NCBI GenBank assembly: GCA_914767715.1
Contig: OU612067.1
Coordinates: 18,977,001 to 19,041,000, forward strand
Reading direction: 5' to 3'
Source of the DNA: Membranipora membranacea
Taxonomy: Eukaryota > Bryozoa > Gymnolaemata > Cheilostomatida > Membraniporidae
DNA length: 64,000 bases
Shown in pieces: positions 1 through 64,000 of the stretch. The first letter of the stretch is position 1; each line of letters opens with the position of its first letter. The position numbers and the translations under genes were made by a program. The notes below the pieces were generated by a model. That model searched no databases and was not told the DNA's origin. It was given only the letters and a program-made list of their open reading frames with translations.

Positions 1-3000
1 CTCATGGAGGTCAAGGTCATCCACTCCAGCCTTGGCTGTCACTGGTGGCCGTAGTGGTATATCTCCTAAGACAAAAATGGAATAAAAGCTTATTTTGCAG
101 CTAGTTCCATAGGATTCAAGGTGTTTGTACTGATTGGCTGTAGGGAGGGAGAGAGCCGACCCGCGGTCCGAAGGTAATTTTCTGAAAATATCAGTCTATT
201 AATACATATTGAATGTAAAAGTAATTTTTTCCACTTTTACAATCGCATCTCAATAGGTACTTGCAGTGACCTGGATTAGCGTTGAAAACTAAGCAATATG
301 TATTCAAAACGAACAATATGGTGTTGTTCAGGATGCTGCCTACATGATCACCATGTAATATCCCCTTCATTACATGGTAGAAATATTTACATCCGCTCAA
401 ATGGTAGAGTACTGACATTGAAGATAATGAATGTGATATTTTGAGATAGTTTATAATTGGACTCACTACTTGGAGTACTTTGTCCTGACTGCTCCTCATC
501 TAACTCTATACCCAGACTATGTAACGTATGTCTCAGACTATTCTGTGTATCGAGTAATTCTCTCTGAGATGTCGAGGGAGACAATAACTTTCTTTTCTGG
601 TCCTGAATATCAGCCAGCTGTCGCCTCAGCTCTTCCTGTCTCCTTAAACAACAAACAGCCAGTTGTAGGAAAAGACAAATCTCAACACAATATTCTCTGA
701 TAAGTAGAGTCAACAACTTAGATAGGGAGTCAACTTAGAAAGTCTACAATATGTTAGAAAGAGAGCTTGGACATGCAAGTCTTATATTATATGGACTGAC
801 TAACAAGCTGGAACTACATACCATCATGAGCATACAGAACCAGGATAGGGTCACTAACTTGTTAAATTCTTGTTGTTTAGCCATCATCTGCTGATGAAGT
901 GGAGACCATTCAGAATCTATTTCATCCTGAGGTACAGAAGCACTAGACTGAGGAACTGCAGAAGTAGGCTCGGTTAGATGTATGCCGCTCCTAACTGGTG
1001 AGGTGTCAGATGGACCAGAGGCTAAGGCTTCTGCCCAAGTCAATCCGCTTCCAGCTGACTTTGCGCTATGATAAAAAGAAAGACTAACAATAAAATCACC
1101 TGTTCAGCAATGTTACTCTATACAGTAAAGCTACTCGTGATTAGCCATGTTATTTTATAGTGGTCTGAGAAAAGGGCACTAAACATAAGAAACAGTTGAG
1201 GAATTCGGTATGTTTATCAGATTCAGATCCATCTTACCAAAAAAAACCATCAACATTTTGTAACAAAGACCATTGTGAAAAGCAGAACTCTGAATTGTGA
1301 ACAAAGTTCTAGAAACAGCATCACTGCTTAACTAGAGTGCTCAAAGTCTGCTGTGGTTGACATCTGGATGCCACAGCTAGCAATCCACGCTAAGTTCTAG
1401 CACTAAAACTACTGGATAACACAGGATTGTAGGAAAATTGACTGCAGGACACACAGACATTAAAACTCAACTTACTCTGTTTCTTTAGCAATGAATCTCC
1501 TTGTGACAGCGTGAAGTAATCTCTCTCTTTCATCTATAGACATGTAGGTAGGTTTTGATTGGCTGGAGGCTGATGATCGTGCTGGCTGAGCTTCTTGGGG
1601 ATGGATATCAGACCTCGATTGATTATCAGCATTGTTGGAGATGTTCGGTTGGACAAAACGATCCAATTTTACAGACGACATCATATCCTGTAATCTTTCT
1701 AACCTTCTAGAATGTTCCTGTAGCTCTGATTGTAGCGCTGATGGCTCCTTAGGACCTATGAGTAGAGATATAACCCGGTCATAATCACATTATCAGTAGG
1801 CTAGACTCTCTCATTTTTAGGGCAGAAGGTAATGTTTATCATTACATCTTGCAGGGCAGCTCAAATTATAATATTAATGTTTTATTTTATAATTATTATC
1901 AAAAATTAGTATTATTATTACAATATTAATCATTGTACAGCGTAGTCGAGGTTACCTCCACAGATTTAATTTTAGGTACTGCATTTTAGGGCAGTGTCAC
2001 TTTTAAATTGTAACAATGGTTTCCAGTTCACAGCCAGTCAGGAGTAAAACTTTATTTGATGACATTGACTCAAATTGACTATTTGCTTGAAACTTTGATA
2101 TTATTGGCAGAAACATTTATCACGTATGAAAGACAGTATACTATTCGGAAATCAGGGAGGATGAAAACATTCCATGCCAGAATGTTTTAGACGAAAAGGA
2201 GGGCTAGTTCAGAGTGTATCTGTATGGAAAGTCTTGTAACAATCGGTCATATCAGCTTGTTCAGAAAACTGTACAACTACTCAGTTTATTGTCGTGCAGT
2301 GTTCTCGGTCCTGCTCTGGTTTGCCATATATGTAACAATGTGAACTAAGACGGAAGTAATTGAAAGCAAACATGTCAACAAGCATGGAAAGGTAACTCAC
2401 ATCAGAGGCAACTCCTAATGCTTACATTTAAGACCACAATAATAAACCTATTACATGAACATACAACTACACCAAGTTAGAACATAAAAGTTATTATTGC
2501 CACTGGCGACAGTCTCTGTTGTATTTATCCTCAAACTTCTGTTCTCCTTGTATGAGGGTAAGTAAGCTCACATGTCTAACTTACTAAACAATATCTCTGT
2601 ACTACAAACTAAGATGTTCATTTTTGGTGGTCTAGAGGCTCATGAGTCCATGAGTGACTCATTTGGGATTGTTGCATGTTGCAGATCTAACAAAATATTC
2701 GATTTATATACTTGGATGTCCATGTACAGCAGTCGAAAAGCTCAGAGTTACCATACTCTGGATTATGTTACAGAATGAAAATAATCTGAGATGGCATACA
2801 ACATTGCGTTAAGATGCTCCTAGAGCTTTTAAAAAATCAGAAACGAAGTGACTATTGGCAATGCATTCAACATTTCCGATTTCTATTCCACCATTTTGTT
2901 TATTACTTTTACTTCTTTTTTTTTGGTACTTTATCTGTCACTACACAACAAATGATCAAATATGACCATAATGTAGATTTCTTAGAGAAAGAAAGTGTAG

Positions 3001-6000
3001 TACACCAGGATTGATGTGAACTTGAATTTTGTTATGTTGATTTCAGAAAAAAAAGAACATAAGAGACAAGTAAATGTATGTAAGGGGATGATAGTCGGCG
3101 TCAAAGAGGGAGAAAAAGTGAAACAGATTGATCTCACTAATATAATTAAGGAAAGAGCCATGGAGATAACAACACTGAAGTGGTGAGTTCTGTGTGCGAC
3201 TATCAATAATACTAATTTAAGATGATCCATGAAATATTTAATAGAACTCAAATTGATGTTTTATAGTTTTTACATCAGATAACTTTTAGCCACATTTATA
3301 CTCTGAAATTAAAAGGACCACAATTATTACCACATAGCGACTGACTCTCATGTACAAACACAGTCTGGTTTTGGGACATAGTTTACATTCATTGTTCTTT
3401 TGTTTTTTTTACTGCATGCAGGGCTTTTCCATTGTTGTATAATTTGAGAAGACATACAGTTTTATATACAGATTGATGGTAACTAAGCAATCTAATAAAG
3501 TATACTGGTACCTTATATTACTTTTCACTTGAACAGAAATTTCATTGCAGAAAAAAGACGGATGGACTAGAAGAAATATCAGAGGAGTAAGTTCACAATC
3601 AACAACCATTTCAAGGGCAGTTATAACCATATTACCCTTATTTCAGTTATCAAAAGTAATTGGAGTTGCCTTGTTTATAGTCAATGAGGAGATAACTTTC
3701 AAGTCCGGAATCCCATTCAGTTATTTCCATATACTTATTATTATGAAGTGTATGCAAATATGCAATTATTTGTTATTTATATTACTTTTCACTTGAACAG
3801 AAATTTTCGTTGCAGAAAGAAGACGAATGGACTAGAAGAAATATCAGAGGAGTAAGTTCACAATCAACAACCATTGTAAGGGCGGATATTACCATATTAC
3901 CCTTATTTCAGATATCAAAAGTAATGGGAGTTGTGTCGTTTATATTCAATGAGGAGATAACTTTCAAGTCCGGAATCCCATTCAGTTATTTCCATCAGGG
4001 AGAATTCTCCCTGTTTCCATATATTTATTATGAAGTGTTTGATTTTTTTATAAAAATAAAAAAGGAAAAATCTGATATAAATCATATCTGCCCTCATTAT
4101 AAAGCCTCAACTGATGCTTCAGTGTGTTTTGGTCGCTTTACCAACAACAGTGATGCAAAACATGTACATGACCATTACAAGACATGCTAAGGAGATGAAA
4201 TGAGTAGATGCTATCACGACATGACGAAGCTAACAAGACTAGGATGGAGTTTGGTTGGTTTCTAATGTAACTGGCACAAGGTGGGCTGCATAAAGAGACA
4301 CACATACTGCAACATGACATATTTTAATGCTTTGAATAATTAACGAAAGATCTATATACTAACTAGTGTACTTATTCGCCTGGTTTAACAAAATGTCATA
4401 ATTTTTCCAAATCATTGCAGATAAAAATAGGATTGACAGAGATGGCAGTGAGGAGGATTAAAGAGAAAGTGAGAGATTTAGTGAAACAGCAGACAAATAC
4501 AGAGGTAGAGGTAAGTCATCAACTCCCGATATTTGACAGAACGTGACTGATTGAAATAAAGGGATGAACATTTATCCTGACCTTATGAGTTGCCTCCTTT
4601 TCTAAATTTCCATATCTTGTGATTGAGGACAACAGGGACTCGTAGGTACAATAAATTATTTTTAGTTTGATGCAGAGTTCGATAAGAAGAAACAACAGTA
4701 GCGGGCGCTGAAGAATCGAAGAAGGAGGAAGAGGTGATCGGGGATGGAGCCAGATGTAATGAAGAAGATTCAAAGTAAAGCAAGGTACTGTACCAAATTC
4801 ATGTTTATGGTTGAGGCTGATAATGATGGTAACACAAACTGTCTTAATTGTCTTGCTGTTACCTTTAAGAGGCAAATAAGACAATCTTTACTTCCAAAAG
4901 AATCACATAAAAAAATACTTCCAATGCCTCAAAAAAGATAAAACAGGCTCATCAAATGACCTTCATAACAGAGGATTTTATTGCAGTCTCAGGCATTAAA
5001 AAAAGGCAAAGATTTCAACATTTTGTAGTTCAGGTACCTCAATTCAGGTAAACGATTTTACAAAAAAAAGAGTAGCCGGTTAGGGTGGACAACAATCCCT
5101 TCACGAGCATCAGGCGGGGCATGTTGAATAGGACGGTCATATACTGGTTAAAAAAGAAATAAAAAATAAGATCCCTTGGCTTCCATGCAACTATCTTTGT
5201 TAGCTTGGAATCCAATATACACACTTGCTGGTACCCTTTATGAAACCAATAAGACAATGTTTGAAATTAATTTTTCAACTCCAACAGCTTAAAAAAGATA
5301 AGATTGGCTGATCAAGTGAACCTCATAACAAAGGGATTTATTGAAGTCCCAGGGAGTCAGAACAGTTCTAGGATTCAACATCTTGGAGTTAAAGTACCTC
5401 GATCTGGATAGATTTTGCCACCAAATGAATCTACCGCTTTATCATTAGTGTGGCAGAGCTGCACTTCAAGCTACATGGCTTGTTAGCTTGTGCATAAAAC
5501 CTGATACAGACTTTGAACATGCAGATCTTGTCCTGGCTCTGTTGCATGTTAACTTTGTTAGCTTGAAATGTATTGGGGGGAGGCCATGATGGCAACGTTT
5601 ATCTCCAGAAAAAAAATCTTTGAATTCTTCCCACGCAAAGCCTCAAAAAAGATAGGATGGACTGATCAATAGTGACCAAGTACTGGAAATGGTTTTTGCT
5701 GACTTGCAGCATTACATAGCGTCCCCACAGGATCGGGGACTTAGAATGACACACCAGGGCTGCCTGACAACATCGACTAGTTATTCACCAGAATGGTATT
5801 TTACACAGGAAGTGACTCAGGACCACCGGTAGCAGCAGAGGGTGGAAATAGAAGGCTCTGTGAAGATAATATCTAATGACTGGCATAAAGGGACTGTGCA
5901 GAAAGAAGTTGTAGTGAATACAGGTATAGGTAATTTGGTTATTGGTTATAAATTTCCTGATGAATAGATTATATTGCAGTCTCAAGCCTGCAAAAGCATT

Positions 6001-9000
6001 TCAAATTTGATGAACTAGGCTGTAGGATCAAATACTGGCTTCACAGATTGAAAAGTACAGGTCCCATCTAATGACGAACAGACAGACGAGGGAGAACTTA
6101 AGTCTGCAGTTGACTCAGTACTGCAGTCAGCAGTAATGTTTTGTGTCAGCAATATTTTTGAATTCAATTTTTAGACCTCCTGCTCGATATAAAATGTATC
6201 CAATACCTAATATTTGATAAAAGGCTTTACATGCACCATAGAGCTGAGGGAAAATAAAATAATTGAGTATACAGAAAGTCATTTTGTAATTTGTTCTATT
6301 TAGGACAATTGCTGTCTTTTTTCTCTGCATGCTTTCAACATAACATTTATTCCTAATTAAAACTGGTATTTACAGATAGAAAATGGAAAGAGTGGACAAA
6401 AGGTTGGTGAAGAACGGAGAGATGTCACCAGTTTGGAGACTCCAGCAGATGAGATGCACAAGCCAAGTAAACAAATCTCAAGTGTAGAATTTGCGTTCAC
6501 CATCAAAGTTTAAACATTGGGGGAGAATATTATGGTAACTACATCTCACCGCAATGATTGTCTGAAATATACTAATCGAAGTACGAAGAACTGACGAACA
6601 TGCAAGACTAAATGACAGGGATGACAACTCCAACGACCAGGTCAGGGGATTACATGCTCCATTACGACAGGTGAGATCACCGTAAGTATTCATACATTAT
6701 AAAAATAATTGTGAATAACCAGTACATTGTCTCCACCATGAACATATTATTATTATTATTATTATTATTCTTCCTCTTATATTATTATAACACCTTTGAT
6801 ATATCTTAACTTTATCTTTATAAGTTGCTACATGTTTATGGGCTTGACATACTGAAGAGGCTCACACAGTGGCATTGTGTTATCAGAGAAACTTCAGATC
6901 AAGCTGAGGCTATTGGGTGTGAACTGGTCGGGAGGAAGAAAGGAAAAAGATTGAGAGATACTTTAATTATGTGCTATAAACTAGACACTAACTGTGGTGG
7001 ACAAGGACCGATTACTGCCTAGGTATCGCCCTGTATACGAAAACTTGAACAGTCGATTTATAATGTAACCTACCTCTAGAAGCCGTGCCTTCAAAGTTTC
7101 CATCCTGAGTTTTCTTTCTATTCTCTGAACTGTGACTATCTAGCGGAGCTCTCATCAGCCTTTCTCTCTCCTCAACGGACACAAACATGTTCCCCGCAGT
7201 GCCTCTAGTTAGAGGTGGAATCTCAGGCGGTGTAGCCTCAGTCCTCATGTATCTAACTGTAGGGAAGGGCTGTCCATGCAATGTATCTCCATCATACTCG
7301 TCTGCAAACAGAATATAAATTTGTTGAACCTTTATGTCAAATAACATCACAGATGTGAGAAATACTTGACTAACACACATTCAAACTACCTCGATGCTCA
7401 GTCCAGTATTCCTCACATTTGGAATGATTTTTGAGCTCTCACACATCAAAATAACCTGGTGACAGAACAGCATAAATAAAAAAATTTCTACGCCAAGTAG
7501 ACAGAGGGTATTTCTTAGTTATCAAAAAGATAAATTCAGGATAAATTCTACTATTTGAGCATGAACCTCTGGAGAACTCTGGTGCAGACATTCTTGACGG
7601 TATTTCTCCCCTTGCTAGGATCTCTCTATCTGTGACTGTCACATATCCTGTTGGGCGTGGTCTATCAATCACATGGTCATCTCCTGCAGTCACATGACCA
7701 GCACCAGGCTCCGCCCTATAGTCAGGTGGTACAAAGTACATGTTTTGTCGCGCCTCAGCGACCTGTGACTGGTTAGCCATCTGATTGGATGGCTCCTGCT
7801 CGAGTCTGATTGGTTGATGAGACTGTTGAAGACATCTTTGGTCAGCAGTATTTTCTAGTCTGCTGTCCATCTCATAACCTTTGAATAAGAGTTAATGGTT
7901 ATAGAAAATGCACTTTGTTACAATTTGAAAATCAGTAACAGGTACTTTGATCTCATTGGCCTATTAGCCTAAATCATGCTGACTCTCATAATGATAGACA
8001 TGACTCATGTCTATGCTCCTACTGTTGTTAGTACCAGGTTTGAGGGCTACGTCAGCATTGACGGACTCAAAACCTTATTCCAATATATCTCATATTATAT
8101 GTTTGAATATTTAGTTTTCAGTTCTGCCACTGGTTGGTTATTTTGTATGCCACCTCAATTTTCACAAATTGGAAAGATCTTTGTCCAAGTTTTGAGAAAT
8201 CGTTCCCATGTTACTGTGAGCCACAAATAGAGAAATCAGTTTCTTATAAACAAAATACAGGATGAGGGTTTCCATAGACTTAATAATACTATTAAGTCAA
8301 TGGGGTCTTTCCATCATGTTACCCTCTTCGGTCACAGTTCATAAGATCCTGTGTCACTGCTCATATTTTTGTTTCAAAATAAAGCAAAAAAATCAAATCG
8401 AGGCAGTCTACACTGTGTGCCATATGGCCTGATACTATGGTTTTTTTGTCTCACCTCTCTCAGAGCTGGTGATCAGGTTTAGTTTATGTTTGATACTCTC
8501 ACCAAGTGATGATTTCTGTCTCAGATACCAGTCCCATGTTGATTCTCCTGGTCTTCTAGCTTGAGTATTAGCGGATCTCGCCGACCTACCAATAACAAGT
8601 TAAATTTTCGTGAACAAAATTTCAATAACTATCAGCAGTTTTGAGTTCGAATTGAAATCACAGCTCTGACTGAAATGAAAATCTTGAGTTTAAAAATATC
8701 CAGCATTTATCAAAATATCCAAAAGTTTAAGATCAGAAATCACCTGTCCAGAGATAAAGAGTCTCGGTTAGCAGGACAATCGACATGTGGTACAGTACTG
8801 TCTGTTAGATCATAAGTCTCTGCCTCCAGACTCTCCTGATTGGTCAGTTTTCTCTCTAATCTATCAGCTAGCTGCTCCTCTTTGTCTAGTAACGATTTCT
8901 CCGACTGTCAACAACGAAAGGTTTATGAGTATAATAAGATGGCACAGAAGCAGGCACCTCAGGAAATTAGCTCTTCCGTCAAATACATAAAAAGGAAAAA

Positions 9001-12000
9001 GTGTCTTATGAATCACCACCCTCTGCAGGAGGAGTAAAGTTTATCAAAATTGTTTGTCATTTTTGCGACCTGTGGAATGTCAATTCAAATAAAAAGAGTT
9101 GAAAAACCTAATAATGTGCTCCAATGCAAATTATTCTGCTGGCAAAAACAATCTGTTGAAGCGTTCATTGCTAGTTATCTCCCTTGATGATAGGCAGCAT
9201 CCCCCTGCTGGTCTACAGTGTCTCAGGACTAATCTGTATACCGACGGACTTTTATATATAAATTACCTTGAGAGTTTGCAGTTCACCGATCTGTGTCTCC
9301 AATGATTTCATATATTCCATCAGTTCCTTCCTCTGTTTCTCTATAAACTGAGAACTTGTGGTTGTGTCCCCCTCACTGCTTGTAACTCTACACAGAAGAT
9401 AAATAAGTTTGTGACACACAGATAACAAACACAAACATGACAGATGACCTGAGAGGTTATCTATTACCCAAGCCAAGCATCTTGGCCTGATGCTTTAGAT
9501 ATGTATTAGAGCAAAATTTTGAGTTACCCCCTCCCCCTCGACCAGGTAAGACACTGGGTCTGGTTTGGTGGGTTTCCAGCTCAAATCAATCCCCTTTCGG
9601 ATGAACCAAACCAGCAAAAATGGACCTTGAGTGGCAGCAGTAAGATCATCAATTTCTTAATTTAATCTATTATTTAAACGTAATTTTGTTGATTTATCTT
9701 TTTCATCATTTTGATTGAAATATCTTTTCCCCTTTTTTTCTCAATGGCTGATTTTGCAAAACATTGTCATCGAATGAAACTTATGCCAATAAAGTGTAAA
9801 AAAAATATAATTGTCTTTTTTATATTATTACCTGGTCTGACTGATGGTCTCATTAGTAGATTGATTACTGGTAGCTTCCTCGCTATATGTGACCTCATAT
9901 ACTTGTTCTAGACTCTGATTGGAAGTCGTCTCATTACTAGTCTTAGCCTCGATGTCAACAACAGCAGGTAAAACTATCACATCATCAGCCTTGCCACCCA
10001 GTGAGATAATGAGAACAAATTAGTATGGAGCAGCAGTGCCTTAAATCTATTCAATAGCTTCTAGATTCTTCTTCGTTGTTCTCGGCTCATATAATCGGGG
10101 CAATTGATATCACAAATATCATAAACATAATCAATCTGGGCAAAAGATTGTGTTCTGTAATATTTTAATTTCATTTTTCAACATAAATGGCTCGATGAAA
10201 CATCATATGGACAGGAGAAAACCATTGGCTGGATTGGAGTAGAAAAACCTTACGACTGATTCGGAGTTCTCAGGTTTCCCAGACATCTGGGCTTCACATT
10301 TTAGTTATAACAAGTTACCTTTCCATGCGAGTGAGACGCGTATACACTAACCAACTGAATATAAATCTTTGATTAAATGAATATACTACCCACACACCTG
10401 ATGACCTCCTGTTTGGACTTGGTCAGCTGGTAGAGCCACATCCTCATCATCCTGACCTTCGACCTCCTCGCTGACCCACTGCTCCTTTTGATTGGCTATT
10501 CTCTTCATCATTTTGTTCAGTACCTTTCAAAGAAAGCAGCACGTAACATGCAGAAATATACTGGTACTGGTACTGAGATTTGAGACACTTTTGTAAGGAG
10601 TTTTTTACAGAATTTGAATGAAAACGAATACTAAGTCTATGGCCTCATTAGGAATTTCAAACTCACAAAATTCAATATCAAAAAATTAAAAACGATCATT
10701 ATCACAATCATATTATCAAGAAAAATAAAGTGCTGCATCTAAATTTATCAAGTTTCTTACGATTGAACTGGGCAATTTATTCTAATGAATGTTCTTCTGA
10801 AAGCTGTTTCAACTCCTATTGTATCATCCAGTGGATTGAGGCTTTGAAGCTTGGACATGTAGGTAAGTAGCTGCCCTGTCACGCAGCTACTTTTTTGTTA
10901 CTCCCAAAACCGCGTGACAAAGCTAGGTATGTAGGTGTTATAGGAACCATAGTACTCACGGCTTTCCTCTTTTTCTCACTGCCAGTGGCCTCAGTGTAAT
11001 CGCATGTAGCCTCAGAGGTAGTGACTGGGGTGGTATTAGTGACATTCTGGAACGGGACGCGTCCTCTGACAGAGTCACCATCTCGTACTCTGCTGATAGG
11101 AGGACGTGGTTCCGAGTCTGAGGGACTAGATGTACTAGTAGCTTCAGTTACTGTCGGTGTGAGGTCATAGTTCAGAGGTGGAGCATTGGCTGAAACAAAG
11201 CAAATATACCTCTTATGAATCGAAGTCAAAAAACTTTATGAAATCCAACACCATTTAGCTTAAAATTTGACAGGCTTAGAAACATGAGTAATATCCACAA
11301 TCTATTACTCCTAAAAAATAGCAAATCAACACAATTCTCCCAATAATTATGATGGTACACAAACGTCAAAAAAATGGGATAATAACCATGAACTAATCCA
11401 CAGATAGATCAATTTCCATGTGTAACAGTCACCTTTGTGTCATCGTTGTGTATTTGGAAATCAATCCTTCACAAGATCAAGACCAATATTCGCAACAACA
11501 AAAAAAACGCTGACATCACAATATAATGAAAGATATTAGAAATGATGATTTTTTGCTGACAATTAATGTATTTTTATTAATGGTACAAACCTTTGAGATC
11601 CACTGGATCATAGTCATGGGAGAATAACTCCTCTACTTTTCTCTCCATCTGTACCTGTCTGTCCGACTCTCTCTCCATCACTACATGAGCTGGCAGGAAC
11701 AGAGCCTGTGGTATGTGCTCCAGATTCTGCTGTCTGAATGAATAAGCAAATCAAGTAAATACATTGGTAGCTTGATAAGCAACGTTTACTGTGCTGTTCC
11801 AGACCATGCCGTTATTAAATCATATAATAACTCTACTAGACTAAGGCTTGGTTCACATTGTCCCAGATGACACTAGGATGCCATCCCAGATGCTTATCCC
11901 AGTCACATTATAACATTCATCCCAGATAGCTATCCCAGTCATTGTGAACCAGAAAATGACACAATTCCAGACTGTCTGGGTCCGTCTGGGATAGCATCGG

Positions 12001-15000
12001 GAAAGTTTGTAAGCGTCAAACTTTCCCGATGCTATCCCAGACGGACCCAGACAGTCTGGGATTGTATCATTTTCTGGTTCCCATTGATTGGGATGGCTAT
12101 CTGGGATGGCTATCTGGGATGAATGATATAATGTGACTGGGATAAGCATCTGGGATGGCATAGTGTCATCTGGGACAATGTGAACCAAGCATAAAATACC
12201 AAACCATTGCAAAACAACAAGAATACAATTTAACACAACCTATCATCTGCTTCATTTCAGTTTACCGCATTCAGTTGAGCACATGAGAATTCAAAAGAGA
12301 GGCATCGTCAGATTGACAATCCCTGTTCGGAATTATGTAAGGTATTATGTATAGAGCAGTCGCCAGTCACACATTGAGCCACTCTACATGACTATTTATA
12401 GCTTAGATTATGACAAAGAAGGCAAGTCTTTGCGGTCGGTGGTTCACATTACTTTACTTATACGTTTGTTGATTTATTCAATTTGGTCATGCAAGACAAA
12501 ACGATCAAATTGAGAGATGGAAAATTGGATGATTTATACCTGTGTTTTCTGTCGGCTTTCTCGAGCACATCAAGTTCGCTCATCATATTATTATAATGTT
12601 GTCTCATCCGTTCTCTCTTTAGTGCATGAGCTCCTCTTACTCGAGCCTTCTCCAATCTGTCAATAATATACAAGAAAAGTGTTTATTGCAACTCCAGCAG
12701 GTTAATAATGAAGTAATTTAAATGAATAAAAGAAAAAAATTCAAAAAAGTAGCGTGACACAAAAATTAGATAGCATATTTTACAAAAAAAGCTATTGGCA
12801 TACTTTGCAGTGTGGCACATAATATACAAGATAATTTGTCGTTGATGCATCAAAAATTATGTTTCTTTTACCATGGTTGGATTCTCAATAAAACAGTTAA
12901 GTCTTATGTAAATAGCCAGGGTTCCGAGGCTGCAAGTTATTGCTCACAAGCCACAGAGGACCTAGTACATGTGTTCAAACTCTGCCCTGGTAGTGGTTTT
13001 CCATAACCAAACCCTTAATGGAACGCCACAACCAACAAAGTTTATTATGCAACGTACTATTGTAACAGGTTCTAACGCTATGTAAAACAAATCTATTGTC
13101 TTCCTTATGCCTAGTCGTTTTTATTCACATGAGTTCCATTGTTGACCATTACCCATATCATAACCTCAAACCCTAACAAAAGTGTCAATAATACCAAGAT
13201 AAAGTAGAGTCATTCTATGAACGCTATTTTATTTTGAGACAATTTATCATCCTGGACGGATGTTTTCCATAACGAGCCAAATTACGGCAAAAGTGGGGGA
13301 GGATAGCTCTCAACTGACCTTTCGTTTATGTCGCACTGGTTATGATGAGTTACCCCCTCTAGCCTATCATTCTCTAGCTCCGCCCCTGTGAGCCCGTCAC
13401 ACACTGAATCATTATTTCTCTCTACTATACACTCCTCGGCTGGTATCGTATACGGATAAGTGTATGTGTCCGCATCTGTGAGCTGTCACAAACAAATAAA
13501 TAGTCCAGATTTTTAAACCAATTCATTTCATTTAATAAAGTGTTATATCTACCAATCAATAACATACAAAAAAGCTTATTCTCCTAACTAATTATTATTT
13601 TTGTGCGTATATATTTCTTTCTTCTTTTTTTTTGTTCATGAAGACAAAAAATCTTTCTTTGCTTATAACATATATATATATATATATGACAACCTCAATA
13701 ATAGTGATATGACAAGTGAAAGCAGCTAATCAAAAAATAATATTTATCAGAATAAACAGTTTTTCTATGTCAGATGGTACACACACTCAAACTTGTGAGG
13801 AGTGGTAGTGAGCGCCCTTTACTTTGTGAGGATCTCAGATGTCTAGTAAAAGTTTGATGTGTTGGGTGGCAGGACCCAGTAAAAGGAAACTCACACCCCC
13901 CTCTCATCTTTTGAGATATGGTACTCTTTACGCCCACTACTCTAGGCGAATATGATTGAATCAAGGAATATGGGTCATTTAATCAGTTTATTAATCTTGG
14001 GGCTTTCATCTGTGTATGTTTTATGTGAGGTCATCGAGACAGGATATAATGTAAAGCCTCAATCAAAGAACAAGATCACTCATCAGGTTAAGGGCTCAAA
14101 CGGTTGCGGTTAGCCAACGCTCACTCGTTTTCGTGTTGATACTGGGATACAACAGTCCCACTTGCAACCTGTTTTAGCCTCCATACTAGTCAATGGTCAA
14201 ATATCGGCCAGAGAAGATTAGTGTCTTCTTCTCCATTAGATAAACCCCTAATCAAATACATCAGTCTGTATCGCTGTTCTCAAAGATTACCACAGGCCAT
14301 AAAACGTAATCCCTCGATCATGGCAGTGAAGGTACTCGATTACACAAACATACATACAAAGTCTAGGTGTTACACTGCGTAGCCTACCTGTACTTGTACA
14401 GCTTTAGCCTTGTTCAGCAGCTCTTTGAGATCAGGTCTTACGGGTGGAGGTAGACTAGCGACTTGTTTAGCTCTCATCTTCTCCTTAGCTAAGGCTAAGT
14501 TTCTGGCTTGTATTACTTTAGTTGACTCCGCCTCTTGTATTAATTTATCTTCGTGCAACTAAAACGGGAGCAAATCAGTTGAGTTTGTAAAAAGTTAAGG
14601 TTATGGTTCTTTACTCCTCAAACTTGTATTGAGACCAAGATTGATCAAATTTGCCCATACTCCAGTTCTACCAATTGTACTCAGCAAATTTTTATTTTAT
14701 AGGCGGCTCAAGCGTGGTGGCATCAAAATACATATTATAACCTAATGATAACAACAATAATTTGTGTTATCCACAATCATATAATACTGAACATTGTAAC
14801 TAAGAGGTTTCCTATCCTTTCCTATCCATTCCACAAATGTGCTGACGACATATCCAATTGACCAGTTTATGAACACTATAAACACATATATATATATATG
14901 TTTATGATGGACACACACACATTCAAGTTGGGAAAAAAGAACCGATTTCCATGAAGGATGAGAAAACAGGCTTAAAATGATGTAACATCACAGGAGGCAG

Positions 15001-16466
15001 TAGACTGGGATTCAGTCCAACAATTTAAAGTTATCTACCCAGGTAGGGTGTGTTGGTTCGTTGTTCACACCAACAAACAAAACCCGACATGAACAGACGA
15101 CTCAACAACAAACCAAAACCCATCAGCCAATCAAAACAAAACACAAGCACATGGGTTTATTTAGAAATGCACGATAGTGACCTATGAGTAGATAACACCA
15201 CAGAAGCAATATCCAACATAAACCGTAATACAGACAAGGCCCCATTGTTGGCCAGAATCCCAGGCTAGAGGAAAAGGAGAACCAACCTTTTCTAGAGCTG
15301 CCTCGTGTCTCTCATCGGCTCTTCTGTTGTTCTCCATCTCAGCTGCAGCTTTTCTCTCTAGCCCTAGATCCAGCTCATCAGCCTGGGTGTGCGCCGTCCC
15401 TATGTTCTTCAGTGACTCTGCATAATCACGCTCTAACTGTGTTATCTAAAATCAGCCAAATTATTATACATGTATGATTCTGTCAAAATAGTCAAACTAC
15501 ATGTGGGTAATTATGTGCTTTTTCTCAATAATGTTGCATATTGATAGTAGCAGCCAGGACCCACCTAGCATATTTGGTCGTTGGTGATGGTTGAGGCCAG
15601 AGCCAAGCATAGAATCACAGCCACTTAATAACTGTTACAAGGAATCTTCTAGGGCAAGTATCATCTAATTGCCTGTATCTTGAGTTCATGTCATAGAACC
15701 ACTCTCAATGCAGGCAAGTTTAATAAAGAGGTGTACCAGATCTATGTATGCCTTGGATAAAAGTGGTACACTCCTGCAGGTTACTAACCCTGTTCTGTTT
15801 TTCCATCTGCCATTCTGACTCAATCCTATCAGCCAATAACTCCAGCTGCTTAACCTTCTCTTGTCTGACGGCCTCCAATCTCTTCTTAGATATCTCCTTC
15901 GCTTTCTCTCTCACCTAGAATCATAATCAATAACATTTCAGTGCTGCATTTCAACACACACATTATACATTGATCAGTCAAAAGCAATGTATATCCTAAA
16001 CACACACATATGCGAGGAGAAAAATGAATAAAAAATTAAATTTGGTGATCGAGCCAGGAATCGTTGAGTTCACAGGTTCAAAAAATTGGCAAAATTTGAT
16101 TAAAATGATATTCATACGGTGTCAATATCCATTACAAAGGCCTTTTTAAACTGCATGACACAACATGGCACAGGCCAAAAATGTAAACCTTTACTTCCAA
16201 CAGCACCTGGACATCCAATTTTATTGGTACATGGTTCATGGTACAGCTATGCCTTGATCATATGCTGAGCGCAGAGGCTGTTGTCTTGATCAGTTTTCTT
16301 TGGCTCACGAATACTTGATGTCCCTAATGATGTTGGACGGAGGCTATGATTAAACTCTCACCTGAATCAATCTCAGTTTACGCCTTCTCTGGTTCTCTTC
16401 TCTCAGTATTCTCTCCACATCTCCAGGACTCAGTCTGAGTCGCGATACTCCAGTCTGCTGAGGCAT
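1..16466 (-). CDS. CEP295: CEP295 homologue, copy A (exons 1-19, continues left of the window)
   Basis: Near-identical partner of the copy at 34165-57451. Visible exons, gene order: 16362-16466, 15789-15914, 15287-15445, 14388-14558, 13319-13482, 12540-12656, 11591-11733, 10960-11189, 10398-10523, 9832-9989, 9267-9387, 8744-8904, 8455-8585, 7567-7878, 7074-7301, 1476-1755, 859-1065, 467-642, 1-65 (partial). All keep the reading frame of copy B, so no visible exon is broken. Exon 10 is the exception in detail: the acceptor used in copy B (CACAG) reads CACTG here, so splicing would have to move to GCAAG, losing three codons in frame. The N-terminal conserved segments are intact. The protein should be centriolar, as for the family. 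The C-terminal exons lie outside, so whether the ALMS motif survives is unknown. Confidence 0.87.
3513..4036 (+). repeat. 265-bp tandem duplication carrying a 36-nt exon-like segment (copy A)
   Basis: Units start near 3513 and 3778. Each holds a pyrimidine-rich acceptor, a 36-nt segment (3551-3586 and 3816-3851) and a GTAAGT donor. They are about 90% alike by eye. Copy B carries the same pair (44828-44863, 45093-45128), but its second donor reads GATAAGT. Confidence 0.7.
4925..5690. repeat. Degenerate repeats in CEP295 intron 15
   Basis: Three diverged blocks share the string CAAAAAAGATA-A-A-GG-TGATCAA and, in the first two, ATTTATTG-AGTC-CAGG...GATTCAACAT-TTG-AGTT (starts near 4927, 5286 and 5641). 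They are spaced about 355 bp apart. A similar run sits in copy B at about 46204-46930. The origin is unknown. Confidence 0.5.
11846..12190. mobile_element. 345-bp near-perfect palindromic MITE in CEP295 intron 6 (copy A)
   Basis: The two halves are reverse complements from GCTTGGTTCACATTGTCCCA to the mirrored end TGGGACAATGTGAACCAAGC, with the centre near 12017 (GAAAGTTTGTAAGCGTCAAACTTTC). Internal short repeats of ATCTGGGATGGCT occur in the arms. Flanks suggest a TA-type duplication, but this is not certain. The ORFs across it are side effects of the palindrome. It lies between exons 7 and 6. Confidence 0.8.
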
Positions 16467-16929
16467 GCCTGCTGGTCACACGCCTTGCAGCTGATGAAAC
16501 TTTGGACAGTTTGGATAAATCCGTCTCTGATGATATTTATCACCCTACAGTGAAGTTACACGTGAGTTATCCTTTTTTAGAAACTTGAGCAACATTGTTT
16601 TACCAAACTCTAAATGCAGGGCAGGTTCATTGGGTCATGCTAGATCTAGGCCTACCTAGTCATCATCAGGCGCTGTTAATCAAGGAGTAAACGTGTTGAC
16701 TATATATATATATATATATATATATACATGTGTCACTTTCACTTCAGTCAATTCCACTGAGATAACACAAAAAGTAAGTAAGCCCGGGCCTCCTCTTCCT
16801 ACTGCCACAAACCAGACATACTATCTACTACACATTCCAGCCAAGGAGTACTCCTTGTTCCAGCAATGAGGTAAACAAACAGAAGAGACTCTGCGGCTTG
16901 CTAATTTATATCTTGCTAGGCCTTTGTTT

Positions 16930-16978
16930 GAGTCAACCAATGAACTAAACCTCAGGAGGTTTAGTTCATTGAGTCAAC
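16930..16978. repeat. 33-bp micro-palindrome with 8-bp flanking repeat (copy A)
   Basis: Fourteen-bp arms AATGAACTAAACCT and AGGTTTAGTTCATT surround CAGG and are flanked by the direct repeat GAGTCAAC at 16930-16937 and 16971-16978. Copy B has the same at 57894-57942. Confidence 0.75.
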
Positions 16979-17363
16979 TAAGGTCCTAGTCCGACTAAAA
17001 CCAACCAAGAAGTTTACTCTTTGCTCCTACCATGATATAAATGCTCATAAGTCAACCATCAAATCCAATTGAACTCTTTAACTACCACAAGCTTTACACT
17101 AGGTGGCTACCCGAATCATAGAAGGACCATAATAGTGAGAGAGTTTTCTTATGGCAGTCATGAAACTATAACGAGTAAGAAGCGGTTGTGAGATCTCATC
17201 CCCGATGGATGAGAGTTCTGTGTCCCACGACTCATGTTTGAAAAAATGGTTGTTGCCCATAGTTGGATTGGTACAGGTAAGCCTATGTACTTCCCAGTCT
17301 AGGTTCTGACTGACTCCAGAAACAAACAAGCTAGCTTGTACTATGCCTAGATCGATTACGATA

Positions 17364-17693
17364 GGCCTACTCACTATGGTAATTATTTTAAGTATTATTG
17401 TATGATGAAGTGCACTGTAGTGTAGTAGGCCCAGCTAGGAGTAATGTATCTCATCTGTCTGGCTCTATGGTTGTAATTGCTTCATCATGTTCAGCCCACA
17501 ATCTCCCAACATACAGTAACAATAGTAGCCTGTTGTTACCGTATGTTGGGAGATTGTGGGCTGAACATGATGAATCAATTACATTACAACCATAGAGCCA
17601 GACAGATGAGATATATTACTCCTAGCTGGGACTACTACACTACAGTGCACTTCATCATACAATAATAGTTAAAATAATTACCATAGGTAGGCA
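17364..17693. mobile_element. ~320-bp palindromic element upstream of CEP295 (copy A)
   Basis: Long inverted repeat with outer ends CTATGGTAATTATTTTAAGT and its complement, about 150 bp per arm, centre near 17527. The arms match almost completely, including GTGCACTGTAGTGTAGTAG and CACAATCTCCCAACATAC. It looks like a foldback MITE. No coding capacity is evident. Confidence 0.75.
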
Positions 17694-17888
17694 TATTAAA
17701 TAAATTATAAAATAAAACTTACTTGACTTTGATGAATAAATAATAATACTAATAAATAACCTACCAAACAAATAGAACAGGATTTTCTCCTGTGTTCATT
17801 CTTAATTCTGTCAGTGCAAATGCACACTGATTCTCCTTGAGCTATCCTGTTCAAGGAGTGTTTCAGTGGAGTGGTGTGGCTCTAGCTC

Positions 17889-17946
17889 TCTTTCCTCTCT
17901 CTCTCTCTCTCTCTCGCTCCTCTCTCTCTCTCGTCTCTCTTCCCAC
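17889..17946. repeat. (CT)n microsatellite
   Basis: Interrupted CTCTCT run in the divergent intergenic region. Copy B keeps only a short CTCTCT tract near 59048, where about 90 bp or more of flanking sequence is missing. Confidence 0.85.
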
Positions 17947-20458
17947 CTCATCTCATCTGTGATTGAGTTGGTGTATGGAAAATATTTATTTTCTTTTGCT
18001 TATTTCTATCATTAACTTTGAAAAGAAGGACTCTGCAGTATTTCCCCAGCACTTGACTTACTTATTGGATGAAAAAACACAAGCTGTTTTGAGATGGCCT
18101 GCCTTTGACCTTGACAAGGAATTACCTTCTCTTTTCAGAATACTCTACAGTCAGAACAGTAGAAGACAACTCCTAAAATTACGCAATTTCTAAATTAATA
18201 TAATTACACAAATTATTACACATAATACGGCAGTTACGCAAATTCACAAACCCGCAACACTTTGTGAACTCATAGTGCCTAGCTAGTTCATTAGCAGGCA
18301 AATTAGGCTGATTTATGAGAAAACATGATTTTCTGTTTTTTAGCACAATAAAATGTTACATCCTCTCTCTTATTCCAAACAGGGAAACAAATTCAAGTTT
18401 CTTTTTTCGAAAATGTGATAATCAATCAACCACCAAATAGTTCTTAACACTTTTCCCTGCCAATGAGCAGCACAGCAGGAGAAATTCTGAACGTGCATTT
18501 CCCCATTTGAGGGTATTGACGATAATTGGGAACGTTCTCAACTCGCTATTTGGTTGCGAATTTTCTATGTTGCCGACTAACATTTCAAAGTTCATAATAA
18601 TATTATGTCATCTATGCCATTTATTAATGTTCTGTGTTTAATAAGTCTGACAGTGGAAAAAATCTATTGGTTGGGCATAATCAAAAATCCAAGGAGAGAA
18701 TTTACCTATGAGGATGAGAGCATCTAAAATCACTAATGACAAGATCAAAGAATTCTAAGAACCCCTACCAAATATACTTTTGCTGGAATAAAGGGTCATA
18801 CCAGAATTTTTGAGCACCGTCTTAGCTCTATCTTTGTGTTCCTTTGTGCGTTCTCCTAACGATGTCGGCAATGTATGTATACCTATTTTAGGACGTTTAA
18901 GCCAGGAGTCTGTTATCAAAAATTATTGCTGTGATGACCATAACCATGTAGATTAAAGTTAAACATTAACATATAGCTTGAACAAGCTGTATTTCACCAA
19001 TGATTGTCTTTTGTGTAAATTTGAGCACAATTATTTTAACAAGGCAGTGTTTGATACGCAGACATGCCAATGGCACGACAAATATTATCTCTATAGAAAC
19101 TTTCCCTAACTTTTCACGAAAAAGAACAATCTCTAGGATTTCTAGGAGTCCTAAAACTGAAAAGTCACCACTCCTGCAACGGGAGAATTTAACTTGTATA
19201 TAGACAGAAAGTAAATAGGTCAATTGGGCTTATTTTGGTGCCGTCGCTATGGAGCAGAGAAATTCTTATCTCATATCTAGAACAGAATCGATCCATTTGG
19301 TAGCGCAGGGATATTAGTTACTCTGGAGCTACGCTAGAGGCATCTTGATTCATTGCTCATAGATATTCAAGTATACCAAACATGTTTTAGATGTTAAGTC
19401 GAACCCACGCGGAAGAAGAGATTTATTATAGATTTTTGGGCTGTTCAAAAACTGTTGGTACTTTGCTGGGCAGGTAACATCCATTTTACTTTTTCCAACA
19501 AGCTTCAAGGTACATACCCAGTTGTGGGCTAAAGTAAACCAACCCCTGCATATCCCATCCTATGCCTTGATTCAATAATTTCTATATTCGCATGCACAGT
19601 GACTGTTTTGGCAGCATAGATAGGTACAGTATGATCTCCATTGGATTAAAATGCAAACTGATAGGATAGGCGATGTGAATTAATGATGTAAATAAACATT
19701 TGATTTTAGCTATCAGTCACATTGCATCCAAATAATCTATCAACCGTGACAGATTCTTGGCAGTTGACATTGTGCTGGTATAACCTTATACAATGTAGTT
19801 ATTAATGTCAGTGAATAAAAAGATGAACAACACTGAATCAGTTTCAGAGGTATTAGTAGGCAGTGATACACATACACATAGTTGGCATGTCAGCTTCTTT
19901 GGCTGGGGAAGCATAGTTGTGAAAACAACTGCGACAACATAGCCTGCTCAGCTTTGAAAACATCTCTGTTAGTACTAGTAGTGCCAGCATCTTGGCAATA
20001 CAGGTACTCTGCTTGTAGTAGGTGAAAGCTGCAAAAACTAGAATTTCATTTTGAGCGACCCAGGAGCTAAGAGAAATGGATTAAACACTGTAGTAGATGA
20101 CAGAGGTAAGTGAACTTCTACTTTGATCGTGATGTGGTTTAGAATATTATGGATTTGGCACTAGCTAGGCCAACAGGAACTCATAAGAGAATTTGATTAC
20201 AATGTACAAAGTTCAGTATGAATGTCACACACTGACAAACTGATAGGCGATTAAATTGCAACTGATAGGCTATGTGAATTAATGATGTAAACAGACATTC
20301 CATTTTAGCTATCTGTCACATTGCATCCAATAATCTATCATCCGTGACAGATTCTTGGCAGTTGAAATTGTCCTAACATATCCTTGTACTGTTAAATGTT
20401 TTTGAGGTTTATAAACAACATTGAATTAGTTTCAGAAATAATTTCGGCAGAGATACAC

Positions 20459-22779
20459 GGGTAGGTACGAAAAACCGAACCACGAACTCACGAACTACGA
20501 ACCCTCTAAAAACCGAACTCATGATTATCCTCTCCTGCTTAAATCAATTTGCTCAAAGTTTAAATTGTCAGTAGCCAATGAAATGTCATGTTTTTGATAA
20601 GTGACCAATAATATAACAGACATCAAACTTTGACTTTTAATAGAGCTCATTGCACCCTAACTAGGTGCACAAGCTCAAAGTCACTTGATGAAAAATTATA
20701 GAGAGCAAGATGGCACAGTTTGGTACACACCAAGCAGATGTCAAATTAGTCATGATGAATCCAAATGAACTTTTGCATTTGAGAGAGGAATGGTTTGACT
20801 ATATATTCCTGCAAGTTTGAAAATGATGGAAGTATGTGGAGCTACTACAGAAGGCTGTAATGGAGGACACACCTCACTTATTTATTAGAAATGGTCACAG
20901 TTTAATAAATTGGAGCCCCTTTGACTCGTCACAGGAGGAGCAGAAGGCTGCCACCTGAATCATCACATCTCAACAGAGTTAACAAGTATGTACTATGGGT
21001 GTTGGCCTATCTTGAAATATTGTTTTGAAGGTTCATGGCTGTTCTTTGGTTTCAAACCAATGAATGAACTAAACCTCAGTTTAGTTCATTGTTCAAACAA
21101 AGCATGAGGGGGAAAGTAGGACCTCTAATATACATTATAATTCTTCTATAAAAAATTGAGCTTATTTACTATATAACTATAACTGTTAGGTCTTACATAC
21201 AGCATTTCGTGCTACTCTAAGAGATATCGGATCAGTCTTGCCTCTCTGAAATTTACATTAGCTTGATCAGGCTTGATCATCTATGAAATGATTCTATGAA
21301 AGTGGTTAGGCGAATACTATATTAACTGCATATTGCAATAACTAACATAAGAAATCTTGTGTTTGTAGATATCAATATGGGCCCTTACTCATTACAACTT
21401 CAGCTATTGATTTCTCTGACTCGTACCACAGAATACCAAAAAATGCCTGTTTTTCTTATTTTGGTCAGACTAACATGCTCAATGCTGTACTATAGCTGTG
21501 TAACGAATTCAGGTTCAAGCTCTGGTGGCCCGGACTAAACTGATAATGATAATATCCTAGTCTTCTGCAACGGCCTCGTGTAAACCAACTACATTGTAGT
21601 TAAGCTGCAAGTTGGGTCAGGTATGTACCAAAATTAATTGGTGTATTATTCATTTTATCCCAGCCGAGCATGATTGATAGATGTAATGTGGTGTGAACTT
21701 CACCAGTCACCACTAGCCATAAAAAAGCAAATAATATTAACCGGCAATGACGAAACGGGAAGCTTGCCTCATGCTGCCCTAAAGCTATGAGTAGAGCGCA
21801 GTGAGCAAAAAGTGAGTTATAAATTTTAACTGATAATAACATGACATATAATATCAAACACATCTCTTTGAATTTGAATGTGATATTTTCTGGTTTTTTT
21901 TAGTTACGCAGTACCAGAAGACACAGCACAAACCTCGTGATAGCTGGTGTGCAACAGTTATGGCTTGATAGTTAGCTTACTGTCATTAACAACATACATT
22001 GCCACTGGATAGGAACTGCTTTATGTCCCCAATGGTCTACCATAACATGTGTATTCACAGCCATGAATGCTCACACTTCAGTAATAATCCACCTGAGCCA
22101 TTACTATTCTCTCAGGCCTTTTGTCTGCCTCTCATTTTGCCTCTATTTCAGGCACCATAATATACAAATAAGTTCATTGAATACACGTGTAAACACCATC
22201 AACAGTCTCTTCTCTGAACCATTACCTTTATTTGAAAGCGCATATAATATGTTATCTGCTTGGATCACCTTATCACTCAAACAGTGCAATGATCACATAA
22301 ACAGAGTATTTGCAAGCATCATTTAGTAAGTAAAAGGATCACTGCGTGCATTTGTGCATAATCACTCAATTTTCCAGAATCAGTCGCACCACCATGGTAA
22401 TAATCACTAAGTTTGAACTTGGTGGCTCCCAGCTCTCCGGAACCTCTGTCTCAATCTTGAAATCGTTCAAGCCATGATCTAGCCTGGTGTCTTCTCTAGA
22501 ACAAAATTCCCTTCTTTGTTCAGTCGGAGACAAACTCCCTGCTCCCCTCCCTATTCCCTTCCCTCTCTCCCTGCTCCTATGTCCTAAACTCTCTGCTGGG
22601 ATTGGAGTTGTCCTCTACCATTTGCCAAAGTGCAAGAGAGGATAACTATTCATCAAAGTTTTGACATTTTGTTACAAAGATCATCATTGGACGAAATTAT
22701 GTTACCAGACACATTGAAGGTTCGGTTTTTTAAAGGTTCGTAGCTTGTGAGTTCGTGGTTCGGTTTTTCGTACCTACCG
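20459..22779. mobile_element. 2.3 kb terminal-inverted-repeat element, Mutator-like (non-autonomous)
   Basis: The ends form inverted repeats of about 58 bp beginning GGGTAGGTACGAAAAACCGA, with a few mismatches. A 9-bp direct repeat GAGATACAC flanks it at 20450-20458 and 22780-22788. The orthologous place in copy B (near 61240) has a single GAGATACAC and no element, which is a clean empty site. Nine-bp duplications are typical of the Mutator/MULE superfamily. I see no transposase: the interior has only short ORFs without recognisable motifs, plus a tiny palindrome at 21058-21091. It is therefore most likely a non-autonomous derivative. Confidence 0.85.
21051..21098. repeat. 34-bp micro-palindrome nested inside the Mutator-like element
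   Basis: CAATGAATGAACTAAACC followed by the mirrored TTTAGTTCATTG, flanked by TTCAAAC at 21051-21057 and 21092-21098. It has the same outer sequence as the 16938-16970 palindrome but a different target, so it is an independent insertion. Confidence 0.7.
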
Positions 22780-23124
22780 GAGATACACATGTGCAAAGTC
22801 CGCAGGTCAGCCACTTTGCCTAGCGAAGCATAGTTGTGAAAACAACAGTAATAGCATACACAGCTCAGCTTTGAAAACATCTTTGTAAGTAGTGTCAGCA
22901 TCTTGGCAACACAGGCTTTCTGCTGCTGGGTGAAAGCTGCAAACAACTAGAATAACATTGTGAGTGACTCAAGGCAGCTAAGAGAAATGGATTGACACTG
23001 GGGTAGATGACAGAGGTAAGTGAAAATTTACTATGATGGTGATGTGGTTATGAATATTATGGATTGCTGTATGATGCTTTGACAATAGAAATATTTTGGC
23101 ACTATCTAGGCAGCCATTCTCCCT

Positions 23125-23163
23125 GATCTAGGCAATGAACTGAAGGGAGTTCATTGATCTAGG
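23125..23163. repeat. 23-bp micro-palindrome with 8-bp flanking repeat (copy A)
   Basis: CAATGAACTGAAGGGAGTTCATT flanked by GATCTAGG at 23125-23132 and 23156-23163. Arms are 8 bp. The terminal CAATGAACT is shared with the other micro-palindromes. Copy B equivalent: 61586-61624. Confidence 0.7.
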
Positions 23164-23319
23164 CCCGATCTAGGTCACCAGGAACTCATATTACATATTA
23201 CAAATATATATTGCCATGAAGGACGTTTTGAAAATAATGGCAATGCCAACTTCAGTGGAGGTAAGCACAAAGCTGCCTTACAGTCGGCCTTTGTCCGATA
23301 TAGTTGGGATGATACGCAC

Positions 23320-23358
23320 CCTGTCTTGACAAGCCCCAACAAAGCTTGTCAAGACAGG
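23320..23358. repeat. Perfect 15-bp hairpin
   Basis: CCTGTCTTGACAAGC, a 9-base loop, then GCTTGTCAAGACAGG. A near-direct repeat GGATGATA lies a few bases outside each arm. It is conserved in copy B near 61780-61818. It may be another foldback insertion, though the flanking repeats do not abut the arms. Confidence 0.6.
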
Positions 23359-24262
23359 CTAGGATGATATAGTAGCTAGTAGAATTCAGATCATCAACAG
23401 GTGTTAGATCATGGCTGTGTTGATTAGAATATCGGTAGTACTTGTATCCATGCTGAGTTTACTCAAGTTGAGCCCATCAGCCTTGTCAATGACATCTCAG
23501 GAGGCGTAGGTAGGCATCAAATGATCCACAGTTATCGTTATATATGTAATCAATCAATCTTCCGCCAAAGTAGTGAGGGCCAATTTAATACTGTGAGGTT
23601 TTGTGGACGGATGTACTGAGACATAAAACTGTTTGAAATATTCCTCTAAAATTTGATTTGCTTGACTTGCTGGTTCCCTACAGGTCACATGACTTTGGAT
23701 CTCCCCCTGAGCCTACTTCCTTGTTTTAGCTAAACTTTAAGGCTTAATTATACTAAAGCGTATCGTAGGCCGTAGACCGTAATAATTCCAGGATACAGTC
23801 GTAATCCGCAATGCACTGGTGAGCCCACTGCAACGTATACAGCCTTAATAGGTTTGGATAACAAACACCAGATCAGTAAATGCAAGTGTGCTTTCGTGGG
23901 AACAAGAGGAGCAGTAGTGAATAGAGCGAAATAGAGATAGTGATATCTGAGTTTGTTCGGTCTTTAAAATTCTCCCGGAGTAACGCGGTTTGTGGGTAAG
24001 GAGAGTACGAGGGGGAATCCCATGAGACAAGAGGGGAACCAGAACTCGAGACCTTGCTTTATAGTTCTAAATGTGATTAATTGCTCTATCAAATCCTCAT
24101 TCCAGTGATGTAATCTAACAGGATATTCTAATATTATCTCTGATCTAACTGCTGACCTGTGACTTTATCAGTAAATAAATAATGTACTTCATACAGTGTG
24201 TTTCCTGTTGATCCAGTAATATCTCATTGTCATACGGAGTCGGAGCACTGGTAGATTAGACT

Positions 24263-26137
24263 ATGGCGGAAGTCGGAGATGGAGGTACTGCCAAAGGACG
24301 CAGGACATCAGATAAACAAATGCTTACTAAAGATGGTTTCCCTGTGACTTCTGAAAGTGAGGCATGTAAGTGGATAAAAGATACTCAAAGTGAGATTACG
24401 ATAAGTGTAATAATTGTGGTTACTTTTATCTACAACATTTTGTAGATTTGAATAGATAGTTTTCTGAGCTCAAATCTAAGCCACAGTTTTGAGTTGTCCT
24501 CTCGTCTGTATTGAAACACCATTCGCCTGTTTTTCGCTGACCAACTAATTCTTTATCACATCTTGGAACAAACAGTATGCCAGTGTATCCATGATTATGA
24601 GAGTTGTCTGTATTTGAGATTCGTATGAATTGAAGTGATCGGTTGCGCTATTTAAAGCTGCGTCTGATTGCTGTTAATATAATAAAAGCTACCCTGTAGA
24701 GTTTTAAGGTTTTTTAAGATTTGAGGAATTAATTAATTAAAACCTTTCAATTATGTTTTCTTGCAGGTTATAGGATATGGTACAGACATAGTCTGGAGCC
24801 TGAGTGTGACGAACTCGCATTGTTTTATCACAATCGATTCACCGAGATATCATTGTCAGATCTGACAGCTGAAACTGATGGCCTCGATATCACTCACATG
24901 ATCATCAGCGGTGATATCATACCTACTCTGGGTCAGATAGCTCCTGATCTGAAACATCTCAAACTAAAAGAAATACCACACCAAGACCAGCTACAGAGGT
25001 GAGCATACCTCTCGTTGGATATGGTGTGGTGTCTGTATTTGTCAGAGTGCATTTAGTGAAGTGATAGTGTGTCCAAGGAAAACTATTGTTGAGATTCTTA
25101 AATCTCCTATCATGTGTGTTTTCTTCCTATTATCAGCACTATAATGGTGTTGAGTGAAAAATTGAAATTTAATATCATGTGAAATATATTTTAGTGCAAA
25201 ACTTAAATCCCATTTTCTCGTAGGGTATTTTGATGACCGATATCAATAACCATGGTTATTCGTTATCACCAGTAGTAAGCCCATTAGTTATATGTGATAG
25301 TTATTTCCTGATCACCTCACATGTAATTTTAATATATTACAGTGTCTGTTCACTGCCAGCTCTAGAGAAGTTAGCTGTATTCGGTAATAAGCGACTACAA
25401 ACGTTACCTGATGATATAGGTATGGTTAAGACACTGAAGGTGTTAGATGTGTCTTACTGTGATCTGACTCATTTACCTACGAGGTTAGTAATTTTCTTAT
25501 GATCAGATTTATGAAAGTGAAATATTAGTGATGTTACATTATTTATGATAGATAATTTGGATAAAATGCAGGAATCTATAATAAAACAAAGTTTCATTTT
25601 ATATTAGAAGAAAATATTGATGACAGAAATTCACACTCTGGCTATCAGATCTATAATCTGTTACTGGTAGTTATCTCCTTGTATTACTTAACATATAACG
25701 TATTATGATGTATATTACAGTGTCTGTTCCTTGACAGCTCTAGAGGAGTTAGATGTATCAGGTAATAGTAGACTTCAAACGTTACCTGTTGATATAGGTA
25801 TGATGAAGTCACTAAAGGTGTTATCTGTGTCACACTGTGATCTGACTCATTTACCTTCAAGGTGAGTAATGCTCTTATGATCAGAACTATCGAAGTAATA
25901 TATAGTCAGGAAATTCACCCTCTCAGGATAGCCAGCATGGGTGTAGCTTACTTTATTCTGATTGCCAATATTGGATGCGTAAAGTCTAATGGCACTCCAA
26001 GACGAAAAGTCAATTTAAATCAAGACTACCACCAAGTCATAAAAAAGAATAAGTTCATTTACTATGATTTGATTTTGTACTAATAAACTCAACACATACA
26101 GATAAACAACGATATAATTTGATGAATAAGTAAAAGT

Positions 26138-26184
<47 letters not shown>

Positions 26185-29100
26185 GTAGTGACCACAGTAT
26201 ACCATTCTTATAACAGTCAACCACTATAAATTCCCCACATTATAAGTGGTGTTACATAATTTATGGTATTTATTAGACAGATTTTACATAATATTTGATG
26301 TGCGATTGGCAAAAATCAGTATTTACATAGCATCACAATTTTAAAAAACTATCTCCAAAGCCCAATTTGAGGATCTGTGCTGTACTTTTATACACCACAA
26401 ACGGCAATTTGGATCGAATCACACTATACAAACATAATCACCATGCCTCAATTATCCATTCAGTTAGATAAATCACCAAATTCAATAAAAGTAGATGATT
26501 GCTTCCTGATATTCATAGCTGTCTGTTAGACATAAATAATTAATTTTTCTTGCAGTATCGGTCAGCTGATCAACATAGAGAGCTTGGATATCAGTTACAA
26601 CAGGAGACTAACTACGATACCTGAGAGCTTAATCAGTATCAATGCACTACATCAACTCGAATGTGGAGGTTGTGATGGGCTAACATCTCCACCTCTGAGC
26701 GTCTGTAAACTCGGCCTTGAAGCTATGAGAGAACACTTTTTTCTGAAAGGTAAATTTATCAATCAAACTTTTGACGGGATTCATCAGCTCAAGCTTAAAA
26801 TTTTGTTTGAAAAATTGCGACAAAAATTAACGAATCATCGCTATCAATTGGTTTAAAAACTTGAAAGATTAAACTTGTGATAAAAGTAGCTTTCCAATAA
26901 CACTATTTGACAACTGATATTTGATTGGAGGGATTATCTTTATTTAATATATTAATATGTTTAGCAGTGTGGCAACCTAGTAATAATTTGTTGAAAATCG
27001 GTGAATCACCTTTTGATATAAAAAATGACAAAATAAGATAGGCTTCTTTGGAGTCGTGATCTACTCATTCAATAAAAGGTGTATCCAACAATAATCTGCC
27101 ACAAATGCGAGGAGGACTGACACTACATACACATCAAGTTTTTACAAGGACATCATAAGGTGTACTCTTGAGTTTTGGCATCTACTTGTGTTCCTCTCTT
27201 TTAGTCTGGTACAGGCATACATTGGAACCAAAGATTGACGCAATTCCATATATAGATGAGGAACAACTGACCCAGATCTCATTGTCAGAGTTGACAGCTG
27301 TCACTAAAGGGCTTGACATAACACACATGTATATCAGTGGCTATATCCCACAAAATCTACACCAGATTGCCCCTAAACTGAAACAGCTCAGACTGAATGT
27401 GATACCGAAAGAAGATCAACTAATGTGGTTGGTTTTACCATTATTATCATCACAATCAGTTTATAGAAAAAGCAGAGGCACATGTCAGTTTGGTAGTTTA
27501 GAGCATGACTTAGTCCTTGACTTGTAATTAGTCAATTGCTCATTATTCATTATTGGAGAGGTATACACCCAAGGGTGCTGGGGGATGGAACAATCAACCT
27601 TGAAAGTTCTCCAAATGGGACTCGAACCCACAACTCCTGCCGCACTAATCGCCTGGCTGTGAAAAGCAAGCGCTAACCAATTGCGCATCTCACAATCATC
27701 AAAAAATAATGGCCCCAATTAGAAAGCCTGCTATTCACTACTCAGATTTGTGTTGTCTCATCTAACAGCACATACCAAACCACTGTTGCCACCCTATGAA
27801 ACACAGCGCACTCGTTAGGGTTATTGGCCGCACATAGCTTATTGCTGGAATCCCTGAAAGTTAATTCATTACCATACCCTTACGCATGGCAGTCATATCT
27901 CAAATAATTACTCACGTATTATTTGGTATGTATATCGCTATAGTAGCTCACTGACATATCTGGAGATGTTGGATGTGTCCTGGAACAGTAAAGTAGACAC
28001 TTTACCTGACTGGATATGTCAGATAAGATCACTTAAGGAGTTATATGTTCGAGATAATGAACTCAGCAAACTACCAGACTCGTGAGTGATGCAATCAGTT
28101 TATGTATGGAATATGATGAAGAAACCAGTTTTTCCTACAATATGCTATATTTATGCCTTCACCACATTTACATGTGTGTGGTAACATTTTAATTAGCAGG
28201 TAGGTCCTAGGATAAGAAGCCATGATCACTTGTGTGCAGGCTGGTCAGCACCATAATGAAATAAAAAGTGTATAACTTGTTCTAGTGCTATCTAGACTAA
28301 TCAATATTTCCACCGTATTACAGGATTAACTCACTAAAAAACCTGGAGAAATTGGATATATCAGGCAATAACGTGGAGACATTACCTGAATGGTGAGCAC
28401 TTTTACATGTTTTTATATATATATATATATATATTTGGAGCCGATTATATATATTCACTACTAAAGATTCACCATATATGATAAGTAGTGAATCTTTGAG
28501 GCCTCTAAACTTATGATTGAATGTTTGTGACTCTCAATGTTATGAAAATAAAAGGTTTCTTGTTTTAATTTCCAATTCCGTCTGCATTAAGGGTAATATA
28601 AATCTGCGATTCCTTGTTGACCCAGAATTAGCTTAACCTTCATACTGATGATTCAGAATATTGCTTGACATTCCCTTATCAAAATTTGATGCTCCACCAA
28701 ATAGATCTAAATGACAACAAAGATTTCACCAAATTTCTGTTCCCATCGGTATATCAGCATCAGCTTGATGAAGAAGCTAGAGAAGCTAGTTGTATCTCGT
28801 AATCAGATTCAAACACTGCCTGAGGGGATAGCAGAGATGATATCACTAAAAGAGTTATCTGTATGGAGGTGTAAACTCAGAGAAATACCAGACTGGTGAG
28901 TGAATAAAGACTAGTATGAGAAGGTAGTGTGATACTAGTTTGTTCATATAGCCAGTGTTCACGTATGTTTATACTAAGTCACTATTATTTCACTTCAAAC
29001 TTCATCTGTATGAGAAAATGGTAACTGTTTGATTGTATTGTCCTGCATAGAGATATGAAATAGGAATATGTGAGCAAATTTGAATATCGTGCATATCGAC

Positions 29101-32100
29101 CAATATCGATCAATATGGGATTACATATACATATATATATATATCAGTGGCGTATATTAGCAATCACGGCCCACGGAATGCCGTGAATGGCTGAATAGCT
29201 CAGTGTGTAGAGCTACTGCCTACTTACATGCTGTAAAATTTCAAAAGTGGAGCCTTGGGCACATTACGTAAAATTCCTGCTGTCAAATGAATTTATGGTT
29301 TTTGATATATTAGCTTTCATGGTTAGGTGCAGTAATGCTTACATTCAAAGTTATGTTATTTTACTTGCAGCATTGGACAGCTGACCAATCTCATCAAACT
29401 GGATGTCCGATACAATGACAAGCTAACCAGCATTCCTGAGAGTCTGTACAGTGTTAGTACATTACAAGAAGTCCTGTGTGATGGCTGTCATACACTAACC
29501 TCTCCACCTCTGGCTGTCTGCAACCTCGGAGTTAAAGCTGTGAGAAAGTACTTATTTGATCTCCGTGTGGAACGAGGAAGTAACCAACTGCTTTTTCCTG
29601 TAACAGTAATCGGAAAGAGGAAGGCAGGTAAAACTAGCCTTGTTCAAAGTGTCCAACAGAACAAAAGAGTGCTGACACAGCGTGAATCTTCTGAAGAAGG
29701 TCTGGTTGATGCTGCCACCAAAGTATTCAAAGTATGTGAAGCTGATATAGATAAGACAACGAAACTGATATTTACTGACTTTGGGGGACACACAATGTAC
29801 CACTTTTCTTATCAGCTGACCTTCAAGACTCAGTGTGTGCCACTGCTGGTAATAGACATAGCTGAGTTTGACAGGTTGGCTGATAAGAATGGTGAGGAGT
29901 CAGCTTGTGAAGAGCTATGTCTAACATGGCTAGCTCATCTGTATATCTCATCACCAGGTCTCAACCGACCAGTAGTAGTCCTCACTCATCGTGACAAACT
30001 TAGTGATGAATGTTTCACCCGCCGAGAACAGCAACTCATTGAGGTCACTGAAAGGTTACGACAGCACATCATTGAAGCTGAGAGAAGTGTATCCCCAACA
30101 CTAAGCCCTGTTTTTACTATGACTACCTTTAATGATACCTCGGAACCCTTCATAGGACACATTGACATTCTTGATTTATCAGACACATCTGATCTGACTG
30201 ACATTAGTGACTTGAAGGATGCCCTCCTCATTGCTGGCTCAGAGCTGATCACAGAGATCCCAGGAATATGGTATCTAATGCTTATCAGAATCACTGAACG
30301 AGTTGACCAACCGTTCATTCACCTGTCAGAAATAGATAAAGAGTTTCCTGATGACAAAGAGCATGTGACCCTTCAATATCTCCACGAAACAGGATGTATC
30401 ATGTGGTTTGGGAAAATAGACAAACTTTCAAACTACATATTCCATCATTCAGAGGTTTTGACAGGTCTCATAGAAATCCTATACAGTCATACCCTAGATG
30501 ATACCTGGAGCAAACGCCTGAACCTCTTTTCTCCTTTCACCTCTGATGGGAAGAAGATAGATAAAAGGAAATACACTGCTATGATTGACAACTTCAACGC
30601 GACAGGAGTAATAGAGGCTTCTTTGCTCCTAAATCTGCTGGAAAAGGAATCTACAATCCCAGCTGATATCTCAGTAGAAATCCTGAAGACATTTTACCTC
30701 ATTCATCTATGTGGACCAACATCTGATTTAAGTCATGAGAAATACATCGTACCATATTTTGCGAAGGAAGAGATAAAAGCGCCTGAGGTCTTTGATAGTC
30801 TGATCCCACTGAAGGTAGATCTATGGCTACGAGGTCTCCCTATTCCGGGCTACGTCTTCTCCCTCATTACAGCAGCCTACCTGGACATAAACTCAGACCC
30901 CTACAACTACCCTGAGGTTGGTAAGAACGGTGTAACAGTGACCAACCACACGAACAAAAGTGTCAAATATCTTCTACATGATGCTACAGAAAAGCGTCTC
31001 TCCCTGATTACTCTCGCACCCCTGAGGAGAATCGGTGATGCATGGTGTGATCATCTCGCCTCACTCCGACAGCTCATCTCAGAACTGCGTTCAGTTTGGA
31101 AAGCAGTTCGCTATCAGAATGTCTTCGTTTGCTCCCATTGCTTACTCTCAAATAAGCCAACTCCAACTACTGCTGTCGATCCTGATTGGTTTCAGCCAGA
31201 AAACCTGGATGGAGATCTAGATGTTTGCTATACGGGAAAGGAGACTCGTGTATGCAAAGCTACAGCTGCCATCACGGAAAGTGAAACCGTTCCAACGCCA
31301 CTGATTTCTCCGTGTGAGTAATATCTCAAAGACAGCCAAACAGCTGCTCCTCTTTCCGCTCTGCAAAAACTGTTGCTAGAAATACGAACCTAATTGTCAA
31401 TAAACAACCATAAGCCCATGATGTGATCAAATGTCACTTTCTCTCTGCAACCCCGCTTCATTCCATTGTGTTTATCAGACAGTTGATTGTTAGGCATCAT
31501 TTCAATGGAGGCTTTAGATTATTTTGTTTTATCTGCAGGTTCTGACATATCTGAAACTGGATATGATGTGCTAAACGCTTACATCTCAAACCTCCGAGTT
31601 CTGTCTAGTAAGTTGTTTTACACCAATCTTTCAAGTGTAATCCGGATAATTGTAAATAATTTGGTTTGTCATATGTTACGACGACTTTGTTCTCAGAACT
31701 GTCTGTGCTGATCTTCAATTACTATCTGAATCGATGAAAATACCCATCATTGATCGAGGTGTATAATATTCATCTTTATTTTCTCATAGATGAGTCAAAG
31801 ATTCTGAAGGAGCTCATAGAGAAACATCCACTCGACACAAAGGACATCAAGCTGCTGTTTGACCACAGTGATCAGTATATAATACCACATCAGGAAACTC
31901 ATGTGAAGAGATGTGGATTAGTTCTGTTCAACTCTGACAACAGAGAGGGGGCCGCAAAAGAAGCTAATGCTATGAGTGAGAGCCTCACCAAATCTGGAAT
32001 TCAGACTAAGACAGTGGAATGGAAGCGGGACTATGATCTGTTTGCTGAAATCCATGATGAGCTGACTGGGCTGATTTCTGATGGACTATCACTGCTCATC

Positions 32101-32776
32101 GTCTCAATCATGTCACATGGTACAGCTGGAATTCTGACCGGAATCAACGACTCCAAAATAGCTATTTCTGATGTGCTGAAGACGTTAAGAGTCAAGCTAC
32201 CTAAACATATCCCTCTGGTAAGTTGTATCCCCACTGAATTTCCTAGACCAGTTTTCGGAGGCTGCATTTTTCTATAGATATTTGATCATAATATTGTGTG
32301 TTTTGCAGTTATTACGGCAAACCTTATGAAATTGATAATTAAGGAGTAAATCCTTCAATCTTTTGCAGATTCTCATAGTGCAGGCTTGTCAAGCCTATTC
32401 CGATTCGGGATCTCAGAGTCATATAGACGCTGGCCGCGCAGAACCACCTAAGTCTTATGTAGTTCTGGAGAGGCCTCATACTCTGTTACTGATGTCATCA
32501 GTTGTTGGAGGGATGGCTGTAAGAGGAGCGTTCACAGGGGCCATGGCTAGACAGTTCGCTAAGGCTAATGGGAAGATAACTATAAACGATATGGTGACTA
32601 ATGCAGTCATCGACATGAAGAAGAATGAACCAGATGAGTACAATCAGTCCCCAGAATCAAGGAACACTCTACAGAAGAGTCTGATCCTCCCACCAGGTAT
32701 AGATACACCAGATTCACAGCAACACAGTGAGGGAACATCTAAGGAAAGCCTCCTGGAGAAACTCTTAGGCAAATGA
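24263..32776 (+). CDS. LRR-Roc-COR GTPase with C-terminal caspase-like protease domain (copy A, complete)
   Basis: Thirteen exons, all GT-AG and phase-compatible: 24263-24365, 24767-24998, 25343-25483, 25721-25861, 26556-26749, 27205-27427, 27944-28081, 28324-28392, 28758-28895, 29371-31313, 31539-31607, 31790-32217, 32369-32776. They sum to 4,227 nt, giving 1,408 residues plus TGA. The ATG follows an in-frame TAG six bases upstream. Order of parts: short N-terminus, sensor-like module (35-112), LRRs, second sensor-like module (271-345), more LRRs to about 520, Roc GTPase with P-loop GKRKAGKT at 541-548, DFGGH at 596-600 and THRD at 665-668, COR domain with the typical LHETGCI turn near 797, a Cys-containing linker, then a caspase fold with SHG (His1240) and QAC (Cys1280). 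There is no kinase domain, unlike LRRK1/2 or DAPK1. A role as a GTP-switched cell-death or immune protease is inferred from domains. I know of no named gene with this layout. Confidence 0.92.
24767..25861 (+). other. First sensor-like module and LRR exons 3-4 of the Roco-caspase gene
   Basis: Exon 2 (24767-24998) encodes residues 35-112 with the pattern WYRHSLEPE, ISLSDLTA, LDITHMIISG and LGQIAPDLKHLKL. Exons 3 and 4 (25343-25483, 25721-25861) are both 141 nt, both phase 2 to phase 2, and each encodes two leucine-rich repeats of the form LEKLAVFGNKRLQTLPDDIG. They are close relatives of each other, including the AG-TGTCTGTTC acceptor context, so one arose by exon duplication. Exon sizes of 69, 138 and 141 nt (23, 46, 47 codons) across the gene equal one or two LRRs. 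Confidence 0.8.
26556..27427 (+). other. LRR cap exon 5 and second sensor-like module (exon 6)
   Basis: Exon 5 (26556-26749) ends with SPPLSVCKLGLEAMREHF, closely matching the SPPLAVCNLGVKAVRKYL that precedes the GTPase in exon 10. Exon 6 (27205-27427) repeats exon 2: VWYRHTLEP, LTQISLSELTA, LDITHMYISG, IAPKLKQLRL. The order sensor, LRRs, cap therefore occurs twice in one gene, and the first set has lost, or never had, its own Roc domain. Confidence 0.75.
27608..27692 (-). mobile_element. tRNA-derived SINE fragment
   Basis: On the minus strand the A-box-like GCGCAATTGGTTAGCGC and B-box GGTTCGAGTCC are correctly ordered, with a T-arm TGGG-TTCGAGT-CCCA. The anticodon arm and acceptor stem do not pair properly and the variable region is long, so this is not a functional tRNA gene. 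It lies in intron 6 of the Roco-caspase gene. Confidence 0.6.
29145..29275 (+). mobile_element. Truncated relative of the tRNA-containing hAT MITE, in Roco-caspase intron 9
   Basis: The stretch begins CAGTGGCGTATATTAGCA, equal to the right terminus of the element at 58486-58884 read in the opposite direction, followed by CACGGCCCACGG and the A-box region GGCTGAATAGCTCAGTGTGT. The B box and the other terminus are not recognisable. It is therefore a degraded or truncated copy, which shows the element is a repeat family. Confidence 0.7.
29371..31313 (+). other. Exon 10: last LRRs, Roc GTPase and COR domain
   Basis: A single 1,943-nt exon encodes residues 460-1108. Read in order: LRR tail with cap SPPLAVCNLG, Roc P-loop GKRKAGKTSLV, G3 DFGGH, G4-like THRD, then COR with WYLMLI near 760, LHETGCIMWFG near 797 and hydrophobic strands to about 1060, and a segment with CSHC followed by DPDWFQPENL and a further Cys pair. 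The G4 motif THRD replaces the usual (N/T)KxD, which is common in Roco proteins. No frameshift or stop interrupts it. Confidence 0.88.
31790..32776 (+). other. Caspase-like (C14) protease domain, exons 12-13
   Basis: Exon 12 (31790-32217) carries the start of the fold (RCGLVLFNSD, in place of the caspase RGxALIINN strand), a loop enriched in charged residues, and the strand LLIVSIMSHGTAG with the catalytic His1240. Exon 13 (32369-32776) begins ILIVQACQAYS with the catalytic Cys1280 in the QACxG-like position, the Gly being replaced (QACQA). It then gives a p10-like part (TLLLMSSVVGGMAVRGAFTG, INDMVTNAV) and a short polar tail. The His and Cys dyad supports activity. Substrate and cleavage specificity cannot be read. 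Confidence 0.85.
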
Positions 32777-34164
32777 GTTTTCAAGTTATTTCTGGTCCAT
32801 GCAAGTGACCTTTCACAGACTTTCCATGTGGAAGTATTCTATAAACCATCATTCAGGTCAAGATATACAATCATCTCGTAAGATTGATCAGTTCCACAAA
32901 TCAACCTGATCATTCTCGCTGTGTTCAGATGTTACGTCTGTAGCGTATCAGCATAGTGACTGGTGAAGTCATTTTCAGTAAATTCGTTGCATGTTTGACT
33001 CAGGCAAGACTATGAGTTTTATGTAAATGTGGCTGATCACATTTAACACTTTCAGATATTGGTAGATCATTAATTCTGAATCCATGTTTGAAGATGATTT
33101 GGATAGCTAGAATTATTTTTTGTTGACATTTACTTTTGTACTTTTGTATAACTTGAGACTTGAACATAAGTTTACATCTGGTAATCGCGCCTGCAACTTA
33201 ATGGTTCTGTTCCATGCCACTGCTGACCGAGAGTTTTTTATTTCTTATATTCTTCATTTACAAGTTTATGCTGTATTTTAATATAGAGAGGGATGATTTC
33301 TTGTGACGAGTCTTCAGTGTTGGTTGTATTTGAATCTATAGCTGTTTATTAATTAGTTTGTGATTCACTGGTATAGCGTGTCCTTGGAATTTCCTACATT
33401 AAAAAATTATATTCAACAATGCCACTAAATTGTCGGGTCTTGTGACATCCAATACTAGCTTTAGTTTCTGTGGATTGTTAGTCAATGTTATCAGGTATTG
33501 CCTAAATCTTATCAAGGAGGTAACGACAGTCTTTAACTCCTTGATATTATCATGTAAATTTCACCAGTAAAGTGAGAGGTGAAGAGGCATAGGTTCCCTG
33601 AAGGAAACTATTGGGCTGATCACGTTTTAACTTGTAGGTCACCCTACGGTGTAACAGCAAGAAATGCTGTCCAGTGGTTCAGAGAGAGTTGCGATATCAA
33701 AGGGATGCTGCTCTGCGAACATTTCAATGCTCACAGAGATCAGACTTAACTACATGAGCCCTCACACTAGAGTAGCATATCACTTCAGTTGACATTTAGA
33801 AACTAGTTCAACATTCGAATACTTGGTATTAATTTACAATCGCAGCTTGACTTAATATCATATCACTCAATCAATCAAAAGTGGCAGAAAAACAGACAAT
33901 TTTCAAAGAAAACTTCTAACCATAGTAGTAATATTTCATCATCTGATAAAACAATATGCAGGGGTAGATAACTTGTAAACGAGATCAATTTGGATAAAAT
34001 TAATATGGTATAAATGTCACATAATATAGAATTGTCAAAACATTCACATCCAGTTCACACAGACACTCCATCAGAACAAATCATATATGAAACTAGTTTT
34101 AGTTCTCAGACTATATTAGAAAACACATTTATATATTAATATAGAATTATGAACTATTATTTCA
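32777..34164. other. Convergent intergenic stretch, 3' ends of Roco-caspase A and CEP295 B
   Basis: No ORF or repeat of note. An ATTAAA at 33398-33403 could serve polyadenylation of the Roco-caspase mRNA, which would give a 3' UTR of about 640 nt. No clear signal was found for the CEP295 side. Confidence 0.5.
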
Positions 34165-34297
34165 TCATGACGATTTTTTACTCCTAGCCAGTAATTTACT
34201 CCCATATTCTTTTCTGCGAGCCTGTACATCTACTTTCTGTGCCTCTCTGGCTTCATAAGCTCTCTTCTGTTTTACTTCTTCTAACTGACCATACAAT
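34165..34297 (-). other. ALMS motif exon (last exon of CEP295 copy B)
   Basis: The 44-codon final exon encodes RLYGQLEEVKQKRAYEAR followed by basic residues and the terminal KLLARSKKSS. This is the arrangement of the ALMS motif shared by the C-termini of CEP295, ALMS1 and C10orf90, needed for centriole targeting in the known proteins. It fixes the 3' end of the gene and its orientation. Confidence 0.85.
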
Positions 34298-37200
34298 CTG
34301 TGTATAAGATAAATAGTAAGTGAATAATAGCCTGTGTCCCACACTACAAAGTGGTGGAGGTGGGAGGAGTCCCTATGTACTTACATCAATCAGAATTTCC
34401 CAATTGGTTTAGAACGTAAGTTTCTAAAACCAAGAATGATTGAGTTGCAGCCAACAGGACATGAGAGCAGAGGATCTTCGTAACAGTGCGGTAAGATATG
34501 ACAGTTTATTCACAATCTGCTTTCAGATAATAATCCGTTGGGGGTTACCTCATCTCAGTGGCAGACAATGTCATCTATGTTCTGTTATATAACATGAGGC
34601 CACTCCAAATTAATACCTTGATCTCGATGACAGTATGAGGATTTGTAGGTGGAGGGAGGTGATTTTTTATTTTATATTTTAGCCCTAGAAAACAGCTGGA
34701 GGTAAAATAGTTTTTTTATTTTATCTATCTACCCTGAACTCAAGTGGCTGAAAATTCTATTTTATTTTCTCTCTCCAACTCACATGCACGAATCATAAAT
34801 GGTTGAGTTTGCCACATCATGAGTGTTTGATAATGTAATGCCACAAACTCACATTGCAAGCCATCAAAGTCTAGTATAAGGCATATATGATATAAACTTT
34901 TGATAGAACCATGTGCTTGCTATCACAATATATGTATACAAATAAGTAGCCAATGACACAAGAGTAGCAAGCCACGCCTCCTACCCTGAGTAAGTCTAAT
35001 TTTAATATTTGTAAAATCCACGATGGACAATAAAGGAGGGAGACAAAATTGCAGAGAAAGTTTTCATAATATATTTCTTGTTCTCTTCATCCATATTGAG
35101 TCACCACTCACCATAGGTAATAAAATTATATATCATGCATACCATGTGCATACATATAGGGAATTTACAGGCGTTTAGGGGTATATGTTTTATATTTTAC
35201 TTGGTCAATTGACCAGGAGGTAAAATATTTTATTTTTTTATGACTATTTCCAACTGGCATCTGGCGGTATTTTGATTTGATCAGGGCTCTGACAAGGCGG
35301 TGGGCGTTCATCTAGATCAAGGAATTAATTTGGAGTGGCCTGATAATGCAAAAACTACTCAGAAAATCATAACTGACCTTTTAGTTCTCTCAGTCATCTC
35401 TTTCTTTTGTTTCTTTCTCGCAGCAGAATCTAAAGTTCTCACAGAAGTCTTCGGTCTGACATCTGGGTCGGCTCTAGTCTGTGCTTCTGCTATAAAGTTA
35501 TATAAATAGTTATAAGTGTTGTTGGCTATAACTCAATATTGTTATTGCGTGGCTCATAATATTTATGATTTATTATTTATGACCAATAACCACACATTAA
35601 AATCTTCTGCAATATATAGAAGCCTATTTGATATTGGAGCATACTACATAGGATATGATTGTGACCAGCATGAGAATTAGAACAGTTACGCACAAAAGAT
35701 GATCATGATCATCAAAATTCTAGCTACCTTCCATTTATTATTATATATATAAACATATATAGAAATACAATTTCCAGTATCCTAATAATTTAATATACAT
35801 AGATGAAGCCGGAAGTCATGAACAAACCTGTCAAAGGCTCCTCCTCAATCCACTGTAGTCCAGGTACAGCTGACAGCACCTCACCTAAATTTTCAGCCTG
35901 TTCATCATCACCACTACCTGCAGTCTGTGGTTCCTCTACTAATGTTAGATTGGATTCGTCAGGTATAGTGCTGGCGAATGTGATCTCAGGTTCTTCTAAT
36001 AGACCAGTAGAATGTTCTGTGTCCTGAAATGTAATGACATGAAACCGGTAAGAATGCAGTATAAAGGTATGAATATGAAGGTATTTGCTGAAGTTATACT
36101 ACTTTATTTCCATCTTAAAACTTAACAGTTTGTTGTATTTTCCTTCGCAGCTTTCCTCAGTGGAAACTTAGGAGGATTTATCAAACAATGAGATAGTTGA
36201 CAGATCACAAAACTACAAGCGATTGCCGGGTGATAAAATACAATGCAAGCATTTTACATACACCCTGGTCGGTCTCGACCAGCTTTGTTTGGATGGTGCT
36301 AAGACAGGCTATATACACTCTAAGTTTATACAAACATAGTACATATAGAACAGCACCTGTAATGGTTTTTGAGGAGTACTACTTGAAGGTCTACTACTGA
36401 TAGTTATCTTCATTGGAGTAGATTGCGAGATTTCAGCATCACCAAGCAACATATCATCTACAAAATAATCATACCTTCTCATGTCATACCAACTTATCGA
36501 GCCAAAAGGAAGTTAGACCATAGGAATTCGGAATTTGATATAGCAATGTTGTTCAAAACTTGCTCAATCATTTTCCAGGTCTGAAATGATACATGATACA
36601 GATGACCTTTGATCTCTACTACAGTATGGATAATTAGAGGATAACTGGCAGCTTTTTCGAGGATATAAAGAGCAATTAGTCAGGAAGCAGCCCCCACTTT
36701 CACTTCTACCAAATGACTGGGGTTTAATTGTGCTCAATGTAAGGAGTTTTTGGAGCTGATCACAATGGTGGCACAATATGCGGCTGTTATTGACCTTACA
36801 TGGCCCATTGCAGCGAAAATAATATTTGTGTTTGACTACTCTTACTGTAATAAAAGCTATTCAATAAGAAGGTCATGTCTCCTCTAAATATCCCCCCCAC
36901 CCACCGCAATTTGTCACACTGATCGGCGGTGTCTTTGGAGAGCATTATAGTAATAATAAACACCTACCGACAGAAAATCTAGTCTCTTCCTGGTCTGCTG
37001 CTAATGTTTTCATAGGTGATCCAAAGGAATCTAAAATCATAAAAATATATATGTTCTGCCATGAGAGGTACAAATGACAATGGTTGATCACAATTGACAC
37101 AGTTTAATTAACAGGATACACCCACCCTTGGAAAAGGTTTTCATTGAATAAGACAAGCTGATTAAGATGTTTATTTACTGTTATATCTGTGTGGTGTTAC

Positions 37201-40200
37201 AATGTATATTTTTTGTGCCGCGTGTAATCACTGAATTGGATTCTGCTCGAACGAATCAGCATTATCTCATAGACTAGAACATTGTAAGTCTGTTGTTGAC
37301 AGTTTGTCCCTAGCAGTCAACTATGACCCCCAAATGAAGATTTTTCATCTAATTTTGAGTCAGCTGCGCCAGAAAATATTGCAGTGTTTTCAAAATTGCA
37401 AACAAAAAAAAAAGGGTGAAGGTCAATGCTACAATGGACGTGTGACTTTACCAAGTCCTTGAGTCTGTCAAAAGAACATATACTGTCCCAGATAAGGGAT
37501 CAGCAAGTGTAGTATTCATTACATAGACGCAGAGTGTTTGATCTTACAAGCAGTGAGTATGAACACTCACAGAACGAATGCACGCACACACAGAACATGC
37601 ATACACACAAAACGTACACACACACATCCAGAATGTATGTAAACACACGCACAGAATGTACATACATACGGACGGAACATACACCCACAGAACATACACA
37701 CACACAGAACATACACACACACAGAACACCCTTACACACAGAACATACACACACACAGAACATACACACACACAGAACATACACACACACAGAACGTACT
37801 TACACACAGAACATACACACACACAGAACATACACACATACAGAACGTATGTACAAACAGAACATGCACATACAAAACGTACATACGCACCGAACATACA
37901 CACAAAACGTACTTACACATAGAACTTACACACACACACACACCGAATGTACACACAGAACGTACACACACAGAACGTACACACCCAGAACGTACACACA
38001 CACAGAACGTACGCACCCAGAATGTACATACACACACACAGAACATACACACACAGAACATACACACACACAGAGCGTACACACACACAGAGCGTACTAT
38101 CACAGAACTTACATACACAGAATGTACTTACACACAGAGCATACACACACAGAGAGCGTACACACACACAGAACGTACACACACAGAGAACGTACTCAAA
38201 CACAGAGCGTACTCACACAGAACGTAAATACACAGAATGTACTTACACACACTGAATGTACACACACAGGACAGACACACACAGAACATACTCACACAGA
38301 ACGTACACACACACAGAACGTACGTACACACACCAACTGACCTGCAGTAGATGAAGTATCTGATTGTCCAGCGCTGACAGTCTGTGGACTTTTCTCTGAT
38401 TGTACTAAACTCTGTACTCCTACACTCTGATCAGTTACTGAAAAAGTATGGTGTGTGTGAACAGGACGACTAAACCACGACGGAATGAAGCTTAGCAAGA
38501 GTATGAAAAATCAATGAAAAAGTGAAAAATGAATCGAAACCATAGTTTGATTTCAGTGAATAATCATTTGAGAACCAAAAAAACATGACCATATTTTACC
38601 TTAGATCAAGTTTGATCCATTTTGCCAGCATTGGAGTTGCCCCCCCCCCCTCTACTGACACGCCACAGGGCAACTCCAATGCAGGCAAAATGGATCAAAA
38701 TATTATTCACCTCACTTCATGAACCAACGAGTAAATAATTCAAGTCAAGTTTCAACTTACGACTACTGGCTTAGGTAAGTATCACTTAACTGGGGTAATT
38801 TTACCTTGGGTTAGTTCTCCTGCTCGGCTGGGTGTGGAGCTCTGTTCTGATAGCTGTGACATACTGTGACCTTGACCTGGTTTCTCACCTTGACCTTCAC
38901 AATGACTGGACACATTATCATCACTGCTTATAGTCTGTAGTATGTCTTCTATGTTCTGAATGGTTTGGGAGTTTTCAGTTTCTGTTGATGAAGAGATCTC
39001 AGCTCTTGGTGTTTTAGACTGGTTTGAACCTTAAATAGACAAGGATACTAACCATGGAGCAGATCAAATCATGAGTTGATAGTTTTATTTGGATGCGTAA
39101 AGGGCCAGAACGCAAAACTTTATCATGTTGCGTAATCAACACTCCAGTTGTGGAAAGCCACATAATCCTGAAACTAAGAGGTCAGTATCAATCGTTAATA
39201 ACCCTCAAAGCGTTTTGGTGTAGATTGCCATTTTCACTGTCGACATCAGCATCAAGTTGTTTTGATCAAAATATTTCCCGGAATTTTGATTTCTACTAGT
39301 AGAGATCAAAATTGCAGGAAATATTTTGAACTTGAATTTTACATTGATGTATGCTATAGAGTGATATTCTTGTACAAAATAGACAACAGCTATACACTCA
39401 TCAGTAGCAGAAAAAATATAATTCATTCTACCCTCACCACTGCTCTGATCCGCTGCAGATTGCCTCTCATCAGATGATGGCGTCTCCCCAGCCTCTGCGG
39501 AAGGGGAGGTAAACTCTTCAGCTACATGCTCAGGTACAGATACAGGTACTCCTCTCCACTGGTGACTGATGTGTCGCATCTGTCGTGTCAGAGTGTCACC
39601 ACTAGGTGTCGACTCCTGACTGTCGGTACTATAGGAAGGAGCCGCCGCAGGAACAACAAAGTCATCTAAATGGGATATAAGCAGAGTCGTGAAAGTTCTG
39701 TACTTTGTTAACATTCACGGTAATGTTTTGGCTGGGAGGACTTAATTTTTGTATTATGTATTATTTTGCATTATATTATCTTTTGTCCAACATACTAGAA
39801 TCAAGCTCACACCATACTATTTTGTATATTCCCAATAGTTTGGTGCTTACAAAGCTCACATGATGATGAAAAGGGTAAAATTGTTTAACCAGACCTGCTG
39901 AATCTGAAGAGTAGAGATCTAGTATAGTAGGGCTCTGCTGATTGGCAATCAATCCCTGTGATGTCATACCTCCGTCAAGTGTCGTCAACTTTTCCTGTTC
40001 CAGAAATCTGTGAATGGGAGCAAAGTAATAACCACTTAGAGATAGTGGCGATGAAGGCTTCAGTGTTGGATTGATGGTAACAGCAAAAAAAGGATCAAAG
40101 GTACTCAAGTAGTGAGTAGGCTTTATTTTTCCTCCAATTATCTGAGATAGATGTACTGGAGTTAAAACAGGAAAAAATCATTAGAAATGGAAATAACACA

Positions 40201-43200
40201 CAATTGATTAGAATTTAATAAAGTTTGACGCACAAAATCATTCGAACACAACCTTAACGCCACACCGCATGCAGCACTCACTTTTGTCTATCTGCTCTCC
40301 TAGATTCGAGCTGCTGCAGTAACTGATTTAGAACTCTGATTCTCTCCCCATCTGGACTATTAGCTTCTACATCCGCTCCTGTATGCTCAACATCACCAGG
40401 GGTGGATATGATAGGGGCAGCACTTGTCATGAGAGTGGTGAAGCCGGATAAAGGAGGAGTTGGGGAATCTGATGATGTCACTGATTGTACCTGGTTACAG
40501 TGAATATAAACAAAAATAAAATTGAGCATCTTAATCGATGAAGTGCAATCAAATAAACATGGCCACCCTGCAGTAGCACATGTTGTTGTCACATGGGCGC
40601 ATAAAACAAAAAACAACCACATGACAAGGCTAATACTACAGTATATGAGGGAATTATACACTGAGAGCCAATTATGACAAATTGACCTCAATGACATAGC
40701 GCTCGAAGGATGTTGAATTTTGGGATTGAAGACAAAAAACATATGTTGATATTCGGAATAGTCGCGATTTAAATTATACAGCCCCTCCATTAATTAGATA
40801 TTATGTCTCATATTGGAATAAACACAATGTTTTAATTCATTACCTTTGATGAAGCTCGCTGTGGATCACAATCATCAGCGCTTGTTGATGTGCTAGATAA
40901 GTGGGTATCACTATTAGGCTGAGGACCCCTGATTGGCTGATGGTAATAGTGTTGATCTGTGATTGGCTCATTTGCAAAGTCTGTGATTGTGATTGGTGGA
41001 ACATCAACAGATGAGAGAGAAATTGAGCTCTGCTCAGCCAGAGATCTGCCAAAAAAAGTTCTGCAATATATTGAGTTATGGTTCCCTTGCTAAGCCTGGT
41101 TCTAAAATTTTCAAATTGGTCTAAATTCGCATGTAAAGAGTCAAAATTAAAGTAATCGTCAAAGCACTTAGCATACCTGCTATATTCCTTTCCTCTTGCG
41201 TTGGAATTCATGTTCATACTTGGGTACAAAGTCTCATCAAACGTGGTGATGTGAGTAGGCGTGTCCACTTCCTGTATCACACTGAGCTCATGGAGGTCAA
41301 GGTCATCCACTCCAGCCTTGGCTGTCACTGGTGGCCGTAGTGGTGTATCTCCTAAGACAAAAATGGAATAAAAGCTTATTTTGCAGCTAGTTCCATAGGA
41401 GCCAAAGTGTTTGTACTGATTGGCTGCTGGGAGGGAGAGAGCCAATCCGAGGTCCGAAGGTAATTTTCTGAAAATATTAGTCTAATAATACATTTATTGA
41501 ATGTGAAAGTAATTTTTTTTCACTTTTACAATCGCATCTCAGTAGGTACTTGCAGTGACCTGGCTTAGCATTGAAAACTTAGCAATATGTATTCAAAACG
41601 AACAATATGGTGTTGTTCAGGATGCTGCCTACATGATCACCATGTAATATCCCCTTCATTACATGGAAGAAATATTTACATCCGCTCAAATGGTAGAGTA
41701 CTGACATTGAAGATAATGAATGTGATATTCTGAGATAGTTTATAATTGGACTCACTACTTGGAGTACTTTGTCCTGACTGCTCCTCATCTAACTCTATAC
41801 ACAGACTATGTAGCGTATGTCTCAGACTATTCTGTGTATCGAGTAATTCTGTCTGAGATGTCGAGGGAGACAATAACTTCCTTTTCTGGTCCTGAATATC
41901 AGCCAGCTGTCGCCTCAGCTCTTCCTGTCTCCTTAAACAACAAACAGCCAGTTGTAGGAAAAGAAAAATCTCAACACAATATTCTCTGATAAGTAGAGTC
42001 AACAACTTAGATAGGGAGTCAACTTAGAAAGTCTACAATATGTTAGAAAGAGAGCTTGGACATGCAAGTCTTATATTATATGGACTGACTAACAAGCTGG
42101 AACTACATACCATCATGAGCATACAGAACCAGGATAGGGTCACTAACTTGTTAAATTCTTGTTGTTTAGCCATCATCTGCTGATGAAGTGGAGACCATTC
42201 AGAATCTATTTCATCCTGAGGTACAGAAGCACTAGACTGAGGAACTGCAGAAGTAGGCTCGGTTAGATGTATGCCGCTCCTAACTGGTGAGGTGTCAGAT
42301 GGACCAGAGGCTAAGGCTTCTGCCCAAGTCAATCCGCTTCCAGCAGACTTTGCGCTATGATAAAAAGAAAGGCTAACAATAAAATCACGTGTTCAGCAAT
42401 GTTACTCTATACAGTAAAGCTACTCGTGATTAGCCATGTTATTTTATAGTGGTCTGAGAAAAGGGCACTAAACCTAAGAAACAGTTGAGGAATTCGGTAT
42501 TTTTATCAGATTCAGATCCATCTTGCCAAAAAAAAACCATCAACATTTTGTAACAAAGACCATTGTGAAAAGCAGAACTCTGAATTGTGAACAAAGTTCT
42601 AGAAACAGCATCACTGCTTAACTAGAGTGCTCAAAGTCTGCTGTGGTTGACATCTGGATGCCACAGCTAGCAATCCACGCTAAGTTCTAGCACTAAAACT
42701 ACTGGATAACACAGGATTGTAGGAAAATTGACTGCAGGACACACAGACATTAAAATTCAACTTACTCTGTTTCTTTAGCAATGAATCTCCTTGTGACAGC
42801 GTGAAGTAATCTCTCTCTTTCATCTATAGACATGTAGGTAGGTTTTGATTGGCTGGAGGCTGATGATCGTGCTGGCTGAGCTTCTTGGGGATGGATATCA
42901 GACCTCGATTGATTATCAGCATTGTTGGAGATGTTCGGTCGGACAAAACGATCCAATTTTACAGACGACATCATATCCTGTAATCTTTCTAACCTTCTAG
43001 AATGTTCCTGTAGCTCTGATTGTAGCGCTGATGGCTCCTTAGGACCTATGAGTAGAGATATAACCCGGTCATAATCACATTATCAGGAGGCTAGACTCTC
43101 TCATTTTTAGGGCAGAAGGTAATGTTTATCATTACATCTTGCAGGGCAGCTCAAATTATAATATTAATGTTTTATTTTATAATTATTATCAAAAATTAGT

Positions 43201-46200
43201 ATTATTATTACAATATTATTATCATTTTACAGCGTAGTCGAGGTTACCTCCACAGATTTAATTTTAGGTACTGCATTTTAGGGCAGTGTCACTTTTAAAT
43301 TGTAACAATGGTTTCCAGTTCACAGCCAGTCAGGAGTAAAACTTTATTTGATGACATTGATTCAAATTGACTCTTTGCTTGAAACTTTGATATTATTGGC
43401 AGAAACATTTATCACGTATGAAAGACAGTATACTATTCGGAAATCAGGGAGGATGAAAACATTCCATGCCAGAATGTTTTAGACGAAAAGGAGGGCTAGT
43501 TCAGAGTGTATCTGTATGGAAAGTCTTGTAACATTCGGTCATATCAGCTTGTTCAGAAAACTGTACAACTACTCAGTTTATTGTCGTGCAGTGTTCTCGG
43601 TCCTGCTCTGGTTTGCCATATATGTAACAATGTGAACTAAGACGGAAGTAATTGAAAGCAAACATGTCAACAAGCATGGAAAGGTAACTCACATCAGAGG
43701 CAACTCCTAATGCTTACATTTAAGACCACAATAATAAATCTATTACATGAACATACAACTACACCAAGTTAGAACATAAAAGTTATTATTGCCACTGGCG
43801 ACAGTCTCTGTTGTATTTATCCTCAAACTTCTGTTCTCCTTGTATGAGGGTAAGTAAGCTCACATGTCTAACTTACTTAACAATATCTCTGTACTACAAA
43901 CTAAGATGTTCATTTTTGGTGGTCTAGAGGCTCATGAGTCCATGAGTGACTCATTTGGGATTGTTGCATGTTGCAGATCTAACAAAATATTCGATTTATA
44001 TACTTGGATGTCCATGTACAGCAGTTGAAAAGCTCAGAGTTACCATACTCTGGATTATGTTACAGAATGAAAATAATCTGAGATGGCATACAACATTGCG
44101 TTAAGATGCTCCTAGAGCTTTTAAAAAATCAGAAACGAAGTGACTATTGGCAATGCATTCAACACTTCCGATTTCTATTCCACTTTTACTCTTTTTTTTG
44201 GGTACTTTTTCTGTCACTACACAACAAATGATCAAATATGACCATAATGTAGAATTTTTAGAGAAAAAAAAAGTGTAGTACACCAGGATTGATGTGAACT
44301 TGAATTTTGTTATGTTGATTTCAGAAAAAAAAGAACATAAGAGACAAGTAAATGTATGTAAGGGGATGATAGTCGGCGTCAAAGAGGGAGAAAAAGTGAA
44401 ACAGATTAATCTCACTAATATAATTAAGGAAAGAGACATGGAGATAACAACACTGAAGCTGTGAGTTCTGTGTGCGCCTATCAATAATACTAATTTAAGA
44501 TGATCCATGAAATATTCAATAGAACTCAAATTGATGTTTTATAGTTTTTAAATCAGATAACTTTTAGCCACATTTATACTCTGAAATTAAAAGGACCACA
44601 ATTATTACCACATAGCGACTGACTCTCATGTACAAACACAGTCTGGTTTTGGGACATAGTTTACATTCATTGTTCTTTTGTTTTTTTACTGCATGCAGGG
44701 CTTTTCCATTGTTGTATAATTTGAGAAGACATACAGTTTTATATACAGATTAATGGTAACTAAGCAATCTAATAAAGTATACTGGTACCTTATATTACTT
44801 TTCACTTGAACAGAAATTTCATTGCAGAAAAAAGACGGATGGACTAGAAGAAATATCAGAGGAGTAAGTTCACAATCAACAACCATTTCAAGGGCAGTTA
44901 TAACCATATTACCCTTATTTCAGTTATCAAAAGTAATTGGAGTTGCCTTGTTTATAGTCAATGAGGAGATAACTTTCAAGTCCGGAATCCCATTCAGTTA
45001 TTTCCATATACTTATTATTATGAAGTGTATGCAAATATGCAATTATTTGTTATTTATATTACTTTTCACTTGAACAGAAATTTTCGTTGCAGAAAGAAGA
45101 CGAATGGACTAGAAGAAATATCAGAGGGATAAGTTCACAATCAACAACCATTGTAAGGGCGGATATTACCATATTACCCTTATTTCAGATATCAAAAGTA
45201 ATGGGAGTTGTGTCGTTTATATTCAATGAGGAGATAACTTTCAAGTCCGGAATCCCATTCAGTTATTTCCATCAGGGAGAATTCTCCCTGTTTCCATATA
45301 CTTATTATGAAGTGTTTGATTTTTTTATAAAAATAAAAAAGGAAAAATCTGATATAAATCATATCTGCCCTCATTATAAAGCCTCAACTGATGCTTCAGT
45401 GTGATTTGGTCGCTTTACCAACAACAGTGATGCAAAACATGTACATGACCATTACAAGATATGCTAAGGAGATCGGAGAAATGAGTAGATGATATCACGA
45501 CATGACGAAGCTAACAAGACTAGGATGGAGTTTGGTTGGTTTCTAATGTAACTGGCACAAGGTGGGCTGCATAAAGAGACACACATACTGCAACATGACA
45601 TATTTTAATGCTTTGAATAAAGAAAGATCTATATACTAACTAGTTTACTTATTCGCCTGGTTTAACAAAAAGTCATAATTTTTCCAAATCATTGCAGATA
45701 AAAATAGGATCGACAGAGATGGCAGTAAGGAGGATTAAAGAGAAAGTGAGAGATTTAGTGAAACAGCAGACAAATACAGAGGTAGAGGTAAGTCATCAAC
45801 TCCCGATATTTGACAGAACGTGACTGATTGAAATAAAGGGATGAACATTTATCCTGACCTTATGAGTTGCCTCCTTTTCTAAATTTCCATATCTTGTGAT
45901 TGAGGACAACAGGGACTCGTAGGTACAATAAATTATTATTATTTTGATGCAGAGTTCGATAAAAAGAAACAACGGTAGCGGGCGCTGAAGAATCGAAGAA
46001 GGAGGAAGAGGTGACCGGGGATGGAGCCAGATATAAGGAAGAAGATTCAAAGTAAAGCAAGGTACTGTACCAAATTCATGTTTATGGTTGAGGCTGATAA
46101 TGATGGTAACACAAACTGTCTTAATTGTCTTGCTGTTACCTTTAAGAGGCAAATAAGACAATTTTTACTTCCAAAAGAATCACATAAAAAAATACTTCCA

Positions 46201-49200
46201 ATGCCTCAAAAAAGATAAAACAGGCTCATCAAATGACCTTCATAACAGAGGATTTTATTGCAGTCTCAGGCATTAAAAAAAGGCTAAGATTTCAACATTT
46301 TGTAGTTCAGGTACCTCAATTCAGGTAAACGATTTTACAAAAAAAAAGAGTAGCCGGTTAGGGTGGACAACAATCCCTTCACCAGCATCAGGCGGGGCAT
46401 GTTGAATAGGACGGTCATATACTGGTTAAAAAAGAAATAAAAAATAAGATCCCTTGGCTTCCATGCAACCAACTTTGTTAGCTTGGAATCCAATATACAC
46501 ACTTGCTGGTACCCTTTATGAAACCAATAAGACAATGTTTGAATAAAATCAAAATCGATTTTTCAACTCCAACAGCCTAAAAAAGATAAGATGGGCTGAT
46601 CAAGTGAGCCTCATAACAAAGGGATTTATTGAAGTCCCAAGGAGTCAGAACAGTTCTAGGATTCAACATCTTGGAGTTAAAGTACCTCGATCTGGATAGA
46701 TTTTGCCACCAAATTAATCTACCGCTTTATCATTAGTGTGGCAGAGCTGCACTTCAAGCTACATGGCCTGTTAGCTTGTGCATAAAACCTGATACAGACT
46801 TTGCACATGCAGATCTGTTGCATGTTAACTTTGTTAGCTTGAAATGCATTGGGGGGGGGAGGCCATGATGGCAACGTTTATCTCCAGAAAAAATCTTTGA
46901 ATTCTTCCCACGCGAAGCCTCAAAAAAGATAGGATGGACTGATCAATAGTGACCAAGTGCTTGAAATGGTTTTAGCAGACCTGCAGCATTACATAGCGTC
47001 CCCACAGGACCCGGGACTTAGAATGACACACCAGGGCTGCCTGACAACATCGACTAGTTATTCACCAGAATGGTATGTTACACAGGAAGTGACTCAGGAC
47101 CACCAGTAGCAGCAGAGGGTGGAAATAGAAGGCACTGTGAAGATAATATCTAATGACTGGCAAAAAGGGACTGTGGAGAAAGAAGTTGAAGTGAGTACAG
47201 GTATAGGTAATTTGGTTATTGGTTATAAATTTCCTGATGAATAGATTATATTGCAGTCTTTTTTCTCTGCATGCTTTCAACATAACATTTATTCCTAATT
47301 AAAACTGGTATTTACAGATAGAAAATGGAAAGAGTGGACAAAAGGTTGGTGAAGAACGGAGAGATGTCACCAGTTTGGAGACTCCAGCAGATGAGATGCA
47401 CAAGCCTCAAGATGAGATGCACAAACATAATAAATTACTAACATGGTTGTGAATGGATGAATGCTCAGCCTTTACAGAAAGTGATGTGATATTATAATCA
47501 TACAGATGCGATGTTTTGAGAAATTCGGATAGATATAGGAGTTATATACTGATGGCAGATCAACATATGGTGGAAAGAGTGGAAAGAGTAGGGAGCAAAA
47601 AGAAGGGTGAAGACACACTGAACTCAACTGGTCACCAAATGATGATAAGCTTCGTTTTCACTTCCTAAGATTTAGCTCTCTAAAGAGTTATGATAATGGT
47701 CACTTGATGAATCGTATAACAATAAGACATAGCAATGCTAGACGAACCCTAAAAAAGGTCATTACTGTAAAATTACGTTCTTTATTCAACTTTTACTTCG
47801 GATCAAGTTGAGGCTATTGGGTGTGAGCTGGTCGGGAGGAAGAAGAGAAAAAGATTGAGAGATACTTTAATTATGTGCTATAAACTAGACACTAACTGTG
47901 GTGGACAAGGACCGATTACTGCCTAGGTATCGCTCCATATACAAAAACCTGAACACTTGATTAATAATGTAACCTACCTCTAGAAGCTGCGCCTTCAAAG
48001 TTTCCATCCTGAGTCTTCTTTCTATTCTCTGAACTGTGACTATCTAGCGGAGCTCTCATCAGCCTTTCCCTCTCCTCAACGGACACAAACATGTTCCCCG
48101 CAGTGCCTCTGGTTAGAGGTGGGATCTCAGGCTGTGTAGCCTCAGTCCTCATGTATTTAACTGTAGGGAAGGGCTGTCCATGCAATGTATCTCCATCATA
48201 CTCGTCTGCAAACAGAATACAAATTTTTTTGAACCTTTATGTCAAATAACATCACAGATGTGAGAAATACTGGACTAACACACATTCAAACTACCTCAAT
48301 GAATAGTCCAGTATTCCTCACATCTGGAATGATTTTTGAGCTCTCACACATCAAAATAACAGCATAAAAAAAATAAATTTCCACGCCAAATAGACAGAGG
48401 GTATTTCTTAGTTATCAAAAAGATAAATTCAGGATAAATTCTACTATTTGAGCATGAACCTCTGGATGACTCGGGTGCAGATATTCTTGACGGTATTTCT
48501 CCTCTTGCTAGCATCTCTCTATCTGTGACTGTCACATATCCTGTTGGGCGTGGCCTATCAATCACATGGTCATCTCCAGCAGTCACATGACTAGCACCAG
48601 GCTCCGCCCTATAGTCAGGTGGTACAAAGTACATGTTTTGTCGCGCCTCAGCGACCTGTGACTGGTTAGCCATCTGATTGGATGGCTCCTGCTCGAGTCT
48701 GAATGGTTGATGAGACTGTTGAAGACAACTTTGGTTGGCAGTATTTTCTAGTCTGCTGTCCATCTCATAACCTTTGAATAAGAGTTAATGGTTATAGAAA
48801 ATGCACTTTGTTACAATTTGAAAATCAGTAACAGGTACTTTGATCTCATTGGCCTATTAGCCTAAATCATGCTGACTCTCATAATGATAGACATGACTCA
48901 TGTCTATGCTCCTAATGTTGTTAGTACCAGGTTTGAGGGCTACGTCAGCATTGACGGACTCAAAACCTTATTCCAATATATCTCATATTATATGTTTGAA
49001 TATTTAGTTTTCAGTTCTGCCACTGGTTGGTTATTTTGTATGCCACCTCAATTTTCACAAATTGGAAAGATCTTTGTCCAAGTTTTGAGAAATCGTTCCC
49101 ATGTTACTGTGAGCCACAAATAGAGAAATCAGTTTCTTATAAACAAAATACAGGATAAGGGTTTCCATAGACTTATTAATACTATTAAGTCAATGGGGTC

Positions 49201-52200
49201 TTTCCATCATGTTACCCTCTTCGGTCACAGTTCATAAAATCCTGTGTCACTACTCATATTTTTGTTTCGAAATACAGCAAAAAAATCAAATCGATGCAGT
49301 CTACACTGTGTGCCAAATGGCCTGATACTATGGTTTTTTTGTCTCACCTCTCTCAGAGCTGGTGATCTGGTTTAGTTTATGTTTGATACTCTCACCAAGT
49401 GATGATTTCTGTCTCAGATACCAGTCCCATGTTGATTCTCCTGGTCTTCTAGCTTGAGTATCAGTGGATCTCGCCGACCTACCAATAACAAGTTAAATTT
49501 TCATGAACAAAATTTCAATAACTATCAGCAGTTTTGAGTTCGAATTGAAATCACAGCTCTGGACTCAATTAAATGAAAGGCTTGAGTTTAAAAATATCCA
49601 ACATTTATCAAAATACCCAAAAGTTTAAGATCAGAAATCACCTGTCCAGAGATAAAGAGTTTCGGTTAGCAGGACAATCGAAATGTGGTACAGTACTGTC
49701 TGTTAGATCATAAGCCTCCGCCTCCAGACTCTCCTGATTGGTCAGTTTTCTCTCTAATCTATCAGCTAGCTGCTCCTCTTTGTCTAGTAACGATTTCTCC
49801 GACTGTCAACAACAAAAGGTTTATGAGTATAATAAGATTGCACAGAAGCAGGCACCTCAGGAAATTAGCTCTTCCGTCCAATACATAAAAAGGAAAAAGT
49901 GTCTTATGAATCACCACCCTCTGCAGGAGGAGTAAAGTTTATCAAAATTGTTTGTCATTTTTGCGGCCTGTGGAATGTCAATTCAAATAAAAAGAGTTGA
50001 AAAACCTAATAATGTGCTCCAATGCAAATTATTCTGCTGGCAAAAACAATCTGTTGAAGCGTTCATTGGGAGTTATCTACCTTGATGATAGACAGCATCC
50101 CCCTGCTGCTCTGCAGTGTCTCAGGACTAATCTGTATACCGACGGACTTTTATATATAGATTACCTTGAGAGTTTGCAGTTCACCGATCTGTGTCTCCAA
50201 TGATTTCATATATTCCATCAGTTTCTTCCTCTGTTTCTCTATAAACTGAGAACTTGTGGTTGTGTCCCCCTCACTGCTTGTAACTCTACACAGAAGATAA
50301 ATAAGTTTGTGACACACAGATAACAAACACAAACATGACAGATGACCTGAGAGGTTATCTATTACCCAAGCCAAGCATCTTGGCCTGATGCTTTAGATAT
50401 GTATTAGAGCAAAAGTTTGAGTTACCCCCTCCCCCCTCGACCAGGTAAGACACTGGGTCTGGTTTGGTGGGTTTCCAGCTCAAATCAATCCCCTCTCGGA
50501 TGAACCAAACCAGCAAAAATGGAACTCGAGTGGCAGCAGTAAGATCATCAATTTCTTTATTTAATTTATTATTTAAACGTAATTTTTTTGGTTTATCTTT
50601 TTCATCATTTTGATTGAAATTTTTTCCCCCCTTTTTTTTCTCAATGGCTGATTTTGCAAAACATTGTCATCGAATGAAACTTATGCCAATAAAGTGTAAA
50701 AAAAATATAATTGTCTTTTTAATATTATTACCTGGTCTGACTGATGGTCTCATTAGTAGATTGATTACTGGTAGCTTCCTCGCTATATGTGACCTCATAT
50801 ACTTGTTCTAGACTCTGATTGGACGTCGTCTCATTACTAGTCTTAGCCTCGATGTCAACAACAGCAGGTAAAACTATCACATCATCAGTCTTGCCACCCT
50901 GTGAGATAATGAGAACAAATTAGTATGGAGCAGCCGTGGGCAAAGTGCCTTAAATCTATTCAATAGCTTCTAGATCTTTCTTCGTTGTTCTCGGCTCATA
51001 TAATCGGGGCAATTGTCATATTGTCAAATATCATAAACATTATCAATCTGGGCAAAAGATTGTGTTCTGTAATATTTTAATTTCATTTTTCAACATAAAT
51101 GGCTCGATGAAACATCATATGGACAGGAGAAAACCTTTGGCTGGATTGGAGTAGAAAAACTTAATGGCTGATTCGGAGTTTTCAGGTTTCCCAGACATCT
51201 GGGCATCACATTTTAATTATATCAAGTTACCTTTCCATGCGAGTGAGATGCGTATAGACTAACCAACTTAATATAAATCTTTGATGAAATGAATATACTA
51301 CCCACACACCTGATGACGTCCTGTTTGGACTTGGTCAGCTGGTAGAGCCACATCCTCATCATCCTGACCTTCGACCTCCTCGCTGACCCACTGCTCCTTT
51401 TGATTGGCTATTCTCTTCATCATTTTGTTTAGTACCTTTCAAAGAAAGCAGCAAGTAACATGCAGAAATATACTGGTACTGAGATTTGAGACACTTTTGT
51501 AAGGAGTTTTTTTACAGAATTTGAATGAAAATGAATATGAATATGAAAAGTCTATGGCCTCGGTAGGAATTTCAAACTCACAAAATTCAATATCAAAAAA
51601 TTAAAAACAATCATTATCACAATCATATTATTAAGAAGAATAATGTGCTGCATCTAAATTTAGCAAGTTTCTTACGATTGAACTTGGCAATTATTCTAAT
51701 GAATGTTCTTCTGAAAGCTGTTTCAACTCCTATTGTATCATGCAGTGGATTGAGGCTTTGAAGCTTGGACATGTAGGTAAGTAGCTGCCCTGTCACGCGG
51801 CTACTTTTTTGTTACTCCCAAAACCGCGTGACAAAGCTAGGTATGTAGGTCTTATAGGAACCATAGTACTCACGGCTTTCCTCTTTTTCTCACTGCCAGT
51901 GGCCTCAGTGTAATCGCATGTAGCCTCAGAGGTAGTGACTGGTGTGATATTAGTGACATTCTGGAACGGGACGCGTCCTCTGACAGAGTCACCATCTCGT
52001 ACTCTGCTGATAGGAGGACGTGGTTCTGAGTCTGAGGGACTAGATGTACTAGTAGCTTCAGTTACTGTCGGTGTGAGGTCATAGTTCAGAGGTGGAGCAT
52101 TGGCTGAAACAAAGCAAATATACCTCATATGAATCGAAGTCAAAAAACCTTTATGAAATCCAACACCATTTAGCTTAAAATTTGACAGGCTTAGAAACAT

Positions 52201-55200
52201 GAGTAATGTCCACAATCTATTACTCCTAAAAAATAGCAAATCAACACAATTCTCCCAATAATTATGATGGTACACAAACGTTAAAAAAATGGGATAATAA
52301 CCATGAACTATTTCACAGATTGATCAATTTCCATGTGTAACAGTCATCTTTTGTGTCATCGTTGTGTATTTGGAAATCAATCCTTCACAAAATCAAGACC
52401 AATATTCGCAACAACAAAAAAAACCGCAGACATCAATGGAAAATATCATGAAAACATCACAATATAATGAAAGATATTAGAAATGATGATTTTTTTCTGA
52501 CAATTAATGTATTTTTATTAATGGTACAAACCTTTGAGATCCACTGGATCATAGTCATGGGAGAATAACTCCTCTACTTTTCTCTCCATCTGTACCTGTC
52601 TGTCCGACTCTCTCTCTATCACTACATGAGCTGGCAGGAACAGAGCCTGTGGTATGTGCTCCAGATTCTGCTGTCTGAATAAATAAGCAAAGCAAGTAAA
52701 CACGTTGGTAGCTTGATAAGCAACGTTTACTGCGCTGTTCCAGACCATGCCGTCATTAAATCATATAATAACTCTACTAGACTAAGGCTTGGTTCACATT
52801 GTCCCAGATGACACTAGGATGCCATCCCAGATGCTTATCCCAGTCACATTATAACATTCATCCCAGATGGCCATCCCAGTCAATGTTAACCAGAATATGA
52901 CACAATTCCAGACTGTCTGGGTCCGTCTGGGATAGCACCGGGAAAGTTCGTAAGCGTCAAACTTTCCCGATGCTATCTGTCTGGGTCCGTCTTGGATTGT
53001 GTCATTTTCTGGTTCACATTGACTGGGATGGCTATCTGGGATGGCTATCTGGGATGAATGATATAATGTGACTGGGATAAGCATCTGGGATGGCATCCTA
53101 GTGTCATCTGGGACAATGTGAACCAAGCATAAATTACCAAACCATTGCAAAACAACACGAATACAATTTAACACAACCTATCATCTGCTTCATTTGACTT
53201 CAGTTTACCGCATTCAGTTGAGCTCACGAGAATTCAAAAGAGAAGCGTCGTCAGATTGACAATCCCTGTTCGGAGATATATAAGGTATTATGTATAGAGC
53301 AGTCGCCAGACACACATTGAGCCACTCTACATGACTATTTATAGCTTAGATTATGACAAAGAAGGCAAGTCTTTGCGGTCCGTGGTTCACATTACTTTAC
53401 TTATACGTTTGTTGATTTATTCAATTTGGTCATGCAAGACAAAATGATCAAATTGAGAGCTGGGAAGTTGGATGATTTATACCTGTGTTTTCTGTCGGCT
53501 TTCTCGAGCACATCAAGTTCGCTCATCATATTATTATAATGTTGTCTCATCCGTTCTCTCTTAAGTGCATGAGCTCCTCTTACTCGAGCCTTCTCCAATC
53601 TGTCAATAATATACAAGAAAAGTGTTTATTGCAACTCCAGCAGGTTAATAATGAAGTTATTTAAATGAATAAAAGAAAAAAATTCAAAAAATTAGCGTGA
53701 CACAAAAACTAGATAGCATATTTTACAAAAAAAGCTATTGGCATACTTTGCAGTGTGGAGCATAATATACAAGATAATTTGTCGTTGATGCATCAAAAAT
53801 TATGTTTCTTTTACCATGGTTGGATTCTCAATAAATCAGTTAAGTCTTATGTAAATAGCCAGGGTTCCCAGGCTGCTGCTCTTCCTCATAATCCTATCAT
53901 TAGTAACCTAATCACACACAAGTTATTGCTCACAGGCCACAGAGAACCTAGTACATGTGTTCAAACTCTGCCCTGGTAGTGGTTTTCCAAAACCAAACCC
54001 TTAATGGAACGCCACAACCAACAAAGTTTATTATGCAACGTACTATTGTAACAGGTTCTAACGCCATGTAAAACAAATCTGTTGTCTCCCTTACGCCTAG
54101 TCGTTTTTATTCACATGAGTTCCATTGTTGACCATTACCCATATCATAACTTCAAACCCTAACAAAAGTGTCAATAATACCAAGATAAAATAGAGTCGTT
54201 CTATGAACGCTATTTTATTTGGAAGACAATTTATCATTCTGGGCGAATGTTTTCCATAACGAGCCAAATTACGGCAAAAGTGGGGGAGGATAGCTCTCAA
54301 CTGACCTTTCGTTTATGTCGCACTGGTTATGATGAGTTACCCCCTCTAGCCTATCATTCTCTAGCTCCGCCCCTGTGAGCCCGTCACACACTGAATCATT
54401 ATTTCTCTCTACTATACACTCCTCGGCTGTTATCGTATACGGATAAGTGTATGTGTCCGCATCTGTGAGCTGTCAAAAACAAATAAATAGGCGAGATTTT
54501 TAAACCAATTCATTTCATTTAATAAAGTGTAATATCTACCAATCAATAACATACAAAAAAGCTTATTCTCCTAACTAATTATTATTTTTGTGTGTATATA
54601 TTTCTTTCTTCTTTTTTTTTTGTTTATGAAGACAAAAAATCTTTCTTTGCTTATAACATATATATATATATGAAAACCTCAATAATAGTGATATGACAAG
54701 TAAAAGCAGCTAATCAAAAAATAATATTTATCAGAACAAATAGTTTTTCTATGTCAGATGGTACACACACTCAAACTTGTGAGGAGTGGTAGTGAGTGCC
54801 CTTTACTTTGTGAGGATCTCAGATGTCTAGTAAAAGTTTGATGTGTTGGGTGGCAGGACCCAGTAAAAGGAACTCACACCCCTCCTCTCATCTTTTGAGA
54901 TATGGTACTCTTTACGCCCACAACTCTAGGCGAATATGATTGAATCAAGGAAATGGGTCATTTCATCAGTTGACTTATCTTGGGGCTTTCATCTGTGTAT
55001 GTTTTATGTGAGGTCATCGAGACAGGATATAATGTAATGCCTCAATCAAAGAACAAGATCAATCATCAGGTTAAGGGCTCAAACGGTTGCGGTTAGCCAA
55101 CGCTCACTCGTTTTCGTGTTGATACTGGGATACAACAGTCCCACTTGCAACCTGTTTTAACCTCCATACTAGTCAATGGTCAGATATCGGCCAGAGAAGA

Positions 55201-57451
55201 TTAGTGTCTTCTTCTCCATTAGATAAACCCCTAATCAAATACATCAGTCTGTATCGCTGTTCTCAAAGATTACCACAGACCATAAAACGTAATCCCTCGA
55301 TCATGGCAGTGAAGGTACTCGATTACACAAACATACATACAAAGTCTAGGTGTTACACCGCGTAGCCTACCTGTACTTGTACAGCTTTAGCCTTGTTCAG
55401 CAGCTCTTTGAGATCAGGTCTTACGGGTGGAGGTAGACTAGCGACTTGTTTAGCTCTCATCTTCTCCTTAGCTAAGGCTAAGTTTCTGGCTTGTATTACT
55501 TTAGTTGACTCCGCCTCTTGTATTAATTTATCTTCGTACAACTAAAACGGGAGCAAATCAGTTGAGTTTGTAAAAAGTTAAGGTTATGGTTCTTTACTCC
55601 TCAAACTTGTATTGAGACCAAGATTGATCAAATTTGCCCATACTCCAGTTCTACCAATTGTACTCAGCAAATTTTTATTTTTATAGGCGGCTCAAGCGTG
55701 GTGGCATCAAAATACATATTATAACCTAATGATAACAACAATAATTTGTGTTATCCACAATCATATAATACTGAACATTGTAACTAAGAGGTTTCCTATC
55801 CTTATTCCACAAATGTGCTGACGACATATCCAATTGACCAGTTTATGAACACTATAAACACATATATATATTTATATGTTTATGATGAACACACACACAT
55901 TCAAGTTGGGAAAAAAGAACCGATTTCCATGAAGGATGAGAAAACAGGCTTAAAATGATGTAACATCACAGGAGGCAGTAGACTGGGATTCAGTCCAACA
56001 ATTTAAAGTTATCTACCCAGGTAGGGTGTGTTGGTTCGTTGTTCACACCAACAAACAAAACCCGACATGAACAGACGACTCAACAACAAACCAAAACCCA
56101 TCAGCCAATCAAAACAAAACACAAGCACATGGGTTTATTTAGAAATGCAAGATAGTGACCTATGAGTAGATAACACCACAGAAGCAATATCCAACATAAA
56201 CCGTAATACAGACAAGGCCCCATTGTTGGCCTGAATCCCAGGCTAGAGGAAAAGGAGAACCAACCTTTTCTAGAGCTGCCTCGTGTCTCTCATCGGCTCT
56301 TCTGTTGTTCTCCATCTCAGCTGCAGCTTTTCTCTCTAGCCCTAGATCCAGCTCATCAGCCTGGGTGTGCGCCGTCCCTATGTTCTTCAGTGACTCTGCA
56401 TAATCAAGCTCTAACTGTGTTATCTAAAATCAGCCAAATTATTATACATGTATGATTCTGTCAAAATAGTCGAACTACATGTGGGTAATTATGTGCTTTT
56501 TCTCAATAATGTTGCATATTGATAGTAGCAAGCAGGACCCACCTAGCTTATTTGGTCGTTGGTGATAGTTGAGGCCAGAGCCAAGCATAGAACCACAGCC
56601 ACTTAATAACTGTTACAAGGAATCTTCTAGGGCAAGTATCATCTAATTGCCTGTATCTTGAGTTCATGTCATAGAACCACTCTCAATGCAGGCAAGTTTA
56701 ATAAAGAGGTGTACCAGATCTATGTATGCCTTGGATAAAAGTGGTACACTCCTGCAGGTTACTAACCCTGTTCTGTTTTTCCATCTGCCATTCTGACTCA
56801 ATCCTATCAGCCAATAACTCCAGCTGCTTAACCTTCTCTTGTCTGACGGCCTCCAATCTCTTCTTAGATATCTCCTTCGCTTTCTCTCTCACCTAGAATC
56901 ATAATCAATAACATTTCAATGCTGCATTTCAACACACACATTATACATCGATCAGTCAAAAGCAATGTATATCCTAAACACACACATATGCTAGAAGAAA
57001 AAATAAATAAAAAATTAAATTTGGTGATCGAGCCAGGAATCGTTGAGTTCACAGGTTCAAAAAATTGGCAAAATTTGATTAAAATGATATTCATACAGTG
57101 TCAATATCCATTACAAAGGCCTTTTTAAACTGCATGACATAACACTTGATGGCACAGGCCAAAATTGTAAACCTTTACTTCCAACAGCACCTGGACATCC
57201 AATTTTATTGGTACATGGTTCATGGTACAGCTATGCCTTGATCATATGCTGAGCACAGAGGCTGTTGTCTTGATCAGTTTTTCTTTGGCTCACGAATACT
57301 TGATGTCCCTAATGATGTTGGACGGAGGCTATGATTAAACTCTCACCTGAATCAATCTGAGTTTGCGCCTTCTCTTGTTCTCTTCTCTCAGTATTCTCTC
57401 CACTTCTCCAGGACTCAGTCTGAGTCGTGATACTCCAGTCTGCTGAGGCAT
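34165..57451 (-). CDS. CEP295: CEP295 homologue, centriolar protein with C-terminal ALMS motif (copy B, complete)
   Basis: Thirty exons on the minus strand. In gene order: 57347-57451, 56767-56892, 56265-56423, 55371-55541, 54306-54469, 53483-53599, 52532-52674, 51874-52103, 51310-51435, 50732-50898, 50165-50285, 49642-49802, 49348-49478, 48460-48771, 47978-48205, 42766-43045, 42148-42354, 41756-41931, 41177-41351, 40844-41045, 40282-40490, 39895-40007, 39438-39665, 38805-39029, 38342-38437, 36968-37030, 36357-36457, 35828-36023, 35378-35489, 34165-34297. They total 4,977 nt, exactly 1,658 codons plus TGA. In copy A the ATG is preceded by an in-frame TGA 12 nt upstream. The N-terminus (RLRLSPG..., RRRKLRLIQVREK), the SLPPP motif and the KARVRGAHALKRERM segment match vertebrate CEP295. 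The last exon (RLYGQLEEVKQK... to the end) is an ALMS motif. The family acts in procentriole assembly and centriole-to-centrosome conversion. The middle is low-complexity Ser/Thr/Gln-rich and shorter than in the roughly 2,600-residue human protein. Confidence 0.9.
35188..35232. repeat. Imperfect palindrome around GGTCAATTGACC in CEP295 intron 29
   Basis: A 12-bp perfect palindrome extended on both sides by TATTTTAC and GGTAAAATA. A related half occurs at about 34670-34725 (TTTATATTTTAGCC ... GGTAAAATAGTT). It is likely a small repeat family. Confidence 0.4.
37576..38336. repeat. Minisatellite of ACACACAGAACGTAC-type units in CEP295 intron 25
   Basis: About 760 bp of irregular 11-20 bp units built from CACACACAGAAC followed by ATACA or GTACA. 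Long ORFs on both strands here (His-Thr-Gln-Asn rich on plus, Cys-Val rich on minus) are products of the repeat. Its right end lies only a few bases from the donor of exon 25 (38342). Confidence 0.9.
38614..38696. repeat. 26-bp inverted repeat with C-tract loop in CEP295 intron 24
   Basis: GATCCATTTTGCCAGCATTG and its complement (one mismatch over 26 bp) flank a 31-base loop starting with about 12 cytosines. It is probably a small foldback element. No function is evident. Confidence 0.7.
43805..47410 (+). other. Exon-like antisense segments in CEP295 intron 15 (copy B)
   Basis: Counterparts at 43805-43849, 44325-44460, 44828-44863, 45093-45128 and near 45698. Here the junction 44460 to 44828 gives CTA (Leu) where copy A gives TGA. 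The 36-nt segment duplicate has lost its GT donor. The intron is shorter than in copy A, lacking about 330 bp (copy A 5985-6315), and the stretch after about 47405 is replaced by unrelated sequence up to 47795. Confidence 0.3.
52787..53128. mobile_element. Palindromic MITE in CEP295 intron 6 (copy B)
   Basis: Orthologue of the 11846-12190 element, with the same ends. The central arms are more degraded here, with one arm missing a short CCCAGACGG stretch. The insertion therefore predates the duplication, or the haplotype split. Confidence 0.78.
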
Positions 57452-57893
57452 GCCTGCTGGTCACACGCCTTGCAGCTGATGACACTTTGGATAAATCCGT
57501 CTCTGATGATATTTATCACCCTACAGTGAAGTTACACATGAGTTATCCTTTTTTAGAAACCTAAGCAACATTCTTTCACCAAACTCTAAATGCAGGGCAG
57601 GTTCATTGGGTCATGCTAGATCTAGGCCTACCTAGTCATCATCAGGCGCTGTTAATCAAGGAGTAAATGTGTTGACTATATATATATATACATGTGTCAC
57701 TTTCACTTCAGTCAATTCCACTGAGATAACACAAAAAGTAAGTAAGCCCGGGCCTCCTCTTCCTACTGCCACAAACCAGACATACTATCTACTACACATT
57801 CCAGCCAAGGAGTACTCCTTGTTCCAGCAATGAGGTAAACAAACAGAAGAGACTCTGCGGCTTGCTAATTTATATCTTGCTAGGCCTTTGTTT

Positions 57894-57942
57894 GAGTCAA
57901 CCAATGAACTAAACCTCAGGAGGTTTAGTTCATTGAGTCAAC
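57894..57942. repeat. 33-bp micro-palindrome with 8-bp flanking repeat (copy B)
   Basis: Same sequence and same GAGTCAAC duplication as 16930-16978. It is shared by both copies and is therefore older than the split. Confidence 0.75.
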
Positions 57943-58340
57943 TAAGGTCCTAGTCCCACTAAAACCGACCAAGAAGTTTACTCTTTGCTCCTACCATGAT
58001 ATAAATGCTCATAAATCAACCATCAAATCCAATTGAACTCTTTAACTACCAATAGCTTTACACTAGGTGGCTACCCGAATCATAGAAGGACCATAATAGT
58101 GAGAGAGTTTTCTTATGGCAGTCATGAAACTATAACGAGTAAGAAGCGGTTGTGAGATCTCATCCCACAATAATGGATGAGAGTTCTGTGTCCCACGACT
58201 AATGTTTGAAAAAAATGGTTGTTGCCCATGGATGGATTGGTACAGGTAAGCCTATGTACTTCCCAGTCTAGGTTCTGACTGACTCCAAAAACAAACAAGC
58301 TAGCTTGTACTATGCCTAGATCGATTACGATAGGCCTACT

Positions 58341-58959
58341 CACCTACATCATGTTCAGCCCACAATCTCCCAACAAACAGTAACAACAGGCTTCTATTGT
58401 TACTGTATGTTGGGAGATTGTGGGCTGAACATGATGAAGCAATTACAACCATAGAGCCAGACAGATGAGATACATTACTCCTAGCCAGGGGCGTATATTC
58501 CAAAAATTTTCCCTCACTGACTTTTTAGAGATGAGCATAATGATTGGGCGCCGTAGGCGTGGCGGGGAGGGTGTGGGAGGGGCGCTTAAGCGCCCTCCCA
58601 GCACGGAAATTTTTGCATATCGGTAGCAAAATAGTGCAAGCAGAGAGGTATTTCAATAGCTCACTGAGCTGTTGGGTACTTTCAGAAAACAACTCAATAG
58701 CAGTAGAAGATTACGGTAAAAATGCTCCAGTTATAAAGCACCCATTTGAAAAAAAACTGACCTTGATGGGATTCGAACCCACAACAATCTGATTGACAGT
58801 GATTATAAAGCAGACGCTCTACACACTGAGCTATTCAGCCACTCACGGATATCCGTGGGCCGTGAGTGCTAATATACGCCACTGCTCCTAGCTTGGCCTA
58901 CTACACTACAGTGCACTTCATCATACAATAATACTTAAAATAATTACCATAGGTAGGCA
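58341..58959. mobile_element. Same palindromic element, copy B, left arm deleted and right arm interrupted
   Basis: About 105 bp of the left arm are missing compared with 17364-17693. The right arm is split by the hAT-type MITE at 58486-58884. The palindrome is therefore older than that MITE insertion. Confidence 0.75.
58486..58884 (-). mobile_element. hAT-type MITE carrying a tRNA-like Pol III unit
   Basis: The terminal inverted repeats CAGGGGCGTATATT and AATATACGCCACTG are flanked by the 8-bp target duplication CTCCTAGC (58478-58485, 58885-58892). Copy A has the empty site with one CTCCTAGC near 17620. CAGGGGCG ends and 8-bp duplications are hallmarks of hAT elements. Inside, on the minus strand at about 58766-58840, lies a tRNA-like stretch with A box TAGCTCAGTGTGTAGAGC and B box GGTTCGAATCC, followed by CAGTTTTTTT, a Pol III terminator-like T run. 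Whether this is a hAT MITE that captured a tRNA/SINE or a tRNA-like MITE family is open. Confidence 0.85.
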
Positions 58960-59359
58960 TATTAAATAAATTATAAAATAAAACTTACTTGACTTTGAGG
59001 AATAAATAATAATACTAATAAAAAAATAACATACCAAACAAATAGAACCTCTCTCTCTCTCTCTACAGTCAGAACAATAGAAGACAACTCCTAAAATTAC
59101 GCAAATTCTAAATTACACAAATTATTACACATAATACGGCAGTTACGCAAATTCACAAACCCGCAACACTTTGTGAACTCATAGTGCCTAGCTAGTTCAT
59201 TAGCAGGCAAATTAGTCTGATTTATGAGAAAACATGATTTTCTGTTTTTTAGCAGAATAAAATGTTACATCCTCTCTATTATTCCAAACAGGGAAACAAA
59301 TTCAAGTTTCTTTTTTGAAAATGTGATAATCGATCAACCACCAAATACTTCTTAACACT

Positions 59360-60575
59360 CAAGCTTTCGTTCAGCGCATTGAACAAGTCCTGAGCGGTGC
59401 TGAGATTGCAGGTGGGCATGTCGATGAACCTGGTCACCACCTTACCAGCCACACAGAGTCGAGCTAGAATAACAAGCTGTTTGTCAACACCCCGGTCTGT
59501 CGTCTCATCACACATCAAACCAAAGAACGAGGTGCGGCAGAGCTCACTCACGCTCTTGTTGAACTCCGGAGCGAAACCCTCTATAAATAAATGAAGGGCG
59601 AAGGTTTAGAAAGTGTACTATAGCCTACAAGTTTCTCTTACAGACTGCTTTGATCATGGAATCCTGGTGTTTGGAAATCAAAGCAGTCCGTAGGAGAGCA
59701 GAATCATAGTCCAAAAATTATTAAGTGACATTTCCGTAGGCTAAATCAATCAACCTACCTCGTATCATCGCCATAGTTTTTGTGCGGCGGCATCCGTACC
59801 GCTTTGCAATCTCCGAGTCTGGAAACATCAGCGGCGCCAGATCCGAGAAGTGGTCGGGCAGACTGAAGCTGCAGTTGTGCTGGGCAATCATCATAGAGAA
59901 TAACTCCTCAGCATTAGTAACCTGTAGAATGTGGAAGAGGCGTGAGCGTGATTGACAGAGAGACTCACCATGTCACCAACCACCCACCCATCATCCACTG
60001 ACGTTTGACAAATTTCATAACATAACAAAGGTCTAATATGACAAGATAATATATTCCACACCACAAATGTGTTGTGATTAGTGTGAACTGAACAGCCATA
60101 TTCTTCATCATCGTTGTTATTATCATGCTAGAGATTGAGGCTGAGTAGCTGTCTGTGTGGATGCGCAGGCTATCTGAGTGGCCCCCATCCATGATCCAAG
60201 CCAAGCCAAAGCAGGGGTGTTGTTGGTTGGTTTTGGCTTGATGATCATCATGGATAAGATTGTGGGCCACTGCCACTCACTCACTCCAGTCATTCAAACT
60301 CACCTTTGTTTGTATATCTGACTTAGAAGGAAAGAAATCAGATATTGATTTGCTGCTGAGAAGCATCCTCTCTGTCTCTATGTAGCCCTTACTTTTGGCA
60401 TACTGGGTGAGATCATTTGCACCCCCATGAGTAATTTTCACATCACATTTACAGATGAGATGGTGCAGAGAGCATGAGTGGAGCCGCATTTGGATGGCTT
60501 CACAAACGAAAACTTGGATTCCCAGGCTTTGCTATATTTGCATAAATATTTGGGTTTCTTGCTAGAAGAGGCCAT
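59360..60575 (-). pseudogene. hAT-like transposase (BED-type zinc finger, DUF4371-like) fragment, frameshifted and truncated
   Basis: Minus-strand exons at 60304-60575, 59759-59921 and 59360-59580 join with correct GT-AG sites. The first encodes MASSSKKPKYLCKY and a zinc-finger region with HGGANDL. The second has AQHNCSFSLPDHFSDL and MFPDSEIAKRYGC. The third has FFGLMCDETTDRGVDKQLV. All are typical of invertebrate hAT-like transposase-derived genes. The finger region is broken by a frameshift at a 5-bp direct repeat (CATCTCATCT on the coding strand). The reading frame ends where similarity to copy A resumes, so the catalytic C-terminal part is missing. It is absent from copy A. Confidence 0.8.
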
Positions 60576-61585
60576 GGACAGTTGTGGGTGGTAGTAGCCT
60601 ACAAGTTAGTGGAAGAAAACAGAGTTTGAGTCTTTGAATGAATGAAAAAACACTTTCTTACCCTTGCTTTCACACAGGAAACAAATTTTGTAACAAACAT
60701 TCAAAAGTGGGAAATCTGTTAGATTGTCAGAAATTCTCTGGCCAATTAGGTTGTAGGATTTGTGATTATGACCAATGAGACTGCTGTATTACGACACTAC
60801 TCAGGTTTAGTACCTATTTCTGTCAGTATATCCGATTTGTATCCAAGGTAATCAAAAATATTTCACTTGATGAAAAAAAAAATCCAACATTTTCTCAATT
60901 CAGGGAGAATTCAGGGAGGTTTTTGCAATTCAGGGAGGATTGCTCCAATTCAGGGAGACTCCCGGCCAAACCGGGAGGGTTGACAGGTACAATGTACAAA
61001 GTTCAGTATGAATCTCACACAACGACAAACTGATAGGCGATTAAATTGCAACTGATAGGCTATGTGAATTAATGATGTAAACAGACATTCCATTTTAGCT
61101 ATCAGTCACATTGCATCCAATAATTTATCAACCGTGACAGATTCTTGGCAGTTGAAATTGTCCCAACATATCCTTGTACTGTTAAATGTTTTTGAGGTTT
61201 ATGAACAACATTGAATTAGTTTCAGAAATAATTTCGGCAGAGATACACATGTGCAAAGTCCGCAGGTCAGCCACTTTGCCTAGCGAAGCATAGTTGTGAA
61301 AACAACAGTAATAGCATACACAGCTTAGCTTTGAAAACATCTTTGTAAGTAGTGTCAGCATCTTGGCAACTGCAGGCTTTCTGCTGCTGGGTGAAAGCTG
61401 CAAACAACTAGAATACCATTGTGAGTGACTCAAGGCAGCTAAGAGAATTGGATTGACACTGGGGTAGATGACAGAGGTAAGTGAAGTTCTACTTTGATGG
61501 TGATGTGGTTATGAATATTATGGATTGCTGTATGATGCTTTGACAATAGAAATATTTTGGCACTATCTAGGCAGCCATTCTCCCT

Positions 61586-61624
61586 GATCTAGGCAATGAA
61601 CTGAAGGGAGTTCATTGATCTAGG
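61586..61624. repeat. 23-bp micro-palindrome with 8-bp flanking repeat (copy B)
   Basis: Identical to 23125-23163, including the GATCTAGG duplication. Confidence 0.7.
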
Positions 61625-62721
61625 CCCGATCTAGGTCACCAGGAACTCATAATACATATTACAAATATATATTGCCATGAAGGACGTTTTGAAAATAATG
61701 GCAATGCCAACTTCAGTGAAGGTAAGCACAAAGCTGCCTTACAGTCGGCCTTTGTCCGATATAGTTGGAATGATACGCACCCTGTCTTGACAAGCCCCAA
61801 CAAAGCTTGTCAAGACAGGCTAGGATGATATAGTAGCTAGTAGAATTCAGATCATCAACAGGTGTTAGATCATGGCTGTGTTGATTAGAATATCGGTAGT
61901 ACTTGTATCCATGCTGAGTTTACTCAAGTTGAGCCCATCAGCCTTGTCAATGACATCTCAGGAGGCGTAGGTAGGCATCAAATGACCCACAGTTATCGTT
62001 ATATATGTAATCAATCAATCTTCCGCCAAAGTAGTGAGGGCCAATTTAATACTGTGAGGTTTTGTGGACGGATGTACTGAGACATAAAACGGTTTGAAAT
62101 GTTCCTCTAAAATTTGATTTGCTTGACTTGCTGGTTCCCTACAGGTCACATGACTTTGGATCTCCCCCTGAGCCTACTTCCTTGTTTTAGCTAAACTTTA
62201 AGGCTTAATTATACTAAAGCGTATCGTAGGCCGTAGACCGTAATAATTCCAGAATACAGACGTAATCCGTAATGCACTGGTGAGCACACTGCAACGTATA
62301 CAGCCTTAATAGGTTTGGTTAACAAACACCAGATCAGTAAATGCAAGTGTGCTTTCTTGGGAACAAGAGGAGCAGTAGTGAATAGAGCGAAATAGAGATA
62401 GTGATATTTAAGTTTGTTTGGTCTTTTAAATTCTCCCTGAGTAATGCGGTTTGTGGGTAAGGAGAATACGAGGGGAGAATCCCATGAGACAAGAGGGGAA
62501 CCCGAACTCGAGACCTTGCTTTATAGTTCTAAATGTGATTAATTGCTCCATCAAATCCTCATTCCAGTGATGTAATATAACAGGATATTCTAATATCTCT
62601 GTTCTAACTGCTGACCTGTGACTTTATTAGTAAATAAATAATGTACTTCATACAGTCTGTTTCCTGTTGATCCAGTAATATCTCATTGTCATACGGAGTC
62701 GGAGCACTGGTAGATTAGACT

Positions 62722-64000
62722 ATGGCGGAAGTCGGAGATGGAGGTACTGCCAAAGGACGCAGGACATCAGATAAACAAATGCTGACTAAAGATGGTTTCC
62801 CTGTGACTTCTGAAAGTGAGGCATGTAAGTGGATAAAAGATACTTAAAGTGAGATCACTATAAGTGTAATAATTGTGGTTACTTTTATCTGCAACATTTT
62901 GTAGATTTAAAGACTTACAAGATTAGCGATCAAAAGACAGTTTTCTGAGCTTCTGAGAAATTTAAGCCGCTCTTTAGAGTTGTCTTCCCGTCTGTCTTGA
63001 AACACCATTATTTTGCCTGATTCTCGCTCACATACAAAATCTTTATCACAACTGGGAAAACATGCAATTATGGGCAAATTATATACTTACCTTGACTTGT
63101 CTTAAGTGGGGGAAGGGTAGTGCTATGAGACTGTATTTTCTGGGATATTGACAGCTACAGACAATTTTTGCCTATTAATTAAACACATCCTTGATGTCAG
63201 TAGGGTCAGCATGTTCCAAACAGTATGCCAGTGTATTCATGATTATGAGAGTTGTCTGTATTTGAGATTCGTATGAATTGAAGCGATCGCTTGCGCTATT
63301 TAAAGCTGCTCCTGATTGCTGTTAATATAATAAAAGCTACCCTGTAGAGTTTTAAGGTTTTTTGAGACTTGAGGAAATAATTAATTTTAGCCTTTCACTT
63401 ATGTTTTTTTGCAGGTTATAGAATATGGTATAAACATAGTTTGGAGCCAGAGTGCACTGACTTGCTGATTAATGACCCTCATCTAACCCAGATATCACTG
63501 TCAGATCTGACAGCTGCTATTGATGGCCTCGATATCACTCACATGATGATCAGCGGTGATATCCCACCTACTCTTGGTCAGATAGCTCCTGATCTGAAAC
63601 AACTCAGACTAAGGCTAATACAACACCAAGATCAGCTACAGAGGTGAGCCTACCTTTTGTGGGATATGGTATGGTGTGTCTGTATCTGATTTGTGTGAGT
63701 GCATTTAGTGAAGCGATAGTATGTCCAAGGAAAACTATTGTTGAGATTCTTAAATCTCCTATCATGTGAGTTGTCTTCCTATTATCAGCACTATAATGGT
63801 GTTGAGTGAAAAATTGAAATTTAATATCATGTGAAATTTATTTCAGTGCAAAACTTAGATCCCATTTTCTCGTAGGGTGTTTTGATGACCGATATCAATA
63901 ACCATGGCTATTCGTTATCACCAGCAGTAAGCCCATTAGTTATATGTGATAGTTATTTCCTGATCACCTCACATGTAATTTTTAATATATTACAGTGTCT
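62722..64000 (+). CDS. LRR-Roc-COR-caspase gene, copy B (5' end only)
   Basis: Second copy of the gene at 24263-32776, cut by the window end. Exon 1 is 62722-62824 (103 nt, start MAEVGDGGTAKGRR), exon 2 is 63415-63643 (229 nt) and exon 3 begins at 63996. Exon 1 encodes the same peptide as copy A. Exon 2 is one codon shorter and clearly changed between the WY(R/K)HSLEPEC start and the ISLSDLTA block: copy A reads DELALFYHNRFTE where copy B reads TDLLINDPHLTQ. The bordering intron ends are still easy to align. The downstream LRR, Roc, COR and caspase exons would lie to the right and cannot be assessed. The function is inferred from copy A. Confidence 0.85.

Follow-up and report, generated by a model that had tools for sequence, protein, structure and literature searches.

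A predicted LRR-Roc-COR-caspase receptor encoded by a tandemly arrayed, diversifying family of cheilostome bryozoan genes

Background

Does a single gene of the bryozoan Membranipora membranacea encode sensor, GTP switch and protease in one polypeptide? The question is raised by a locus within a stretch of 64,000 nucleotides of chromosome 3 (positions 18977001-19041000; hereafter, the window), which the original prediction, made from the sequence alone, had read as a self-contained cell-death or immune receptor. NLR receptors and inflammasomes comprise a sensor, a nucleotide switch and a caspase output, and the bryozoan protein would resemble them in its way of working. In this work, we describe the structure of the gene, its tandem copies and its relatives, and weigh the functions that may be proposed for its product.

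Results

The frame proposed for this locus was confirmed: thirteen GT-AG exons join into a single open frame of 1,408 codons, encoding LRRs, Roc, COR and a caspase domain, in this order (Table 1). The predicted N-terminus begins MAEVGDGG; inspection by eye revealed no transmembrane segment or signal sequence in it. Two relatives from another bryozoan, Watersipora subatra, P0009 and P0011, carry a stretch related to the WYRH module of exon 2, and their N-termini, MGAKSSKD and MGCSLSRR, respectively, look like lipid-attachment (myristoyl/palmitoyl) signals. Exons 5 to 9 resemble a second sensor module derived from intragenic duplication, present in copies C, E and F, and not in A, B and D, of the tandem family described below; exon 5 was also found in E and F, its only match in A, B and D being exon 10.

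Table 1. Location of the features of copy C and of its tandem copies, in window coordinates
Feature	Position	Strand	Description
Starts of copies A to F	-66026, -26887, 24263, 62722, 112486, 165949	same strand	tandem array
Copy C	24263-32776	+	13 exons
Exon 1	24263-24365	+	start codon; N-terminus, no recognised domain
Exon 2	24767-24998	+	WYRH N-terminal module preceding LRRs
LRR cassette 1	25343-25483	+	141 bp, phase 2-2, two LRRs
LRR cassette 2	25721-25861	+	141 bp, phase 2-2
Exon 5	26556-26749	+	final LRR of first sensor module
Exons 5-9	26556-28895	+	putative second sensor module
Exon 6	27205-27427	+	WYRH module repeated, duplicated from exon 2 within the gene; copies C, E, F
Exons 7-9	27944-28081, 28324-28392, 28758-28895 (span 27944-28895)	+	second-module LRRs
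Exon 10	29371-31313	+	last LRR, Roc GTPase, COR-A, COR-B, Cys-containing tail
Roc GTPase (approximate)	29594-30121	+	inside exon 10
Roc motifs	29612-29635; from 29777; from 29984	+	GKRKAGKT P-loop; DFGGH; THRD
COR-A and COR-B (approximate)	30197-31150	+	borders placed from fold model
Intron 10	31314-31538	+	Roc-COR/caspase junction, donor GTGAGT
Exon 11	31539-31607	+	linker
Exon 12	31790-32217	+	caspase p20 part; Arg in NREG
Catalytic His	32116-32118	+	in SHG, exon 12
Exon 13	32369-32776	+	p10-like part, stop
Catalytic Cys	32387-32389	+	in QACQA, exon 13; C1280
Copy D start	62722-64000	+	exon 1 62722-62824, exon 2 63415-63643, first LRR cassette from 63996; runs past window

All Roc motifs originally predicted were found in exon 10, the G domain featuring the P-loop, DxGG and THxD motifs of Roco proteins. 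The COR domain, also predicted, is weak by Pfam in the window protein (COR-B, E 0.17) and was borne out by fold, the alignment to LRRK1/2 and to the Chlorobium Roco extending through a COR placed directly after Roc; in W. subatra, the relatives P0033 and P0037 carry PF16095 (COR). As anticipated, a caspase domain is present, scoring 41.4 bits with Pfam C14 (cut-off 21.4), with the SHG and QAC motifs of the His/Cys dyad found in all six chromosome 3 copies; the Arg of NREG is presumably an S1 pocket residue. Among the 14 Pfam families reported for the window protein at E up to 1, no kinase, NACHT or NB-ARC domain was found. Between COR-B and the caspase (31129-31260 and relatives), a CxxC and another Cys are invariant in 35-sequence alignments, and look like a small metal-binding knuckle.

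At the Roc-COR/caspase junction, retention of intron 10 leads immediately to a stop (TGT GAG TAA, 31321). An in-frame ATG before exon 11 (31505 in copy C) is kept in all six copies, and an AATAAA lies within the intron (31399 in copy C) in four of them. These features would suit two adjacent genes, or two transcripts, one for an LRR-Roc-COR protein ending at this stop and the other for a small caspase starting from this ATG, as would the absence of a C14 call in 13 of the 23 W. subatra family clusters, two of which (P0014 and P0023) are cut short inside the caspase or immediately ahead of it. We nevertheless hold such an arrangement to be very improbable: copies B and E lack the AATAAA, all six copies retain consensus splice sites, donor and acceptor, the NCBI models of W. 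subatra join the same domains (C14 call in 10 of 23 clusters), with residues following 'PC' aligned to exon 11, and at every one of the 13 loci inspected, spread over three chromosomes, Roc-COR and caspase lie together. In particular, all seven further Roc-COR loci examined on chromosomes 10 and 4 have a caspase just downstream, on the same strand, and at five of them the donor was found by pattern. Unless the two parts yield a joint product, such linkage at 13 loci would be difficult to account for. In 12 of 14 environmental relatives the residue after the shared PC codon is E or K, as GTGAG or GTAAG donors would give; the remaining two end at PC. These comparisons give good support to one predicted protein that unites sensor, GTP switch and protease domain, a separate caspase transcript being possible, given the conserved in-frame ATG.

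Six intact copies, A to F, encoding proteins of 1,408 to 2,515 residues, were found on the same strand of chromosome 3, with a start-to-start spacing of 38-53 kb; the array ends lie beyond the DNA covered, so that six is the number of copies found and not a total. Exons 1, 2 and 10 to 13 are alike in all six copies, exon 1 of copy C being 98-99% identical in DNA to the other five, and the listed direct-repeat blocks of at least 600 bp between copies are about 91-99% identical. Random joining of exons is ruled out by the presence of six copies. Identity between C and F is higher over exons 10-13, introns included (99.74%), than upstream of exon 1 (97.62%), which suggests recent gene conversion of their switch-protease end.

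The 38-53 kb repeat unit (window 34000-62000 and the other gaps) also contains minus-strand open reading frames, for instance at 42036-42392 and 41679-42023, which recur at 747-1103 and 390-734, and which we read as another gene, whole or in fragments, duplicated along with the receptor gene. None of five intergenic open reading frames of the unit matched a Pfam family above the cut-off. The simple-repeat-like DNA at 37513-38337, with HTHRTYTHTE open frames in several frames, is probably not a gene.

Exon 2 is followed by LRR exon cassettes of exactly 141 bp, each encoding two LRRs and having phase 2 at both ends: 2 were found in copy C, 10 in A, 11 in D, 19 in E, 22 in F and 31 in B. These counts are matches to a pattern (141 bp, AG/GT flanks, stop-free, start motif), and gaps in the arrays of B, D and F point to diverged cassettes that escaped it. 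The 95 cassettes found correspond to 91 distinct DNA and 90 distinct protein sequences. For 53 of them the nearest cassette lies solely in another gene, and blocks of cassettes are repeated, e.g. B2-B3/B4-B5 and F10-F11/F13-F14.

By convention, the x positions of xxLxLxx mark the concave face of LRRs, defined here as ten such positions. Their entropy is 1.57 bits, compared with 0.31 elsewhere, a figure reached by none of 100,000 random position sets; excluding framework and filter columns, the values are 1.57 and 0.40 (none of 20,000 sets). In all 4,095 pairs of the 91 distinct cassettes, pN/pS is 1.78 at the concave face and 0.37 elsewhere; it is 2.47 versus 0.34 when only the 604 pairs having up to 12 differences are taken, and 2.24 versus 0.28 with the limit set at 8 (117 pairs), these ratios carrying no P value, since pairs are non-independent. 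Excess amino-acid change at the concave face is a feature of diversifying LRR immune receptors. Pooled pN/pS is 0.36 for exon 10 (Roc-COR), 0.49 for exons 11-13 (caspase) and 0.60 for exons 1-2: the predicted binding face varies, while Roc-COR and caspase appear constrained.

LRRs of W. subatra are also organized in 47-residue (24+23) units, where the same ten positions are again more variable (2.19 versus 1.35 bits in 25 distinct units; 96 of 20,000 random sets), columns fixed by the search pattern being left out. In two W. subatra subgroups the same test gave 848, a weak result, and 0 of 20,000. Keeping the pattern-fixed Leu columns, which favours the result, gave 12, 160 and 0 of 20,000 for the three sets.

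The chromosome 3 domain is best termed caspase-like in fold, and not a proven caspase, because QACQA replaces the QACxG pentapeptide in all six copies; for the same reason its activity is uncertain. A caspase fold was predicted for the W. subatra relative P0001, whose active-site motif is QACSG, so that the expected topology was recovered in a relative, the window's own domain lying outside that model. Two Arg residues of the chromosome 3 domain align with P0001, cleavage after Asp being a prediction only. A PDB sequence search gave no match with the window caspase; with the W. subatra caspase, it retrieved CED-3 and human caspases. The original reading of the locus is partly supported: the fusion is backed by sequence and by the predicted fold of the relative, and the chromosome 3 caspases depart from QACxG.

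Pseudoproteases such as cFLIP regulate active caspases, and the fused chromosome 3 domain could, in principle, be one of them, acting as scaffold, decoy or regulator. Besides QACQA and the lack of PDB matches, the sequence GAFT, where W. subatra reads GSWF, the shortened first loop of p20 and the weak constraint on the caspase of copy D, the least constrained (pairwise dN/dS 0.62-2.03), point in this direction. His, Cys and both aligned Arg are, however, kept in all six copies, the pooled caspase pN/pS stays at 0.49, and six of the seven chromosome 10 and 4 relatives read QACAG or QACSG, and we regard a pseudoprotease as unlikely.

In a FastTree analysis of Roc-COR, chromosome 3 sequences group with those of M. 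membranacea chromosome 10, plus one environmental sequence, while W. subatra sits among other environmental sequences and the chromosome 4 gene stands apart. The presence of the fusion in both species makes it most likely older than their divergence, with separate expansions afterwards. A protein search yielded matches above 700 bits only in W. subatra and in unnamed ENA/lgn records among the 7,989 candidates sharing most words, a set that filled with unrelated LRR proteins and does not establish restriction to bryozoans. Many W. subatra relatives are named 'MFHAS1 homolog' by NCBI. Two of the nine COR matches of the genome search (L001 and L003, contig C11) had no match to exon 10.

At one chromosome 10 locus (L035, 22.19 Mb), two caspase-like stretches lie downstream of a single Roc-COR exon, one of chromosome 3 type (QACQH), the other closer to the W. 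subatra type. The COR-caspase linker of several W. subatra proteins (P0001, P0003, P0005, P0006, P0009-P0011, P0022, P0023, P0030 and P0032) contains an acidic motif, SDSELSDTL or SDLSDVE, not seen in the window protein, which is possibly a phosphorylation or self-cleavage site.

Discussion

The bryozoan protein shares the order LRR, Roc, COR with group 1 Roco proteins (bacterial Roco, human MFHAS1/MASL1), and its predicted Roc-COR fold matches Chlorobium Roco and LRRK1/2. It differs from group 1 by the caspase domain after COR, and from the LRRK1/LRRK2 and DAPK groups, which have a kinase domain, by lacking one. In contrast to NLRs, the switch is a Roc GTPase, NACHT/NB-ARC not being found, and the protease is in the same chain. 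A review of the family (PMC6337361) distinguishes LRR-RocCOR, kinase and DAPK groups, and the word caspase is absent from its main text. The fusion idea has forerunners in print. In the available text on amphioxus (PMC2575513), LRR-caspase and TNFR-caspase hybrids join a recognition domain straight to a caspase, as here, but keep QACXG, and no word there starts with 'roc' or 'gtpase'. Aplysia LRR/TIR proteins with ROC-COR, as presented in the accessible part of PMC9334734, similarly combine a lophotrochozoan Roc-COR with an immune signalling domain, which is TIR and not caspase. No Roc-COR-caspase fusion was found in a listing-level search of open-licence full texts, nor in the portions available of PMC8195603, PMC7159879, PMC7836458 and PMC11686985.

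Brown algal ROCO genes, proposed immune receptors, have phase-2 LRR exons which duplicate and swap freely; the available text (PMC11378527) describes 72-bp, single-LRR exons, with LRR-ROC-COR as sole architecture. The bryozoan exons, likewise in phase 2, are 141 bp long and encode two LRRs, in an animal host and with a protease end. An LRR part built as an array of 141-bp phase-2 exon cassettes is new here.

Initiator caspases are activated by proximity, on being brought together. According to the sections available of PMC6337361, COR mediates the dimerisation of Roco proteins, which cycle with their nucleotide state. From these two properties, an economical reading is that binding to the LRRs moves the Roc-COR cycle and pairs the caspases. 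The LRR array would bind a non-self or danger ligand, shifting the nucleotide state of Roc; COR would join at least two chains, whose caspase domains would then pair and become active, and cleavage of their targets would trigger an inflammatory response or cell death. Novel specificities may arise by duplication, loss and exchange of in-frame 141-bp LRR exons, the Roc-COR-caspase end being kept more uniform. Altogether, we consider it probable that the locus encodes a cytosolic LRR-Roc-COR-caspase receptor, which belongs to a diversifying family of tandem genes in cheilostome bryozoans. The immune or cell-death role first proposed, a function we infer from sequence patterns, is strengthened by the tandem array, the hypervariable LRR cassettes and the change at the binding face.

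The same molecule might serve colony self/non-self recognition, or the removal of degenerating zooids, instead of pathogen defence. The colonial host and the tandem, exchanging array with its variable binding face would fit such a task; with no membrane-spanning or signal segment seen, recognition by contact would have to include a step inside the cell, and we deem this role rather improbable. Equally doubtful, in our opinion, is a combinatorial receptor locus, whose up to 31 swappable LRR exons per gene would be alternatively spliced and reshuffled into colony- or cell-specific faces wired to a caspase; if true, it would provide bryozoans with a somatic or colony-specific recognition repertoire.

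Should the proposed cytosolic receptor work as read, an animal would have swapped the multi-protein inflammasome for one polypeptide, with a Roc-COR GTPase as switch. Since its output is a protease reaction, it would also offer a clean system for studying the effect of Roc-COR dimerisation, a question open for LRRK2. The occurrence of phase-2 LRR exon cassettes in both brown algal ROCO and bryozoan genes suggests a repeated route to receptor diversity. To our knowledge, no recognition genes are known in the bryozoan phylum, and this family provides concrete candidates for pathogen or self/non-self recognition.
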